NCBI GenBank assembly: GCA_017999435.1
Contig: JAGNLV010000001.1
Location: forward strand, 156,501-220,500
Source of the DNA: Candidatus Zixiibacteriota bacterium
GTDB taxonomy: Bacteria > Zixibacteria > MSB-5A5 > GN15 > FEB-12
Length of the DNA stretch: 64,000 nucleotides
Direction: 5' to 3'
The position numbers and the translations under genes were made by a program. Positions within the stretch are counted from its first letter, which is position 1, and each line of letters begins with the position of its first letter. The notes under the pieces were generated by a model. It made no database searches, was not told the DNA's origin, and saw nothing but the letters and a program-made list of their open reading frames with translations. Shown here in pieces: positions 1 through 64,000 of this stretch.

Positions 1-27
1 GAGCACGAGAACCGCCGGCCGCCTCAT
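1..27 (-). CDS. start of an unidentified gene, cut by the window edge
   Basis: An ATG at 27 overlaps the TGA stop of the upstream leftward gene (24-26) in an ATGA arrangement, and nine codons (MRRPAVLVL) are open to the window edge. The coupling suggests that the membrane-module operon continues outside the window. The residues do not match the start of protein D (MDHFALWLG), so this is not obviously a second D. Nothing more can be said from nine codons. Confidence 0.4.
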
Positions 28-989
28 GCGCCCTGCCCCCGGCTCTTCCGCCGCGCCATGAAGAATGAGAAGTTGCCGATCAGAATGAAGGCGATGATGA
101 CCATGTGCGAGAGCGTCTGCGGCCCCATCATGCGCAGCCCCGGCGTGTCCATCCCCGCCAGCCGGTCGCGGTAGTTGTGCGCCAGTTCCGACTCATACTC
201 GGCCGCCCCTTTGACGCCGCCGAGAATGCCGACAATCTGCTTGGGATAGTACGGGTAAATCTCCGGCGCCACCACGGCCGCGACCCCGCCCGCGATCGGC
301 ACCCCGCCCGGGTCGCCGACAAACAGGATCCACTCCTTCACCCCGGGCTTGCCGCCGCCGATGGAAATGACCAGTTCGACGTCCCGCACCGATTTGACCC
401 CCTCGAGGACGGGGATGTCGCTGTACGGCCGGTTGTCGATGTCGGTCGGGAACATCTTCTTCAGGTCGGTGACGATCACGTTGAGCACGCCCTCGTTGCC
501 CGCTTTGTAACCGAGCACGACGTAGTCCTCCCCGGGCCGCTTGTCGGGGAACTCGCGCGCGATGACGTTCTCGAGAGTCTGCGTCATGAGCGCCTGCCCG
601 GTGGCCCAGAGCGACATGAAGATCACTTTGTGTCCGCGCAGCATCGCGTGGCGCGTGATCGCGTTCGCCATCGGCTGCACTTCGGGCGCCATGGCCGGGT
701 CAAAATCGAACGAGATCAGGATATGCGCGCCCGCGGGGATGCTCTCCAACTTGTCGTACAGCCGCTTCACCACCGGCGTCGCTTTCTCCGTGAACGTAAT
801 CGGAAACAGAAGCGGGGCGGCGACGGCGAGGAAGATAAAGATGAAAATCACGCGCCGCCCGACCTCTTTCCCCTGAAAGCTGCGGACAAAGAGCCAGAGG
901 AGCCCGCCGCCGATCACCAGCAGCGACACGGCCCGGCCGATATCGGCCGCCGCCACCAGGGGCGCCGTCAGCCACGGAAACACCGTCAT
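24..989 (-). CDS. membrane protein, family C copy 2 (unknown function)
   Basis: A 321-residue protein with hydrophobic segments near residues 10-35 and 45-62 and one near the C-terminus (about 293-310), flanking a soluble central domain of roughly 220 residues. It is a clear paralogue of the protein at 3573-4583: both share a block of the form LxSFDxDPAxAPExQPMA early in the central domain, a Tyr-Pro-Tyr motif late in it, and a C-terminal helix with FILIGN. The start overlaps the stop of the B2 gene by four bases (ATGA), so the two are probably translationally coupled. I do not recognise a catalytic motif. The layout suggests a membrane-anchored extracytoplasmic domain, perhaps a subunit of a complex with the neighbouring A and B proteins. 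Confidence 0.85.
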   Translation of the reverse strand: MTVFPWLTAPLVAAADIGRAVSLLVIGGGLLWLFVRSFQGKEVGRRVIFIFIFLAVAAPLLFPITFTEKATPVVKRLYDKLESIPAGAHILISFDFDPAMAPEVQPMANAITRHAMLRGHKVIFMSLWATGQALMTQTLENVIAREFPDKRPGEDYVVLGYKAGNEGVLNVIVTDLKKMFPTDIDNRPYSDIPVLEGVKSVRDVELVISIGGGKPGVKEWILFVGDPGGVPIAGGVAAVVAPEIYPYYPKQIVGILGGVKGAAEYESELAHNYRDRLAGMDTPGLRMMGPQTLSHMVIIAFILIGNFSFFMARRKSRGQGA

Positions 990-1660
990 CGCTCCTCCCC
1001 GAGGTACGAGCGTTCAATCCCGAGGATGATGCGCAGCGACATGGCCACCACGCCCAGCCCGATCCCGATCATGATCGCCCGCTGTCCCGCGAGATTCGGC
1101 GCGTTCATGATCCACATGGCCAGGTTGGGGATCTCGAGCACCGACAGCGACTCGGGCATCCACGACGTCAGGTACATCCCGAAGGGCGTCCGCCCGATCA
1201 GGATGATCGTCGCCGCGACCAGCAGTATCGTCGCCTCGCGGTTCTTCGCCCGGAACGCCCGGTACGAGGCCGAGGCGACAAAGAAAGCCAAAAGCGAGTA
1301 CATCGTCGCCCCCAGCGGCACGAGGACATAGTCGAAAATGAGCTGAAACAGCGACCCGGATTCGGTCGGCGCGGCGGCGATTCCTCCCGGGTTCCCGAGC
1401 TTGAACAGCCCGATCACCAGCATCCCGAGGAATCCGCCCAGGGTGACGATCGAATAGCCCCAGTCGGTCTGGCGGCGCGACAGCTTCGTCACGTGCACGC
1501 GCAGCAGGTTCCCGCCGCCCAGAAAGAACGCGAACACGGCGATGATATCGAAGAAGACCGTGAAGTCCTCGCCGAGGTTCTCAATCGGCGGGATGAACAC
1601 GGCGAAAATGAGCAGCATCCCGATAAAGAACGTGATGAACAGCGGTACTTCGCGTCTCAT
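986..1660 (-). CDS. polytopic membrane protein, family B copy 2 (unknown function)
   Basis: A 224-residue protein with about six hydrophobic segments (near 7-25, 35-52, 70-88, 112-132, 145-160, 195-212). It begins MRREVPL like its paralogue at 4587-5234. The most conserved part is the second half: a Phe-Val-Ala-Ser-Ala-Ser-Tyr-Arg stretch in a predicted helix, then AGQRAIMIGI and LRIILGIER near the C-terminus. The ATG overlaps the end of the A2 gene (1657-2895) by four bases and its stop overlaps the C2 start. This tight coupling implies a stoichiometric complex. No family of known function is recognised. Confidence 0.85.
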   Translation of the reverse strand: MRREVPLFITFFIGMLLIFAVFIPPIENLGEDFTVFFDIIAVFAFFLGGGNLLRVHVTKLSRRQTDWGYSIVTLGGFLGMLVIGLFKLGNPGGIAAAPTESGSLFQLIFDYVLVPLGATMYSLLAFFVASASYRAFRAKNREATILLVAATIILIGRTPFGMYLTSWMPESLSVLEIPNLAMWIMNAPNLAGQRAIMIGIGLGVVAMSLRIILGIERSYLGEER

Positions 1661-2895
1661 ATCGTCGAAAACACCTTCGTGAGCCAGCGCCAGACGGCGT
1701 CGGCGGTTTCACTTCCCAGACCGGCGAGCGTGGCCGCGGCCACGCCGACCAAAATCGCGGCCAGCGCAATCCCTTTCCCCACGTCCTGCCCCTTGAGCGA
1801 TCCCAACGCTTTCGGCTCCCCGGACAGGTAGGCGGAGGCGGCGAACAGCTCCTCGCCGATGAGGGTGAAATCGCAGGCGGCGACAAAGAAGGGCAGTTGC
1901 GCAGGGCGGGCCGTCCCGGCGATCTGGATCGCCCCGACCGAGTTGCCCGCCTCCGCCAGGATGAGCGACTCGGCAAAGAACGCCCCGAGGAGAAACACGG
2001 TCGCCGGTTTCTCCCGCACCATGATGCCGTCCACCGCCGCAACGTACCCGAACTGCTCGTCGGTGATATACTGCACCATCTCGTCGCTGTAGCCGTCCGG
2101 ACGGCCGGCTGCCTGGTAGCCGGCTTTGATGGTCTCGCGCCCGGCCGTCATCACCAGCGACCGCGAGACCGGCATCCGGATCTTGGTGTCGTAGTCGGCC
2201 ACCTGGCGGGCCACCCGGCCGAGAATGGTGATTGCCGCCAGCGTCTGCACGTCGTCCATGTCCTGGATACCGGGAATGTAGAGGATGGGCCGCCCCATTT
2301 CGGTCGCCCGGCCGATCGCCTCGTCGACCGCTTCCAACCCCGCGATCGGCCGGATGAACAGCCGGCGGCCGGCTTTGGCCGCCTGAATGAAATACACGAC
2401 CGCGCCGCCGATCACGAGGGCCAGCAGGAACAGCCACTTGCGCCCGAAGTTGATCCACTCCCGGTCGGGCGCCACGGCCTCGGTCGGCGCCGAGGCCGCC
2501 GTGTCGCCGCGCGACAGGGCCGCGACGATATATCGGTACGCGGTCCCGCGTGCCAGCCCCTCATCGGCGTAGGCGTTCGTCTGCGACGGGACAGACGCGA
2601 CGGAGTCGAACGAACCCTGGGCCGCCTGGCGGTAAATGATGTACCCCTGCACCTCGCCGTCCCCCAGCCGGTCGTCGATCGACGGCACCCAGGTGAGATC
2701 CAGCCGCTCGCCATCGTCGTACTCGTGATCGCTCGCCAGCACCGACGTGGGGGGCGCGACGGGTGCGCCTGTGCCCGGCCCGGCCGCACGATCGGGTACT
2801 TGTCCGTACACGGACCCGGCCGCTATGAGGCCCAGGGCGAGCAAGAACAGGCAGGAGCGACCGTGCGGTGCTGATGTCGTGTTCCCGAGTGGCAC
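1657..2895 (-). CDS. secreted/membrane protein with FnIII domain, family A copy 2
   Basis: I place the start at the GTG at 2895, which shares its G with the TAG stop of the upstream gene (TAGTG) and opens directly onto a signal peptide (about residues 13-32). This gives 412 residues; the open frame extends much further upstream, but that part overlaps gene D. After the signal peptide comes a fibronectin type III-like domain (about 40-140), a membrane helix (about 150-168), then a conserved domain of roughly 200 residues starting at RRLFIRPIAGLEAVDEA and containing AIQIAGTA and LIGEELFAASAYLS, and a final hydrophobic segment. The conserved domain resembles what I recall as Pfam DUF6754; this should be checked. 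It is the paralogue of 5237-6544. Function unknown. Confidence 0.8.
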   Translation of the reverse strand: MPLGNTTSAPHGRSCLFLLALGLIAAGSVYGQVPDRAAGPGTGAPVAPPTSVLASDHEYDDGERLDLTWVPSIDDRLGDGEVQGYIIYRQAAQGSFDSVASVPSQTNAYADEGLARGTAYRYIVAALSRGDTAASAPTEAVAPDREWINFGRKWLFLLALVIGGAVVYFIQAAKAGRRLFIRPIAGLEAVDEAIGRATEMGRPILYIPGIQDMDDVQTLAAITILGRVARQVADYDTKIRMPVSRSLVMTAGRETIKAGYQAAGRPDGYSDEMVQYITDEQFGYVAAVDGIMVREKPATVFLLGAFFAESLILAEAGNSVGAIQIAGTARPAQLPFFVAACDFTLIGEELFAASAYLSGEPKALGSLKGQDVGKGIALAAILVGVAAATLAGLGSETADAVWRWLTKVFSTI

Positions 2896-3563
2896 TAGCG
2901 TATCAACACCAACCAGTCTCCGAAGAGGAAGTCGATCCGTCCGATCAGCAGCGACATACGGCTCATCACCGTATAGCCGAAGGAGGCGCCGAACGTGACC
3001 ATGAGAAACAGAATTCCCAGGCGCGCGGCGACTCCGAACGCGCCCCGGTGTTCCTTGCTGAAAAAGAAGTACACGAGCCCGGCGATCGTCCCGACCGCAA
3101 CCACGGTGCTGCCGATGATGTCGCCGGCCGACGCGGCGAAGTCGGGCCCGAAGAGGGGCCGGATAGTGCCACGCACCTGCTCCATGATGTTCGAGGAGAA
3201 GAAGATCATCATATAGAGGCCGGAGGTGGCGCCGACGATGAAGGCCAGCGGCCAGCGGGAAATCCAGCCCACCTTCGGGACCAGCCGCATGAGCATGAGC
3301 AGGCCCAGGACGCCCCCCACGAGCAACCAGTAGTTCGGCTCGCGGGTGATCGATTCGCCCGCCTGGTTGACTTCCTGAAGCGGGAACAGCCCCACAATCA
3401 GCACCCGGTAGAGGCTCTCCCAGAAGGAGACCACGAACCAGTAACCGGCGGAAATACCGATGAAGATCGCCTCGCAGAGCTTGTACCACGGGTTGTCCCG
3501 GTAGAGGAAGGAGACGATCCCGAGAGTGAGAAACGCGCCGAGCCAGAGAGCGAAGTGATCCAT
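2895..3563 (-). CDS. polytopic membrane protein D (unknown function)
   Basis: A 222-residue protein with about six to seven hydrophobic segments (near 5-20, 32-50, 82-95, 105-125, 148-168, 178-198). It has no recognised motif. It sits between the two A-B-C sets, ten bases after the end of C1 and sharing one base with the start of A2, so it belongs to the same operon. Unlike A, B and C it occurs only once here. A role as membrane partner of the A-B-C proteins is inferred from position only. Confidence 0.8.
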   Translation of the reverse strand: MDHFALWLGAFLTLGIVSFLYRDNPWYKLCEAIFIGISAGYWFVVSFWESLYRVLIVGLFPLQEVNQAGESITREPNYWLLVGGVLGLLMLMRLVPKVGWISRWPLAFIVGATSGLYMMIFFSSNIMEQVRGTIRPLFGPDFAASAGDIIGSTVVAVGTIAGLVYFFFSKEHRGAFGVAARLGILFLMVTFGASFGYTVMSRMSLLIGRIDFLFGDWLVLIR

Positions 3564-3572
3564 GCTGCCCGC

Positions 3573-4583
3573 TCAACCTTTCCGTTGCGGTTTCCGCCCG
3601 CCGAGGAAGAAGGCGGCGTTGCCGATGAGAATGAAGCCGATCACGACGACGTGGGCGAACGACTGGGAGAGCATGTAGCGGGTGCCTTTGCCCTCGTAGC
3701 CGGCGAGCAGCTCAAACTGCGCGGCGCCGCTCATGCCGCCCATGAGCCCGATCAACTGCCCGGTATTCCAGTACGGGTACATTTGCGGCGCCTGCACGGC
3801 GGTGTTGCCCGCACCCATCCGCAAGCCGAATTTCCCCACCGCCACGAGCACCCACTCCTGGGTGCCGGGGTAGCCGGCCGAGAGATTGAAGGCGTAGTCG
3901 ACATTCGAGAAGTTCTTCACGTTGCGCACGAGCGGAAGGTCGCCGTAGGCCCGCCCCGACATATCGCGCGGGAACATGGACTGGAAGCTCGAACCCATGC
4001 GCTGGATGACGAATTCATTGCCCACCTGGTAGCCAAAATTCAGATAGTCGACGCCGTACTCGAGGTGTTTGGCCGCGATCTCCGGCCTCGCGAGCACCTT
4101 CGCGAGCGCCTGGTTCGCCTGCTGAGGCCCCTGCGGCCAGAGGCCCATGATCACGACCTTGAGATCCCGCTGGAAGGCGAGGTAGAGAAAGGCCTCGGCC
4201 ATCGGCTGCAGCTCCGGCGCGCTGGCCGGATCGTAGTCGAACGACACCAGCACCCGCGATCCCGCCGGCAGCTCCCCTACCGCATCGTACACCTGCCGCA
4301 CCTCCGGCGAGATCGTCATCCGCTGCTCGAGCGACATGAACAGCGGCAGCAGCACGGCCAGGCCGACAAACAAGAAAACAATGCGCCGGTCGACCAGTCG
4401 GCCGCGGATTGTCCGGACGAGGATGTAGAGGAGGGCCAGCCCGATCAGAACCATAATGATGGTCGACACGAGAGGCGAAAACGACACCGCCCCCAGCCGC
4501 CCGGCGCCCCGGCCGAGGTACACGATGACCGCCGCAGCCGCCAGCACCGTCAGCACGAGAATCTCCTTGAAACGCGTGCTCAT
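3573..4583 (-). CDS. membrane protein, family C copy 1 (unknown function)
   Basis: A 336-residue protein with N-terminal hydrophobic segments near 8-24, 40-58 and 68-84, a soluble domain from about 90 to 300, and a C-terminal helix near 308-325 followed by basic residues. Compared with copy 2 at 24-989 it has an extra N-terminal hydrophobic stretch, but the central domain aligns throughout, including the SFDxDP block and the C-terminal FILIGN helix. It begins three bases after the B1 stop. No known catalytic signature is visible. The central domain could be an extracytoplasmic sensor or assembly domain. Confidence 0.85.
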   Translation of the reverse strand: MSTRFKEILVLTVLAAAAVIVYLGRGAGRLGAVSFSPLVSTIIMVLIGLALLYILVRTIRGRLVDRRIVFLFVGLAVLLPLFMSLEQRMTISPEVRQVYDAVGELPAGSRVLVSFDYDPASAPELQPMAEAFLYLAFQRDLKVVIMGLWPQGPQQANQALAKVLARPEIAAKHLEYGVDYLNFGYQVGNEFVIQRMGSSFQSMFPRDMSGRAYGDLPLVRNVKNFSNVDYAFNLSAGYPGTQEWVLVAVGKFGLRMGAGNTAVQAPQMYPYWNTGQLIGLMGGMSGAAQFELLAGYEGKGTRYMLSQSFAHVVVIGFILIGNAAFFLGGRKPQRKG

Positions 4584-4586
4584 AGA

Positions 4587-5234
4587 TCAGTCTCCCCCCA
4601 GGTGCGCCCGCTCGATCCCGAGGATGATCCGGAGCGCGGTGGAGACGATTCCGAGGGCGATGCCGATCATGATGGCCCGCTGACCCGCCGTCTGCGGGTA
4701 CGTCATAATGGCGTCGGCCCAGGCCGACGCCCGCCAGCCCTCCGGCAGAAAACCGGTGAGCACATCCCCCACCGGCACCCGCCCGAGCATGACCAGGAAA
4801 GCCGCGACCAGCAGGAGGGTCGCTTCGAGATTGCGGGCGCGAAACGCCCGGTACGAGGCCGAGGCGACGAAGAACGCCAGGATAGCGTACATCGTCGACG
4901 AGAGCGGGTTGTAGATGTTTACGTAGAGCCAGTCGAACGACGTCCCCGGGTCGCGGTAGTCGGAGCCGGCGGAGAAGCCGATGACGGCGACGAGCAGGAA
5001 CGAGGCAATGACCACAACCGAGTACCACCAGTCGCCCCGTCGCCGCGCCACCGACTGGATCGACAGCTTCATCAGGTTGAGCGCCCCCAGCCAGATCGCA
5101 AAAGCCCCGACAATGGAAAACCACTCCGAGAACCACCCCTCCAGCCGGTTGAAGGGAAAGTGGGGGATGAAGTACTGGACGACGAAGACGAGGCCGACAA
5201 CGAAGGTGATGACGAGCGGTACTTCCCGGCGCAT
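4587..5234 (-). CDS. polytopic membrane protein, family B copy 1 (unknown function)
   Basis: The start is taken as the ATG at 5234, which begins MRREVPL exactly like the paralogue at 986-1660 and lies two bases after the A1 stop; this gives 215 residues. Five to six membrane helices are predicted. The conserved C-terminal half again shows FVASASYRAFRA, AGQRAIMIGIALG and LRIILGIER. The upstream open frame is an overprint of the A1 gene and is not used. Function unknown; gene order A-B-C is the same as in the second set. Confidence 0.85.
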   Translation of the reverse strand: MRREVPLVITFVVGLVFVVQYFIPHFPFNRLEGWFSEWFSIVGAFAIWLGALNLMKLSIQSVARRRGDWWYSVVVIASFLLVAVIGFSAGSDYRDPGTSFDWLYVNIYNPLSSTMYAILAFFVASASYRAFRARNLEATLLLVAAFLVMLGRVPVGDVLTGFLPEGWRASAWADAIMTYPQTAGQRAIMIGIALGIVSTALRIILGIERAHLGGD

Positions 5235-5236
5235 GA

Positions 5237-6544
5237 TCACTCCCCGGTGCTGAACAGGTTGGAGAAATGCCAGTCCCACCCGAAGAGCGGGTTGCCGAAG
5301 GTCTCGAGGAGGAGGCCGATGATGAGGGCGATGAGGATGATGGCCTTGCCGATATCCTGCCCCTTGAGCGATCCCAGCAGCCGGGGCTCGCGCGAGAGGT
5401 AGGCCGAGGCGGCGAACAACTCTTCCCCGATCAGGGTATAGTCGCAGGAGGCGACGAAGAAGGGTAACTGGGCCGGTTCGGCCGTGCCCGCAATCTGGAT
5501 CGCGCCGATCGAATTGCCGGTCTCGGCGAGGACCAGCGATTCGGCGAAGAACTGCCCCATGTAGAAAATGGTCGCCGGCCGCTCGCGCGTCACCATGCCG
5601 TCGATCCCCGCGGCGTAGCCGAATTGGTCGTCGGTCAGGTAGTGCACCTGATCCTCGTGGAAGGAGTCCGGGCGGCCCGCTTTCAGATAGGCCTCCTTGA
5701 CCACCTCCTTGCTCGTCACCATCACCAGCGAGCGGGCCACCGGCACGTCCAGCCGCGCTTCGTACTGGGCCGACATCTCGGCCACCCGGCTGAGGATGGT
5801 CACCGCGGCGATCGTCTGGACATTGTCCATGTCGGAGATGCCCGGGACGTAGAATATCTTTTTGCCCATCTCGGTGGCCCGGCCGACGGCCTCGTCGACC
5901 GCCTCCAGCCCGGCGATTTTCCGAATGAAGAGCCGCTTGCCGGCCTGCGCGCGCCGGATGTAGTAGACGATGAAGCCCGACAGGAGCAGCACGCCGACAA
6001 AGACGTTGATGCGGCCGAGATTGAACCACTGGGCCGACGACCGCACCGGCCCGACCGGCGCCGACTCGGCCTCCGCCACCGCCAGCGTCGCCCCGTTGAG
6101 CCGGACCGTGTTAGCCGCGACGACCTTGTAGAAATACTGCCGGTCATCGCTCACATTGCCGTCCTGGTACAGATCCTGCCCGGCCGTCGCGCCGCCGATT
6201 TCGGTAAACTCCCCCGGTCTCCCGTCCTGGGCCTCGGCCCGCAGCACACGGTAGGCCGTCACCCCGCCCGCCGCATCGTCGGGCGACAGCACCCAGCGGA
6301 CCGTGATCGACCCGCCCGCGTCATTCGGCGTGTCTTTCGCCTCGATACTGCCCGGCGGGGCCGGCCGCAGCGCGGTCACCGCCCCATCGGCCCCGACCGT
6401 GACGGAATCCGTCGCCGAGGAGTCGGAAAGCGCTTGGGCGATGGCCGGCGCCGGGGCGGAGGCCGTCAGGACCAGAGCAAACACCAGAGCGAGAGGGAAA
6501 ACCGGAGGAAAGATCCAGAGAGGGCGTGTGGGGCGAACGGGCAA
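5237..6544 (-). CDS. secreted/membrane protein with FnIII domain, family A copy 1
   Basis: The start is taken as the TTG at 6544, because a GGGAG ribosome-binding site lies six bases upstream and the protein then opens with a plausible signal peptide ending near AIAQ; this gives 435 residues. The frame is open up to 6673, but that extension is Arg- and Ala-rich and looks non-coding. Layout: signal peptide (1-37), FnIII-like domain (about 60-165), membrane helix (about 178-197), a conserved DUF6754-like domain (about 205-400), and a C-terminal hydrophobic segment. It is the first gene of the leftward operon and has the best promoter of the region upstream. Function unknown. Confidence 0.8.
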   Translation of the reverse strand: MPVRPTRPLWIFPPVFPLALVFALVLTASAPAPAIAQALSDSSATDSVTVGADGAVTALRPAPPGSIEAKDTPNDAGGSITVRWVLSPDDAAGGVTAYRVLRAEAQDGRPGEFTEIGGATAGQDLYQDGNVSDDRQYFYKVVAANTVRLNGATLAVAEAESAPVGPVRSSAQWFNLGRINVFVGVLLLSGFIVYYIRRAQAGKRLFIRKIAGLEAVDEAVGRATEMGKKIFYVPGISDMDNVQTIAAVTILSRVAEMSAQYEARLDVPVARSLVMVTSKEVVKEAYLKAGRPDSFHEDQVHYLTDDQFGYAAGIDGMVTRERPATIFYMGQFFAESLVLAETGNSIGAIQIAGTAEPAQLPFFVASCDYTLIGEELFAASAYLSREPRLLGSLKGQDIGKAIILIALIIGLLLETFGNPLFGWDWHFSNLFSTGE

Positions 6545-6682
6545 TCTTGGCTCCCTTCGGGCTGACGGTGCAAATCGACCCGCGGACGAGGCCCCGCGGG
6601 CACACGACCCGGTCGAACGGTTGAACCGGCTGCCGCCGGCATCCGGGCAGCGCGCCGGCGCTGGGGCACACAATTAGCGTTG

Positions 6683-6711
6683 AATCTAGCCCGGCCGGCA
6701 GGCGGAGTCAA
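6683..6711 (-). promoter_or_regulatory. predicted promoter of the leftward A-B-C-D operon
   Basis: Reading leftward: TTGACT, 17-base spacer, TAGATT. The predicted start of transcription is near 6676, leaving a leader of about 130 bases before the TTG start at 6544. Confidence 0.6.
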
Positions 6712-6779
6712 GCGAAAAGTACCCTCGCGCAATCCCGGGCGCTCTCCGCACACCCCACCGACGCCTTCAAAAATCGCTC

Positions 6780-6809
6780 TTTACATCCCCGTCGCCGCCG
6801 TGTTATACT
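6780..6809 (+). promoter_or_regulatory. predicted promoter of the rightward ATPase operon
   Basis: TTTACA, 18-base spacer, TATACT; predicted start of transcription near 6816, about 100 bases before the ATG at 6916. Confidence 0.6.
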
Positions 6810-6915
6810 GACGATCTTGACACGGGCCGGGCCTCGGTGTGCTCTTTCGCACCCGTCCGGCGGCGTGTCCGCAAGAACCGAAGGGACATATTGGCGAGAA
6901 AGATAGGTACTCTCG

Positions 6916-8766
6916 ATGGCGAAATTTGACAATCCCGAGGACATTAGAATCATCGTTGCCACCGACTGCGGATCCACCACTACGAAAGCAATCCTCATTC
7001 AGTACATCGACGGGGAGTATCGTCTCACCACCCGCGGTGAGGCCCCGACTACGGTCGAAGCCCCCTTCGAGGACGTCACCATGGGGGTTCTCAACGCCGT
7101 GGCCGAAGTGGAGGAGCTCTCGGGGCGCAAGCTGCTGGACGATAACGGCCGCTTCATCACACCGGCCCAGGGGGACGTCGGCACCGACATCTACATCTCC
7201 ACCTCCTCGGCCGGCGGCGGGCTGCAGATGATGGTGGCGGGCGTGGTGCGGTCCATGACCGCCGAGTCGGCCGAGCGCGCGGCTCTGGGCGCGGGCGCAA
7301 TCGTCATGGACGTAATCGCGTCCAACGACAAACGCCTTCCCCACCAGCAGATCGAGCGCATCCGCCACCTCCGCCCCGACATGATCCTGCTCTCGGGCGG
7401 CATCGACGGGGGCACGACGACCCACGTCGTGGAACTGGCCGAGCTCATCTCCGCCGCCGATCCCCGGCCCCGGCTCGGCTCCTCCTACAAGCTACCCGTA
7501 ATCTACGCCGGCAACAAAGACGCCCGCGACGCCATCGCCGACACGCTCGCGGCGGAGGTCGACCTCAAGACGGTCGACAACCTCCGCCCCGTCCTCGAGC
7601 GCGAGAACCTCGGTCCCGCCCGCGAGGAAATCCATGAGTTGTTCATGGAGCACGTCATGGCCCAGGCGCCGGGGTACAAAAAGCTCATGTCCTGGTGCGA
7701 CGCTCCGATCATGCCGACGCCGGGCGCAGTCGGCCTCATCATCAAGACGATCGCCGACCAGTACGGCATCGAGGCGGTCGGCGTCGACATCGGCGGCGCC
7801 ACCACCGACGTTTTCTCGGTGTTCCGTCCCGAGGGGGGCGACGGGGTGTTCAACCGCACGGTTTCGGCTAACCTCGGCATGTCCTACTCCATTTCCAATG
7901 TCTTCGCCGAGGCGACCCTCCCCATGGTGATGCGCTGGGTGCCGTTCCGGATGGACGAGCGCGACCTGCGCAACCGGGTCAAGAACAAGATGATCCGTCC
8001 GACCACCATCCCCCAGTCGATGGAGGAACTCATATTCGAGCAGGCGATCGCCAAGGAAGCCCTGCGCCTGGCCTTCATCCAGCACAAGAACTTCGCCACC
8101 GTGCTGAAAGGCGTGCAGCAGCAGCGGACGATCGCCGATGCCTTTGAACAGACCGGCTCGGGCAAGACGATCGTCAACATGATGACGCTGAACATGCTGA
8201 TCGGCTCCGGGGGCGTTCTCTCACACGCCCCGCGCCGGCAGCAGGCCGCCCTCATGCTCATCGATGCGTTCCTGCCCGAGGGCGTGACCCGCCTGGCGGT
8301 GGATTCGATCTTCATGATGCCGCAGCTCGGCGTGCTCACCGAGGTCCAGCCGAAGGCGGCCACCGAGGTGTTCGAGAAGGACTGTCTCATTCACCTGGGC
8401 ACGTGCGTGGCGCCCGCCGGCACGTTCAAGAAGCCGGGACCGGTCATGAAGTACCGCATTTCGCTGCCGACCGGCGAGGTGTCGGGCGTGCTGAGCACTC
8501 TCGAGATGAAGAAATTCGAGCTCGGCGTGGGTCCCGACGGGCTGCCGCTCAAAGCCCGGGCCGTGCTCGAGCCCGAGCGCGGATTCGACGTCGGCGCCGG
8601 CAAAGGCAACAAGCTCGAGACCGACCTCTCCGGCGGCGTTGTCGGCATCATCCTCGACGGCCGGGGCCGCCCGTTCGACCTGTCCGAACTGATCGAGGAC
8701 GAGCGCGTCAGCAACCTCAAGAAGTGGATGATCGAGCTGGATATCTATCCGGCCGACAAGCTGTAA
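6916..8766 (+). CDS. MutL/GlmL-like ASKHA ATPase (glutamate mutase activator family)
   Basis: A 616-residue protein related to GlmL/MutL, the family named after the protein encoded with the B12-dependent glutamate mutase. Two ASKHA phosphate-binding signatures are visible: ATDCGSTTTKA (15-25) and DIGGATTDVF (291-300), with SGGIDGGTTTH at 160-170 between them. Family members are thought to act as ATP-driven chaperones, but no glutamate mutase MutS/MutE subunit, B12-binding DxHxxG motif or methylaspartase gene occurs in this window. The gene instead stands opposite the duplicated membrane module and upstream of two unknown genes, so its partner is probably different. Family assignment is good; the role is open. 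Confidence 0.85.
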   Translation: MAKFDNPEDIRIIVATDCGSTTTKAILIQYIDGEYRLTTRGEAPTTVEAPFEDVTMGVLNAVAEVEELSGRKLLDDNGRFITPAQGDVGTDIYISTSSAGGGLQMMVAGVVRSMTAESAERAALGAGAIVMDVIASNDKRLPHQQIERIRHLRPDMILLSGGIDGGTTTHVVELAELISAADPRPRLGSSYKLPVIYAGNKDARDAIADTLAAEVDLKTVDNLRPVLERENLGPAREEIHELFMEHVMAQAPGYKKLMSWCDAPIMPTPGAVGLIIKTIADQYGIEAVGVDIGGATTDVFSVFRPEGGDGVFNRTVSANLGMSYSISNVFAEATLPMVMRWVPFRMDERDLRNRVKNKMIRPTTIPQSMEELIFEQAIAKEALRLAFIQHKNFATVLKGVQQQRTIADAFEQTGSGKTIVNMMTLNMLIGSGGVLSHAPRRQQAALMLIDAFLPEGVTRLAVDSIFMMPQLGVLTEVQPKAATEVFEKDCLIHLGTCVAPAGTFKKPGPVMKYRISLPTGEVSGVLSTLEMKKFELGVGPDGLPLKARAVLEPERGFDVGAGKGNKLETDLSGGVVGIILDGRGRPFDLSELIEDERVSNLKKWMIELDIYPADKL

Positions 8767-8769
8767 GTT

Positions 8770-9534
8770 ATGGGAAAGACGTTTACCTGTATTCTCCTTC
8801 TGGCGGCGGTCGTGTCCGCGGCCGCCGGCGCGCAGGCGGGAACCTATGTCAGCCTCCTCGGCGATTTCTACTTCGACTATCCCGAGGGTTGGCTCCAGCT
8901 TGACCACAAGCTGGTTGATGCTTACCTCATGCAGGGGAAAGCCGGGGAGCCGATCCTCGCCTATGAAGCGGCCTTCTCCCCCACCTACCAGGTTCCCTTT
9001 TTCACCGGCCCCTACTTCATCCTCACGGTCGACACCGTTTCCGGCGGCTATTCGCCGGCGCAGGTCGATTCGATCGTCGCCGATATGGGGCGCCGCTACG
9101 GCAAGGAGGTCCGGTATTTTCCGGTCGCCGATTTTCTCGCCGACCTGAAATCGAACTCCCCCTCCTATGATGCGGCGACCCGGACCATCACGGTCGCCAG
9201 CGACATCGTCGAGCGCGGCGAGATTCTCAAGCGCCACTTGCTCGTGGAGAAGTTTTTTGACCGGGGCGTGGCCACGTTTTACTTCTACGCCCCCGACTCC
9301 GTGTTCAGCGACGCCGAGCGCATCTTCAACGGCGTGCTCGCTTCGTTCCACTCCGGCGGCGCCGCGGAAAAGCTGCCTCGGGAGACGCTGCGGGTCGCCG
9401 ACATCAAGACCGAAGACGCCGGCCGCTCCGACCAAGCGAGCGGCTCTCTCCGGTGGATCGCCTGGCTGGCCCTCATCCTCGCCGCGGCCCTGATCGTCAT
9501 CCGACTCCTTGTGCGGAAGAGTCGCCGCCCGTAA
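8770..9534 (+). CDS. secreted protein with C-terminal membrane anchor, PsbP-like
   Basis: A 254-residue protein that starts three bases after the preceding stop. It has a signal peptide (1-23), then about 175 residues beginning FYFDYPEGW, a pattern typical of PsbP/DUF1795-like folds, and ends with a membrane helix (about 228-245) followed by a basic tail. It would be exported and held on the outer face of the inner membrane by its C-terminus. Its place in the operon suggests a role with the ATPase and the membrane module. No enzymatic motif is seen. Confidence 0.75.
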   Translation: MGKTFTCILLLAAVVSAAAGAQAGTYVSLLGDFYFDYPEGWLQLDHKLVDAYLMQGKAGEPILAYEAAFSPTYQVPFFTGPYFILTVDTVSGGYSPAQVDSIVADMGRRYGKEVRYFPVADFLADLKSNSPSYDAATRTITVASDIVERGEILKRHLLVEKFFDRGVATFYFYAPDSVFSDAERIFNGVLASFHSGGAAEKLPRETLRVADIKTEDAGRSDQASGSLRWIAWLALILAAALIVIRLLVRKSRRP

Positions 9535-9574
9535 CCGGCACGCATGTGTTTTGAGATAAAGGAAGGTTAAGTCT

Positions 9575-10702
9575 ATGGCTCATGCCTATACGCCCGGACT
9601 GAAAGTCACCGAACGTCTCCTCGTCAAGAAGCGGCGGATACTCCCGCTGAAGGGGAAGGTCGTGGTCAAGGTCGGCGACCGGGTCCAGCCGGACGACGTG
9701 GTCGCCCGCACGGAGCTGCCGGGCAACGTGGAACCCCTCAACGTCGCCAACAAGCTCAGCGTACCGCCCGAGGATCTCGATCTCGTGATGGTCAAGAAAG
9801 AGGGCGACCCGATCGTGAAAGGCGAGCCGATCGCCGTCAAGAAGTCGTTCCTCAAGTGGTTTTCCAGCAGCGCGGCCGCCACCATCGACGGCACTCTCGA
9901 GTCCATCTCGACCATTACCGGCCAGGTGCTCCAGCGCGGTATGCCGATCCCGGTCGAGGTCCGCGCCTACATAAGCGGCGAGGTGATCGAAGTCATCCCC
10001 AACGAGGGGTGCGTCGTCGCCACCGACGCCGCCTTTGTCCAGGGCATTTTCGGCATCGGCGGCGAGACGCACGGCGACATCAAGGTCGTCGTTCCGTCCA
10101 ACGACACCGTCCTTGATGACCGGCTCATCACCGACGATCTTCGGGGAAAAGTCGTCATCGGCGGTTCGATGGTTACGGCTGAGGCGCTCAAGAAGGCGAT
10201 CCGGGCGGGCGTCAAGGGGATCGTCGTTGGCGGTTTTGACGACAAGGACCTCCGCGACTTCCTCGGCTATGATATCGGCGTGGCCATCACCGGGTCCGAG
10301 GAGATCGGCTGCACGCTGGTCGTGACCGAGGGCTTCGGGCCGATCGCCATGGCGGAAGCGACGTTCAAGCTGCTCAAGCACCACGAGGGCGAAATGGCCT
10401 GCATCAACGGCGCCACCCAGATCCGCGCCGGCGTCATCCGCCCCGAGGTCGTCATCCCCGCGGCCAAAGAAGGCCGGAGGGACGCCGCGGCAGCGGTCTC
10501 GGCCGTCGGCGGACTCGCCATCGGCTCCCCGATTCGCGTCATCCGCCACCCGCACTTCGGGAAAATCGGCAGAGTCACCGCTCTCCCCTCGCCTTTAATG
10601 AAGCTCGAATCGGAGTCGAAAGCGCGCGTGCTCGAGGTCGAGTTCGGCAACGGCGAGCGCGCGACCGTTCCCCGGGCGAATGTCGAGATGATTGAGGGTT
10701 GA
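9575..10702 (+). CDS. unknown protein: barrel-sandwich-like N-terminus and KOW-like C-terminus
   Basis: A 375-residue soluble protein with a good ribosome-binding site (AAGGAAGG, eight bases before ATG). The N-terminal 60 residues (KGKVVVKVGDRVQPDDVVAR) look like a barrel-sandwich/biotinyl-lipoyl-like or RnfC-type fold, but there is no biotinylatable Met-Lys-Met. The middle has Gly-rich alternating strands with GVKGIVVGGFDDKDLRDF. The last 60 residues (IRVIRHPHFGKIGRV and a following VEFGNGERATVPRANVE) read as a KOW/SH3-like barrel. There are no membrane segments. I know of no function; its operon with the MutL-like ATPase suggests a cytoplasmic component of the same system. Confidence 0.75.
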   Translation: MAHAYTPGLKVTERLLVKKRRILPLKGKVVVKVGDRVQPDDVVARTELPGNVEPLNVANKLSVPPEDLDLVMVKKEGDPIVKGEPIAVKKSFLKWFSSSAAATIDGTLESISTITGQVLQRGMPIPVEVRAYISGEVIEVIPNEGCVVATDAAFVQGIFGIGGETHGDIKVVVPSNDTVLDDRLITDDLRGKVVIGGSMVTAEALKKAIRAGVKGIVVGGFDDKDLRDFLGYDIGVAITGSEEIGCTLVVTEGFGPIAMAEATFKLLKHHEGEMACINGATQIRAGVIRPEVVIPAAKEGRRDAAAAVSAVGGLAIGSPIRVIRHPHFGKIGRVTALPSPLMKLESESKARVLEVEFGNGERATVPRANVEMIEG

Positions 10703-10756
10703 CCCGGGCCGCGCCCCGGGCCGGTCGTTTCCCCGCTGGGCCAGTCAGTTCGGCGT

Positions 10757-10779
10757 GTCAGGACCCTTGTGGTCCTGAC
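10757..10779. repeat. single hairpin of the dispersed repeat family, degenerate partner
   Basis: A perfect 9-bp stem GTCAGGACC/GGTCCTGAC around CTTGT, followed by the family linker ATTCTT...TAGCCC. At the place where the second hairpin is expected (about 10807) only a degraded version is found. Confidence 0.8.
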
Positions 10780-10822
10780 ATTCTTCGCCATCTGCAGAGA
10801 TAGCCCTCCGGATTTCTTGCAG

Positions 10823-10895
10823 GTCAGAACCCTTGTGGTCCTGACATTCTTTCCATCGACGCAAGCCGCCCCGTCAGGACCTTTACGGTTTTGAC
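10823..10895. repeat. two-hairpin intergenic repeat element, copy 1
   Basis: Two 23-base hairpins at 10823-10845 and 10873-10895, starting exactly 50 bases apart. The first has one mismatch (GTCAGAACC/GGTCCTGAC). The second is closed by GTCAGGACC/GGTTTTGAC with G-U pairs. The 27-base linker ends in GCCCC. The same architecture recurs at 17377 and 43242. It lies between the convergent genes at 9575-10702 and 10943-13693. Confidence 0.85.
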
Positions 10896-10942
10896 CTGCG
10901 AGAGCGGTTTCGCGGCGTCATCCGGCGGGTTTCCCGGCCGCT

Positions 10943-13693
10943 CTACCTGGCAGCCGACTCTCCCGTCACAGCAGCCGTGCGACCTCTCCCCTCCAGCGCC
11001 TCGATTCGCTTCTGAAGGGTCTCGTTTTGTTTCTGAAGCTCCTTGACCGCCTCCACCAGCACCGCCGTCAGCTTTGCATAATCAACCGACTTGTACCCGT
11101 CAGCGTCGGTGCTCACGATCTCCGGAATCTCCCCTTCCACTTCCTGGGCGATCAACCCGACCTGCCTGCCTGTCGGGAACCGCATCTCCGCAAATTCGTC
11201 GGTGCGCCACTCATAGTTCACGCCGCGCAGGCGGAGCACCTTGTCGAGGGCGTGGTCGAGGGCGACCACGTTCTTTTTCCACCGCCGGTCGCTGTGGTAC
11301 AGCGTCGCGTTGTTCCCGATTGTCCCCCGTACGTCGAGGGTGTAGTTCGGACTGTCGGTGCCGATTCCGACCTCGCCTGACCCCTGCTCCATCGCCAGCG
11401 TCCACCGGCCCGCCTGCTCATCGAAGAAACCGAGTTTGTGCGAGGCCCAGGGCCGATAGAGGAGCGCCCATCGGAGCGTCCCGCCGTCGACAAATCGCAG
11501 CGCCGAACCTCCGCCCGCACCGCCGTCCATCCGGATGAATCCCTCGACCTCCAGTTTGTCATTCGGATTGGTCGTCCCCACGCCGACATTCCCGTTGTTC
11601 TTGATCGTCATCACCGCATCGGCGAGCGAGCAGATGGCGAGGTCGTCGTCGGGATCCTGGAGGAAGTGGAAGCTCCCGCGGTTGTAGGTCCCCTCGAGAG
11701 AGTACACCAGCGCTCCCTTCCCGCGGTTGACTTCGTAGCCGTTGCCCCCGTCGCCGCCGACCGAGAACAACATCCCGACGGCATCGGTCCCGACGGTGGA
11801 ACGCGGGTTGTCGAGCTTCAGTGCATAGGCAAGGCCGGGGACGCTGTCGGCGACATACAGCCTCCGGTTCGGGTTGATCACACCCAGGCCGACATATCCC
11901 TCAACAGCGAGGCCGTTGACCGGTCCGGGGTCCAGGCCGGCCATGTGCCGGCCGATCACCGTGGCGCCGCCTACATCGAGCTGATTCTTGGGGCCCAGGG
12001 CGCCGATACTCACCCTCCCTGAGCTGTCCATCGTTATTCGATGCATATCGCCGACCCGCAACATGACTCTCCCCCCCTCCTCCGTGTGGAGGTCCAGATA
12101 CGACGGGCTGTTGGTGGCCAGTTCGACTCCTCCGTCAAAGTACTTCCGGAGTTCCGCCGTCGTGCCGCCGGAGATCTTGAGATCCAGGCTGGCAAACGCA
12201 CTGCTCCCTTCGATCAGACACCTGCCGTAGGTGTTGCCGAAAACATGGAGCGGCGCTGCCGGCGCGGTTACCCCGATCCCCACGCTGTCGGTCGCCGTCC
12301 CCAGCCGCACCCTGGTCCCGTCATTCACCCAGCCGCCGGGCGGCGTCGGGCCCCAGCTCATCCGGCCGTTCCCGTCGGTCGTCATCACCTGCCCCGCGTC
12401 CCCGTCGGCTGTCGGGAACTCGTACCCGTCCGTTTCGTCGCCGAACCGGATGTGCGGCAGGTCCACCATGAAAGTCGAATCGTGCGTCAGTCTGCTCCGG
12501 ATGCCGAACAGGTAGGAGTGCGTCGCCATCACCGTATCCCAACACCCGCCCGGGATAGTGGACGCATACCCATCGATGAGATTCCCGAGGCCGCCTCCGA
12601 TGGTGGCGTAGACGCCGTGGGCCTGGTTCATCTGGCCTCCCGGGATGGTCGCCCATCCGAAAGCCGCGATGTTGTCGCTGCCGCCTCCGACGGTGGCTCC
12701 GCCTTCGCGCGCCGCATTGCGTGCGCCGCCGGCAATGCTTGAAAAACCGCCGCTGGCCTCATTTTGCCACCCTCCGCCGACCGCAGCCCATGAGCTCATG
12801 GTCTTATTGTCCCGTCCCCCGCCGATCGTCGCGAACATCCCCTGGGCCCGGTTGTCGCTCCCCCCGCCCACGAACGCCGCGGTGTCGAGGCTGCTGGTTC
12901 CGGCCACGTTGCGCCGTCCCGACAGGGCCGCACTGTAAAACCCCTGGGCCGTATCGGCAAACCCGCCGCTGACGGCGCCGTACATACTCCACAGCTTGTT
13001 GCGCTGCCCGCCGGCGATCGTGCTGAAGTTGGCGCCGGCGTCGTTCTCATCGCCTCCCCCGACTGTCGCGTACCACGCCCCCGCCTTGTTCCACATCCCG
13101 CCGGCGATCGTCTGGAACCCGTAGCTTTGCCCGGGGATGCCGGTCGTCCCTGCCGTGCCGAGATTCACCATCGTGTGTGCGCTGTCGCCGTAGAGCAGGT
13201 TACCCGCCGTTCCGCGCGTGAGCCCCCATCGCCCCTGGGTCGACAACACGCCGTCAGTCAGCGTCCAATGCACGTCCCCGCCCGCATTCTGCACGTACTT
13301 CGCCGTATCCGCCGTCAGAGCGCGATAGGCGTACGCGACGCTCCCGATCGGAATCAGCGGCCGGCCGACCGGCCCGTTGCCGACCTGCATTCCCAGGTAT
13401 CGCACGAGGCCCGTAAACACGCTGTCGCCCAGAGTCTCCTCGGCGCCGAGCAGCACCGTGAACAGCCCGTCCTGGACGACTACCGACGGCTGGAATTCCA
13501 CCCACAGCTCGATCGTCCCGCCCGAGTCGTTGTAGATGTGAAATGTCATCGCCACGGTGGTGTCGACGGGCGCGCCGAACGAGTCGGTCAGACGGCCCTG
13601 GTAGCTGACCAGCTGCGGCACGGCCGCCGACCCGGACAGGGCCGACCCCACGAGCACAACCGCAACCGCGAGGAGCGTAAGCAGTGCTTTCAT
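10943..13693 (-). CDS. tail-fibre-like surface protein with S74 intramolecular chaperone
   Basis: A 916-residue secreted protein with a signal peptide (1-23) and an N-terminal domain beginning VPQLVSYQGRLTD. From about 180 to 390 there are tandem repeats of the form ATIGGGxxNxA, like the head repeats of trimeric adhesins; then several fibre-like segments with GVGTTNPNDKLEV-type motifs. The C-terminus is a peptidase S74 chaperone domain: HSDRRWKKNV, with Ser801 as the expected self-cleavage residue and Lys806 or Lys807 as the dyad lysine, GLIAQEVE, and a terminal coiled coil (about 880-905). In phages this domain trimerises the fibre and cuts itself off. No phage genes surround it, so a cell-surface fibre is more likely. 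ATG with GGAG six bases upstream. Confidence 0.85.
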   Translation of the reverse strand: MKALLTLLAVAVVLVGSALSGSAAVPQLVSYQGRLTDSFGAPVDTTVAMTFHIYNDSGGTIELWVEFQPSVVVQDGLFTVLLGAEETLGDSVFTGLVRYLGMQVGNGPVGRPLIPIGSVAYAYRALTADTAKYVQNAGGDVHWTLTDGVLSTQGRWGLTRGTAGNLLYGDSAHTMVNLGTAGTTGIPGQSYGFQTIAGGMWNKAGAWYATVGGGDENDAGANFSTIAGGQRNKLWSMYGAVSGGFADTAQGFYSAALSGRRNVAGTSSLDTAAFVGGGSDNRAQGMFATIGGGRDNKTMSSWAAVGGGWQNEASGGFSSIAGGARNAAREGGATVGGGSDNIAAFGWATIPGGQMNQAHGVYATIGGGLGNLIDGYASTIPGGCWDTVMATHSYLFGIRSRLTHDSTFMVDLPHIRFGDETDGYEFPTADGDAGQVMTTDGNGRMSWGPTPPGGWVNDGTRVRLGTATDSVGIGVTAPAAPLHVFGNTYGRCLIEGSSAFASLDLKISGGTTAELRKYFDGGVELATNSPSYLDLHTEEGGRVMLRVGDMHRITMDSSGRVSIGALGPKNQLDVGGATVIGRHMAGLDPGPVNGLAVEGYVGLGVINPNRRLYVADSVPGLAYALKLDNPRSTVGTDAVGMLFSVGGDGGNGYEVNRGKGALVYSLEGTYNRGSFHFLQDPDDDLAICSLADAVMTIKNNGNVGVGTTNPNDKLEVEGFIRMDGGAGGGSALRFVDGGTLRWALLYRPWASHKLGFFDEQAGRWTLAMEQGSGEVGIGTDSPNYTLDVRGTIGNNATLYHSDRRWKKNVVALDHALDKVLRLRGVNYEWRTDEFAEMRFPTGRQVGLIAQEVEGEIPEIVSTDADGYKSVDYAKLTAVLVEAVKELQKQNETLQKRIEALEGRGRTAAVTGESAAR

Positions 13694-13832
13694 GATGGAC
13701 TCCTGGATGAGAAGGACTCAACAAGAGAATGGGTTGTTCGCAACCATACGGTGTCGATTTCTGAGACCCCGCGATACCTGTCAGGCGGTTGCCACCCTCG
13801 GACCGGGCGAACAACCGGAGGAACCATGCCAA

Positions 13833-13861
13833 TATATCGGCATTTTTGTCCGTTTTGTCAA
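13833..13861 (-). promoter_or_regulatory. predicted promoter of the fibre gene
   Basis: Reading leftward: TTGACA, 17-base spacer, GATATA (overlapping TATATT at 19 bases). It lies about 140 bases upstream of the fibre start at 13693, directly after the DinB gene. Confidence 0.5.
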
Positions 13862-13897
13862 GGGGACTGCTTGCCCTGCGCGTCCCGTCCCGCCGCC

Positions 13898-14425
13898 CTA
13901 CGATGCGACCAGCCGCTTCATCACCGCAATCTGCCCCTTGTGGTGCGCTTCGTGCTCGATCAGATGGTACAGGATCCACTCGATCGTGTAAGTCACCGGG
14001 CCGTGCGTCGACGGTCCCGGGTCGAGCGGCGCCACCTCCCGCGCGAGGTCCCGGTCGGTCAATTCCGCGAGGATCCGCAGGGTCTCGGCCCGCACCCGGT
14101 CCATCCGCTCCGTATAGAACTCGAGCGGCTCACCGGAGACCTGCGGGATCCCCAGCCGGATCGGAAAAGCAATTCCCCACTCGGCCTCCGCCATGGGTTG
14201 GCGAAGGATATCTTCCTGGATATACGACACCTCCACCGCGGCGATGTGGAGGAGCACGGTGCCGATCGACTCCACGTTCTCCTGCGGGTGCCACGCAAGC
14301 TGGGGGGCGCTCAATCCCTCCACGTAGGTCTTGGTTCGCCGCCGCACATCTTCGAGCATCGCGGCGTACTCCCCCACGCGCCGGCTGAATCCGGGGAGGG
14401 GGTCAACGGTCAATCGTCGGGTCAT
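13898..14425 (-). CDS. DinB-family (four-helix-bundle) protein
   Basis: The start is the ATG at 14425, with GGAGG seven bases upstream; 175 residues. It is a DinB/DUF664-type protein: the first metal-ligand region is HIAAVEVSYIQ, and the C-terminal HLIEHEAHHKGQIAVMKRL carries the usual HxxHHxGQ ligands. The family includes bacillithiol-dependent thiol transferases and many uncharacterised proteins, so no reaction can be assigned. It stands alone between a putative terminator and the promoter of the fibre gene. Confidence 0.8.
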   Translation of the reverse strand: MTRRLTVDPLPGFSRRVGEYAAMLEDVRRRTKTYVEGLSAPQLAWHPQENVESIGTVLLHIAAVEVSYIQEDILRQPMAEAEWGIAFPIRLGIPQVSGEPLEFYTERMDRVRAETLRILAELTDRDLAREVAPLDPGPSTHGPVTYTIEWILYHLIEHEAHHKGQIAVMKRLVAS

Positions 14426-14443
14426 GCCGGCGCCTCCACAAAT

Positions 14444-14480
14444 AACACCCCGGCGGCCTTGCCGCCGCCGGGGGGGTGTT
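14444..14480 (-). terminator. putative terminator after the Nfu gene
   Basis: Imperfect strong hairpin, AACACCCC/GGGGTGTT with an inner GGCGGC/GCCGCC stem, followed leftward by TATTTGT. It lies 44 bases downstream of the nfu stop and just before the DinB ribosome-binding site. Confidence 0.5.
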
Positions 14481-14523
14481 CGGTCCTCGCGCACGCGCCT
14501 GTTGGCCGGAGGGCGCGACGGCC

Positions 14524-15111
14524 TCAGTAGTAGGGATTCATTCCCGCCGTATGGTCGGTCACATCCCGGACTTCGGACACCTCCGGCACTTCCTCGCGGA
14601 TAGCCCGCTCGATCCCGTGGCGAAGGGTGGCATTGGCCGAGGCGCACCCCTGGCAGCCGCCGCCCAGGCGGACATAGACAGTCGTCCCCTCGACGTCGTG
14701 GAGTTCGACAAACCCGCCGTGCGATGAAATCGCGGGGTTGATCTGCTCCTCGAAGAGCCGGGCCACCTTGCGGCGGATCTCCTCCTCCGAGGGCGTCTTC
14801 TTCGCCATCGCCGGGTCGATCAGCCTCCGGCCGGAGTTGATCTGCTCGCGGATTGCCGCCCCGATCCGGCGGCCGAGCACCGGCCAGGGATCAAGGGTCG
14901 TCTTGGCGATCGTCAGCGTATTCCCCGACACCATCACCTCGGCGATCCCGTCGATGGCAAAGAGGGCCTCGAGAAGCGGGGAGCCTGCGGCCGCCTCTTT
15001 CGAGCGGCAGTTGACCGTCCCGTCGGCGAAAACGGGCCGGTCGACAATGAAGCGGCAGACCCCCGGGTCCCGGGTCGGCTCGCCGGTAATGGCAATCTTG
15101 TTGTCCGTCAT
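14524..15111 (-). CDS. nfuA: Nfu-type Fe-S cluster carrier protein
   Basis: A 195-residue protein from the ATG at 15111 (GGAG eight bases upstream; the frame extends to 15168 but that part overlaps the previous gene). An Nfu N-terminal domain (about 8-90; scaffold-like, ITGEPTRDPGVCRF) is followed by a NifU C-terminal domain (about 115-195) with the cluster-binding Cys-x-x-Cys in GGCQGCASA. It would assemble or carry a 4Fe-4S cluster. The Mrp-type ATPase gene ends 19 bases upstream, so the two are probably co-transcribed and work together in cluster transfer. The symbol is by analogy; the domain order is like NFU1/CnfU rather than E. coli NfuA. Confidence 0.85.
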   Translation of the reverse strand: MTDNKIAITGEPTRDPGVCRFIVDRPVFADGTVNCRSKEAAAGSPLLEALFAIDGIAEVMVSGNTLTIAKTTLDPWPVLGRRIGAAIREQINSGRRLIDPAMAKKTPSEEEIRRKVARLFEEQINPAISSHGGFVELHDVEGTTVYVRLGGGCQGCASANATLRHGIERAIREEVPEVSEVRDVTDHTAGMNPYY

Positions 15112-15130
15112 AGTGGCTGCTCCGCTGGTG

Positions 15131-16264
15131 TTAGACGTCAAATCCGGCCTGCTCGGCCCCGGACTCATCCAGGGTGTGCAGGCGCGAGAATGTATAGATC
15201 CCCGTGTCGTGGCCGTCGCTGAACCGGAGCGACAGCCCGTACCGTCCGACAGGCTTCACATCCCGAATCGCGATATCGAGCGGCACCTTGCGCCGATCGA
15301 GCGTCCGCTCCCCCGTGTCCTCGTCGCGGCAACTTGCGCAGTTGCAGCCCACGCGGAGGTTGTAGGGCGAGTGCCGGGAAGTGCGGCCGTCACCCCACAC
15401 AATGTGCAGGTTGCCGTCGGCCGCCACCTCATACTGCCGGGCTTCGTCCGGGCCGGCCGATCCGGCCAGTTCTTCGACGCGGCGCCGGACCTCTCCGGCG
15501 ACCTGGAGAATGGCTTTGGCGGCCGCCGACTCCGCTCCGTTGTGCACCACCGGCCGGCCCATCTCCCCGCTCATCATGATCTCCGGATCGAGCGGCAGGG
15601 CCCCGAGATACGGCACGCCGAACTCCTCGGCCATCGCCCGGCCGCCCCCCTGCTTGAACACCGCCGTCACCTGCCCGCAGTGCCCGCAGGCGAATCCGCT
15701 CATGTTTTCGATCACGCCGATAATCGGCACGTTGACCTGCTGGAACATGCGCACGCCCTTGCGTGCCACCCCGAGCGCCACCTCCTGCGGCGTCGTCACG
15801 ATCACCGCGCCCGCCAGCGACGCCTGCTGCGCCAGCGTCAACTGCACATCCCCCGTTCCGGGGGGAAGGTCGATCAGCAGATAGTCGAGGTTCCCCCACG
15901 TCACCCCGCCGATGAACTGCTGGATCATCTTGGTGGCGATCGGAGCCCGCCACACGACCGGTCCGTTGTCCGGGACCAAGAGCCCCATGGAGATGAACTT
16001 GATGCCGTGTTTTGTCAGCGGTTCGAGGTAATTGTCGCCGATTGTCGGCTGGGCGCCCTCCGACCCGAGCATCCCCGGCTGGCTCGGCCCGTAGATGTCG
16101 GCATCCATGAGACCGACCGCCGCGCCGTCGTGCGCGAGCGCGTAGGCGAGATTCACCGCCACCGTTGATTTCCCGACTCCCCCCTTGCCGCTGGCGATCG
16201 CCACGATGGTGCGCACACCCTCGATACCGGGCCGCGCGGCCGCTGCTTGTGCTTGGTGCTTCAT
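15131..16264 (-). CDS. mrp: Mrp/NBP35-family Fe-S ATPase fused to a DUF971 domain
   Basis: 377 residues. A P-loop ATPase domain (about 15-265) has a deviant Walker A GKGGVGKST (26-34), the DADIYGPSQP motif and a Cys-x-x-Cys pair in FACGHCGQ, as in Mrp/ApbC/NBP35 cluster carriers. The last 100 residues are a DUF971 (GBBH-like) domain with Cys-Asn-Cys-Ala-Ser-Cys. The plastid carrier HCF101 has DUF59-Mrp-DUF971; the N-terminal DUF59 is missing here. It is likely to insert Fe-S clusters together with the Nfu protein encoded next to it. Confidence 0.9.
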   Translation of the reverse strand: MKHQAQAAAARPGIEGVRTIVAIASGKGGVGKSTVAVNLAYALAHDGAAVGLMDADIYGPSQPGMLGSEGAQPTIGDNYLEPLTKHGIKFISMGLLVPDNGPVVWRAPIATKMIQQFIGGVTWGNLDYLLIDLPPGTGDVQLTLAQQASLAGAVIVTTPQEVALGVARKGVRMFQQVNVPIIGVIENMSGFACGHCGQVTAVFKQGGGRAMAEEFGVPYLGALPLDPEIMMSGEMGRPVVHNGAESAAAKAILQVAGEVRRRVEELAGSAGPDEARQYEVAADGNLHIVWGDGRTSRHSPYNLRVGCNCASCRDEDTGERTLDRRKVPLDIAIRDVKPVGRYGLSLRFSDGHDTGIYTFSRLHTLDESGAEQAGFDV

Positions 16265-16361
16265 TGGCTCTTCCTGCTTTCCCTTTCGGCCGTCGCGCTC
16301 CCGGTTGCGTCGGAGGCCGACGCGGCCGGGTCCGGCGACCCGCAGTCATCTTTTCTAGAAC

Positions 16362-16390
16362 AATATCGCGCGGGCGAAGTTCGCTGTCAT
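16362..16390 (-). promoter_or_regulatory. predicted promoter of mrp-nfu
   Basis: Reading leftward: ATGACA, 17-base spacer, GATATT; about 98 bases upstream of the mrp ATG. Confidence 0.4.
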
Positions 16391-16402
16391 TGACTTAAGT
16401 CA
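16391..16402. promoter_or_regulatory. perfect 12-base palindrome next to the mrp promoter
   Basis: TGACTTAAGTCA directly abuts the -35 element of the predicted mrp promoter, a usual position for an operator. The regulator is unknown; tatC ends 22 bases away. Confidence 0.35.
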
Positions 16403-16423
16403 GCCGCGGCTTGCGGCCCGGGG

Positions 16424-17254
16424 TCAGTCCCCGGCCCGGCCGGAGGGCGCCCGGTCGGCCATCGCCGCCGCCTCCGCGGCCTGTTTCCGCCGCTTCCCCC
16501 GCTGGACGAAGAACACGACCACGATCGACACCTCGTACAGAAGATACAGCGGAATCCCCAGGAGCGCCTGTGAAACGACGTCGGGCGGAGTCAGGATGGC
16601 CGCCACGATTGCGATCGCAACAATCGCGTAGCGCCGGATCCGGGACAGGAGCGCCGCCGTCACCACCCCCATCTTGGCCAGGAAGAAGGCGAGGATCGGC
16701 AGCTGAAAGCCCAGCCCGAACGCGATCATCATCAGCCCGACATAGTTCACGTAACTCGTGATCGTGATCGTATTGACCACCAGGTCCCCGGCGAACCCGA
16801 TCAGGTATGTGGTCGCCACCGGAAGCACCGCCCAGAAACAGAATGCCGCTCCCAGCAGGAACAAAAGTGTGGACGAGGTCACGAGCGGCAGAATGGCCGC
16901 CCGCTCCCGCTTGTACAGACCGGGCGCGATAAACATCCACATCTGGTAGAAGACCACCGGCATCGCCGCGAACAAACCGGTCACCAGCGCGATCTTGAGA
17001 TAGGCGTAAAAAGTCCCGGCCACTTCGATGTTGTACAGCTTGACGCCCTTCAGAGGGTACTGCATGAACGCCACGATATGGTCCGAAAAATACAGCGCCG
17101 CACAGGTCGTCACCACCACCGCCAGGAGCGCTTTCAGCAGACGCCGGCGAAGTTCCTCCAGGTGCTCCAGGAAAGGCATGCTCTTGCCGGGTGTGCACTG
17201 CTCGCCGCCTGCTTCGCCGCCGGGCGGGACTGCGGTGCCATGCTGGTCTGCCAT
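16424..17254 (-). CDS. tatC: Sec-independent translocase subunit TatC
   Basis: 276 residues from the ATG at 17254; a TTG nine bases upstream is also possible, and a GGAGG lies about 20 bases before the ATG. Six membrane helices and the TatC N-terminal signature FLEHLEELRRR, which contributes to twin-arginine signal recognition, are visible, as is the conserved FYQMWMFIAPGLYKRER block. The protein ends in a basic, Ala-rich tail. No tatA/tatB gene is found in the window, so the rest of the pathway must be elsewhere. Confidence 0.93.
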   Translation of the reverse strand: MADQHGTAVPPGGEAGGEQCTPGKSMPFLEHLEELRRRLLKALLAVVVTTCAALYFSDHIVAFMQYPLKGVKLYNIEVAGTFYAYLKIALVTGLFAAMPVVFYQMWMFIAPGLYKRERAAILPLVTSSTLLFLLGAAFCFWAVLPVATTYLIGFAGDLVVNTITITSYVNYVGLMMIAFGLGFQLPILAFFLAKMGVVTAALLSRIRRYAIVAIAIVAAILTPPDVVSQALLGIPLYLLYEVSIVVVFFVQRGKRRKQAAEAAAMADRAPSGRAGD

Positions 17255-17376
17255 AATGGGCAAAATGTCGCGGATACCTCCCACCTTGTCAACGCGAATA
17301 TTGCCGCCTCCCGGCCGGCCAGGGTATCTGCGCATGTGGCCGGCGCGACGCGTATACTATCGTCGGGCGTCCGTCG

Positions 17377-17449
17377 GTCAGGACCCTTGTGATCCTGACA
17401 TTCCTGCTATCGATGCTAGCGGCCCCGTCACGACCGTAAAGGTCCTGAC
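17377..17449. repeat. two-hairpin intergenic repeat element, copy 2
   Basis: Hairpins at 17377-17399 (GTCAGGACC/GATCCTGAC) and 17427-17449 (GTCACGACC/GGTCCTGAC), again 50 bases start to start, with a 27-base linker ending AGCGGCCCC. It lies between the start of tatC and the end of nrdR; both genes read leftward, so it could act as a terminator for nrdR. Confidence 0.85.
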
Positions 17450-17522
17450 CTACGAAAACCCGGTCGCGGGCTCCCCGGCGCCGTCCTCCGGCGCCTCTCC
17501 GCGAACGGTCCGATCCTGAGTG

Positions 17523-17972
17523 CTACTTCAGCAGCTTCTTGATTTCTTCGAGGAACTCCGCCGTGTCGCGAAACTGGCGGTAGACGGAGGCGAAGCGGAC
17601 GTAGGCGATGTCGTTGACGGCCCGTAGCCGTTCCATGACGAGTTCGCCGATATCGGCCGAGCGGATCTCGTTGCCGACGCGGGCGTTGACCTCGGCCTCG
17701 ATTTCGTCGACCATGGCTTTGATCTGCTCGCGGCTGACGGGGAGCTTGTTGCAGGCGAGTTTGATGCCGTACTCGATTTTGTTCCGGTCGAATGGTTCCC
17801 GCCGCCCGTCCGACTTCAGCACCGTGATCTGCTGGTGCTCGACATATTCGTAGGTGGTGAACCGCGCCTTGCAGTTGAGGCATTCCCGGCGTCGCCGCAC
17901 CGCCCGCCCGTCGTGCGACTTCCGGCTGTCCACCACCTTGTCTTCCTCGTGACCGCAGTTGGGGCACTTCAT
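17523..17972 (-). CDS. nrdR: transcriptional repressor NrdR
   Basis: 149 residues, the usual length. The N-terminal zinc ribbon has Cys3, Cys6, Cys31 and Cys34 (CPNCG and CLNC), followed by an ATP-cone domain (about 49-139) starting VLKSDGRREPFDRNK. NrdR represses ribonucleotide reductase genes in response to ATP/dATP. No nrd gene is present in the window. It is the last gene of a leftward run glyA, thiamine-binding protein, cutA, nrdR. Confidence 0.95.
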   Translation of the reverse strand: MKCPNCGHEEDKVVDSRKSHDGRAVRRRRECLNCKARFTTYEYVEHQQITVLKSDGRREPFDRNKIEYGIKLACNKLPVSREQIKAMVDEIEAEVNARVGNEIRSADIGELVMERLRAVNDIAYVRFASVYRQFRDTAEFLEEIKKLLK

Positions 17973-18014
17973 GATGTTGCGGCCCGGCCGGTCGGCCCGC
18001 CCGCCGCCGGGGCG

Positions 18015-18341
18015 TTAGGCCTCGCTCACCGACTCCTTTTTCACCCAGGCCACGTATTCCGACAGCCCCTGCGTGACCGGCACGGCGATGATTTCCGGCA
18101 GTTCGTACGGGTGGTTTTCCTCGACATATCCCTTGAGCGCCTCGAACCGCGCCGGCGTCGTCTTGATCACCAGGAGCGCCTCCTCGTCGAACTCCGCCCG
18201 TCCCTCCCAGGTGAAATACGATTCGATCCGGGGGAGGATGTTGACGCAGGCCGCAAGGCGGTTCTCCACCAGCGCCTTGGCCATGTTGCGGGCCTCGTCA
18301 CGCGGCAGGGAAACAAACACCACACACACTTCCGAGTTCAT
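18015..18341 (-). CDS. cutA: CutA-like divalent cation tolerance protein
   Basis: 108 residues covering the whole CutA1 fold (ferredoxin-like, trimeric, PII-like). Family motifs are VENRLAACVNI, the YFTWEGR block and the C-terminal EYVAWVKKE. The cellular role of CutA is still unsettled despite its link to copper. The start overlaps the stop of the preceding thiamine-binding gene by four bases (ATGA), so the two are probably coupled. Confidence 0.92.
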   Translation of the reverse strand: MNSEVCVVFVSLPRDEARNMAKALVENRLAACVNILPRIESYFTWEGRAEFDEEALLVIKTTPARFEALKGYVEENHPYELPEIIAVPVTQGLSEYVAWVKKESVSEA

Positions 18342-18649
18342 TTCATCACCTCACGTCCCAGTTTCTCCTCGACCGACAGCACTTTGCCGGCCAAGCGGTT
18401 TTTGGCGCCCTTGCGGTCGTCTATCGTGATCACCATGTACACGCGTTCATGCCCCCGGCGGCGCAGCATCCGGCGGGCCCGGTTCAGCAGAGCCATCACT
18501 GGTTCCCACTCCCCCTCGATCACCGTCGCCATTGCCCCGAGTTTGTACGGCAGGCCGGACCGGTCGATCAGGTCGATCACCCGGGCGACCTCCGCCGACA
18601 CCGACGATTTCCCCGTGCTCGTGGGAAACATGCTCACCTGGAACAGCAT
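18338..18649 (-). CDS. thiamine-binding protein, MTH1187/YqgV family
   Basis: 103 residues of the DUF77/thiamine_BP family: VSMFPTSTGKSSVSAEVARV at the start and the conserved YKLGAMATVIEGEW region. Members form tetramers that bind thiamine or related ligands, with unclear physiological purpose. A promoter is predicted upstream at 18706-18734, so this gene can be expressed apart from glyA. Confidence 0.88.
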   Translation of the reverse strand: MLFQVSMFPTSTGKSSVSAEVARVIDLIDRSGLPYKLGAMATVIEGEWEPVMALLNRARRMLRRRGHERVYMVITIDDRKGAKNRLAGKVLSVEEKLGREVMK

Positions 18650-18705
18650 CGCACCCTACTCCTTTTGCTTCCGCTCCGTCCGGCCGGTTGGTTCCGGGCG
18701 CTCCG

Positions 18706-18734
18706 AATATACGCCACCGGCCGCCACCGCACAA
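18706..18734 (-). promoter_or_regulatory. predicted promoter of the thiamine-binding/cutA/nrdR genes
   Basis: Reading leftward: TTGTGC, 17-base spacer, TATATT, with a predicted start near 18699 and about 50 bases to the ATG at 18649. Confidence 0.5.
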
Positions 18735-18752
18735 CGACTTCCCCGCCCCCCT

Positions 18753-20006
18753 TTACGCCTGCTCGGCCAGCTCCCGGTAGAGCGGGAAGCGGTCGCACAA
18801 TCGCGCCACCTCGGCCGCGATGCCCTTGAGCGCCTCCTCGTCTTTGCGGCCTTCGATCGCCCGGTGGATCAGCCCGGCGATCGCTTTCATCTCGTCCGGC
18901 CCCATCCCGCGGGTTGTCACCGCCGGCGTCCCGATCCGGATACCCGAAGTGACGAACGGCTTCTCGGGGTCAAAGGGCACGGTGTTCTTGTTCACCGTGA
19001 TCCCCGCCGCATCAAGCGTGTTCTCGACCTTCTTCCCCGTCAGCTTGGTGCCGATGAACGACACGAGCATCAGGTGGGTGTCGGTGCCGCCGGCGACCAG
19101 CCGGTAGCCGAGGCGCTTGAGTTCCTCGGCCAGGACGGCGGCGTTCCTGACGATGCGCTGCTGGTAGGCCTTGAACTCCGGCTGGAGCGCCTCTTTGAAG
19201 GCCACCGCTTTGGCCGCGATAATGTGCATGAGCGGTCCCCCCTGGATCCCCGGCATCACCGTCCGGTCGAGATCGGCGGCATACTTTTCCTTGCACATGA
19301 CCACCCCGCCGCGCGGCCCCCGGAGCGTCTTGTGCGTCGTCGAGGTCACGAAATCCGCATAGGGGATCGGCGAGGGATGGATCCCGGCCGCGACCAACCC
19401 GGCGATGTGCGCGATGTCGACCATCATGTAGGCCCCGCAAGCGTCGCAGGCTTCCCGAATCCGCTTGAAATCGAGCGTCCGCGGGTAGGCCGAGGCTCCG
19501 GCAACGATCATCTTCGGCTTCACCTGCTGCGCCTGGGCGAGCAGCGCATCGTAGTCGATCGTCTCGCTCTCCCGGTCCACCTGGTAGCCGTGGAACTCGT
19601 AGAGCTTGCCGGAGAAATTGATCGGGTGGCCGTGGGTCAGGTGACCCCCGTGCGACAGGTCCAGCCCCATGACCTTGTCCCCCGGCGTCAGCACCGTCAT
19701 GTACACCGCCATGTTCGCCTGGGAACCAGAGTGCGGCTGGACGTTGGCGTGCTCGCATCCGAACAACTCGGTGAGGCGCCGACGGGCCAGGTCTTCGGCC
19801 ACGTCCACCCACTCGCACCCGCCGTAGTACCGCTTGCCCGGATATCCCTCGGCGTACTTGTTGGTCATGACTCCGCCCGCGGCCTCCATCACCGCCAGAG
19901 AGACGAAGTTCTCGGACGCGATCAGTTCCAGCTTGTGCGCCTGCCGGTCGGTTTCGCGCTGCATCGCTTCATAGATCTCGGGGTCGGTCTGTTTCAAATA
20001 TGACAT
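18753..20006 (-). CDS. glyA: serine hydroxymethyltransferase
   Basis: 417 residues, full length. The PLP-binding lysine is Lys226 in [13 protein letters not shown]. The conserved N-terminal IASENFVS and [15 protein letters not shown] motifs are present. The enzyme interconverts serine and glycine while loading tetrahydrofolate with a one-carbon unit. It is expressed from a promoter at 20049-20077, with a LacI-type operator candidate between promoter and start. Confidence 0.97.
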
Positions 20007-20022
20007 CGCCTATCTCCCTGTT

Positions 20023-20037
20023 TTGCAAACGCTTTCA
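20023..20037 (-). promoter_or_regulatory. cre/LacI-family-like operator in the glyA leader
   Basis: The plus-strand sequence TTGCAAACGCTTTCA fits the catabolite-responsive-element consensus WTGNAANCGNWNNCW at every defined position. It lies just downstream of the predicted glyA transcription start, where a LacI/GalR-family protein could block the polymerase. Confidence 0.3.
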
Positions 20038-20048
20038 CCATCCCGCCC

Positions 20049-20077
20049 AATGTATGCAAAATCACCCGCGAGGTCAA
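20049..20077 (-). promoter_or_regulatory. predicted promoter of glyA
   Basis: Reading leftward: TTGACC, 17-base spacer, TACATT; predicted start near 20042, about 36 bases before the glyA ATG. Confidence 0.55.
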
Positions 20078-20187
20078 CGACTTAAGCGCTTGACACACAC
20101 CTCCGGGTCAACGACCTTGGCCATTGAGGCGTATAAGCGGTAAGGTGCGCGTCACCCCCTTGGTAGAATTGCCTGCAGGAGAAGGAC

Positions 20188-21024
20188 ATGATCCACCCCG
20201 TGTCGCGTGAGCTGGCCCGGTCGCTGGAACTGATCGAAATCGCGGCCATGGTCGATGTTTTCGCAGCCGCCCCCGACAAGATTGCCCGCCGGCTCGGCGC
20301 CCGCGTGATTGAATGCAGCCCCATGACCGGCGTGCTTGTCCCCGGCCTCGATGTGCTCGTATTCAACCGCGTGATCGGCTTCGGCCTGCAACCCGCGATT
20401 GATCCCGTTGACGTTGACCGCTGCCTCGATCACTACCGGGCTGCCGGTGTCAAGCGCTTCTTCATCCAGACCTGCCCGGTCGGCGCACCCGAAAACGCCC
20501 GCCAGGTCCTTGGGGCTCGCGGTCTCCGCTGGCACAACAACTGGGTGAAACTCTACCGCGACACCTCGCCGCCGCCGGCATCCGAACTCAGCGTCACGGT
20601 GCGCGAGATCGGCCGCGACCAGGCGCTCCGTTTCGGCGAGCTGGTCTGCACCGCCTTCGAGTGGGGCGACGCGATTGTCGAGTGGATTGCCACGCTGGTG
20701 GGACGGCCCCGCTGGCGGATTTACGGGGCTTTCGACGGCTGGCGGATGATCGCCGGGGCCGCTCTGTTTGTGCACGGCGATTTCGGATGGCTTGATTTCG
20801 CCGCCACCGACAAGGACTACCGCGCCTCGGGCGCTCAGTCGGCGCTACTCCACCGGCGGATTGCCGAGGCCGCCGCCCTGCGCCTGCGCACCCTCGTGCT
20901 GGAAACGGCCGAGCAGACGGCAGAGAGGGGAGCCCCGTCGTTCCGCAACGTCCAGCGGTTCGACTTCGAGGTCGCCTATGTTCGTCCCAATTTCCTGTGG
21001 AGCCGCGAGCCCGCGCCTGAGTGA
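20188..21024 (+). CDS. GNAT-family acetyltransferase
   Basis: 278 residues with a good GGAG ribosome-binding site. The C-terminal half (about 130-278) is a GNAT fold, with YRASGAQSALLHRRIAEAAALR corresponding to the acetyl-CoA pyrophosphate loop (a degenerate Q/RxxGxG/A) and following helix. The first 120 residues are an additional domain with no recognised motif, perhaps a second degenerate GNAT unit. Substrate unknown. It is a solitary gene, divergent from glyA. Confidence 0.75.
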   Translation: MIHPVSRELARSLELIEIAAMVDVFAAAPDKIARRLGARVIECSPMTGVLVPGLDVLVFNRVIGFGLQPAIDPVDVDRCLDHYRAAGVKRFFIQTCPVGAPENARQVLGARGLRWHNNWVKLYRDTSPPPASELSVTVREIGRDQALRFGELVCTAFEWGDAIVEWIATLVGRPRWRIYGAFDGWRMIAGAALFVHGDFGWLDFAATDKDYRASGAQSALLHRRIAEAAALRLRTLVLETAEQTAERGAPSFRNVQRFDFEVAYVRPNFLWSREPAPE

Positions 21025-21031
21025 ACCGGCC

Positions 21032-21544
21032 TTAGAAGCGAAAGACCACGGCGGCCGTCCCCTCGAGTTCCCGTGCCCCTCCGATCTCCCCCCGCCCCAG
21101 CGGCACCGGGTCCCAGAGCGTGGTCGCGCCGCCGATAGCCGCCCCGACCACCCCGCCGGCGGCCGCCAGACCTCCGAACACCGCCACTGTCCGCGGGATC
21201 GTCCCCGCTTCGTCGCTCGTATCGTCATTCAGAAGCATGTAGACAACCCCGACTGACAGCCCTGAGAGAATCCCCAGCGCCAACCCGGCGCCCGTCCGGC
21301 GGCCCCGATACTGCTCCAGTTGGATGAGGCGGTCGCAGGCGATTTCAAACTGGTCGCCGGCCCGGGTCGTCCCGCGAAAGACCTGACCCTCGAGCCGTCC
21401 CCGAAAACCCTCCACCACGCCCCCGTCCTGCGTCACCAGGCGAAAACGGGAGAACCGTTCTTGTGCGCCGCTGTCCCCGGCCGGCCCGACCGTCACCAAC
21501 ACCGCCAGCACGGCGGCCCGGACAAACATAATGCGATGTTTCAA
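21032..21544 (-). CDS. exported protein with glycine-zipper-like segment (unknown)
   Basis: 170 residues with a signal peptide (1-27, ending at GAQE), a short beta-rich part (about 30-75), then two hydrophobic Gly-rich segments (about 85-102 and 120-142) that resemble glycine-zipper membrane motifs. It may be an envelope protein acting on RNA polymerase-independent surface functions, but no specific role can be read from the sequence. It lies leftward between a GNAT gene and rpiB and may be the last gene of the ilvE-rpiB run. Confidence 0.6.
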   Translation of the reverse strand: MKHRIMFVRAAVLAVLVTVGPAGDSGAQERFSRFRLVTQDGGVVEGFRGRLEGQVFRGTTRAGDQFEIACDRLIQLEQYRGRRTGAGLALGILSGLSVGVVYMLLNDDTSDEAGTIPRTVAVFGGLAAAGGVVGAAIGGATTLWDPVPLGRGEIGGARELEGTAAVVFRF

Positions 21545-21596
21545 CTGACCACCATAACTTGCTATGGATCAGCTAATTATCGGAAGGACAAAGAAA

Positions 21597-22067
21597 TCAT
21601 GCGTTCTGTGGCGGGGAGGGCGTCCCGTTTCCCGGCTCGACCGCCCGGATCTTGTTCAGCCGCCGCTCGTGTCGTCCCCCCTCGAATTCGGTCTCGATGA
21701 ACCGGCGGAGGATTTCCCGAAGCTCGCTGTCGGGAGTGTACTTCTGGGCGAGGGTGAGCACGTTGGCGTCGTTGTGGCGGCGGGTGAGATAAGCCATGTC
21801 GGCGTTGAGCGCCAGCCCCGCCCGCACCCCGGGCACTTTGTTGGCGGCGATGGTCATGCCGTTGCCGGTCCAGCACACCAGCACTCCCCGCTCCGCCCGG
21901 TGCTCGCGCACCATGCGCGCCACCCGGACTCCGAAGTCGGGGTAGTCGCACGATTCTTTCGAATGCGTCCCGACATCCTCAACCTCCTGGCCGAGTTCGC
22001 GCAGGATCTCCTTGACCCGCTCTTTCATCTCGAACCCGGCGTGGTCGCTCCCGATCGCGAACTTCAT
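21597..22067 (-). CDS. rpiB: ribose-5-phosphate isomerase B
   Basis: 156 residues of the RpiB/LacAB family: the N-terminal IGSDHAGFEMK and TRRHNDANVL blocks are typical. The catalytic cysteine region reads CWTGNGMTIAANK (Cys65), where most homologues have a GTG triplet after the Cys, so Trp replaces the first Gly. Cys65 itself is kept. It interconverts ribose-5-phosphate and ribulose-5-phosphate, or possibly an allose-type sugar. It starts five bases after the ilvE stop and is probably co-transcribed. Confidence 0.9.
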   Translation of the reverse strand: MKFAIGSDHAGFEMKERVKEILRELGQEVEDVGTHSKESCDYPDFGVRVARMVREHRAERGVLVCWTGNGMTIAANKVPGVRAGLALNADMAYLTRRHNDANVLTLAQKYTPDSELREILRRFIETEFEGGRHERRLNKIRAVEPGNGTPSPPQNA

Positions 22068-22071
22068 AGTC

Positions 22072-23010
22072 CTACACCGCCGCGTTCTTCGGCTTGGGCA
22101 CGAGCGTGAGCCACCCGTAGCGGTCCTCGGCTCGGCCCTCGAGAATGTCGAAAAACGCCTTCTGGATTTTCCGCGTGATCGGTCCCGCGTTTCCCTCTCC
22201 GATGACGATGTTGTCGATCCGGGAGATAGGCGTGATTTCCGCGGCTGAACCGGTGAGGAAGACTTCGTCGGCGATATAGAGCGCCTCGCGCGGCACGTTC
22301 TCTTCGATCACCTTGATCCCCATATCCTCGGCGATCCGGATCACCGAGCGCCGTGTGATTCCTGGAAGGATCGAGGCCGCGAAGGTCGGGGTCACGAGCA
22401 CGCCGTTGCGCACGAGGAACACGTTCTCCCCTGAGCCCTCCGACACATTCCCCGAGGTGTCGAGGGCGATCCCCTCAACGTACCCGTGGGAGAGCGCCTC
22501 GAGCTTGATGAGCTGGCTGTTCATGTAGTTGGCTCCGGCTTTGGCCATTGCCGGCATCGTGTTCGGCGCCAAGCGGTGCCACGAGGATACGCACACGGAC
22601 ACCCCCTTGGCGAGCGCCTCCTCGCCGAGGTACTGCCCCCAGGGCCACACCGCGATCGCCACATCGATCGGGCACTTGGTCGGGTCCACGCCGAGCGTGC
22701 CGTACCCCCGGTAGACGATCGGCCGGACGTAGCAGGCCTCGAGGCGGTTGGCCGCCACGGTCTCCAGTATCGCCCGGTCCAGCTCCTCGACCGTATAGGG
22801 CACCGTCATCCGGTAGATCTTCGCCGAGTTCAGGAGCCGCTGGGTGTGCTCCCGGAGACGGAAAGCCGCCGGCCCTTTCGGCGTCTTGTACACCCGCATT
22901 CCTTCAAACACCGACGAACCGTAGTGAATCACGTGGGAGCAAATATGAATGGTCGCATCCTTCCAGGGGATCAGCTTGCCGTTCATCCAGATGAAATCTG
23001 TCGGGGTCAT
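22072..23010 (-). CDS. ilvE: branched-chain amino-acid aminotransferase
   Basis: 312 residues from the ATG at 23010 (AAGGAGG ten bases upstream; the frame is open to 23049). A class IV PLP aminotransferase: the PLP lysine is Lys157 in MAKAGANYMNS, the FEGMRVY motif is in the N-terminal part, and the C-terminal half has the EGSGENVF and LPGITR blocks. It interconverts Leu, Ile or Val and their 2-oxo acids. Its neighbours in acyl-CoA catabolism suggest use in branched-chain degradation as well as synthesis. Confidence 0.93.
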   Translation of the reverse strand: MTPTDFIWMNGKLIPWKDATIHICSHVIHYGSSVFEGMRVYKTPKGPAAFRLREHTQRLLNSAKIYRMTVPYTVEELDRAILETVAANRLEACYVRPIVYRGYGTLGVDPTKCPIDVAIAVWPWGQYLGEEALAKGVSVCVSSWHRLAPNTMPAMAKAGANYMNSQLIKLEALSHGYVEGIALDTSGNVSEGSGENVFLVRNGVLVTPTFAASILPGITRRSVIRIAEDMGIKVIEENVPREALYIADEVFLTGSAAEITPISRIDNIVIGEGNAGPITRKIQKAFFDILEGRAEDRYGWLTLVPKPKNAAV

Positions 23011-23127
23011 AGGCGCCGGGCCTCCTTCACCAGTTGTGAGAACCATCACTCACCGTCCGCTCCCGCGCCTCCCCCGCGGCCGTGGCCTTTCTGCAAAGCC
23101 ACCGCCGGGCGCGGCTGCAGACGGCCC

Positions 23128-23156
23128 GGCCCGCCGGACACTGCGCCCGGCGGGCC
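23128..23156 (-). terminator. strong hairpin after the acyl-CoA dehydrogenase operon
   Basis: A perfect 10-bp stem GGCCCGCCGG/CCGGCGGGCC with a 9-base loop, between the second acyl-CoA dehydrogenase and ilvE. It lacks a T-run, so it may be a pause or RNA-stability element rather than a classical terminator. Confidence 0.4.
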
Positions 23157-23163
23157 GCTTCTG

Positions 23164-24312
23164 CTAACTCTTCTCCTGCACCTGCTTCAGCAGGTAGCGG
23201 GCAATGACGAGCTTCTGAATCTCCGATGTCCCTTCGCCGATCGTGCACAGTTTCACGTCGCGCCACATCCGCTCCACCGGGTAGGGCCCGGTGTAGTAGC
23301 CGATGGCACCGAGAATGCCCATCGCGTCCGCGCACACCCGCACCCCGATCTCCGAGGCGTAGAGCTTCGCCATGGCCGAGTAGTGGCCGAACGGCGCCCC
23401 GGCGTCTTTCATGCGGGCCGACTCGTAGACGAGCAGGCGCGCCGCCTCAAGCTGGGTCGCCATGTCGGCGAGTTTGTGCTGGATCGCCTGGTTGTACGAA
23501 ATCGGCTTGCCGAACTGGACGCGGCTCGCGCTGTACCGGAGCGCCTCGTCGAAAGCGCCCTGGGCCAGCCCGAGCGCCATCGCCGCGATCGAGATCCGCC
23601 CCCCGTCGAGCGTCTTGAGCATCTGCTTGAACCCGTCCCCCACTATCCCCAGTTGCGCGTCGAGCGGCGCTTTCAAGTCGTCGAAATGGAGAAAGGCCGT
23701 GTCCGAGCCCCGGAGCCCCAGCTTGTTCTCCTTCTTGCCGACCGCGTACCCCGGCCAGTCCTTCTCGAGAATGAAGCAGGTGATCTCCTTGTTCTCGGGA
23801 TCATCCGAGGTCCGGGCCGAGGCGATGGTGGCGAACGCGCGCGTCGCCGAGGTGATCCAGCACTTCGACCCGTTGATGAGCCAGTGGTCGGCCTTCTTCA
23901 CCGCCATCGTCCGCGTCCCGCCCGCATCCGAGCCTGCGTCCGGCTCCGAGAGTCCGAAGGCGAGAATCTCGCCCTGGGCCGCCCGCGGCAGATAGCGCTG
24001 CCGCTGGGCCTCGGTGCCGAACGCGAGAATCGGGTAGCAGCCGAGGGAGTTGTGCGCGGCCAGCAGAATTCCGGTCGACCCGCACACCCGCGAAGCTTCC
24101 TCCACCGCGATCGTGTACGTCACCGTGTCGGTCGGACGCCCGCCGTACTTCTCCGGGATCAGCATCGACATGAGCCCCATGTCGGTGAGCGGCTTCATGT
24201 GCTCGTGAGCGACGCGCTGTTCCACATCCAGCGTGTGCGCCAGCGGTTTGATCTTGTCCTCCATGAAGGCGCGGATCTGCTCGCGGTATTCGAGGTGCCT
24301 CTTTTCCAGCAC
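23164..24312 (-). CDS. acyl-CoA dehydrogenase 2
   Basis: 382 residues, full-length ACAD fold. FAD and substrate motifs are present: LSEPDAGSDAG, WITSATRAF, and the C-terminal IGEGTSEIQ, whose Glu360 is in the position of the catalytic base of short/branched-chain members. It takes two hydrogens from an acyl-CoA and passes electrons to ETF, which is not encoded here. It follows the first acyl-CoA dehydrogenase by four bases. A branched-chain substrate (isovaleryl-, isobutyryl- or 2-methylbutyryl-CoA) fits the neighbourhood but cannot be proven. Confidence 0.92.
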   Translation of the reverse strand: MLEKRHLEYREQIRAFMEDKIKPLAHTLDVEQRVAHEHMKPLTDMGLMSMLIPEKYGGRPTDTVTYTIAVEEASRVCGSTGILLAAHNSLGCYPILAFGTEAQRQRYLPRAAQGEILAFGLSEPDAGSDAGGTRTMAVKKADHWLINGSKCWITSATRAFATIASARTSDDPENKEITCFILEKDWPGYAVGKKENKLGLRGSDTAFLHFDDLKAPLDAQLGIVGDGFKQMLKTLDGGRISIAAMALGLAQGAFDEALRYSASRVQFGKPISYNQAIQHKLADMATQLEAARLLVYESARMKDAGAPFGHYSAMAKLYASEIGVRVCADAMGILGAIGYYTGPYPVERMWRDVKLCTIGEGTSEIQKLVIARYLLKQVQEKS

Positions 24313-24316
24313 GGCG

Positions 24317-25459
24317 CTACTCCCTCAGCAAGTCGCGTGAGATGACCATCCGCTGCGCCTCCGACGTGCCCTCGTAGAGCATCGTCACCCGCGCGTCGCG
24401 GAAATAACGCTCGACAGCGTACTCCTTGATGTAACCGTAGCCCCCGTGTATCTGTACGGCTTCGTTGGCGACCTCATTGGCCATTTCGGAGCAGAACAGC
24501 TTCGCCATCGAGGCCTCCCGGTGGCAGGGCTCTCCGGCATCCTTGAGCTGCGCGGCCCGGTAGGCGAGGAGCCGCCCGGCATCGATCTTCAGCGCCATGT
24601 CGGCCAGTTTGAACTGGATCGCCTGGAAATTGGCGATCGGTTGGTTGAACTGCTTGCGCTCCTTGGCGTACTTCAGCGCCTCATTGAGAGCCGCCTGGGC
24701 GATCCCGATCGACTGGAAAGCCACCCCGACCCGCCCCGAATTCAGAATCGTCACCGCCATCCGGAACCCCTGCCCCGGCGCGCCGAGGATGTGGTCTTTC
24801 GGTATCCGCACGTCGGAAAAACTGACCTCGCGCGTGTCCGAAGCTTTGATCCCGCACTTCCGCTCCGCCTTCCCGATCATCAGGCCCGGGGTGCCCGCCG
24901 GCACGAGGAAACACGAAATCCCCTTGTGCCCGGCATCCGGATCGGTCTTGGCGAACACGACGAAGAGCCCGGCGAAGGATCCGTTAGTCACATAGCTCTT
25001 CGTGCCGTTGAGCACCCAGCCGTCGCCGCCGTCCGCCGCCGTCGTCTTCAGCGAGGCCACGTCCGTCCCGGCGTCCGGCTCGGTGATACAGTAGGCGCCG
25101 ATGCACTCCCCCGCCGCCATGGCGGGGAGGTATTTCTGCTTGAGCGTCTCCGATCCGAACAGCTTGATGATCTCGCAGCAGAGGGAATTGTGGACCGAGA
25201 GCATGATGCCGAAGCCGGCGCTCGCCCCGCAGATTTCCTCGAGCACGCCCATGAACGAGGTCGCGCTCAGCCCCAGCCCGCCGTACGCTTCCGGCACCGT
25301 GAACCCGAAATACCCCAGTTCGGCGCACTCCCGGATCAACTCCGCCGGCGTCTCCCCCTTCTCATCCATCTCCTCGGCGATCGGGTAGATGCGCTTGACG
25401 GCCAGTTCGTGCGCCATCTGTTTGAGTTCCAGGTCCTCTTCGGACAACTTGAAATCCAT
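24317..25459 (-). CDS. acyl-CoA dehydrogenase 1
   Basis: 380 residues from the ATG at 25459, which has GAGGAG seven bases upstream; a GTG at 25474 overlapping the upstream stop is possible but less well placed. Motifs: YCITEPDAGTDVAS, SYVTNGSFAG and the C-terminal MLYEGTSEAQRMVI with Glu363 as the likely base. Sequence style is that of butyryl/short-chain acyl-CoA dehydrogenases. It sits between 3-hydroxyacyl-CoA dehydrogenase and the second dehydrogenase in one operon. Confidence 0.92.
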   Translation of the reverse strand: MDFKLSEEDLELKQMAHELAVKRIYPIAEEMDEKGETPAELIRECAELGYFGFTVPEAYGGLGLSATSFMGVLEEICGASAGFGIMLSVHNSLCCEIIKLFGSETLKQKYLPAMAAGECIGAYCITEPDAGTDVASLKTTAADGGDGWVLNGTKSYVTNGSFAGLFVVFAKTDPDAGHKGISCFLVPAGTPGLMIGKAERKCGIKASDTREVSFSDVRIPKDHILGAPGQGFRMAVTILNSGRVGVAFQSIGIAQAALNEALKYAKERKQFNQPIANFQAIQFKLADMALKIDAGRLLAYRAAQLKDAGEPCHREASMAKLFCSEMANEVANEAVQIHGGYGYIKEYAVERYFRDARVTMLYEGTSEAQRMVISRDLLRE

Positions 25460-25470
25460 CGCAAGGCTCC

Positions 25471-26334
25471 TCACTTACTGTAGTCGTAGAACCCGCGGCC
25501 GGTCTTGCGGCCGAGGTAGCCGGCCTGCACCATCTTGCGCAGCAGCGGGCAGGGACGGTACTTGGGGTCGCCCAACCCGGCGTGCAGCACCTCGAGAATC
25601 GCCAGGCAGACGTCGAGCCCGATAAAATCCGCCAGCGTCAGCGGACCCATCGGATGCGCCATCCCGAGCTTCATCACATCGTCGATGGCCTCCTTCGTCC
25701 CCACCCCCTCCATGAGCGCGTACACCGCCTCGTTGATCATCGGCAGGAGGATGCGGTTGGCGATAAACCCGGGGTAATCGTTCACTTCGACCGGCGTCTT
25801 CCCCAGCTTCCGCGCCAGCCCCTCGATCGTCCGATAGGTGTCGTCGCTGGTCGCGATCCCCCGGATCACCTCGACCAACTGCATCATCGGCACCGGGTTC
25901 ATGAAGTGCATGCCGATGAACTGCGGCGGCCGCTTGGTCGCCGCGGCCAGCTGCGTGATCGGCAGCGAGGACGTGTTCGAGGCGAAAATCGTCTCCGGCG
26001 GGCAGATCCCTTCGAGCCGGCCGAAAATGTCAAGCTTCACTTTCAGGTCTTCGGTCGCCGCCTCGATCACCAACTGGGCCACCTTGGCGGCGCCGAGATC
26101 GGTCGAGGTTTTGATCCGGCCGAGAGCGGCCGATTTGTCGGCCTCGCTGATCTTTTCCTTCTTGATCAGCCGGTCGAAACTCCCGCTGATGGTCTTGACC
26201 GCCCGGTCCAGGAAGGACTGCTCGATGTCGATCAGGTGCACCGCGTACCCGGTCTGGGCGAACACCTGGGCGATGCCGTTGCCCATCGTGCCGCTCCCGA
26301 TCACCGTCACCGTCTTGATATCTTCCGCTTTCAT
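25471..26334 (-). CDS. 3-hydroxybutyryl-CoA dehydrogenase
   Basis: 287 residues, single-function HBD-type enzyme. The Rossmann motif is [12 protein letters not shown] (12-23), and the catalytic region is [17 protein letters not shown] (His143 in the catalytic position). The C-terminal domain has [17 protein letters not shown] and [14 protein letters not shown], as usual. It oxidises (S)-3-hydroxyacyl-CoA to 3-oxoacyl-CoA with NAD. It lies directly downstream of a thiolase and upstream of two acyl-CoA dehydrogenases, a full short-chain beta-oxidation set except for a hydratase. Confidence 0.94.
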
Positions 26335-26354
26335 GATGCCTCATCCTCGTTGGG

Positions 26355-27545
26355 TTACACCAGTTCAATGGCACAGGCGACGGCGTTGCCGCCGCCGAGA
26401 CACAGCGTCGCCAGGCCGTGCTTTTTGCCGCGGTCCTTGAGCGCATAGATGAGCGTGGTCAGGATGCGGGTGCCGGAGGCCCCGATCGGGTGGCCGAGAG
26501 CCACTGCGCCGCCGTGCACGTTCACCCGGTCCCAGTCCCAGCCCAACCCCTGGCCGTCGGCCAGCGCCTGGGCGGCGAACGCCTCGTTCGCCTCGATCAG
26601 GTCCCAGTGGGAGATGGCGACGTTCATCTTCTTCATGAGCTTCTGCACCGCGTAGATCGGGGAGAAGAACAAATCCGCCGGCGGCGTTCCCGCCACCGCG
26701 TAGTCGACCACCCGCGCCAGCGGCGTGAGGTTGTGGCGCTTGAGGTAGCGCTCCGAGACGATCACCGTGCACGCACTGCCGTCGTTGAGCCCCGGCGCAT
26801 TCCCCGCTGTCACTGTCCCGTCCTTTTCAAACGCCGGTTTCAGCGAGGCCAGTTTCTCCACGGAGATGTCGGGCCGCGGCCCCTCGTCCTTCTTGAAAAC
26901 GACCGGGTCGCCCTTTCTCTGGGGAATCTCGATGGGGAAGATCTCGGCCTCGAACTTCCCTGCGTTCCACGCCGCGAGCGCCTTCTTGTGCGAATTGTAG
27001 GCGAACTCGTCCTGCATCTCGCGGGTGATGTTGGCCTTCTTGCGCGTCAGCTCGGCCGCGCTGCCCATATGGAAATTGTTGAAGCTGTCCCACAGCCCGT
27101 CGATAATCATGAGGTCGAGCAGTCTCTGGTGTCCGAATTTCACCCCCTGCTTGGCGCCGAACAGCGCCAGCGGCGTGTTGGACATCGACTCCATGCCGCC
27201 CGCGACAATCACATCCTGGTCGCCCGCCCGGATCGACTGGGCCGCCAGCATCACGGCTTTCAGTCCAGACCCGCACACCTTGTTGATCGTGAGCGCAGCG
27301 GCTTCCGGCGGCACCCCGCCGTGAATGGCTGCCTGCCGGGCGGGTGCCTGGTTCGCCCCTCCCTGCACGACCTGGCCCATGATGACTTCCTCGATGTCCG
27401 CGGGGTTGATGCCCGCGCGCCGGACTGCTTCTTTAACCGCCAGCGCGCCCAACTGGGTCGCGGTGAAAGCGCCGATTCCGCCGTGCAGCACCCCGATCGC
27501 GCTGCGGCAGGCGGAAATGATGTACGCGTCTTGCCGTTCCGGCAT
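26355..27545 (-). CDS. acetyl-CoA acetyltransferase (thiolase)
   Basis: 396 residues. Catalytic residues are visible: Cys91 in [12 protein letters not shown], His352 in [10 protein letters not shown] and Cys382 in CLGGGNAVA; the GGMESMSN motif is also present. It condenses or cleaves acetoacetyl-CoA and similar 3-oxoacyl-CoAs. It is the first gene of a four-gene leftward operon with a strong promoter upstream, and has GGAGG nine bases before its ATG. Confidence 0.95.
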
Positions 27546-27589
27546 ATGCTGTTACCTCCATTGCAGGAATGATCTCGCAGTCTGACGCC

Positions 27590-27618
27590 TATATAACGAA
27601 CCCCCCCGGCGAAATCAA
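27590..27618 (-). promoter_or_regulatory. predicted promoter of the thiolase/acyl-CoA dehydrogenase operon
   Basis: Reading leftward: TTGATT, 17-base spacer, TATATA; start near 27583, leader of about 38 bases. Confidence 0.6.
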
Positions 27619-27710
27619 GTGAACATATTCACAAATTTCCCCCGCCGGCTCACTCGAACCGCCTCCCTCCCCCGCCCGGCCGCCCGTCTCTGCCCGTCCG
27701 GACATTTCGT

Positions 27711-27739
27711 TTGTCCCGTGTCCCCGTCCGGGCTATTTT
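27711..27739 (+). promoter_or_regulatory. predicted promoter of the barrel protein gene
   Basis: TTGTCC, 17-base spacer, TATTTT, 32 bases before the ATG at 27772. Confidence 0.4.
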
Positions 27740-27771
27740 GTTCCGGCAATCGCTTCTCGAAAGGAGACCGG

Positions 27772-28371
27772 ATGAACTTCTCCCGCCCTGCGGCCCGGCC
27801 GCTGACGGCTCGCCTGCCGGTCCTGCTGCTGGCTCTGGCCCTGAGCGCCGCCCCGGCCGGCGTCTCCGCGCGAATCGTCTACGGCTCGCTCCAGGCCGGT
27901 CTGTCGATACCCGCCCAGGGCAACCGTCTGAACGACCGCTTTGACCGCGGATTCGGTCTCGGCGGCGGCGCCGTGTTCGTGCTCGGTGAAGAGGTCAACA
28001 TGATCGTCCAGATCGAATACCACAGCCTCCGCAACGCCGGCCTTCCCCCGCTGGCCGACCGCGGCTCGCTGCGCGCCGCCATGCTCACCACGATGTTCCG
28101 GTACATGTTCGGGCAGGATCTGGACCCCTGGCGGCCGTTCCTCGGCCTTGGTTTCGGCACCGCCGACCTATCGCTGGCCAAAGAAGGGGACACCTATACG
28201 GAGTGGGACGGCGACGATCTCCACGGCGTGTTTCACGTCGGCGCCGGCCTCCAGGTGCGCGTGCTCGATCGTTTTTGGATTATCGCCCAGGCGCGCTGGA
28301 TGACCATTTCCTCGCCTGGGGGCGGCGACGCGAGCACTCTCTATCCTATTTCGCTCGGGCTCGAGTTCTAG
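27772..28371 (+). CDS. outer-membrane beta-barrel protein (unknown)
   Basis: 199 residues from the ATG at 27772 (GGAG with good spacing). A long signal peptide (1-35, ending at VSA) is followed by alternating amphipathic strands and a C-terminal SLGLEF, ending in the Phe typical of outer-membrane barrels. Its size fits an eight-stranded OmpW/OmpX-like barrel. Function unknown; it stands alone between two catabolic operons. Confidence 0.7.
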   Translation: MNFSRPAARPLTARLPVLLLALALSAAPAGVSARIVYGSLQAGLSIPAQGNRLNDRFDRGFGLGGGAVFVLGEEVNMIVQIEYHSLRNAGLPPLADRGSLRAAMLTTMFRYMFGQDLDPWRPFLGLGFGTADLSLAKEGDTYTEWDGDDLHGVFHVGAGLQVRVLDRFWIIAQARWMTISSPGGGDASTLYPISLGLEF

Positions 28372-28407
28372 GGCCGGACCCGGCCCGCCCGCAGAGAGTC
28401 GGCCGGC

Positions 28408-28455
28408 GCGGGCGCCGCTCAGCCCGACAGATGTCGGTCGGGCCGCTGCGCCCGC
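28408..28455. terminator. bidirectional hairpin between convergent genes
   Basis: A long imperfect stem: GCGGGCGC/GCGCCCGC outside and CCCGAC/GTCGG...CGGG inside, positioned between the barrel gene ending at 28371 and the biotin carrier gene ending at 28469. It could end transcription from both sides. Confidence 0.45.
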
Positions 28456-28468
28456 GGCGTTGATTCCC

Positions 28469-28975
28469 TCACTCGCCCTTCTTCGCCAATTCCAGCTCGA
28501 TAATCGGGGCCTCAGTCCCCACCTGCTCCCCGTCGCGGTAGTTGATCGCCTTGACTGTCCCGCTCGCCCGCGCGAGCACCGGGTTTTCCATTTTCATCGC
28601 CTCGACGATCACCATCTGCTGCTTCTCGGCGACCGTCTGCCCCACCTCGACCAGGATCTTGACGATCTTCCCCGGCATGGGCGCGAAGATTTTGTCCGGA
28701 TCGACGGCGTGGTCGCCCGCCGCCCCGGCGACATTTTCCTCGGTCGCCTCCCGCACCTCCAGGAGGACCGAGTCGATATCGATATAGAACTTGTCCTTGT
28801 GCCGCACCGCGGCCACCAGCATCCGCCGTCCGTTGACGAGGACATCGTAGAGGTTCCGGCCGGCCGGGTGGAGGCGGAGGTTCGTGTCGCCGACCGTCAC
28901 GTGGAAATCTCCCCCCTCTCTTTCCAGCCGGGCCTCGGTGACAGCGCCGTCGAAGAGAAACTCGAAGCTGTTCAT
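28469..28975 (-). CDS. biotin carboxyl carrier protein of an acyl-CoA carboxylase
   Basis: 168 residues from the ATG at 28975, which overlaps the biotin carboxylase stop by four bases. The C-terminal domain carries the biotinylation site EAMKM (125-129, Lys128). The N-terminal 80 residues resemble the BT domain of methylcrotonyl/propionyl-CoA carboxylase alpha chains. In those enzymes BC, BT and carrier are usually one polypeptide; here they are split into two genes at the BC/BT border. It would move carboxybiotin between the biotin carboxylase and the carboxyltransferase encoded upstream. Confidence 0.92.
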   Translation of the reverse strand: MNSFEFLFDGAVTEARLEREGGDFHVTVGDTNLRLHPAGRNLYDVLVNGRRMLVAAVRHKDKFYIDIDSVLLEVREATEENVAGAAGDHAVDPDKIFAPMPGKIVKILVEVGQTVAEKQQMVIVEAMKMENPVLARASGTVKAINYRDGEQVGTEAPIIELELAKKGE

Positions 28976-30486
28976 CGGATGGAACCTCCGATCTCCCAGG
29001 CCCCGATCAACTCGGCCGCGGACGGCATTTCTCTTTTCCCCCGGGCCGCTGTGCGCGATTCGCCCGCCGCTCCGGCCGCGGCGGCAGCCGCCGCCGCGAT
29101 CGCTGGATCGCGATACAAGGCGGTGTCGATGGACCGTTCCTGCATGTGCGCCTCGATGAAATTCGTGTAGGTTCGGCCGGCCTCGAATTCCGGGTGCTGC
29201 AGTACGTCGATCATGAACCGCTTCGAGGTCTTCACCCCCAGCAATTTGTACTCGTTCAGCGCGCGCACCATTTTTCGGACCGCCAGTTCCCGGGTCGGCG
29301 CGTGGACAATCAGTTTCGCCATGATCGGGTCGTAGTCGATCGTGATCTCCGTCCCCTCGACCACCCCCGAATCGACCCTGATCCCCGGCCCGGCCGGCTC
29401 TGAGTAGTGGACGATCGTCCCGGTCGAGGGCATGAAGTTCGCCTCGCCGTCCTCCGCGTAGATGCGGCACTCGAGCGCGTGCCCGCGCTGGGTGAGCCGG
29501 CGGAAGGGTTCGGCCAACGGTTCCCCCGCCGCGATCCGGATCTGCTCCACGACCAGGTCGACGCCGGTCACCATCTCGGTCACCGGGTGTTCCACCTGGA
29601 TGCGGGTGTTCATCTCCAGGAAGTAGAAATTCCGATCCCGGTCGAGCAGGAACTCCACCGTCCCGGCGTTGGTGTAGGCGGCCGCCTGGGCCACTTTGAC
29701 GGCCGCCGCTCCCATCCGCCCGCGTAGCTCATCGTCGAGCGCGGTCGAGGGCGTCTCCTCGATGATCTTCTGGTGCCGCCGCTGGATCGAACACTCCCGC
29801 TCGAACACGTGCACAGTGGTCCCGTGGCGGTCGCCGAGCACCTGGAACTCGATGTGGCGGGGGTTGACGATGTACTTCTCGAGGTAGACGGTATCGTCGC
29901 CGAAAGCGTTGCCCGCCTCACGGCGGGCCGCCTCGATCGCATCCTTGAGATCCTCCGGGCGGTGCACGACCCGCATCCCCTTGCCGCCCCCGCCGGCAGC
30001 CGCCTTGATGATCACCGGGTAGCCGGCCGCGGCCGCAGCCTCCACGAACTCGTCCGTGGAGGCGTCCGATTTCTTCATCCCGGGAATCAGTGCCACGCCC
30101 GCCGACGCCATCCGGATGCGCGACTCGACTTTGTTTCCCAGAAGCCGGATCGCCTCGGGCGAGGGACCGATAAAGACGAGGCCCGCCTCGCCGCACTTCT
30201 GCGCAAACACCGGGTTCTCGGCCAAAAACCCGTACCCCGGATGGATCGCATCACACCCGGTGTGAAGCGCGGCGACGATGATCTTCTCCATCGCCAGGTA
30301 GGACTCCCGCGGCGGCGGCGCGCCGATGTGCACCGCCTCATCCGCGTACCAGCGGTGCTTCGCGTTGGCGTCGGCGTCGGAGTAGACCGCCACGCACGGA
30401 ATGTCGAGGAGGCGGCAGGCGTTCATGACGCGCACCGCAATCTCCGACCGGTTGGCGACTAGAATCTTCTTGAATGGCTGCTTCAT
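28972..30486 (-). CDS. biotin carboxylase subunit of an acyl-CoA carboxylase
   Basis: 504 residues. ATP-grasp biotin carboxylase with KILVANRSEIAVRV at the start, the Gly-rich KAAAGGGGKGMRVVH loop and FLEMNTRIQVEHPVTEMVTG. The last 50 residues are an Ala-rich extension. It makes carboxybiotin from bicarbonate and ATP. With the carrier, the carboxyltransferase (31328-32935) and a hydratase between them, it fits methylcrotonyl-CoA carboxylase, or geranyl-CoA carboxylase given the AtuA gene at the operon start. Substrate not decidable from sequence alone. Confidence 0.94.
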   Translation of the reverse strand: MKQPFKKILVANRSEIAVRVMNACRLLDIPCVAVYSDADANAKHRWYADEAVHIGAPPPRESYLAMEKIIVAALHTGCDAIHPGYGFLAENPVFAQKCGEAGLVFIGPSPEAIRLLGNKVESRIRMASAGVALIPGMKKSDASTDEFVEAAAAAGYPVIIKAAAGGGGKGMRVVHRPEDLKDAIEAARREAGNAFGDDTVYLEKYIVNPRHIEFQVLGDRHGTTVHVFERECSIQRRHQKIIEETPSTALDDELRGRMGAAAVKVAQAAAYTNAGTVEFLLDRDRNFYFLEMNTRIQVEHPVTEMVTGVDLVVEQIRIAAGEPLAEPFRRLTQRGHALECRIYAEDGEANFMPSTGTIVHYSEPAGPGIRVDSGVVEGTEITIDYDPIMAKLIVHAPTRELAVRKMVRALNEYKLLGVKTSKRFMIDVLQHPEFEAGRTYTNFIEAHMQERSIDTALYRDPAIAAAAAAAAGAAGESRTAARGKREMPSAAELIGAWEIGGSIR

Positions 30487-30535
30487 GACTGCATATCCCG
30501 TCGTCTGTTTAGTGCGAGCTTGCCGGCCCGACCCA

Positions 30536-31318
30536 TCACTCCGCCCACCTGGGCTTACGCTTGTTCAAAAACGCGTCCATCCCTTCCTGCCCCTCCGCCG
30601 AGACCCGGAGCCGCGCGATCATCTCGGCCGTGTACGGCTTGAACTGCTCCGGGGTCATGCCCGGCGCTTCGCTGATCAGCCGTTTGGCCATCGCCACCGC
30701 CTCCGGCCCCGAAGTCAGGATCGCGTGGACGAGCCGGTCCGTCTCTTCGTCAAGCTTGTCGTCGTCCGCCACCCCGTTGACCAGCCCCACCGCGCGGGCC
30801 CGTTCGGCGCTCATGCGCTCGCCCGTGATGAACAGCTCCCGCGTCTTCCCCTCCCCCATCTTTTTGATCACGTACGGCCCGATGCACGCGGGCACGACGC
30901 CGATCTTGACCTCGGAGAAGGAGAACACCGCCGACCGGGCGGCGAGGGCGATGTCGCACACCGCGACAAACCCGGTGCCGCCCCCGATCGCCGCCCCGTT
31001 GATCCGTCCGATCACCGGCCGCTTGCAGGTGTAGATGAGCCAGAACAACTCCGCGAGCGCGGTCGCCTCGGCCAGATTTTGCTCGAACGTCTGCCGGATC
31101 ACGCCGCGCATCCAGTTGAGATCGGCCCCGGCGCAGAACGATTTGCCCCGGCCGCTGAGCACCACCGCCCGCACGGCATCGTCGGCGGCAATCCTCCGGA
31201 ACACCTCCGTCATCTCATAAATCACCGTAGCGTTGAACGCGTTGTGGATCTCGGGGCGGTTGAACGTCACCCGCGCCAGGCGCTCGTGAGTTTCGAATGT
31301 CACGGTCTCCAGCTTCAT
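30536..31318 (-). CDS. enoyl-CoA hydratase/isomerase family (methylglutaconyl-CoA hydratase candidate)
   Basis: 260 residues of the crotonase family: the oxyanion-hole motifs are SFCAGADLNWM and NGAAIGGGTGFVAVCDI. A Glu follows in FSEVKIGVVPACIGPYV, as in LiuC/AtuE-type hydratases. Flanked by the carboxyltransferase and biotin carboxylase genes, it most likely hydrates the carboxylated product (3-methylglutaconyl-CoA giving HMG-CoA, or the isohexenyl analogue). No HMG-CoA lyase gene is present in the window. Confidence 0.9.
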   Translation of the reverse strand: MKLETVTFETHERLARVTFNRPEIHNAFNATVIYEMTEVFRRIAADDAVRAVVLSGRGKSFCAGADLNWMRGVIRQTFEQNLAEATALAELFWLIYTCKRPVIGRINGAAIGGGTGFVAVCDIALAARSAVFSFSEVKIGVVPACIGPYVIKKMGEGKTRELFITGERMSAERARAVGLVNGVADDDKLDEETDRLVHAILTSGPEAVAMAKRLISEAPGMTPEQFKPYTAEMIARLRVSAEGQEGMDAFLNKRKPRWAE

Positions 31319-31327
31319 GCCGCCTCC

Positions 31328-32935
31328 TCACATCCTGAACACGCCGTACTTCTGGTCGGGAATTGCCGTGTTGAGCGCCATCGATATCCCGAGCGCGAGC
31401 GCCTGCCGGGTCTCGCCGAAACCGATCATCCCGTCATCCCACAGCCGCGCCCCCGAGTAGTACGGCGTCGACTGGCTCTCGTAGTTTTCGATGATCGGCC
31501 GGCGGATGGCTTCGATTTCCTCCGCGCTCAGCTTGCGTCCCTCGCTCTCCAACTGCTTGATCTTGACCGTCGCCAGCACGTCGGCCGCTTGTTCGCCCCC
31601 CATCACGCAAATCTTCGCATTCGGCCACATCCACATGAGCCGGGGGAAATACCCCCGCCCGCACATGGCGTAGTTCCCCGCCCCGTAGGAGCCCCCGATC
31701 ACGACCGTGAACTTGGGCACATCGGCATTGGCCACCGCGTGCACCAGCTTCGCGCCGTCGCGGGCGATCCCCCCGGCCTCGTACTGCCGCCCGACAATGA
31801 ACCCCGAGATGTTCTGGAGGAACACGAGCGGGATCTTTCGCTCCGTGCACAGTTCGATAAAGTGCGCCCCCTTGAGCGAGGACTCGGAGAAGAGCACGCC
31901 GTTGTTGCCGAGGATCCCCACCGGGTACCCCATGATCCGTGCAAACCCGGTCACGAGCGTCGTCCCGTACAATTCCTTGAATTCGTGGAAGCGCGATCCG
32001 TCGACGATCCGCGCGATGACCTCCTTGACGTCAAACGGCTTGCGGATGTCGTGCGACACCACTCCGTAGAGCTCTTCCGGATCGTAGTAGGGATCCTCCG
32101 GCTCCGCCCAGTCGATCGGAAACTTCTCCAGGCGGTTCAGGTTCTGCACGATGTTGCGGGCGATCTGAATGGCGTGCTCGTCGTTCATCGCGTAGTGGTC
32201 CGACACCCCCGAGGTCCGGCAGTGGACGTCCGCCCCGCCGAGCTCCTCGGCCGTGACCACCTCCCCGGTCGCGGCTTTCACCAGCGGCGGCCCCCCGATG
32301 AAGATCGTCCCCTGCTTGCGCACCATGATAGTCTCGTCGGACATCGCCGGCAGGTATGCCCCGCCCGCCGTGCACGACCCCATCACCACCGAAATCTGCG
32401 TGATCCCCTTGGCCGACATGCGCGCCTGGTTGTAGAAGATTCGCCCAAAGTGGTCCTTGTCGGGAAACGTCCCCGACTGCAGGGGGAGGAATATCCCGCC
32501 GGAATCGACGAGGTAGACGCAGGGCAGGTGGTTTTCCTCGGCAATCCGCTGCGCCCGGGCATGCTTGAGAATCGTGATCGGGTAGTACGTTCCCCCCTTG
32601 ACCGTCGCGTCGTTCGCGATCACCATCACCTCGCGTCCGTGCACGGTCCCGATCCCCGTGATGATGCCGGCCGCAGGCGCGTCGTCGTCGTACATGTCGT
32701 AGGCCGCCAGCGGGCTCAGTTCGAGAAACGGGGTGTTGCGGTCGAGCAGCCGGGCCACCCGGTCGCGGGGAAGCAGCTTCCCGCGCTCGGTGTGCCGCGC
32801 CCGCGCCTTCTCCGGCCCGCCCCGCTTCACCTGCTCCAGTCGTTCCTTGAAGAGGCGGTGCGCCGCCCGGTTGAGCTCGTCGTTCTTGGCGAACGTCTCC
32901 GTGCGCGTGTCGATCTTGGACTCGATTCGAAACAT
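31328..32935 (-). CDS. acyl-CoA carboxylase carboxyltransferase (beta) subunit
   Basis: 535 residues, complete N- and C-terminal crotonase-like carboxyltransferase domains. Typical motifs are [37 protein letters not shown], and [19 protein letters not shown] with [14 protein letters not shown], the pattern of MccB/AtuC/LiuB. It transfers CO2 from carboxybiotin to an unsaturated acyl-CoA. It forms an operon with AtuA upstream and the hydratase, biotin carboxylase and carrier downstream. Confidence 0.95.
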
Positions 32936-32957
32936 TGGCGTCTGTCTTTCCCCAAGG

Positions 32958-34751
32958 CTAGAGTGTTTTCAACAGCGACTGCGGCACGCGCAGCCTCATC
33001 TGAAGCAGCGCCTGCGCGAGCGTCTTCCCCTGAGGATCGATCATGAGCGACCGCGTTCCGCCGCCGCCGAGCGTCTCCTCGAGCAGGAAATTGAGCCCGC
33101 CCAGGTTGTCCAGCTCGTACCGCTTCACCCGGCCGCGGGTGATTCCTGCGAAGAATTCCTGGACCCGGGCGGCCGTCAGGTGCTCGGCGATCCAGTCGTA
33201 GATCTCGGGCGACCGCGCGAGCACCCCGACATTGCAGGTATCCCCCTTGTCCCCCGACCGGGCGTAGCAGATTTCTTCGAGCCGGACTTCGACCGCCCGG
33301 CCGGCCGGTTTGCGGCCGGGCGCGCGTCGGGGCGGCCCGGCGGGCGTGTCCGCGGCCGGCGACGGCACTCGCACCGGAAAAGTAATCTCGTGGAACGACT
33401 CCTGCCGATTCGTCCCGACCACCAGCACTTTCGCCTTCACTCGGCTCCGGTGAATCAGCGCCGGCCAGTAGGCGACCACGCTCGAGGGTTTCGGGCGACC
33501 GCCGGTGGTCACGGCCATCCCCGGCGGCCCGGAGAGGATCAGCGTCGGCAGCGCCTTTCCAAAATCCCGCACTTTCTCGTAGTCCCGGTCGCGGACCGAA
33601 AACCGCAGGAGCACCTCGTTGGTCTCGTCGGTCGCGAACGCCCGCGGCCAGATCGAGCCCGTCCCGATCACCTCCGTCCGCGTCGCCTCATAGGCGTGGT
33701 CCAGTTTCGCCCACAGGGTGTCGGCGATCACCCCGGCCTTCTCGCGCGCCTGCGGGCCCGACACGAGGACCGACCCGCTCGCCTTCCACCCGTCGTCATA
33801 CGACATCGAAACTTTCAGATGGTCCGGCGCCGGTTTCCCCTTGACCTCCGACACCCGCACCCGGTCGGGGCCGACCTGCCGGAGCGCAATAGTGTCGAAG
33901 CGCGCCACGCCGTCCGGCGAAATGTAGTTGGCGGGATCGCCCATCTCGTAGACCAACTGCTCCTTGATCGTCTTCTCCGAGATCAGGCCGCCGGTTTTGG
34001 GGTGTTTGGTGACGGCAAATTCGCCGCCCGCTTCCATTTCGATAATCGGGTAGCCGATATTGTGGAAGCTCTTGATTTCGCGCCAGTCGGTGATATTTCC
34101 CCCCGAGGCCTGCGCGCCGCATTCGATAATGTGCCCGGCGACAATCCCCGCCGCCATCTTGTCCCAGTCGTCCATGGCCCAGCCGAACTCGTGAATCATC
34201 GGCGCCAGCGTAATCCCGGTGTCGGTCACCCGGCCGGTCACGATGATCTGGCTGCCGGCCTCGAGCGCTTTCACCACCGGCTCCGCGCCGAGGTAGATGT
34301 TGGCCGAGGTGATGCGCGAACGGTAGGCGAAGAAATCCTCGCCCGTTTCGAGATTGGCGAACTTCTCCCCCGCCGCGGTCAGTTCGTACAACTGGTTGAC
34401 GATGTCGTCCCCGTAGACAATCCCCACCTTGAGTTCCAGGCCCATGCCCCGCGCCATTTCGACGATTTTCCGCCCCAGCCCGATCGGGTTGATGCCCCCG
34501 GCGCTGGCGATGACCCGCACGTTCTTACGGCAGATCAGGGGAAGGCAATCCTGGAGCTGCTCGAGAAAATCCACCGCGTAGCCGAGGTCGGGATTGGCTT
34601 TTCGCTGGCGCTGGAGAATCGACATCGTGATCTCCGCCAGGAAATCCATCGTGATATAGTCGAGCGGTCCGCCGGTCAACTGACGGCGCAGCGCCCCGAG
34701 ATCGTCCCCCCAGTAGCCGCCGGCATTCCCGATGCGGATTTTTTTCTTCAC
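32958..34751 (-). CDS. AtuA-family protein (acyclic terpene utilisation / DUF1446)
   Basis: 597 residues from the GTG at 34751 (GGAAGG upstream; the open frame continues but without coding character). It has an N-terminal AtuA domain (about 3-445: [32 protein letters not shown]) and a C-terminal AtuA-like domain (about 490-597: [17 protein letters not shown]). In pseudomonads atuA begins the citronellol/geraniol cluster; related genes also accompany methylcrotonyl-CoA carboxylase genes. The reaction of AtuA is not known. It is the first gene of the carboxylase operon here, with a strong promoter. Confidence 0.88.
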
Positions 34752-34770
34752 ACGGCCATACCCTTCCTGG

Positions 34771-34795
34771 CACCGGCCGGTCCCGCCGGCCGGTG
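34771..34795 (-). promoter_or_regulatory. leader hairpin upstream of the AtuA gene
   Basis: A perfect 10-bp inverted repeat, CACCGGCCGG/CCGGCCGGTG, with a 5-base loop. It lies between the predicted transcription start (near 34803) and the GTG at 34751, so it would fold near the 5' end of the mRNA. It may be a stability or attenuation element. Confidence 0.4.
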
Positions 34796-34809
34796 AGCTA
34801 AGAGCTTCG

Positions 34810-34838
34810 AATATACGGCAAACCCCGGCGCTTGTAAA
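34810..34838 (-). promoter_or_regulatory. predicted promoter of the AtuA/carboxylase operon
   Basis: Reading leftward: TTTACA, 17-base spacer, TATATT; predicted start near 34803. Confidence 0.65.
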
Positions 34839-34950
34839 GCCCCCGCCCGCACGTCCCCTCACCCTCCTGCCCATTGGCGCGGCCCCTTTAGAACTCGCCT
34901 GCAGCCGGCCGCCCCGACCGCAGGCGCTGCAATTCCCGCGACCGCGTCGC

Positions 34951-37545
34951 CTAGCATGCCGGCGCCGGACCGCCCCGAAACAGGTACGAAATCAGGTAGG
35001 TGAGATCGGCAACCGTGAACCCCCCGTCGTTGGTGACGTCGGCAGCCTGCAGGCACATCGGCGGCGGCCCCCCTCGGAACGTCCAGGCAATCAAATACGT
35101 GATGTCGGAAACGTTGATGGCCGCCGGTCCGCTCATCGTATTGACATCGCCGCACTTGAATTCGAGAAGTCTCAGGGTGTCGGTCCCCAAACCGAACCCG
35201 TCGTCGTCGCTCAGGTAGATCGTCTGCTGCCCGGTGGCCGGGATGAGCGCGGCGCAAATCGTGACCGCACCGTCCGATTGGCCCTCAGTGACAACATTGC
35301 CGCTCGGATCGTACAGGCGCACCCACGACACAACATCCCCCGACACGCGCGACGCTTGGATTACTACCCGATCCCCGACCGTCGCCAAAAACCGGTGCAG
35401 CCGGATGCGGGGAAACGAGTCGATGACCTCCGCCGCCACGTCGCCGAACGCCATGGTCCCCGCCCCTATCGGACGGTTGACACATTGGAGCGTGACGCCG
35501 TATTCCCCCATTTGGTAGCCGTCTTCATCGCTGACGTACAGCGTGTAAGTCCCCGAGAAATTCAGGGTAACGTCGTACAGCTCGGCGCGGTCGTAGCTGG
35601 GCCACATCGGTCCCGCGTCGGCCAGCAGACTGCCATCCGGACGATAGATCCGAATCCACGGATTCACTTCGCCCGAGATCCGGTTGGCGCGGACAATAAG
35701 CCTATCCCCGCTCTGTCCGGCGAACCGGTACACGTGCCACCGCGGCACCGCATCGACGGTATCCGCGATCAGATCATTGTAGGCGGCCGGGTAAACTTCG
35801 CCCGGATCGTTGATGCACTCAAGCATCATCGCGTAGGAACCCGTCTGGTACCCGTCTTCGTCGCTCACATACAGCGTGTACGTGCCCGTCTGCGAGAGGA
35901 GCTGGTCGTAGAGCTCGGTGCGCTCATAGCCCGGCCACAACGGACCTGCTTCCGCCAGCAGGCTGCCGTCGGGCCGATACAGCCGCACCCACGGGTTCAA
36001 GTCGCCGGACGTCCGGTTCAACCGTATGCACACCTGTTCCCCGACCGCGCCGTCAAAACGGAACAGGTACATCTCCGGCACATCGGCCACCTGACCGCTG
36101 ACAAGTTCACCGTACCCGGCCGTCACTGCGCCAACCGGCCGGTTGACACATTGCAGCGTGACATGGTACTGGCCCAGCTGGTACCCGTCCTCATCGGCCA
36201 CAAGCAGCGTGTGAGTCCCGGTCTGGGAGAGATTCAGATCGAACAACTCGGCCCGCTCGTAATTCGGCCACAGCGGCCCCGCTTCCGCCAGCAGACTCCC
36301 GTCGGGTCGGTACACCCGGACGCAGGGGTTTACCTCCCCGCTCGTCCGATTGACCCGGAAGATCGCCCGATCCCCGATCTGCCCCTCGAAACGGTAGAGC
36401 CGGAAGCGCGGCGCCGTCTCCAGCGTGTCTTCAAGGAGGTCGTCGTACACGACTGCCTTCGCCCCCAAGGGACGATTCACACACTCGACAGTGAGCGCGA
36501 ACTCCCCGAGCTGGGAGCCGTCATCGTCGCTCACGTACACGGTGTACTGCCCCGTTTGCAGGAGGCTTTGGTCGAACAGCTCGGTCCGGTCGTTGCCCGG
36601 CCACACGGGGCCGGCCTCGGCCACCAGACCGCCGTCCGGGCGGTACAAACGCAGGTGCGGGTTGAGTTCCCCCGAAGACCGATTCACCCGCAGGACCACC
36701 CGGTCGCCGATCTGGCCGGAGAATCGATACAGCTCCATTTCGGGCACCGCCGAAATCGTCGCACTGACCAGGCCGTGGTAGACCATATCCTCCGCCCCGA
36801 CGGGCCGGTTCACGCACTGCAACGTGAAGGCCAGTTCGCCGAGCTGGAACCCGTCGTCGTCGATCACGCACACCGTGTATGTCCCGTTCTGCGTCAACCC
36901 CTGATCGAACAGCTCCGTGCGCTCGTACGCACTCCACATCGGGTCGGCCGTCGCCTGAAGGCTTCCGTCCGGACGGTACAGCCGCAGGTGCGGGTTCAGT
37001 TCTCCCGCGGTCCGATTCGCGCGCAGGATTACGCGGTCCCCGGCCAGCCCGGAGAAGCGGTAGAGTTTTATCTCGGGAACGGCTGTGAGCGTGTCGGACC
37101 GCACATCGTCATACGCCGCAGTCTCCGCCCCGGTCGGCCGATTCACACACTCCAGCGTCACCGCGTAGTCTCCCCACTGCAGACCGTCATCATCGGCCAC
37201 ACAGAGGCGGTAGCTCCCCCCTTGCGGCAGGGCCTGATCGAGTATCTCCGTCCGGTCGTAGGCCGACCACAGCGGTCCGGCCTCCGCCAGAAGGCTGCCG
37301 TCCGGACGGTACAGCCGGACGAGCGGGTTGAGTTCCCCTGCCGTTCGGTTCACGCGAATGAGCACGACATCGCCGACCTGACCGGCAAACGTGAACGTGT
37401 CCACTTCCTGCCAGGCGCTGATCGCACGGTCGCGGAGATCGTGGTACGCGATTCCCTCGTCCGCCTGGACCGATCCGCCCCATGCCGCCAGCGCACTCAC
37501 AAGCACCGCTGCCGGCGCCACAAACCTCGCCACACTTCGGACCAT
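34951..37545 (-). CDS. secreted seven-repeat protein with C-terminal dockerin
   Basis: 864 residues: a signal peptide (1-28), then seven tandem repeats of about 105-110 residues (roughly 30 to 790), each with the pattern FxGxxGDxVxxRxNRxxGELNPxxRLYRPDGSL...DDDGxQxGxYxxTLxCVNRP. They look like bacterial pre-peptidase C-terminal (PPC-like) beta-sandwich domains. The seventh is the most divergent. The last 65 residues are a type I dockerin-like pair of Ca-binding units (GDVNTMSGPAAINVSDITYL and ADVTNDGGFTVADLTYL). There is no catalytic domain. It is probably an exported surface or structural protein attached through its dockerin; no cohesin partner is seen in the window. Confidence 0.85.
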   Translation of the reverse strand: MVRSVARFVAPAAVLVSALAAWGGSVQADEGIAYHDLRDRAISAWQEVDTFTFAGQVGDVVLIRVNRTAGELNPLVRLYRPDGSLLAEAGPLWSAYDRTEILDQALPQGGSYRLCVADDDGLQWGDYAVTLECVNRPTGAETAAYDDVRSDTLTAVPEIKLYRFSGLAGDRVILRANRTAGELNPHLRLYRPDGSLQATADPMWSAYERTELFDQGLTQNGTYTVCVIDDDGFQLGELAFTLQCVNRPVGAEDMVYHGLVSATISAVPEMELYRFSGQIGDRVVLRVNRSSGELNPHLRLYRPDGGLVAEAGPVWPGNDRTELFDQSLLQTGQYTVYVSDDDGSQLGEFALTVECVNRPLGAKAVVYDDLLEDTLETAPRFRLYRFEGQIGDRAIFRVNRTSGEVNPCVRVYRPDGSLLAEAGPLWPNYERAELFDLNLSQTGTHTLLVADEDGYQLGQYHVTLQCVNRPVGAVTAGYGELVSGQVADVPEMYLFRFDGAVGEQVCIRLNRTSGDLNPWVRLYRPDGSLLAEAGPLWPGYERTELYDQLLSQTGTYTLYVSDEDGYQTGSYAMMLECINDPGEVYPAAYNDLIADTVDAVPRWHVYRFAGQSGDRLIVRANRISGEVNPWIRIYRPDGSLLADAGPMWPSYDRAELYDVTLNFSGTYTLYVSDEDGYQMGEYGVTLQCVNRPIGAGTMAFGDVAAEVIDSFPRIRLHRFLATVGDRVVIQASRVSGDVVSWVRLYDPSGNVVTEGQSDGAVTICAALIPATGQQTIYLSDDDGFGLGTDTLRLLEFKCGDVNTMSGPAAINVSDITYLIAWTFRGGPPPMCLQAADVTNDGGFTVADLTYLISYLFRGGPAPAC

Positions 37546-37673
37546 GAAGACCTCCTGCGCGTTTCACCCGCTGCGTCGCCGCTCTCCGGTATCGGTTAAT
37601 CAGCCTGCGGCGCGCGCCGGGAACGAACGAGCCGCCCTCGGCCAAACGCTCCCGACCCGCGGATAAGATAGGA

Positions 37674-37702
37674 TATAATGATATATGTCTGTCCGCTGTC
37701 AA
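37674..37702 (-). promoter_or_regulatory. predicted proximal promoter of the repeat protein
   Basis: Reading leftward: perfect TTGACA, 17-base spacer, ATTATA (TATATC at 19 bases), about 130 bases before the ATG at 37545. Confidence 0.5.
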
Positions 37703-37716
37703 TCCCTGTGTACCCT

Positions 37717-37791
37717 GCGCCCAAGGGGCCGGGACTAATCGCCGCTTCACTGCAATCCCGAGATTCACCAATCGCGAGCTGCCGGGGCGCA
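37717..37791 (-). ncRNA. candidate structured leader or small RNA
   Basis: About 75 bases starting right after the distal promoter, closed by a GCGCCC/GGGCGC stem and containing an inner CGGGA/TCCCG hairpin and a GATT/AATC hairpin. It does not have tRNA D- or T-arm features and matches no riboswitch I know. Confidence 0.25.
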
Positions 37792-37798
37792 TTCAATA

Positions 37799-37827
37799 GT
37801 ATACTATCCCCTCCTCGTTCTGTCAAC
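37799..37827 (-). promoter_or_regulatory. predicted distal promoter upstream of the repeat protein
   Basis: Reading leftward: TTGACA, 17-base spacer, TATACT, an almost ideal vegetative promoter. Its -10 region is inside the 12-base palindrome ATAGTATACTAT (37797-37808). It lies just downstream of the acidic-protein gene and about 250 bases before the repeat-protein start. Confidence 0.6.
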
Positions 37828-37878
37828 GCCCTTCGGGCCGCGGCGCGAAGCAGAGCGGCCGGAGCCCCCGCCCGCACG

Positions 37879-38379
37879 TCACTGGATATCGAAAGGGTCT
37901 TCCTCTTCCTCCGCGAACTCATCCGCGGCGCCGGCGATCTCCCGCACTGTCACGTAGTCATCGTACCACGGCGTCCGCACCGAGGCCTGATAGACCAGCG
38001 GTCCGTGCGGGAATATGATCCCGACATGCCCGATCTCCCCGTCGTGCTTGTCGAGTTTCTCCAGCATCTGGAGCATCTTCGTGCGCCCCTCTTCGTACTC
38101 CTCGTCGACCGCCGCGTCCTCGACATCCGCCCGCAAGAGCTCCATGTCGATCCGGTCGAAATCGATCACGACCGCTTTCACGCCCACACTCTGCGCGAAA
38201 TCGAGAAACTCCCGCCAGTCGCCGTCTCCGTCCGCCACCCAGACGACGCGGGGCGCCTCCGCCCCGCCGGGTCCGATCAGGCGGCCGCGCATCACCCGGA
38301 TCCCCCGGCCGGCGGCCTCCTGCTTGATCTGCGCGATCTCCCGGGCGATGTCCCCGGCGACTGCTCCCAGCATGTACAT
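37879..38379 (-). CDS. acidic cytoplasmic protein of unknown function
   Basis: 166 residues from the ATG at 38379 (MYMLG; GAGG six bases upstream). The protein is soluble, with alternating strands and helices (VVWVADGDGDWREFLDFAQ, KAVVIDFDRIDMELL), and ends in a run of eight acidic residues out of about ten (DEFAEEEEDPFDIQ). No known family is recognised. It has its own promoter at 38449-38477 and sits alone between the dockerin protein and the HMG-CoA synthase set. Confidence 0.65.
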   Translation of the reverse strand: MYMLGAVAGDIAREIAQIKQEAAGRGIRVMRGRLIGPGGAEAPRVVWVADGDGDWREFLDFAQSVGVKAVVIDFDRIDMELLRADVEDAAVDEEYEEGRTKMLQMLEKLDKHDGEIGHVGIIFPHGPLVYQASVRTPWYDDYVTVREIAGAADEFAEEEEDPFDIQ

Positions 38380-38448
38380 CTGATTCCTCGCTTTCCTGCT
38401 CTCGCTAGAGGCGTTTCGTGGTCGGGCGCTGTCCTGAAGCCGACGGGG

Positions 38449-38477
38449 AATATACCGCGGCGCGGGCGGCGGCGCAA
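38449..38477 (-). promoter_or_regulatory. predicted promoter of the acidic-protein gene
   Basis: Reading leftward: TTGCGC, 17-base spacer, TATATT; leader of about 60 bases. Confidence 0.5.
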
Positions 38478-38576
38478 TCGAAGTTGACGGCCGGGCGCCT
38501 TCTGTCCTCGTGAGCCGCAAAAGAAACCGCCGGGCGTTTCCGCCCGGCGGCGCCTGGTGTCAATTCCCGAACGGCC

Positions 38577-38978
38577 TCACCACCACTTCGGCACGAACTT
38601 GTACCCGTAGCTCAGCACCCCGTGGTGTTCCTCGGTCTGGATCCGGCGGAACTCGATCCGCACTTCCATTCCGATTTTCACCTCGTCCACGTTGCAGTCG
38701 GTCATCTGCCCGAACAGCCGGGTGCCGTCGGTCAGTTGCACGATCGCCAGGGCATAGGGGGCCATGTCCCCCCACTGCGAGGGAGCCACCCGCACCACCG
38801 TGTAGGTGACGATCTTCCCGGTGTCGGGGAGCCGCACCGTCTCGCGCTCGGTGTCGCGGTTTTCGGGGTCGATTGAGCGCGGCGGGAAATAGGTCTTGCC
38901 GCTCTTTTTGAATCTCACGGCCTCGAGGCGGTACCGCTGCGGGTACTCGCGCCAATTGCGCGAACTGAACATAGCCAT
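38577..38978 (-). CDS. DUF35 OB-fold protein, HMG-CoA synthase/thiolase partner
   Basis: 133 residues from the ATG at 38978, which shares one base with the thiolase stop (TGATG). The C-terminal half is the OB-fold acyl-CoA-associated domain of the DUF35 family (YTVVRV, YALAIVQLTDGTRLFGQ). The N-terminal part, which in most members is a zinc ribbon with four Cys and the motif FPPR between them, keeps YFPPR but has none of the cysteines. In archaea such a protein bridges thiolase and HMG-CoA synthase; the gene order here is the same. Confidence 0.85.
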   Translation of the reverse strand: MAMFSSRNWREYPQRYRLEAVRFKKSGKTYFPPRSIDPENRDTERETVRLPDTGKIVTYTVVRVAPSQWGDMAPYALAIVQLTDGTRLFGQMTDCNVDEVKIGMEVRIEFRRIQTEEHHGVLSYGYKFVPKWW

Positions 38979-40138
38979 CACGCCACCTCCATGATGTGAA
39001 CGACCGAGGAACCGCCGGACCCGCCCATGTTCTGCGCCATCCCAATGCGGAGGTTCCCCTTGATCTGGCGGCCGCCTTCGGCCTGGCGCGTGAGCTGTTT
39101 GAACACCTCGACCGCCTGGGCGATCCCTGTGGCTCCGACCGGGTGCCCCTTCGACTTCAGGCCGCCCGAGGGGTTGACCGGGAACTTGCCGTCCAGCGCC
39201 GTCTCCCCGGCCAGGGTGGCCGGACCGGCACCGCCCGGCTTGTACACGCCCATCGACTCGAGCACCACGAGTTCCGCGATCGTGAAACAGTCGTGGACCT
39301 CGGCGAACTGGACGTCGGTGATCTTCCGCCCGGCCTGCTGGAGCGCCCGCGCCGTCGCCAGGGCGGCCGCTTTGATCGTCGTGAGGTCGGCCCGCTGGGC
39401 CAACTGGATCGTGTCGGTCGCCGCGCCGGACCCGATGATCCGCACGTACGGGCGTCCGAGCTTTTTGGCGACTTCCTCGCTGCACAGAATCGCCGCTGCC
39501 GCCCCGTCGGTGATCGGCGAGCAGTCGAGAATGCGCAGCGGGTCGGCCACCATGACCGAGCTCTCGACCGTCTCCGGTTTCACCGGAAACGGGTACTGGG
39601 CGAATGGATTCATCGACCCGTTGCGGTGGTTCTTTACCGCCACGGCCGTCAGCATCGCCCGCGTGGTCCCGTACCTGGCCATGTGCGCGTGCGCCATCAT
39701 GGCGTAGAGCCCGGGGAAGGTGGCCCCGTTGAACACTTCGTACTCCTGGTCGGCCGCGGTGGCCAGCGCCGCGGTCGCCTGGTCGCCGGTGCAGTCGGTC
39801 ATTTTCTCGGCTCCGCCGGCCATCACAATCTCGGCCGCCCCCGCGGCCACCTCGAAATAGGCCGCCCGGAGCGCCATGCCCCCCGAGGCGCAGGCGCTCT
39901 CGACCCGCATCGCCGGCAGCCCCGGCATTCCCATGTAGTCCGCCATGAGCGACCCGAGATGCTCCTGCTGGACAAACAACCCGCCCGACATGCACCCCAC
40001 GTAGAGGGAGTCGAGATGGTCGACGCCCGCGTTCTTTATCGCTTCACCGGCCGCGTCGGCAAAGAGCTGGCGCAGCGAGGTGCGCCACACTTCGCCCCAC
40101 TGGCTCATGCCGACCCCGGCGATACACACCGTTCTCAT
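38978..40138 (-). CDS. archaeal/SCP-x-type acetoacetyl-CoA thiolase
   Basis: 386 residues of the SCP2/archaeal thiolase branch. Cys83 in SACASGGMAL is the nucleophile; the EVHDCFTIAELV and KGHPVGATG motifs carry the other active-site parts. The C-terminal NMGGSGGSSVVHI has no second Cys, as usual in this branch. It forms acetoacetyl-CoA, which the HMG-CoA synthase encoded 11 bases upstream can use directly. The two genes and the DUF35 gene make a compact operon. Confidence 0.92.
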   Translation of the reverse strand: MRTVCIAGVGMSQWGEVWRTSLRQLFADAAGEAIKNAGVDHLDSLYVGCMSGGLFVQQEHLGSLMADYMGMPGLPAMRVESACASGGMALRAAYFEVAAGAAEIVMAGGAEKMTDCTGDQATAALATAADQEYEVFNGATFPGLYAMMAHAHMARYGTTRAMLTAVAVKNHRNGSMNPFAQYPFPVKPETVESSVMVADPLRILDCSPITDGAAAAILCSEEVAKKLGRPYVRIIGSGAATDTIQLAQRADLTTIKAAALATARALQQAGRKITDVQFAEVHDCFTIAELVVLESMGVYKPGGAGPATLAGETALDGKFPVNPSGGLKSKGHPVGATGIAQAVEVFKQLTRQAEGGRQIKGNLRIGMAQNMGGSGGSSVVHIMEVA

Positions 40139-40149
40139 TCTTTCTCCTC

Positions 40150-41199
40150 CTACGCGTTCTTGCGGATTTTGCGCCGGAACTTGGCATAGGTGCCGTAGTC
40201 GACATAGGTGAGGTTTTCATCGAGCAGCTTGTGCGTCCTGATTGTCAGGTCCCGCACCTTGTCGATCCGGTCCGTGACCTTCCAGATGAACGCATCCGAG
40301 CCCGCGCCCGAACCGTATGAACACATCATGATCAGGTCCCCCGGTTTGGCCGTGTCGAGCGTCGCCGTCAGGCCGATCGGCGAGGCTCCCGAGTAGGTGT
40401 TCCCCAAGCGGGGGGACAGCCAGCCCGGATCGATCTGCGCCTGGGTGAACCCCAGTTCCAGCGCCACCCGCTGCGGGAACTTCCCGTTCGGCTGGTGGAA
40501 CACCGCCCACTGGAAATCCTGCGGCTTCATCCCCGATTTCTTCAGGATGGCGGTGGTAGCGCCTTTCGTGTGCGCGAAATAGGCCTCTTCGCCGGTAAAC
40601 CGGCCGCCGTGCTGCGGGTAGAACTCGTGCTCGCGGCGCCAGAAATCGGGCATGTCGGTCATGTAGGAATGGGTGTAGAGACATTCGGCGATGAGGTTGT
40701 CCTTGCCCATGATGAACGCCCCGGCCCCGGCCGCGGCCGAGAATTCGAGCGCGTCCGAGGGAGCGCCCTGTGAGGTGTCGGCCGCGATCGCCAGCGCGTA
40801 CTTCATGAACCCCGACTCCACGTGGCTGAGCGCGACAAACATCGCCTCCGACCCCGCTTTGCAGGCGAACTCAAAATCGGCGCAGTGCAGATCCGGCGTC
40901 GCCCCGATCGCCTCCCCCACCGTCGTTCCCGAGGGCTTCACCGCGTAGGGGTGCGATTCCGAGCCGATGTAGATCGCCCCGATATCTTTCGGGTCCACCG
41001 TCTGCGCCCGAATGAGGGCGCGCCGGGCCGCCTCCACCGACAGCGTAATGGTGTCCATGTCGGGCGGCGGAACCGATTTTTCCCGCAGCATCAGGCCCTT
41101 CTTATAGCTGGGCGCGTCCGCCCCCCACACCTTGGCGATCTCTTCGACTTTGATCCGGTGCCGGGGCAGATGGCAGCCGTAGCCAACGATACCTGCCAT
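40150..41199 (-). CDS. archaeal-type hydroxymethylglutaryl-CoA synthase
   Basis: 349 residues, the length of the archaeal (not the eukaryotic/Gram-positive) HMG-CoA synthases. It starts GIVGYGCHLPRHRIK; the catalytic Cys is Cys113 in FACKAGSEAM, with Glu82 region ESHPY and His235 in FHQPNGKFP. It condenses acetyl-CoA with acetoacetyl-CoA. In archaea it works in a channelling complex with thiolase and DUF35 protein, both encoded next to it here. The product could feed a mevalonate route, or connect with leucine breakdown, whose HMG-CoA-forming steps are encoded a few kb away. Confidence 0.92.
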   Translation of the reverse strand: MAGIVGYGCHLPRHRIKVEEIAKVWGADAPSYKKGLMLREKSVPPPDMDTITLSVEAARRALIRAQTVDPKDIGAIYIGSESHPYAVKPSGTTVGEAIGATPDLHCADFEFACKAGSEAMFVALSHVESGFMKYALAIAADTSQGAPSDALEFSAAAGAGAFIMGKDNLIAECLYTHSYMTDMPDFWRREHEFYPQHGGRFTGEEAYFAHTKGATTAILKKSGMKPQDFQWAVFHQPNGKFPQRVALELGFTQAQIDPGWLSPRLGNTYSGASPIGLTATLDTAKPGDLIMMCSYGSGAGSDAFIWKVTDRIDKVRDLTIRTHKLLDENLTYVDYGTYAKFRRKIRKNA

Positions 41200-41269
41200 A
41201 CCTCAACCTCGTTCTGTATTGGTTAGCCGTTGCGAAACAACGTCTTTTGCTGTCCTGTCCATTGGGCCG

Positions 41270-41298
41270 AACATACGCATTTGGCGGCGGCAACACAA
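41270..41298 (-). promoter_or_regulatory. possible promoter of the HMG-CoA synthase operon
   Basis: Reading leftward: TTGTGT, 17-base spacer, TATGTT, with a leader of about 65 bases. Confidence 0.35.
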
Positions 41299-41439
41299 GC
41301 CCGCCGACCCGGGGGCAGCGCAATTTCCGACATTTTCGCGTTCCCGCGGTCCCCCCGGCCATCCCGCCCCGCTCTCGGCGCCGCATCCGCCGCGAATCTT
41401 TGGCTCACCCCGACCGCCGCCCCCGCCGATACTAGCCCT

Positions 41440-42033
41440 ATGCTCCCGATTTTGGTCTTTTCCGCCCTGCTCTCAGCGGCGACCGCCAATCCGTTCGCCG
41501 ACCTGATCGAGCCGGGCCTCGACAGCAACACCGCCTTCTACGAAGGCGCCGCCCGAACGTATGTCTTCAGCCCCCCCGCCGGCTACCGCCTCGTTCTTGA
41601 GGAAGCGGCCGCGGCCGGGCTGTCGATGGCCTACATCCCGGGCGACCAGGATTTTGACACGGCCGACCTTCTCGTCGGCATCACCATCTACAAGGTCGAC
41701 TCCGCCGCCACCTCCTTCGCCGGCATCATCGCCGAGGATACGGCCGCCATCCGCAGCCACTACGGCGGGCGGATCGAGATGTGGCCGGTCGACTCCATGT
41801 GCAACGCCCAGGGCGAAATCATCCCCACCGTCTACGTCAACGATCCCGCCGCCTTCGTCCCGACCGTGATGGTCTCCTACTACAACGGCGGGGCCGAGAT
41901 CATCATTCTCGAACTGGTCATCAGCCCACGCCAGCCGCGTTTCAAGGCCGAGGCCGTGTTTGAGCTGATTCTCGAACGGTTCAAATCCCTTCGCCGCGGC
42001 GACCCCTCGAAAATCGAATTCGGACAGGGGTAG
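41440..42033 (+). CDS. exported PsbP-like protein (unknown)
   Basis: 197 residues from the ATG at 41440; no clear ribosome-binding site, but the protein begins directly with a signal peptide (1-17). The rest is a single domain with YVFSPPAGYRLVLEE near the start and ILERFKSL near the end, resembling the PsbP/DUF1795 fold, similar in style to the protein at 8770-9534 but without its membrane anchor. Frames further upstream are open but look non-coding. Function unknown. Confidence 0.65.
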   Translation: MLPILVFSALLSAATANPFADLIEPGLDSNTAFYEGAARTYVFSPPAGYRLVLEEAAAAGLSMAYIPGDQDFDTADLLVGITIYKVDSAATSFAGIIAEDTAAIRSHYGGRIEMWPVDSMCNAQGEIIPTVYVNDPAAFVPTVMVSYYNGGAEIIILELVISPRQPRFKAEAVFELILERFKSLRRGDPSKIEFGQG

Positions 42034-42044
42034 GGAACGGCGCG

Positions 42045-42064
42045 CCGGGGCGCGGCCGCCCCGG
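42045..42064 (+). terminator. GC-rich hairpin after the PsbP-like gene
   Basis: Perfect 8-bp stem CCGGGGCG/CGCCCCGG with a 4-base loop, 12 bases after the stop, without a T-run. Confidence 0.35.
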
Positions 42065-42140
42065 AGCGACATCGGAAAACAGCGGCGGGCGACGGTCCGT
42101 GGACCATGCCTCCCCCCTCCGCCTTCGATAAGCCCGGCAA

Positions 42141-42169
42141 TTGACATCTCGTCCCCCTCGCCCTATACT
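42141..42169 (+). promoter_or_regulatory. predicted promoter of the NapH-like gene
   Basis: TTGACA, 17-base spacer, TATACT: near-consensus; start near 42176 and a leader of about 30 bases. Confidence 0.7.
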
Positions 42170-42205
42170 ACCGCAAACAAACCGTCGCTCTCCGAAAGGC
42201 CGCAC

Positions 42206-43195
42206 ATGCACCGTCGTCTGTTGCCGCTCACCGCGCTCTTCTCCGTCCTCTGCGCCGCTCCCCTGCGGGCGGTGGAAGAACACGTGGAGGAGGTCGAACC
42301 GACCGTCTGGGATTTCCTCTTCACCTGGCACTACATGCTCTTCGTGGTGATCGCCGTCATCGGCATGATCCTCGTGATGAACCGCCTGGTCAACAAGTGG
42401 GTGCGAATCGGCGCTATGGCGGCGGTGTTCGTCCTGTTTGGCCTTGACTACCTGTTCCCCCTCCATCCAAGTCCGATGTGCGGGGTGGTGAATCTGATCA
42501 TGTTCAGGATCACGACCGGCATGTTCTTTCCCATCTTTGTAGCCCTCGCCCTGGCCATGTTCGTTCCCAGTCTGGTCGGCCGCAAACTCTTTTGCGGCTG
42601 GGTGTGCCCGCTCGGCGCGTTGCAGGAGCTCGCCAACAAAATTCCCTTCAAGTGGAAATTCAAGCAGTTCAACTTCACCGCCTTCAACGCCGTCCGCCTG
42701 AGCCTCTTTGTCCTCTTCATCCTGACCGTGTTCGCCGTCAAGAACCATGTCGGGCTGCTCGCCGAGCGGCTCGAGGCGGACACGAGCGTCGGCCCCTGGA
42801 CCGCCTTCTCGGCCTACAGCGTCTACGATCCGATCAACTTCTTCGAGCTGCTCCACTGGAGTGTCGATGCGACGTTCATCGTCATGATGGCTGTCTTGCT
42901 CCTGGCCGGCCTCGTGCTCTACCGTCCGTTCTGCTACGGCATTTGCCCGATCGGCGCTCTGACCTGGCTGTGTGAGAAGATCGCGCCGGCCCGCGTCCGC
43001 ATCGACCGCGAGGCCTGCACCGAGTGCATGGATTGCGTGGCGGCCTCCCCATGCCCCACGATCAAACAGATCGTCGAGGGCAAAGTCAAGGTCCTCGCCG
43101 ACTGCACCTCGTGCGGCGAATGCATCAAAGCCTGTGAATACAACGCCCTGAGTTTCGGATTCACGGCCCGGCGGGGCAAACCGGTCCAACCATAG
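42206..43195 (+). CDS. NapH/MauN-like membrane 4Fe-4S ferredoxin protein
   Basis: 329 residues: a cleavable-looking N-terminal segment (1-22), then about five membrane helices. Two conserved Cys motifs sit at helix ends: CGWVCPLGAL (about 131-140) and CYGICPIGAL. Two 4Fe-4S ferredoxin motifs follow at the C-terminus, CTECMDCVAASPCP and CTSCGECIKACEY. This layout is that of NapH/NosR/MauN proteins, which pass electrons from quinol across the membrane. No reductase or partner gene is adjacent, so the acceptor is unknown. Confidence 0.85.
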   Translation: MHRRLLPLTALFSVLCAAPLRAVEEHVEEVEPTVWDFLFTWHYMLFVVIAVIGMILVMNRLVNKWVRIGAMAAVFVLFGLDYLFPLHPSPMCGVVNLIMFRITTGMFFPIFVALALAMFVPSLVGRKLFCGWVCPLGALQELANKIPFKWKFKQFNFTAFNAVRLSLFVLFILTVFAVKNHVGLLAERLEADTSVGPWTAFSAYSVYDPINFFELLHWSVDATFIVMMAVLLLAGLVLYRPFCYGICPIGALTWLCEKIAPARVRIDREACTECMDCVAASPCPTIKQIVEGKVKVLADCTSCGECIKACEYNALSFGFTARRGKPVQP

Positions 43196-43241
43196 CGGCG
43201 CTTTCGCCGGGCCGCCTCATCACGCGAAATCGCCGACGCGG

Positions 43242-43314
43242 GTCAGGACCCTTGTGGTCCTGACATTCTTACCAACGGTGTGAGTAGCCCCGTCAGGACC
43301 CTTGCGGCCCTGAC
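43242..43314. repeat. two-hairpin intergenic repeat element, copy 3
   Basis: Hairpins at 43242-43264 (perfect GTCAGGACC/GGTCCTGAC around CTTGT) and 43292-43314 (GTCAGGACC/GGCCCTGAC), again 50 bases start to start, with a 27-base linker ending AGTAGCCCC. It separates the convergent NapH-like and clpB genes. The second hairpin lies inside the 3' end of clpB and includes its stop codon. Confidence 0.85.
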
Positions 43315-45923
43315 CCTTCTGCCGTCGGCCCAGCCGTGAACCGCATCTCCCCGCCGGCGAAATCGATCCGAAGCGTCTGTCCGGGCCGGACCGTCCCCGC
43401 CAGCATCTGTTTGGCGATATCCTGCGCGAGTTCTTTCGCAATGTAGCGCTTGAGCGGCCGCGCCCCGAAAGCCGGGTCATAACCGGCTTCGGCGATTTGA
43501 CCCACCGCGGCCTCGGTCACGCTCAGCCCGATATCCTTTTCCGCCAGGAGCCGCTCGAGCCGCCGCAACTGCAGGCGGACAATCGCTCTGATCTCCGCCG
43601 GGGTGAGCGCATGGAAGACGATCATTTCGTCGATCCGGTTGACGAATTCCGGCCGCAGCGTCCGCCGCACCGCGTCGAGCACGTTCTTCTTGATATTCTC
43701 CCAGATCATATCCCGGTTGAATTCCCCCATCCCGGCCGTCTCCGTCTGAATGTACTCGGCCGCGACATTCGAGGTCATCACCAGGATCGCGTTCTTGAAC
43801 GACACCGTCCGCCCCTGGTTGTCGGTCAGACGGCCGTCGTCGAGCACCTGCAGGAGAATATTGAACACCTCCGGGTGCGCCTTCTCGATTTCATCAAGCA
43901 GCACGACCGCGTAGGGCCGCCGCCGAAGCGCCTCCGTCAACTGGCCCCCTTCCTCGTACCCGACATACCCCGGCGGCGCCCCCACGAGCCGCGACATCGA
44001 GTGTTTCTCCATGTACTCGGACATGTCGAGCCGCACGATCGCCTCCTCGGTGCCGTAGAGGAACTCCGCGAGCGCCCGGGCCAGTTCGGTCTTGCCGACC
44101 CCGGTGGGGCCGAGGAAGATGAACGAGCCGATCGGCTTGTGCGGGTCCGACAGTCCCGCCCGCGACTGGCGCACGGCGTCGGCCACCGCCGCGACCGCCT
44201 CGTCCTGCCCCACCACCCGGCGGTGCAGTTCCTCCTCCAGGCGCAGCAGTTTTTCCGACTCCGACTCGGTCAGGCGGGCCACCGGGATATGCGTCCAGCG
44301 CGCGACGATCTCGGCGATCTCGTCCTCATCCACCGCCTCCTTGAGCAGCTGGCGTTTCTCCTGGATAGCGGCCAGGGCGCCCGTCAGCGACTGGAGTTTC
44401 TTCTCGGCCTCGACAATCTGGCCGTACTTGATTTTCGCCGCCGTCTCGTAGTCCGCCTTGCGCTCGGCCTCCGCCGCCCGGTGCTTGAGCTGTTCGATTT
44501 CGACTTTGACCGCGCGGATCCCCTCGACCGTGTCCTTCTCCCGCGTCCATTGCGTCCGGAGATCGTTCCGCTGCGCGTACAGGTCTTTCAGTACCTCCTC
44601 GATCGGTTTCAGCCGCTCGCGGGCGTCCGGCTCGTTCTTCACCCCCTCCTTTTCGATCTCGAGCTGCCGGATCTTCTTCTCGACCGCATCGAGCTCCTCG
44701 GGCAGCGAGTCGATCGCGATCCGCAGTTCGGCCGCCGCCTCATCGATCAAATCGATCGCCTTGTCCGGGAGGAACCGGTCGGCGATGTAGCGGTCCGACA
44801 GCTTGGCCGCGGCCACGATCGCCCCATCCGAAATCTTGATCCCGTGGAAGGCCTCGTAGCGCTCGCGCAGCCCCCGGAGGATCGACACCGTCTCCTCGAC
44901 CGTCGGCGGCTCGATCAGCACCGGCGCGAAGCGCCGCTCGAGGGCGGCGTCCTTCTCCACGTGTTGGCGGTACTCCTTGAGCGTCGTCGCCCCGACAAAC
45001 CGGATCTCCCCGCGGGCGAGCGCCGGTTTGAGCATGTTGGAGGCGTCGAGCGCGCCCGGTCCGGCCGCCCCCGCGCCGACCAGCGTGTGCATCTCGTCGA
45101 TAAACAGCACGACCTCCCCCTCCGCCTCCTCGACCTCTTTGAGGATCGCCTTGAGCCGCTCCTCGAACTCGCCGCGGAATTTCGAACCGGCGATCAGGGC
45201 GCCGATATCGAGCGCCACCAGCCGGCGCTCCTTGAGCGTCTCCGGCACCTCGCCGAGGGCGATCTTCTGCGCCAACCCCTCCACTACCGCCGTCTTCCCC
45301 GTGCCCGGCTCGCCGATCAGCACCGGGTTGTTCTTGGTCCGGCGCGATAGGATCTTGATGACGCGCCGGATCTCCTCCTCCCGCCCGATCACCGGATCGA
45401 GCTTCCCCTCCCGCGCCGCCTGTGTGAGATCCCGCGCATACTTCTCGAGCACCCCGTACTTCGCCTCCGGGGTCTCGTCCGTCACCCGGTAGCTTCCGCG
45501 GATCGACGAGAGCGCTTTGAGCAGTTCGTCCCGCCTGACCCCGTGGCCCTTGAGGATTTCCTGCGCTTTGGACCTGACCTCGAGGAGCGCCAGGAGCAGG
45601 TGTTCGACCGACACGTACTCATCCTTGAAACGGGCGAGCTCCGCCTCGGCCCGGGTGAACACCTGGCTCAACTCGCGCGAGGGATAGATCTGGCCGCCCG
45701 CGGCGTGCGGGAGCATCTTGAGCGCCTCGTCGACCTCGCCAGCGATGGCCCCTGTCTCGGCGCCCGTCTTTTTCAGAAGCTGCGGAACGAGTCCTTCCTC
45801 CTGGACCAGCAGCGCGTGGAGCAGGTGTTCGGGGGTGATTTGCGGGTGTTGTTCCGCCGCCGCCTGCTGCTGGGCGTAGCTGATCGCGTCGATCGACCGC
45901 TGGGTCATTCGATTCGGGTTCAT
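43293..45923 (-). CDS. clpB: ATP-dependent disaggregase ClpB
   Basis: 876 residues with the full Hsp100 layout: Clp N-domain (1-145), first AAA+ domain with Walker [11 protein letters not shown] (about 206), a long coiled-coil M domain (about 410-530), second AAA+ with [11 protein letters not shown] (about 607) and the C-terminal D2 small domain. It dissolves protein aggregates together with DnaK/DnaJ, both encoded nearby. The extreme C-terminus after [12 protein letters not shown] is encoded by the intergenic repeat copy 3 and looks like an added tail. GGAGG lies upstream of the ATG. Confidence 0.96.
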
Positions 45924-45964
45924 CTATGTGTCACCTTCCTCCGTCATATCAAACCTCGACCTTG

Positions 45965-47203
45965 TCAGTCACCTTTCTTGGCATCGCCGTCCGAGGGTTG
46001 GGAGCGCTTCCACAACACTGCCGGGGCGCTAGGGGGTTTGATCGGTGGCATTGGACGCACAGGGTCAGCGTGAACGGCGCCGTACGGCAGGGGATACTGC
46101 CGGAAGTCTGGAGCCGTGTATATCCCGGAGAGAAGAACCCCGCCGGACGCTGCCTCACTATACATTGCTGTGCTCCGGCGGATATACCGTAGTGTACCCT
46201 CTCGCAAATCCTCTCTTGTGACTTCCCGCTCTAACGTGCTCACAAGGCGTATATCTCCATTCCTAACCTCGCAGTGGACCGAGGCCAATACAGTGACATT
46301 CCCGGAAAAGGCCGCTAATGGGACTAATCCTTCAACCGGCTTTGCTACTCTGCTCGGAGCCAAACCCTCAACACTGGCTTCGACTTCGAATCGAAGTACG
46401 GTCGTCCATGCGTCGTCGCCGCTCTGGTAGACGTAGAAAGATTTCACCGCTGGTTCGGACGGTATCAGGCGCAAGCCAGCGGGAAACACGAATTCACCGG
46501 GCATACGTTTTACAAAGGCGTTCACCAAGCTCACTACTCGCTGAAATCCAGGCAGACACCTCAAGTACTCCTCCGTTGCCCACGGTGGCTTTGGATAGTG
46601 AATCTCAATAAATGACTGAATGCTCCGGTAGAGACTGACCTTGGGCGCATTTTCCCCCAGTTCCTGAATCAGGGCATCGTGCAGACCCACCGGATCCATC
46701 TGATTCCCAAAGTCGCTAGTGTCGTTTGTTATTAGCACAGTCGGTTCTGAATTTGTCGCCACCTGAGTCACTGCACGCCACAGCAGGTAGTCCCCTATCC
46801 CTTCGCCATTCTCCTTAAAGGGCTTTCTTCTACTGACGACCGCTGTTATGATGTCATCCACCCCTGGTGGCTTCTCGGAAGCCGCGTCCAGATTCCAGTG
46901 TTCCAACTCCCTCAACAAGAACTCCCGGTAATTATTCATTTCCCGGTTGCTTTCTTGCTCTAAGCGCTCATAATCCAATGAGTTTCGCTTTGAGAGACTC
47001 TTCAGCCTTTTATCTAGCCTTTTCGCCTCTGAGATGATGGCCTTATAGTCGCGACCATAATTGGCCACAGTCTCTTCCAGGACGATTCTCGGAATTACTA
47101 GCTTGCCGTTATTCAACCTGAGAAAATGGCGCAGGTCAGTGAACCACCGGCCCCGAAGGAGGTAGTCCGCCATTAGGATATTGGTATCTAGTACGACATA
47201 CAT
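45965..47203 (-). CDS. PIN-domain protein with C-terminal extension (possible acquired gene)
   Basis: 412 residues. The first 165 or so form a PIN-type nuclease domain: Asp6 in VVLDTNILM, VLEETVANYG, an Asp pair in GVDDIITAVV and LITNDTSDF, i.e. acidic residues in the expected order, resembling the DUF4935 PIN subgroup. Residues from about 215 on form a second domain of unknown function. No antitoxin-like gene is adjacent. Base composition is clearly lower in GC, with many A/T-ending codons (AAT, TTA, ATA), unlike every neighbour. It sits between clpB and dnaJ, so recent insertion into the chaperone cluster is likely. Confidence 0.8.
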   Translation of the reverse strand: MYVVLDTNILMADYLLRGRWFTDLRHFLRLNNGKLVIPRIVLEETVANYGRDYKAIISEAKRLDKRLKSLSKRNSLDYERLEQESNREMNNYREFLLRELEHWNLDAASEKPPGVDDIITAVVSRRKPFKENGEGIGDYLLWRAVTQVATNSEPTVLITNDTSDFGNQMDPVGLHDALIQELGENAPKVSLYRSIQSFIEIHYPKPPWATEEYLRCLPGFQRVVSLVNAFVKRMPGEFVFPAGLRLIPSEPAVKSFYVYQSGDDAWTTVLRFEVEASVEGLAPSRVAKPVEGLVPLAAFSGNVTVLASVHCEVRNGDIRLVSTLEREVTREDLREGTLRYIRRSTAMYSEAASGGVLLSGIYTAPDFRQYPLPYGAVHADPVRPMPPIKPPSAPAVLWKRSQPSDGDAKKGD

Positions 47204-47258
47204 GCTACGGTTGCTCCTATGCTATGGGTCGTAACATTCTCTCGAGATTTGCGCCCCC

Positions 47259-48221
47259 TCACCACTCCTCCAACATCTTCCTCTGCTCCTCCGTCAGATC
47301 GGCCGCTCTTGGGATCCGCACATCCACTTCGACATACTGGTCTCCCTGCACGCCGCCCACCGAGAGCCCCATCCCCTTCAGCCGGAGTTTTGTCCCGGGC
47401 TGCGTTCCCGGCGGGATCGTCACCTGAATCTCCTTTAGCGGCGTCCTGACCCGGGCCTTGCCGCCGAGAATCGCATCCTTCAGGGGAATTGTGACCTTCG
47501 TGTAGATGTCATTCCCCTTTCTTTCGAACTGATGGTCGGCCATAACCTTCACCGTGATGAGTAAGTCTCCGGGCACACCCGGCGGCATTTCGGGCCTCGC
47601 GGGCGCGGGCATCCCCTGCCCCGCCAGCCGGATCACGCCGCCATTTTCTATTCCAGGCGGGATCGTCACCTGGATCGTCCTGCCGGTCTGACGGATACGG
47701 AGGCGCTTGCGGGTTCCCGCGACCGCCTCTCGCAGCGTGACCGTCACCGTCGCCTTCAGATCCGTCCCCCGCGCCTGCCGGGCCCGGCGCGGGCGCACCC
47801 GTTCTTTGCCGAACTCCGTTCCGAACCCGCCCCGCCCGCCGAAAAACTGCGATAGAATCTCGTCCAGCCCCTCCACCCCGCCGCCGAATCGGAACGTCTG
47901 AAATCCGCCCCGGCCGCCCGCTCCCTGGCGGAAGAGATCGGAGAAATCGAATCCGCCGTTGCCGTGCGCGCCCGGGTCGAATCCCTGCCCCGCCCCGGCG
48001 AAGGCCCCGTACTTGCGGAGCGTGTCGTACTCCGCCCGCTTCTTCGGGTCGGACAGCGTCTCGTTGGCCTCGGAGATCTCCTTGAATCTCGCCTCCGCCT
48101 GGGCGTTTCCCGGATTGCGGTCCGGGTGGTACTTCATCGCCAGCTTGCGGAACGCTTTCTTGATCTCCTCCGGCGAGGCGTCCTCCTTCACGCCGAGTAT
48201 GTCGTAGTAATCCTTCGCCAT
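47259..48221 (-). CDS. cbpA: J-domain protein of the CbpA/type II class
   Basis: 320 residues: J domain (1-70) with the HPD motif in [10 protein letters not shown], a Gly/Phe-rich linker (about 75-125), and a C-terminal peptide-binding domain (about 145-310). The four-Cys zinc-finger region of DnaJ is missing, so this is a CbpA/DjlA-like class II co-chaperone rather than DnaJ proper. It stimulates DnaK and passes substrates to it. It lies in the dnaK cluster; grpE is not in the window. Confidence 0.9.
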
Positions 48222-48314
48222 GCCGACTTTCGCCCCCCGATTTTGTCTAATCTATCGTAACTAATACTGCTTCGGCAAGCATACTTCTCGCCCGCGCCCG
48301 GGAGGTGCCGGCTC

Positions 48315-48551
48315 TCACACTTGCCGCCCGGGCCGAAACTCTCCCTCCTTGTCCTCCTCCCTCGCATCCTCCTCGAGATAATTGACGTATTCGATCCGGT
48401 GCCGCTCGTCGCCGTTCTGCCACGCAGCATAAACGCTCCGGCCCATCGCCGCCCAGCGTTGGTCCACAAAGTGCCGTTTGATCACCCAGCCGGCGAAGAG
48501 ACAGATCCCCGCCAGCAGACCGCCGATCACACCTAACGATAAACTGTCCAC
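48315..48551 (-). CDS. small membrane protein in the chaperone cluster (unknown)
   Basis: 78 residues from the GTG at 48551 (GAGGAG just upstream). One N-terminal membrane helix (about 5-25) is followed by a highly charged cytoplasmic or periplasmic tail with many Glu and Asp. Position between dnaK and the J-domain gene, all leftward, suggests co-expression. No family recognised. Confidence 0.55.
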   Translation of the reverse strand: MDSLSLGVIGGLLAGICLFAGWVIKRHFVDQRWAAMGRSVYAAWQNGDERHRIEYVNYLEEDAREEDKEGEFRPGRQV

Positions 48552-48662
48552 GCGCTCCTCATTTCTCGATTATCACGGCGACCCGCTGGCGTTCACCATG
48601 CGCCGGCGGCCGGCCGGAAATCGCCGACCGACCGCCGCCTTGCCTCGCGATCCGCCGCTTCC

Positions 48663-50573
48663 TCACTTCACCTCTTCGAAATCGGCGTCGACTGCGTCCG
48701 CGTCCGGACGACCGGCGGCGCCGGTCTGCGGGCCGGATCCGTTGCCGCCGGGTTGAGCGCCCGCTGTCGGCCCGGCCGCCTGCCGGTAGAGGTCGGCCGA
48801 GACCTGCTGCCAGGCGGTCTGAAGATCCTCGGCGGCCCGGCTCATCTCGTCGGCGTTGTCTCCCTTGAGGGCCGCACGCACCCGCTCGGTCGCCGCCCCG
48901 AGAGCCGCCGTCTGTTCCTGGCTGAGTTTGTCGCCGAGCTCCTTCATCTGCGTGTCCGACTGCCAGACGGCCGCGTCGGCCCGGTTGCGCGCCTCGACCC
49001 GGCGCTTCTTCTCCCGGTCTTCCGCCTCGTGCTGCTGGGCGTCCGCCACCATCCGCGCGATCTCCTGTTCGCTCAGGCCCGAGGAGGCTTCGATCCGGAC
49101 ATTCTGCGCCCGGCCGGTCGCCGTGTCCTTGGCCGACACGTTGATGATCCCGTTGGCGTCGATGTCGAACGTCACCTCGATCTGCGGGACACCGCGCGGG
49201 GCCGGCGGGATCCCGTCGAGAATGAACCGCCCGATCGTCTTGTTGTCGATCGCCATCTCGCGCTCCCCCTGGAGCACGTGGATATCCACCTGCGGCTGGT
49301 TGTCCGCGGCCGTCGAGAAAACCTGCGACTTGCGCGTCGGGATCGTCGTGTTGCGCTCGATCAGCCGGGTCATCACCCCGCCGAGCGTCTCGATCCCCAG
49401 CGAGAGCGGCGTCACGTCCAGAAGCAGCACGTCCTTGACGTCTCCCGCGAGCACGCCCCCCTGGATCGCCGCGCCGATCGCCACCACTTCGTCCGGATTG
49501 ACCGACCGGTTGGGTTCCTTGCGGAAGAACTCTTTCACGATCTGCTGCACCTTCGGCATCCGCGTCATCCCGCCGACCAGGATCACGTCGTCGATCCGGT
49601 CGACCGTGAGCTTGGCGTCGGCCAGCGCGTTCTGCACCGGCCGCTTCGTCCGTTCGAGCAGGTCGTCCACCAGCGACTCCAGCCTGGCCCGCGTGAGGGT
49701 CACGTTCAGGTGCCGCGGCCCGTTCTGGTCGGCCGTGATGAACGGCAGGTTGATGGCTGTCTGGAGCGTCGACGACAGTTCGACTTTGGCCTTCTCGGCC
49801 GCCTCGCGCAGCCGCTGGAGCGCCATCGGGTCCTTCCCCAGGTCGATCCCGTCCGACATGCGGAACTCTTCGATCAGCCAGTCCATGATGCGTTTGTCGA
49901 AATCGTCGCCGCCGAGGTGGGTGTCGCCGTTGGTCGAAAGCACTTCGAACACCCCGTCGCTCAGTTCGAGGATCGAGATGTCGAACGTGCCGCCGCCGAG
50001 ATCGAACACCGCCACTTTGCCGACTTTCTTCTTGTCCAGGCCGTAGGCGAGCGCCGCCGCCGTCGGCTCGTTGATAATCCGCAGGACCTCCAGCCCGGCG
50101 ATCCGGCCCGCGTCTTTGGTCGCCTGGCGCTGCGAGTCGTTGAAATAGGCGGGGACCGTAATCACAGCCTTAGTCACCGCCTGGCCGAGGTAGTCCTCCG
50201 CCGTCTTCTTCATCTTCCCGAGCACCATGGCCGAGATCTGGGCCGGCTTGTACGTCTGGCCGGCCATCTCAATCACCGGCGATTCGTCCGGTCCGCGGTT
50301 GACTTTGTAGGGAAAATTCGCGATTTCCGCCTGCACTTCGTCAAACCGGCGCCCGATCAGGCGTTTGACCGAAAACACAGTGTTCAGCGGGTTGGTGACC
50401 GCCTGGCGCTTGGCCACCGTCCCCACCAGCCGCTCGCCGTTCCGATCGATCGCCACCACCGAGGGCGTGGTGCGCCCTCCCTCGCTGTTGGCGATTACCG
50501 TCGGCTCGCCCCCCTCGACCACCGCAACCACCGAGTTGGTCGTCCCCAGGTCTATTCCGATTATCTTGCTCAT
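48663..50573 (-). CDS. dnaK: chaperone protein DnaK
   Basis: 636 residues, typical length. ATPase domain with [12 protein letters not shown] at the start, the [25 protein letters not shown] and [11 protein letters not shown] blocks; substrate-binding domain from about 390; helical lid; and a C-terminus ending in the usual DADFEEVK. It works with the J-domain protein and ClpB encoded downstream. hsp20 lies upstream, separated by a terminator. Confidence 0.97.
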
Positions 50574-50628
50574 CCGTCAAATCCTCCTGTCTTCGTAGCC
50601 CCCCGGCCCGGTCCGCACTCCTGTCTTC

Positions 50629-50657
50629 TTAACAAAAGGCCGGTCATGGACCGGCCT
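50629..50657 (-). terminator. rho-independent terminator of hsp20
   Basis: Perfect 9-bp stem AGGCCGGTC/GACCGGCCT with a 3-base loop followed (leftward) by TTTTGTT, between hsp20 and dnaK. It shows that hsp20 is a separate transcription unit, though read-through may reach dnaK. Confidence 0.75.
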
Positions 50658-50726
50658 CTCGATTCCTTCGGAAATCTCCATCGCGTCGGTCGGCAATGGC
50701 GTGGCTTTCCGGTCTGGACTGGTGAA

Positions 50727-51152
50727 TCAGCCCACGCTGACTTCGATCTCCTTGGGCTTCACCGCTTCCTTCTTGGCCAGCTTCACCTCGAGCATTCCGT
50801 TCCGGTAGTCGGCCGCGATCTTGTCGGTGTCGATCGTGTCGGGAACCGTGAACGATCGGCTGAACGCCCCGGTGAGGATCTCCCGGCGAACGACCTCCGC
50901 GTTCTCGTCGTCCACCGTCTTGCGCTCTCCGGACACCGTGAGCACGTTTTCTTTCACCGTGACCTTGATGTCCTGCTTGTCGATCCCTGGGAGCTCGAAC
51001 ACCAGGCGCACATCATCCTTGGTCTCGCGGATATTCACGCGGGGCATAAAATCGCACGCACACTCGGCACTGATCTGCGGAAAACTGATGAAGGTGTTGA
51101 ACATGCTGTCGATTTCCCGCGCCAACCGATTCGGAATCATCACGCTACGCAT
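50727..51152 (-). CDS. small heat-shock protein, Hsp20 family
   Basis: 141 residues from the ATG at 51152, with AAGGAGG eight bases upstream. The alpha-crystallin domain covers about residues 35-130 (VNIRETKDDVRLVFELPGI, then the GxLxVxxAKK-type end NGMLEVKLAKKE). The tail lacks a clear Ile-x-Ile motif but has IEVSV. It is an ATP-independent holdase that delivers substrates to DnaK/ClpB. A candidate sigma-54 promoter lies upstream. Confidence 0.93.
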   Translation of the reverse strand: MRSVMIPNRLAREIDSMFNTFISFPQISAECACDFMPRVNIRETKDDVRLVFELPGIDKQDIKVTVKENVLTVSGERKTVDDENAEVVRREILTGAFSRSFTVPDTIDTDKIAADYRNGMLEVKLAKKEAVKPKEIEVSVG

Positions 51153-51219
51153 TTCTGGAACCTCCTTATTTCGTCTCTCTGTTTCTCGATTCCTTCTGTG
51201 ACTTCTGTCATAAGTGATT

Positions 51220-51235
51220 ATCAACTTCCGTGCCA
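51220..51235 (-). promoter_or_regulatory. candidate sigma-54 promoter of hsp20
   Basis: Reading leftward, TGGCACG, then four bases, then TTGAT: this matches the -24 element exactly and the -12 element except for A instead of C. The predicted start is near 51208, 56 bases before the hsp20 ATG. Confidence 0.35.
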
Positions 51236-51462
51236 TTCCACATAAGCACATGATTGACAACAATATCACTATAACGAATCTGCTCGTTCCGATGACCAAC
51301 CTGCCAAGAATGTCAGCATGGCTGCCAAATAGGCGGTGATAGTCTGTCAACTGGCCAGCTCAACCGCCAATCCGGCAGTCAGCCTCCCGGCAGTCAAGCT
51401 GGTTAGTCCGGAGTCCGAAAAAAAACTTGGACGCCACCCCGGAATTCGCCATCCTTTAGTTG

Positions 51463-51478
51463 GATTCGCATGCGAATC
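51463..51478. promoter_or_regulatory. 16-base perfect palindrome upstream of the OmpA gene
   Basis: GATTCGCA/TGCGAATC, 66 bases before the ATG at 51544; a likely dimeric-regulator site. Confidence 0.4.
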
Positions 51479-51543
51479 TCCCGATGTGTAGTACGGGTAG
51501 CTTGGCATATGGCATAACCCAATTGTTCAAGGAGTAGCGACTC

Positions 51544-52215
51544 ATGCTTAGGCACATTGCTTTGACCGGGATTTGCGTGGTGCTGATCGCCGCCCTTGTC
51601 GGCTGCGGTATGAGCAAAACGCAGAAAGGGGCTCTGATCGGCGCCGGGTCGGGGGCCGTGGTCGGCGGACTAGTCGGCAACGCCGCCGGCAACACGGCGG
51701 TCGGCGCGATCATCGGCGCCGCCGTTGGCGGCGCGGCCGGCGCCTATATCGGCCACTACATGGATCAGCAAGCTGAGGAAATGCAGAAGGACCTTGAAGG
51801 GGCGCGGATCGAGCGTGTCGGCGAAGGCATCAAGATTACGTTCGCTTCCGGAATCCTTTTCGACGTGAACAAGGCCGACCTGCGGCCCGAGGCCCAGCAG
51901 AACCTCGTGAACCTCGCCGCCATTCTCAACAAGTACGCCGAGACCAATGTCCTCATCGAGGGGCACACCGACACGACCGGATCGGATTCCTACAACCTCA
52001 CGCTCTCCCGCTCCCGCGCGGAGTCGGTCTCGAGTTTCCTCGCTGCCCAGCAGGTAGTGAGCAACCGCTTCATCATCCAGGGTTACGGCGAACAGCAGCC
52101 GATCGCCACGGAGAACACCGCGGCCGCCATGCAGGCCAACCGGCGCGTAGAGATCGCCATCTACGCCAATGACAAACTGAAGAAAGCGGCCGAGGAGCAG
52201 GTGCAAGAGGGCTGA
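51544..52215 (+). CDS. OmpA-family lipoprotein with glycine zipper
   Basis: 223 residues. Lipoprotein signal with lipobox Leu-Val-Gly-Cys (Cys21), a Gly-rich zipper segment (about 30-70, GSGAVVGGLVGNAAGNTAVG), and an OmpA-like peptidoglycan-binding domain (about 95-205) with LIEGHTDTTGSDSYN, SRSRAESVSSFL and NRRVEI. This is the layout of YiaD/Pal-like proteins that tie the outer membrane to peptidoglycan. It is followed by a strong terminator, so it is a single-gene unit. Confidence 0.92.
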   Translation: MLRHIALTGICVVLIAALVGCGMSKTQKGALIGAGSGAVVGGLVGNAAGNTAVGAIIGAAVGGAAGAYIGHYMDQQAEEMQKDLEGARIERVGEGIKITFASGILFDVNKADLRPEAQQNLVNLAAILNKYAETNVLIEGHTDTTGSDSYNLTLSRSRAESVSSFLAAQQVVSNRFIIQGYGEQQPIATENTAAAMQANRRVEIAIYANDKLKKAAEEQVQEG

Positions 52216-52243
52216 CGCGCTCCGGCCGAGGATTGATGGATCC

Positions 52244-52278
52244 AAGGGACAGCTGCCAAGCTGTCCCTTTCTCTTTTT
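52244..52278 (+). terminator. rho-independent terminator of the OmpA gene
   Basis: 11-bp perfect stem AAGGGACAGCT/AGCTGTCCCTT with a 4-base loop, followed by TCTCTTTTT. Confidence 0.85.
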
Positions 52279-52282
52279 GGGT

Positions 52283-53599
52283 TCACCTCTTGACAGCTTT
52301 ACTGCCCGGCGGCCCCCCTCCTGCCCGGCCAGCCTTGCCGCCGGCGGCTGTCCACCCGGCGGGCGGCGTAAGTCCGGGGTTATCCCTATGCGCCCCGCTC
52401 GCCCCGGCCTCCGGAGACTCTGTTCCATCGTCGGCCTGCGCTTCCGCTTGCTCCGCGGCGACCCCCGGGAGGGTGCCCAAACAGATCACCCGCCCCCGGT
52501 CGGTAGCGAGATAGAGTCGGTCGCCGTCGGTCGCCGGCGCCTGGTCAATACGTCCCTCCAGCTTGCGCCGGCTCAGCACCGACCCGCTGGCCGCGTCGAG
52601 AACGTACACGTTGCCGCCCAGCGTCCCGACCGCCACGAACCGCCCGATCACCGCCGCCGATGCCGCGATCACCTCGAACGCCTGGAAACGCCACAGCACG
52701 CGGCCGTCGACCAGATTCAGGGCCACCAGTTCGCCGCCGGAATGCCCGACAAAAACGCGTCCCTCGGCCACCGCCGGCTTGGTCCAGACCGGCGCTCCTA
52801 TGTCGGTGCGCCACCGGACAGTACCGTCCTGAGCGTCGATCCCGTAGACCCGCCCCGGCATGTCCGCCCCCACGACCAGTTCGGCGACCGCCACGCCGCC
52901 GACCATCGGCCCGTCCACTTTCACGCGATAGCGCTCCGTCCCGTCGTTCGGGTCCAGGGCGTAAAGAAACCCGCTGACCCCCGGCTGGAACACCAACCCG
53001 TGTCCCGCCGCCGGCGGGGCCATAAACCGGTCCTGTGTTTCCTCAAACGTCCACACTTCGCGCCCGTCGGCCGGATCGTACGCCGTGAGCCGCCCCGTCG
53101 CCGAGCCTATCACAAGCCGGTTAGCGGCGACAATGGCCCCCCGCGCGGTTTCCTTGACAAACCGCTTCCATTGCTCGTCACCCGACCGCAAGTCGAAACA
53201 GCTCAGCCGATTCCCGATACTGACCGCGCAGTACCCGTATCCCCCTTCCGCCACCAGCCCCGACTGCACCGGTCCCTTCGTCTTGATCTTGCCGGATCGC
53301 CGGCCTGTCCCGGTCTCGTACATCTCCACGCGGTTGCGCGTCGAGGGGACCGCCAGCGATCCTCCGTGGAGCGTGAGCGGACCGGCCGGCTTCCCCGCCA
53401 TCGAGGTTTCCCAGATCACGTCCAGGCGGCCCGCAAACTCGCCCGCCGGTGCGCACCCGGTGGCGCTCGCGCCGCCGTGGTAGTACGGCCAGGGGGATCC
53501 CTCCTGAAGGTTCTCCGGGGAGAGCTGCAGGCTCGACGAGCACGCCGCCGCGAGCATGGCCGCGGCCGCCGCCAATATGGTCAGGAGACGGGGCGCCAT
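52283..53599 (-). CDS. PQQ-type beta-propeller lipoprotein (BamB-like)
   Basis: 438 residues from the ATG at 53599, sharing a base with the upstream stop (TGATG); an ATG at 53611 is also possible. It has a lipobox at Cys20, then a propeller of about seven PQQ-like repeats (for example GRLTAYDPADGREVWTFEE and GRVYGIDAQDGTVRWRTDI), then a Pro/Gly/Ala-rich tail. BamB-like proteins help outer-membrane protein assembly, but generic PQQ-propellers have other roles. It is coupled to the barrel-peptidase gene upstream. Confidence 0.8.
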   Translation of the reverse strand: MAPRLLTILAAAAAMLAAACSSSLQLSPENLQEGSPWPYYHGGASATGCAPAGEFAGRLDVIWETSMAGKPAGPLTLHGGSLAVPSTRNRVEMYETGTGRRSGKIKTKGPVQSGLVAEGGYGYCAVSIGNRLSCFDLRSGDEQWKRFVKETARGAIVAANRLVIGSATGRLTAYDPADGREVWTFEETQDRFMAPPAAGHGLVFQPGVSGFLYALDPNDGTERYRVKVDGPMVGGVAVAELVVGADMPGRVYGIDAQDGTVRWRTDIGAPVWTKPAVAEGRVFVGHSGGELVALNLVDGRVLWRFQAFEVIAASAAVIGRFVAVGTLGGNVYVLDAASGSVLSRRKLEGRIDQAPATDGDRLYLATDRGRVICLGTLPGVAAEQAEAQADDGTESPEAGASGAHRDNPGLTPPAGWTAAGGKAGRAGGGPPGSKAVKR

Positions 53600-56412
53600 C
53601 AGAAATTCCATCCAAAAAAGAAGTCGAACTCGGTGTTGCGGCTGATCGTCTCGAAATCCGTCGTCCGGCTGAAATCAAACCGCAGGAGGATCAGGTTCGC
53701 CAAGGCCACCCGGAATCCTGCCCCGAACGATCCGTAGAACTGGTCGAACTCTTCCTCCCAGGCCGACCCGACATCGGCGAAAATCGCCCCGCGAATCGCC
53801 CGAAAGCCGATACCGCCGATCGGCGAGCCGATACTCAGCACGTTGATCAGGGGGAACCGCAGTTCGTTGGAGGCAAAGAGCACGTGCCGCGTGTACCATT
53901 CCCGCCGGTCGAACCCGCGGAATGACCAGCTCCCCCCGAAATAGATCCGCTGCGGCTCGGTCCCCTCCGACCAGTAGGCGAACAGCCGGTTGGCGAACGC
54001 CGAGACCCGCCCGAGCCGGAAATAATGCCGGACGTCGGCCGCCGCCAGCCGATTGAACGACCGCACCCCGTCCAGCCGCGTGGTCAGCCCGACAGTGAGA
54101 TTGTACCGCCGCCCGTCGATCGGCCCCGAAATGTCCCACAGCGAGTTGTCGTACACCCAACTGAGATAGTTCGTCATCAACACCGCCCGGCGGTCCCGCG
54201 TCCGTGTCCCCTCCTCCCGGTTCGAATGCCGCCCCACCGTCGTCACGTCCAGCCGGTGGAACTTGGAGAACGGGTAGCTGAACACCCCGATCATCCCCGC
54301 CTGCCGCTCCCAGTAGAAACCGTCGTAGTCGTTGAAATACTCGTCGTACAGGTGGAACGCCCCGATCCCCCAGTTGAGCCGCCGCTCCCGGTTGAGGTAG
54401 GTCACTCCGATATTGAACGACTGCAGAAACTCGTCCTTGGTATTGGCCGTGTTGGTCAGGAGGAAATGGTACGAGTGGTTTCCCAGCATGTCCGACATGG
54501 CGAACTGGAAACCTCCGAGCGACCCGTAGACCGGGTCGTAGCCGACCGCCGACTGGGCAATATCGAGCGAGTAGTCGGTCTCGTACTTCACCGAGCTCTT
54601 CACGTATTTCGAGTCGATCCGATCGGGCCGCCAGGACGGTGTCGGCGGCGGCGTCTCCTGCGCTACCGGCGCCGGCTCGGCCGGGAGCTCCATGCGGAAC
54701 ACCTGGTACCCCATCTTCTGGTACCCGCTGTACACCAACCCCTTTCCATCCGGCGTCACCCGCGGTTCAAACGCCCCCGTCACGTAGGTCGACTGCCGCG
54801 TCAGGCCGCCGAGGCTGTCGAGCCGGTAAATGTTGAATGTCCCGTTCCGGTCCGAGGTGAAATAGATCCCGCCGGCCGCGCCGTCCGGCGTCTGGTCGCG
54901 GTAACGCCCGAACGTCAACTGCCGCACGGTCCCCGATCCGAGGGCGTAGGAGAACAGGTTGAGCGCCCCCTCTTTCCCCTCCGGCCCGCGGTCGGAGGCA
55001 AACACGATCTGGTTCCCGTCGGGCGAAAACACCGGATCGGTGTCGTAGTAGATGTCCTCCAGAATCGGGCGGTAGGCGCCGTCCGCCAGATTGAGCGCGT
55101 AGACGTCGGCCATCCCGCCGAGCGTCACCCCCGCGAACACCAACTGCGTGCCGTCGGGCGAAAGCCGGGGGGAATGCGCTCCCGCGAGATCGGCGAACTC
55201 GTAGCGGTGCGTGACCCGCTCCTCGCGCAGATTGTAGACGTAGATAACGTCGTTCCCTTTCGACTTCGATGAGAACACGACCATCCCCGAGTCGGTCGCG
55301 TCAATCCCCGACCGCAGAAGGTAGAGGGATTCGAAATCGGACGAGCGCTCCCCTTTCAGGAGCGTCTTTACCCGCCGGCCGCGCCCCTCACCGGAGGGGG
55401 TCATGTAGATCCCCGAGTAGCCCATCCGATTGGCCTTGAACACGATCCACTCCCGCCGCCCGTCGCCGGCGTCCCACATGATCGGCACGCCCCGCACCGA
55501 ATAGCCGTCGCGCGTGATCTGCACCGACTCCATATCCGGCAGCCCCGCCTCCTCCAACTGCGGGTAGTAGCACTTCTTGAGCGAATACCGCCACTTCCGG
55601 GAGACCTCGCGAAGGTCGTCACCGAGCGTCAGCTTCACCACCTCGTCGAACGTCTTCCCCTTGGCGAGATTCTCAAACAGCAGAGTGAGCTTCTCCGGTC
55701 CGTAAGTCGAATCGATGAAAGTGCAGATGGACTCGCCGAGCTTGTACATGTAGTAAGAGCCCGCCACCCGGTAGAGGTCCTCGATTCCGAGCTGGAGTTC
55801 GTTGACGGCCATGTCCTTGACCACCATCTCGGCCTCGGCGTCCCACGCCTTCGACCAGTACTCCGCCAGTCCCTCCGTAAACCACAGCGGCGGCCGCCCG
55901 AAATTCACCCGCCCCATGCGCGCGAGCACCGCCTCCATCTTGGAGAGCTGGAACACGTGAACCAGTTCGTGGCGGAGGACGTGCGCGAAATCGTAGTACG
56001 ACCCGTGGAACGGCAGCACCACCCGCCCCTTCATGAACTCGGTGAATCCCCCCACCGACTCCGGCAGAAGGCTCGGGATCACGTTGGTCTGGCTGAAATA
56101 ACTGGGCGAGGAGTAGATGATCAGCGGCGTCTTCTCGTTGATCTCGTGGTTGAATTTCGCCGCCAGCGCCCGGTAGCTGTCCTCCGCCAACTGGGCCGCG
56201 ATCCGGGCGATCTCCTCCTCCTCGGAATAGAAGTAGATGCGGAAATGCTCGGTCGTCATGACCTGCCAGTCGAAACGGGTGTACTGGACTTTGTTTTTCC
56301 CGAAATAGAACTGGGCCTGCGCCGGCAGCCACAGACCGACAGCCGCGGCCGCCAGCACGGCCGTCCACACCCACTTCATTTTCCGGGAATTTCTCATCCG
56401 CCGTTCACCCAT
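53599..56412 (-). CDS. fusion: gluzincin peptidase, TolB-like propeller and Omp85-type barrel
   Basis: 937 residues. A signal peptide (about 12-34) is followed by a gluzincin (peptidase MA-like) domain (about 40-290) with HELVH at 148-152 and WFTEGLAEYW supplying the third ligand; then WD40-like TolB/PD40 propeller blades (about 300-590; SPDGTQLVFAG, SPDGNQIVFASDRG); then a beta-barrel (about 620-937) with RIYFGGSWSFRGFDRREW, the pattern of the Omp85/BamA lid-lock region, and a C-terminal Phe. All three parts look intact. It is a likely outer-membrane protein with periplasmic or surface peptidase. The first Met (56412) is used; M6 and M12 are alternatives. Confidence 0.85.
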   Translation of the reverse strand: MGERRMRNSRKMKWVWTAVLAAAAVGLWLPAQAQFYFGKNKVQYTRFDWQVMTTEHFRIYFYSEEEEIARIAAQLAEDSYRALAAKFNHEINEKTPLIIYSSPSYFSQTNVIPSLLPESVGGFTEFMKGRVVLPFHGSYYDFAHVLRHELVHVFQLSKMEAVLARMGRVNFGRPPLWFTEGLAEYWSKAWDAEAEMVVKDMAVNELQLGIEDLYRVAGSYYMYKLGESICTFIDSTYGPEKLTLLFENLAKGKTFDEVVKLTLGDDLREVSRKWRYSLKKCYYPQLEEAGLPDMESVQITRDGYSVRGVPIMWDAGDGRREWIVFKANRMGYSGIYMTPSGEGRGRRVKTLLKGERSSDFESLYLLRSGIDATDSGMVVFSSKSKGNDVIYVYNLREERVTHRYEFADLAGAHSPRLSPDGTQLVFAGVTLGGMADVYALNLADGAYRPILEDIYYDTDPVFSPDGNQIVFASDRGPEGKEGALNLFSYALGSGTVRQLTFGRYRDQTPDGAAGGIYFTSDRNGTFNIYRLDSLGGLTRQSTYVTGAFEPRVTPDGKGLVYSGYQKMGYQVFRMELPAEPAPVAQETPPPTPSWRPDRIDSKYVKSSVKYETDYSLDIAQSAVGYDPVYGSLGGFQFAMSDMLGNHSYHFLLTNTANTKDEFLQSFNIGVTYLNRERRLNWGIGAFHLYDEYFNDYDGFYWERQAGMIGVFSYPFSKFHRLDVTTVGRHSNREEGTRTRDRRAVLMTNYLSWVYDNSLWDISGPIDGRRYNLTVGLTTRLDGVRSFNRLAAADVRHYFRLGRVSAFANRLFAYWSEGTEPQRIYFGGSWSFRGFDRREWYTRHVLFASNELRFPLINVLSIGSPIGGIGFRAIRGAIFADVGSAWEEEFDQFYGSFGAGFRVALANLILLRFDFSRTTDFETISRNTEFDFFFGWNF

Positions 56413-56515
56413 CGCCGACTCGCCCCGCCTTGCGGAAAGAGACCGCCCTAAGGCCGCGAGGAAGCTTCGGTTGCCTGGTAACTATAATCTGTATCGGCAC
56501 TTCGGACAACCGTCA

Positions 56516-57511
56516 TTATCGGACAATCCCCGCCTCAAAACCGCACGATGAACACCGGCTCCCGTCCATACCGATGATCTCCGTCCGATATCCCCGGCGC
56601 TCCACCAGACTTTTCCCGCAGCCCCGGCAGAGCGTGTCCCCTCCCCCCGGGACACTCACATTTCCGAGATAGACGTACCACAGCCGCTCCTGTGCAATTT
56701 CCCGCGCCCGCACCAGCGTCCCCGCCGGCGTCGCCGGCAGCCGCATTTTGTACTCGGGCCGATAGGCGGAAAAATGCAGGGGTATCCGCTCCGACACCGA
56801 GGCCACAAACGCGGTCAGCTTTCGGATATCCTCCTCGCAGTCGTTCAGCGTCGGAATCACCAGGTTGGTGACCTCGACATGCACCCCCGCCTCGGCCGAG
56901 CGCCGGATCGTGTGGAGCACCGGTTCGACCCGCCCCTTGCAGACCGTTCGATAGAACGACGGCGCCATCCCCTTCAGATCGACATTCATTGCGTCCACCA
57001 GCGGAATGAGTTCCTCCAGCGGCGCCGCCTCGATGTAGCCGTTGGTCACCAGCACGACTGCGAGGCCAGCCTGTCGGAGGATGGGCGCCACGTCCCGAAT
57101 GTACTCGAACCACATGAGCGGTTCCGTGTAGGTGAACGCCACCCCGAATGCGCCGTAGCGGCGGGCCGCCGCGGCGAGACTCTCCGGCGACACGAATTTC
57201 GTCTCCGCCCGCTCCTGTGAAATCGCCCAGTTCTGGCAATGCCGGCACCCCAGGTTGCAGCTGTTCGGCCCGGTCGAGAGGATGTCGGTCCCCGGATGAA
57301 AATGGTAGAGTGGTTTTTTCTCGATGGGATCGAGCGCGAGCGTGACCGCCTCGCCGTAGTTGTCCACCAGCAGCTCGCCGTCGCGCATGAAGCGGCTTCC
57401 GCACACGCCCCGCCGACCCTCGCGGAACCGGCAGCGCACCGGGCAGAGCGTGCACACGATCCCGCCGCCGGGAAGCGCCTCGCTGTATGCGGCCGCCCTG
57501 ATCACGCGCAA
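56516..57511 (-). CDS. amrS: AmmeMemoRadiSam-type radical SAM enzyme (AmrS-like)
   Basis: 331 residues from the TTG at 57511 (GTG at 57505 is an alternative). An N-terminal Cys-rich part (CTLCPVRCRFREGRRGVCG) is followed by the radical SAM motif CNLGCRHCQNW (Cys85, Cys89, Cys92) and a TIM-barrel. A second Cys cluster lies near the C-terminus (CRGCGKSL and CSSCGFEAG), as in AmrS. This enzyme is named with its usual partners AMMECR1 and Memo, neither of which is in the window. The substrate is not known. Its start overlaps the end of the heptosyltransferase fusion gene. Confidence 0.88.
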   Translation of the reverse strand: MRVIRAAAYSEALPGGGIVCTLCPVRCRFREGRRGVCGSRFMRDGELLVDNYGEAVTLALDPIEKKPLYHFHPGTDILSTGPNSCNLGCRHCQNWAISQERAETKFVSPESLAAAARRYGAFGVAFTYTEPLMWFEYIRDVAPILRQAGLAVVLVTNGYIEAAPLEELIPLVDAMNVDLKGMAPSFYRTVCKGRVEPVLHTIRRSAEAGVHVEVTNLVIPTLNDCEEDIRKLTAFVASVSERIPLHFSAYRPEYKMRLPATPAGTLVRAREIAQERLWYVYLGNVSVPGGGDTLCRGCGKSLVERRGYRTEIIGMDGSRCSSCGFEAGIVR

Positions 57512-59094
57512 TCACCGTCCATCACAAGCTTTACGGCGGCCGCGAGATCTTCCGCAACTGCGATCCCCGCGGCGCCGGCCGCCGCTCGGATTTTCGCCTC
57601 TTCCGCCGCCCCGTGCCCGGTCCGCACCAGCACCCCGCGCCCGCCCATCACCCGCGCCAGGTTCACATCGTCCGCTTTGTCCCCGATCACCGACGACCGC
57701 CGCAGATCGATCCCCAGTTCCCGGGCCGCCTGTTCCGCCATCCCCGCCGCGGGTTTGCGGCACCCGCACGCGGCCGCATACTCCCGCACGGCGCCGTCTT
57801 CGTAGTGAGGGCAGTAGTACATCCCGTCCGCCCGTACGCCGGCCCGGGCGAGCAGGTCGCGGAGGCGCGCGTTGACCCGCTCCACCGCCTCGATCGCAAA
57901 CAGCCCGCGCGCCACCCCGGACTGATTGGAGAGGATCACGATCCGGTACCCCCGTGCCTGCGCCGCCCGCAAACTCTCCGCGGCCCCCGGGACCAGTTCC
58001 ACCCCGGCGGGATCGCCGAGGTACTCCTTGTCGGCCATCACCGTTCCGTCGCGATCGGCCAGGATGGCCGGGCGCTCCGCCTGCCGCCGCGCGATCAGAT
58101 CCGCGACCGCTTCGGCCGCCGCCTCGGGCGAAATCCGCGTGAGGCAGTAGGGCTCCTCGCGAAAGCACGCTTTTTCGCCGTGAAGGGAGCACGGGCGGCA
58201 GTATTCCTCGACTTCGAGCACCCGGTCACAGAGTCCGCGCGGCGCGAAGCCGAGGGCTGGGTGGGTCGGTCCGAAGACGACGGCTGCCGGCGTCCCGACC
58301 GCCGATGAGAGATGGGCGATCCCCGAATCATTGGCCAGCGTCGCCGTGCACCGGCGCAGGACCGCGGCGATCTCGCCGATCGGCCGGTCCACTAGCTCCA
58401 CGCAGTGCTCGGGCGCGACCGCGGGCGGTTTCGGTCCTTTCCCCTGTTCCGCGGAGGTGGCGATCCAGACAATTCCGGCCCCGTACGTGCGGTGGAGCTC
58501 GGCCGCCGCCGCCGCAAATCGCTCCACCGGCCACTGCTTCGGGCGGTGGGCGGCGCCCGGCGCTGCCGCCACGCACACCTGGTGCCGCCCGAGGAACTCG
58601 CGCACCGAAGGCGGCAGGTCCGCGTCCGGCACCGGCGGGGGAAGGAGCGGGCGCCGCGCCGGGGTTTTCCCCCCGATTGCCCGAACCGCCTGGTTGTACA
58701 GGTCGATCGTGTGCGGACCGGGCGCCAGACGGTTCCGCCCCCGCAGCAACCGCCGTCGCGCGAGCCGCCGCTTCGGATACACGGTCGCGTGCGGCGCCGT
58801 CACCATCTTGCGCGTCAGCCATGATCGGAAATTGCCGTGCAGGTCCGCGACGGCGTCAAACCCCCGGCGGTCCAATTCGAGCGCCAGCCGCACCAGCTCC
58901 CGCCCGTCCCCTCCCTCCGGCAGACACACGACCTCATCCACGCCGTCGAAAGCAGCCGCCAGGCCCCCGAACCGTTCTTTCGTGAAAAATGTCAGGCGGC
59001 TGCCCGGAAAACTGATTTTGAGGTTCAGCACGGCCGCCGACGTGAGGATGACGTCACCCAGCGACCCGAACCGGATGACCAGGATCTTCTCCAT
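57502..59094 (-). CDS. fusion: glycosyltransferase 9 (heptosyltransferase) and GmhB-type phosphatase
   Basis: 530 residues from the ATG at 59094, overlapping nothing but two bases past the uppP stop. Residues 1-330 are a GT9 domain: ILVIRFGSLGDVIL at the start, APGAAHRPKQWPVERFA, and NDSGIAHLSSAVGTP near its end. From about 340 a HAD domain follows with the nucleophile pair DRDG (Asp347, Asp349), LSNQSGVARG and CGCRKPAAGM, the GmhB/histidinol-phosphatase type with Cys/His zinc ligands. GmhB dephosphorylates D,D-heptose 1,7-bisphosphate and GT9 enzymes add heptose to the LPS core. The fused pair would join an early and a late step of one pathway. Confidence 0.9.
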   Translation of the reverse strand: MEKILVIRFGSLGDVILTSAAVLNLKISFPGSRLTFFTKERFGGLAAAFDGVDEVVCLPEGGDGRELVRLALELDRRGFDAVADLHGNFRSWLTRKMVTAPHATVYPKRRLARRRLLRGRNRLAPGPHTIDLYNQAVRAIGGKTPARRPLLPPPVPDADLPPSVREFLGRHQVCVAAAPGAAHRPKQWPVERFAAAAAELHRTYGAGIVWIATSAEQGKGPKPPAVAPEHCVELVDRPIGEIAAVLRRCTATLANDSGIAHLSSAVGTPAAVVFGPTHPALGFAPRGLCDRVLEVEEYCRPCSLHGEKACFREEPYCLTRISPEAAAEAVADLIARRQAERPAILADRDGTVMADKEYLGDPAGVELVPGAAESLRAAQARGYRIVILSNQSGVARGLFAIEAVERVNARLRDLLARAGVRADGMYYCPHYEDGAVREYAAACGCRKPAAGMAEQAARELGIDLRRSSVIGDKADDVNLARVMGGRGVLVRTGHGAAEEAKIRAAAGAAGIAVAEDLAAAVKLVMDGDCA

Positions 59095-59095
59095 G

Positions 59096-59869
59096 TCAGA
59101 GGAAAATATAGAGGCCGAGCGCCCCGGCCGCAAAGCAGTAGTAGGCGAAGTAGTCGAGTTTTCCGCGGCGGATTACAGCCAGCAGGAACGACACCGCCGC
59201 CCACCCGAAAACGAACGAGGTGACGGTCGCCGCCGCGTACGGCCCGAGCAGGGCGGCGCTCACATCGGACAGCTCTCCCACCTTCAGGACGATTGCGCCG
59301 GCAATAGCCGGGATCGAGAGGAGAAAGGAGAACTCGGCGGCCGCCGCGGGACTGACGCCGCGAAAGATCCCCGCCGCAATCGTTGTGCCCGAGCGCGAAA
59401 TGCCCGGGAAAATCGCCACCGCCTGCCCGACCCCCATGATCAGCGCGTTTCCCGCCGCCACCGGCTTCTTGCCGCGAAGGAAGTACCGGGTGATCAGCAG
59501 GATGACCCCGGTGATGATCAGCTCGATCGAGGTCTCGATCGGGTTGCCGAATGTGCGCTCGAAAAAATCCTCCAGCAGCACGCCGGCCAGACCTGCCGGA
59601 ATTGTGCCGATAATCAGGTACAGGATCATCTTTCGTTCCGAGCCCATGGTCCGGTCGAACACCGCCCGCCCCAAGGCCCACAGGCGCCGCCGGTAGTAGA
59701 TAGTCACCGCCACCAGTGTCCCCAGGTGGACCAGCACCTCGAACGCCACCCCGGGCTGCTTGACGCCCAGAATTTCCTCCGCCAGCACGAGGTGCCCAGA
59801 GGATGACACCGGGAGAAACTCGGTCAGACCCTGGATCAGACCGAGAATGAGTGCATCGAGATAGGTCAC
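59096..59869 (-). CDS. uppP: undecaprenyl-diphosphatase UppP/BacA
   Basis: 257 residues, about eight membrane helices. The family motifs LIQGLTEFLPVSSSGH (11-26) and GISRSGTT are present. It removes a phosphate from undecaprenyl diphosphate to recycle the carrier lipid for peptidoglycan and LPS synthesis and often gives bacitracin resistance. It begins the leftward operon uppP, GT9-GmhB, amrS. Confidence 0.96.
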   Translation of the reverse strand: MTYLDALILGLIQGLTEFLPVSSSGHLVLAEEILGVKQPGVAFEVLVHLGTLVAVTIYYRRRLWALGRAVFDRTMGSERKMILYLIIGTIPAGLAGVLLEDFFERTFGNPIETSIELIITGVILLITRYFLRGKKPVAAGNALIMGVGQAVAIFPGISRSGTTIAAGIFRGVSPAAAAEFSFLLSIPAIAGAIVLKVGELSDVSAALLGPYAAATVTSFVFGWAAVSFLLAVIRRGKLDYFAYYCFAAGALGLYIFL

Positions 59870-59910
59870 GTGAGTTCCGGCGTGGAGTTCCCGGGGCCTC
59901 GCCCCGCGCT

Positions 59911-60561
59911 CTACATGATGAGGAACTCCAGTCCGAGGAACACGCCGTCGTTCCCGTCGATTTGGAACTCGCCGTAGGCGTTGAGAGTCGGCGTGATTTC
60001 AAGCATGGCGCCGCCGTTCAGGCCGAACTCCAGCTCGGAATTGTCTCCCCCGCGAACATCGGTGCCGAAACTCTCCACCCGCAGATTGAGGCGGCCGTAG
60101 GGCGACAGCTTCATCCCGTTGTTCAGCGCGAAGGGATAGGACCCGATCGCGTAACCGCCGAACATCCACAGGCTCTCGTCGACGTCGTCAAGATAATCCG
60201 GCGGGAAATACTCAATCATGCCCCCGAACGCCAGGTCCATGGGATTCGGCGACTGCGGCCCCACCGACCAGAACTGGTAGGTCACATCCGCCCCGATCTG
60301 GAGCACCGCGTCCATTCCGGCATCGTCGCGCAATCCCAGCTTGAACCGCCCTTCGAGGTAGTCGGCGAACCCGTAGCGGACCATTCCGAAGGCGGTGGTG
60401 GCGTCGGCCAGCCCGACCCCGCCGGCAAATGAGGCTCGTCCCGCCCCGATCCCCCGGGCCGTGGCCAGAGTCCCGAACCCGCTCCCTTGCGCTGAAATCG
60501 CCATCGCCTCTCCGGCCGCAAGGAGGGCCGCCAGAAGGGCCGCTGCCAGTACTTTCTTCAT
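59911..60561 (-). CDS. outer-membrane protein (unknown)
   Basis: 216 residues with a signal peptide (1-22, ending AMA). The rest has Gly-rich strands (RGIGAGRASFAGGVGLADAT, YGFADYLEGRFKLGL, FGLNGGAMLEI) and ends FLGLEFLIM, consistent with a short beta-barrel of PorV/OMP_b-brl-like style. It has a GGAAGG ribosome-binding site. Function unknown. Confidence 0.7.
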   Translation of the reverse strand: MKKVLAAALLAALLAAGEAMAISAQGSGFGTLATARGIGAGRASFAGGVGLADATTAFGMVRYGFADYLEGRFKLGLRDDAGMDAVLQIGADVTYQFWSVGPQSPNPMDLAFGGMIEYFPPDYLDDVDESLWMFGGYAIGSYPFALNNGMKLSPYGRLNLRVESFGTDVRGGDNSELEFGLNGGAMLEITPTLNAYGEFQIDGNDGVFLGLEFLIM

Positions 60562-60762
60562 CGCACTATCCTTCCTTAGTAGCTCCGACGTGTGGTCATG
60601 TTCGTCTTGTCAGATTCACCGCCGCTCGAACCGCAGCGGCCTCGCCGGAGGGTATCGCCGCCCGGCGCGAGAGTCAACCAAAATCCCCGCCATTCTTATA
60701 CGGGCATTTCTGCGGCGCGGCCCGGATTTTCTCCCGCCTCCTCCCGGAGTCGCGCCGGCCTC

Positions 60763-61878
60763 CTACTCCTCCTCCGCCAGGTACGCCAACCCCATCTCCC
60801 TGAGCCGATCCCGATCAAAACCGCGAATCTCGGTGCTCTCCAGAAACCGCAGAAACTCCTGGTCGAGCCGTCCGATCGCCGCCCGCCCGAACGCCTCCCC
60901 GGCGCCCTCTGCTTTCGCCTTTTGGAACGTCAGATCCAGCGCCCATGATTGCTGCTTCAGCTCCATCAGCACGTCGCTCGGCATCGTCTTGAGCGTCTCC
61001 TCCGTCACCCCTTCGACGCGCACCCGGATGATCTTGTCCTCGGCCCCGGCCGCGGTGACCTGCGCCCGGATCATCTCGGCCAGTTGATCCCCCCGTTTTC
61101 CCGTGGCGTCGATCGGCGGGATATCCACCATCGGCCGGGCGTGCACGCGGTGGAACCGCACCTCGAACGGATCGAGCACGACTTCCAGAAACCCCTTCTC
61201 CGCCTCCCGTTCCGCCTGCGACAACCGCTCCGTCGATCCGCAGTACCACGCCCGTTTGCCCACCTCGCAGTTGTTGTGGTAGTGGCCGAGCGCGATATAG
61301 TCGAACCCTTCGAGTTTCCCGACCTCAATCTCCTGCTCGCCGAGATCCGCCATCGCGAACTCCGGCATCCCCGCCACGACTCCGTGGCCGACAAACACGT
61401 TGTACCGCGCGGACGCCTCCGGCCGGCACTGCGCGAGTTCCTCCTGAAGGATCGGCCCGGTCAGGCAGTGCGGGAGCGCGTGCACCGCGGCCTCCCCGAT
61501 CCGGAACACCTCCCTCCGCCCCGCCGACGCGATGTACAGGTTGTCGATCTGCCGGTATACGTCGATCGGCGCTCCGACGTGCGGCTGTTTGGGCGCATCG
61601 TGGTTCCCGCTGATCAGGACCGTGGGAATCCCCGCCTCTTCCGCCAGCCGGTGCAGGAGCTCCCCCGCCGCCGCCATGACCCTGTTCAGCGGTCGCACCG
61701 CGTCGAACAAGTCGCCGGCGTGAATACACACATCCGGGCGCAGCGCGATCACCTTGTCCACCGCCTCGGCGAAGGCGGCGATGATGTCCTCCTGGCGGAG
61801 CGTCAACCCGCTGGCCCCCCGGCGCGGGTGGTTGGCTCCCGCCCCGAGGTGGCTGTCTCCCAGATGGCATATCCTCAT
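60763..61878 (-). CDS. sbcD: SbcD-like exonuclease subunit (metallophosphoesterase)
   Basis: 371 residues from the ATG at 61878. The two-metal phosphoesterase motifs are in order: GDSHLG (7-12), HAGDLFD, SGNHD, GHGVV and GHYHNN. The C-terminal part differs from E. coli SbcD and is the usual capping region. It would act with an SbcC-like ATPase in DNA end processing, but no sbcC gene is in the window. A promoter is so close to the start that the mRNA may lack a leader. Confidence 0.82.
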   Translation of the reverse strand: MRICHLGDSHLGAGANHPRRGASGLTLRQEDIIAAFAEAVDKVIALRPDVCIHAGDLFDAVRPLNRVMAAAGELLHRLAEEAGIPTVLISGNHDAPKQPHVGAPIDVYRQIDNLYIASAGRREVFRIGEAAVHALPHCLTGPILQEELAQCRPEASARYNVFVGHGVVAGMPEFAMADLGEQEIEVGKLEGFDYIALGHYHNNCEVGKRAWYCGSTERLSQAEREAEKGFLEVVLDPFEVRFHRVHARPMVDIPPIDATGKRGDQLAEMIRAQVTAAGAEDKIIRVRVEGVTEETLKTMPSDVLMELKQQSWALDLTFQKAKAEGAGEAFGRAAIGRLDQEFLRFLESTEIRGFDRDRLREMGLAYLAEEE

Positions 61879-61884
61879 GCCGGG

Positions 61885-61913
61885 AATATACGCCAGGAGC
61901 GGCTGACGGGCAA
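61885..61913 (-). promoter_or_regulatory. predicted promoter of sbcD, probably giving a leaderless mRNA
   Basis: Reading leftward: TTGCCC, 17-base spacer, TATATT, then only six bases before the ATG at 61878. A start seven bases after the -10 box falls on the A of the ATG. Confidence 0.45.
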
Positions 61914-62037
61914 CTGCGCCCTCTGGCGGCGCCGACGGCCGCTCGGCGGAAGCGCCCGGGCTCCCGTCCAAAGAAAACCGGCTGCCTGGACCGGGGGCCG
62001 AGCAGCCGGATGCAATCGCTTTGGCCGCGTGCGGGGT

Positions 62038-63468
62038 TTAGTAAATTCCGTACCTCGAGATCCGGTCCCGCAGCGTGTTACGCGAGATCCCCAGGGCCTC
62101 GGAGGTTTTCACCTGGTTCCCCTCGAATTCCTTGAGGCACGAGGCGATCACCGCCCGCTCGAACGCCGATTCGAGGAAATGGAAGACCTGGCCGGGATTA
62201 TTGTTGATCAGCTTAGGCATCACCGGTTCGATGATCCGCCGGAAGGTTTCGGTGTAGTCTTCCTGAAGGTCGTTGAGGTTGACTTCCACGCGCCCGGTGC
62301 TCTCGCTGAAGATCGGGAAATCTTCGCACTCGAGCTCGTCCCCCTTGGCGATCACCAGCGCCGTCTGGATGTTGTTCTCCAGTTCCCGCACGTTCCCCGG
62401 CCAGTGGTGCTTCACGAGCATCTGCATCGCCCGTTTCGACACCGGTTTGGGGGGCCGGTGCAGCTGCTTGGAGAACTTTCTGATGAAGTGGTCGAGCAGC
62501 ACCGGCACGTCCGAGCGCCGGTCGCGCAGCGGCGGCAGATAGATCGAGAATACTTTCAACCGGTAGAAGAGATCGACCCGGAACGACCCCTCTTTCATCG
62601 CCTGGACGAGCGACTTGTTTGTCGCCGCAATGATGCGCACGTCGGCTTCGATCGTCTCGTTGCCGCCCACCCGCTCGAACCGCTTCTCCTGCAGGACGCG
62701 CAGGAGTTTCGACTGGGTGAGCATCGACATGTCCCCGATCTCGTCGAGGAAGAGCGTCCCCTTGGCGCACTGTTCGAATTTCCCGATGCGCTTGAAGTAG
62801 GCCCCGGTGAAGGCCCCCTTCTCGTGCCCGAACAGCTCGGACTCCAGGAGGGTCTCGTGCAGCGCGGCGCAGTTGACCGAGAGGAAATCGTTGTGGCGGC
62901 GGTTGGAGTTCCGGTGAATAGCCTGCGCCACGAGTTCCTTGCCCGTGCCCGACTCCCCGAATATCAGCACCGCCGCGTCGGTTTTCGCCACCTGCCCGAT
63001 CAGCTTGGCGATCTCGACAATCTCCGGCGACTGTCCGACGATTTCCCCCTGCATGGCGTCGACCGCGCTCTCCGGCGCCGCCGCCGGCGGGCGTTTCCCC
63101 GGCGCCGAGTAGCCGCACGCTTTGGTCACCGTGTCGATCAGCTTTTCGATCTGGAACGGCTTGGTCAGATACTCGAACGCCCCCTCCCGCATCGCTTCAA
63201 TCGCATTCTCCGTCGATACGAACCCGGAGATCACGATCACGGGGAGCTGGTCCCGCACCTGCTTGATCTGCTTGAGCACCTCGAGACCCGACATGGACGG
63301 GAGGTTGACGTCGAGCATCACCACGTCGATGTCGTCGTGGCGGGTCACGAATTGGGGCACCTCCGTCCCGTCCTCGAGAAACCGAAAACGGAATTTGTCG
63401 CTGTCGAACAGGTTGGCCAGCGACTGGGAGAGTTCTTTATCGTCGTCGACCAGAAGTATGTTTTTCAT
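62038..63468 (-). CDS. NtrC-type sigma-54-dependent response regulator
   Basis: 476 residues from the ATG at 63468. A receiver domain (1-120) has Asp8, Asp9 and the phosphorylatable Asp53 in VVMLDVNLPSMSG. An AAA+ activator domain (about 143-380) has Walker A GESGTGKE (171-178) and the sigma-54 contact loop GAFTGA (218-223), both intact. A Fis-type helix-turn-helix ends the protein (TSEALGISRNTLRDRISRYGIY). It activates sigma-54 promoters when phosphorylated. No sensor kinase is adjacent within the window; its targets are unknown, but a sigma-54-like site precedes hsp20. Confidence 0.95.
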   Translation of the reverse strand: MKNILLVDDDKELSQSLANLFDSDKFRFRFLEDGTEVPQFVTRHDDIDVVMLDVNLPSMSGLEVLKQIKQVRDQLPVIVISGFVSTENAIEAMREGAFEYLTKPFQIEKLIDTVTKACGYSAPGKRPPAAAPESAVDAMQGEIVGQSPEIVEIAKLIGQVAKTDAAVLIFGESGTGKELVAQAIHRNSNRRHNDFLSVNCAALHETLLESELFGHEKGAFTGAYFKRIGKFEQCAKGTLFLDEIGDMSMLTQSKLLRVLQEKRFERVGGNETIEADVRIIAATNKSLVQAMKEGSFRVDLFYRLKVFSIYLPPLRDRRSDVPVLLDHFIRKFSKQLHRPPKPVSKRAMQMLVKHHWPGNVRELENNIQTALVIAKGDELECEDFPIFSESTGRVEVNLNDLQEDYTETFRRIIEPVMPKLINNNPGQVFHFLESAFERAVIASCLKEFEGNQVKTSEALGISRNTLRDRISRYGIY

Positions 63469-63675
63469 TGGCGCTATCACCGTTCTACGAGACACTCGTA
63501 TTATCGGCCGTCCGGCTGATTCTTGAAGGTGGAAAAGCGGCGCGGCACAGGCAAAAACCGGCCCCCGGAGCGGGCGCAGCGGACCCGGGCGCGGCCCGGC
63601 CAGCAGCAGTTTCGAAATGCAACAGCGCCTGTTTCCGAGGGGAGAACGGGGGAAGAAAAGCGGGACCGGGAGAAA

Positions 63676-64000
63676 CTACTCTTCCTGATCCACGAGCATT
63701 CGGACCGACAGCCCCATCCAGAAGAATCCGGCCACCGCCTCCGCGAAAAGCCCGGCGACCAGCAGGTAGTAGACCAGTTCCGGCCGGAAGCGGTCCACCA
63801 GGGTGTCGGGTGAACTGACGATGTTCGACAGGAGGATCGGCCCCGCCAGCACCAGCCCGGCCATGACCACCGATGTCACCGGGTTGCGCAGGAACACCCG
63901 CACCGTCCGCCGCAGGCCGTCGATGATATTCTCGCCGTACACCGCGATCGCCGGCACGAGGTAGAAGAACAGCCCGGCAACGCACACGTAGGCCGCCGGC
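63676..64000 (-). CDS. membrane protein, 5' end outside the window
   Basis: The 108 C-terminal residues of a membrane protein, read leftward from beyond base 64000; the frame stays open to the edge, and the internal GTG at 63987 need not be a start. Three hydrophobic segments (around 4-20, 38-56, 75-95 of the visible part) are separated by LRRTVRVFLRNPVTSVV. The pattern is that of DUF4013-like proteins, but the assignment is weak. The response-regulator gene follows about 200 bases downstream. Confidence 0.55.
   Translation of the reverse strand, partial: PAAYVCVAGLFFYLVPAIAVYGENIIDGLRRTVRVFLRNPVTSVVMAGLVLAGPILLSNIVSSPDTLVDRFRPELVYYLLVAGLFAEAVAGFFWMGLSVRMLVDQEE

Follow-up and report, generated by a model that had tools for sequence, protein, structure and literature searches.

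The locus raises the question of whether a single polypeptide joining a zinc peptidase, a beta-propeller and an outer-membrane barrel is a genuine protein and, if so, what such a protein might do. The window, that is, the whole stretch of 64,000 nucleotides analysed here, carries the corresponding open reading frame on its minus strand at 53599–56412, with the extent and the 937-residue length that the first-pass annotation had given. We find that the product, P0001, is a genuine outer-membrane protein, widespread and so far uncharacterised. The nearest named records come from MAGs of Candidatus Zixiibacteriota. Its features, together with those of the adjoining gene, are the following.

53599–56412, minus strand: whole P0001 gene, 937 aa, peptidase, propeller and Omp85 barrel
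56314–56412, minus strand: signal peptide, aa 1–33, from the sequence LPAQAQ/F and a model helix at 3–26; predicted cleavage site
56290–56304, minus strand: FGKNK motif of the mature N-terminus, aa 37–41, from conservation
55513–56313, minus strand: gluzincin-type zinc peptidase domain, aa 34–300, PF13485 above cut-off
55957–55971, minus strand: HELVH, aa 148–152, with the catalytic Glu between two proposed zinc ligands
55855–55875, minus strand: EGLAEYW, aa 180–186, with E180 as proposed third zinc ligand
54673–55503, minus strand: TolB-like propeller, aa 304–580, from PD40 and the TolB fold match
53602–54585, minus strand: 16-stranded Omp85-type barrel, aa 610–937, from PF01103, model and fold match; loop 6 is aa 818–842
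53896–53925, minus strand: SFRGFDRREW, aa 830–839, the loop-6 RG motif of Omp85 barrels
54535–54573, minus strand: barrel strand 1, aa 614–626, one side of the seam, from conservation
53608–53631, minus strand: barrel strand 16 and C-terminal beta-signal, aa 928–935, from conservation
52283–53611, minus strand: P0002, BamB-like 8-bladed propeller lipoprotein, 442 aa, from profiles, model and adjacency
53599–53611, minus strand: 13-nt overlap of the barrel gene and the P0002 gene, alike at most loci

The Pfam scan assigns the N-terminal domain of P0001 to Peptidase_MA_2 (PF13485, 36.9 bits against a cut-off of 32.4) and the central region to PD40 repeats (61.6 bits over four stretches), and the Pfam scans gave no match to the M48 family. 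A profile search of the host genome (3.5 Mb in 7 contigs) matched the C-terminus to the Omp85 family PF01103 with 28.3 bits against a cut-off of 24, a borderline assignment in that the separate Pfam scan reported just a trace of the barrel. Profiles of POTRA domains matched three other loci of this genome and none here, and the Pfam scan of P0001 shows none either. The NCBIfam matches to TolB, Omp85_fam and BamA are all far below their cut-offs, including those to the equivalog models of TolB (TIGR02800, 108.5 bits; cut-off 343) and BamA (TIGR03303, 16.8 bits; cut-off 297). The family model, in combination with HExxH and a downstream Glu, places P0001 in the Peptidase MA clan (gluzincins). The 16-stranded C-terminal barrel, the RG(F/Y) motif of loop 6 and a PF01103 score above cut-off place it in the Omp85 superfamily, and the succession of a TolB-like propeller and an Omp85 barrel, POTRA-less, reproduces the features of the WD40-Omp85 proteins.

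The AlphaFold2 model, calculated from 71 family members, has a mean pLDDT of 86.8 and a pTM of 0.85, and displays in order a signal helix, a mixed alpha/beta peptidase domain, the propeller (residues ~304–580) and the barrel. The latter comprises 16 strands within residues 614–935, and its long loop at 818–842 holds RG832-833. The tripartite architecture read from the first-pass annotation, with its motifs at the positions listed above, is therefore borne out by Pfam, the model and the fold matches, and a P0001 devoid of a barrel, which that annotation had named as an outcome speaking against its reading, is excluded by the model. In the fold search, the propeller superimposes on TolB with a Z of 26.6 (240 residues, 2.4 Å) and the barrel on BamA with a Z of 23.7 (304 residues, 3.4 Å), followed by Sam50 (Z 23.4) and TamA (Z 22.1). 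The matches of this full-length search all fall on the propeller or the barrel, and the peptidase fold was compared by sequence profile only. With a profile of that domain alone, the nearest solved structures are the M9 collagenases and no others, and the match is weak (E 0.006).

A search of whole genomes revealed P0001 orthologues in 130 of the 132 genomes of the host's phylum. The two that lack one are 68% and 77% complete, and the protein is present in all 78 near-complete genomes (at least 90% complete, at most 5% contaminated), which suggests a housekeeping role. Outside the phylum, relatives at E 1e-30 or better occur in 55 of 156 sampled genomes (185 of 288 overall, minus the 130 in-phylum), and many of them match over the full length. 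The domain order is thus shared by full-length homologues across the phylum and in many others, and the fusion is neither a product of chance nor an assembly error. Copies of a second class (clade B, 1024–1134 aa) co-occur in the phylum, and the host genome has one at G000:C2:609553-612933. A Salinibacter plasmid encodes a peptidase-propeller protein that has no barrel; it was considered as one half of a split protease/barrel pair and rejected, as the next gene encodes a serine carboxypeptidase-like protein. Apparent spread to Ignavibacterium and Calditrichaeota was likewise discarded, since the two loci concerned (L012 and L014) match the in-phylum genomes G076 and G056 and probably reflect labelling.

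The residues of the presumed zinc site are strictly conserved. Across 81 sequences from the phylum (66 orthologues, 15 paralogues), H148, E149, H152 and E180 never vary, and none of the 140 homologues inspected, 59 of them from other phyla, lacks HExxH. Among these 59, 53 show the pattern W..EG.A, looser forms of which were not sought in the remaining six. Within EGLAEYW, E180, G181 and A183 are invariant in the family alignment, and by analogy with gluzincins E180 probably serves as a zinc ligand. Because HExxH is kept in 140 of 140 sequences and E180 in 81 of 81, selection maintains the zinc site. The loss of zinc ligands in most homologues, which the first-pass annotation had set against its own reading, is not seen, and a degenerate peptidase is excluded, as no homologue inspected has lost HExxH. 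The mature N-terminus (FYFGKNKVQYTxFDW) is also well conserved (0.84; F37, G38, N40 and K41 invariant, n=71), yet its start is modelled without confidence, with pLDDT values below 50 at residues 27–37. The start codon itself is a predicted one, and Met6 or Met12 may be the true start instead.

Conservation scores of the individual parts, calculated from 23 orthologues with mutual identity below 62%, are 0.82 for loop 6, 0.71 for the whole barrel, 0.69 for the peptidase and 0.60 for the propeller. Strand 16 (0.88) and strand 1 (0.87) rank first and second among the 16 strands, and R832 and G833 of loop 6 are invariant in 81 of 81 in-phylum sequences. The conservation of strand 16 can also be put down to the C-terminal beta-signal and, over the last three codons, to the overlapping gene; because strand 16 carries that signal, strand 1 constitutes the cleaner evidence for a working seam. 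The joint conservation of strands 1 and 16 and of loop 6 is as expected of an Omp85 gate and not of a plain anchor.

This pattern bears on an alternative in which the barrel is only an anchor and the peptidase-propeller part a gated peptide-degrading enzyme, its propeller screening the substrates. Propellers of this kind are found in tricorn and in prolyl oligopeptidases, and the P0001 propeller indeed matches tricorn and S9 peptidases as well. The barrel-less version in Salinibacter agrees with such an enzyme, as does one in-phylum locus (L064) in which a prolyl oligopeptidase (S9) gene is inserted between the barrel gene and the lipoprotein gene. However, in a mere anchor there would be little reason for the RG motif of loop 6 and strands 1 and 16 to be the best-kept parts of the barrel, and near-universal presence in the phylum with a near-fixed lipoprotein partner fits a scavenging enzyme poorly. 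We consider this alternative somewhat unlikely.

The lipoprotein in question, P0002, is predicted to form an 8-bladed propeller (pLDDT 89.5) and possesses a lipobox Cys24 that is invariant (n=57). The first-pass annotation had placed its gene at 52283–53599; the gene is confirmed, whereas its upper edge lies at 53611. P0002 shares with BamB the 8-bladed PQQ-type propeller and the lipoprotein signal Cys, and its fold resembles BamB with Z values of 36–38. It is nevertheless rejected as a true BamB, since it scores 137.7 bits against a cut-off of 285 on the BamB model (TIGR03300) and other 8-bladed propellers match its fold equally or better (Z 41). A search of the host genome found no other small BamB-like protein, the remaining weak matches lying within one 898-aa frame.

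A P0002 homologue follows the barrel gene on the same strand at every testable in-phylum locus (61 of 61; five of the 66 distinct orthologue loci end too soon past the barrel gene), and adjoins it directly in 60, L064 being described above. Adjoining genes either overlap or lie up to 356 nt apart, most often with the 13-nt overlap. Five loci outside the phylum (L152–L155 and L160) also carry the partner; its copy at L152 has no evident lipobox, and L156 leaves no room to tell. These six loci group with clade A of the phylum (local support 0.97). By contrast, clade B and the deeper relatives have no P0002-type neighbour. The coupling of the two genes claimed earlier is thus substantiated, and the expectation that they are always adjacent holds within the phylum and in a well-supported subclade from other phyla, but fails in clade B and the deeper relatives. 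The linkage looks like a single gain that has been retained since.

An OmpA/Pal-like lipoprotein gene (51544–52215) adjoins the pair in the window. This neighbour and the TolB-like propeller would both suit a protein in which the peptidase is a non-cutting binding module, and which serves as a structural scaffold or ties the outer membrane to the peptidoglycan, with the propeller binding Pal-type lipoproteins. We regard this possibility as quite improbable. The retention of HExxH across phyla argues against it, the OmpA-like gene falls outside the 16 most widespread neighbour families of the phylum loci, and the host genome already has a TolB of its own.

Based on these results, we tentatively propose, at slightly less than an even chance, that P0001 is a POTRA-less outer-membrane member of the Omp85 superfamily and works in a single complex that both assembles and proteolyses outer-membrane clients. 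The barrel would sit in the outer membrane, and beneath it, in the periplasm, the peptidase and the propeller would stand in for the POTRA domains. In a 16-stranded barrel the N- and C-terminus lie on the same side, and in BamA the POTRA domains carry partner and substrate binding. P0002 would be an accessory resembling BamB that docks from the inner leaflet. Together with the propeller it would take up clients, most likely unfolded or partly folded envelope proteins, of which the peptidase would trim or destroy a part, and the barrel seam would help to insert or hand on the others. There are precedents for both the topology and the activity: the N-terminal enzyme domain of the Omp85 protein PlpD has been demonstrated to be periplasmic (PMC11116518), and BepA is an HExxH (M48) peptidase that acts on clients at BamA (PMC8423444, PMC13067283). 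A role in outer-membrane quality control or processing, as suggested from the first reading of the DNA, is plausible. The description of P0001 as a self-contained device is doubtful, because a co-inherited lipoprotein partner exists.

Some observations count against the combination of assembly and proteolysis. P0001 has no POTRA domain, a second clade has no partner, and the barrel-less Salinibacter protein indicates that the front half can exist without the barrel. Because clade B does without the lipoprotein, the core formed by peptidase and barrel is not everywhere dependent on it. The host genome encodes a separate TolB that scores over the TolB cut-off, as well as several Omp85 proteins besides P0001, among them a BamA-like one with five POTRA matches. 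P0001 is thus rejected as a replacement of either and represents an additional system.

A further alternative is that P0001 acts as a translocase. Proteins crossing the outer membrane would then have propeptides or anchors cleaved off during passage, much as in two-partner secretion but with the processing enzyme built in. Translocases do occur among the Omp85 relatives, a match to ShlB/FhaC is present although weak and under cut-off (E 0.042), and the weak collagenase match of the peptidase domain is to secreted enzymes. On the other hand, no widespread gene for a secreted client turned up among the conserved neighbours at the in-phylum loci, and the listed fold matches are BamA, TamA and Sam50. 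A translocase is therefore unlikely, and we retain assembly coupled to proteolysis as the preferred reading.

A comparison with known systems sets P0001 apart from each of them. Heinz and Lithgow defined the WD40-Omp85 subfamily in 2014, noted its TolB-like propeller, left it uncharacterised and likened it to a BamA-BamB fusion (PMC4104836). Like P0001, these proteins are POTRA-less and join a TolB-like propeller, on the N-terminal side, to an Omp85 barrel; unlike P0001, they are described in the main text with neither a peptidase domain nor a separate lipoprotein partner (PMC4104836). The 'Metallo' subfamily of the same work is defined by PF00149, a different domain from the P0001 peptidase (PMC4104836). 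It is possible that the P0001 family and the published WD40-Omp85 cluster are identical. Literature searches of open-licence papers, supplementary tables aside, found no further paper describing the three-part architecture. The propeller-Omp85 fusion has accordingly been described before, whereas none of the papers searched mentions its apparently intact peptidase or a near-fixed lipoprotein partner.

P0001 and P0002 resemble BamA and BamB in barrel fold, loop-6 motif and an 8-bladed propeller lipoprotein as likely partner, but P0001 carries a peptidase and a TolB-like propeller in place of POTRA domains. The similarity to TolB is confined to the propeller fold, which in P0001 is fused to a peptidase and a barrel. 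BepA likewise associates an HExxH peptidase with an Omp85 barrel, whereas in P0001 the peptidase belongs to another family and is covalently joined to the barrel, with no TPR seen. The M9 collagenases ColG and ColH share HExxH and a downstream EG-A-E, but are secreted and barrel-less. In PlpD, too, an enzyme domain precedes an Omp85 barrel; that domain is a patatin-like lipase, and PlpD has a POTRA domain and no propeller (PMC11116518). Both in 2014 (PMC4104836) and in 2024 (PMC11116518), the Omp85 subfamilies that carry propeller or enzyme domains were named as targets still open for study, and PlpD, the sole such subfamily studied, overturned expectations (PMC11116518). The P0001 family, core to a whole phylum and found in many others, with its zinc-site residues kept and a candidate partner, turns this vague class into testable proteins and residues, namely E149, E180, R832, strand 1 and Cys24 of the partner.

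Among the best-kept regions of the P0001 family (peptidase, propeller and Omp85 barrel), across all phyla, is the FGxNK motif, the start of which is modelled with low confidence in the predicted P0001 structure. The segment is perhaps a plug or a self-inhibiting element. The motif also occurs, as FGKNK, in a barrel-less relative annotated as basic secretory protein-like.

Window 56290-56304, minus strand: FGxNK motif, directly after the signal peptide of P0001
L220:3408-5309: peptidase-propeller protein without a barrel, Salinibacter ruber plasmid pSR116

The BamB-like lipoprotein P0002 ends in a disordered, low-complexity tail that is absent from most of its orthologues. Chaperone genes lie downstream of the pair, and Hsp20 or DnaK is found again downstream in 10-13 loci of the phylum. 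L012 and L014, whose records are named Ignavibacterium and Calditrichaeota, appear to belong to genomes of this phylum, G076 and G056.

Window 52283-52430, minus strand: P0002 tail, beyond about residue 395
Window 47259-51350, minus strand: Hsp20, DnaK and DnaJ-like genes

The gene immediately after the lipoprotein gene encodes, in many loci of the phylum, a protein with HEAT repeats, roughly 730 residues long (at L053:9866-12055, for example); this is not the case in the window. What comes after the lipoprotein in two other-phylum loci is a secreted protein of 274 residues (L154:2070-2894 and L160:8181-9005), judged by eye to resemble PEGA proteins.

The host genome also encodes a clade-B paralogue, which has no lipoprotein partner.

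G000:C2:609553-612933 (= L086:9033-12437): clade-B paralogue, 1134 residues, three domains as in P0001

A same-strand gene, judged MurA-like by eye, lies just upstream in 14 clade-B loci.
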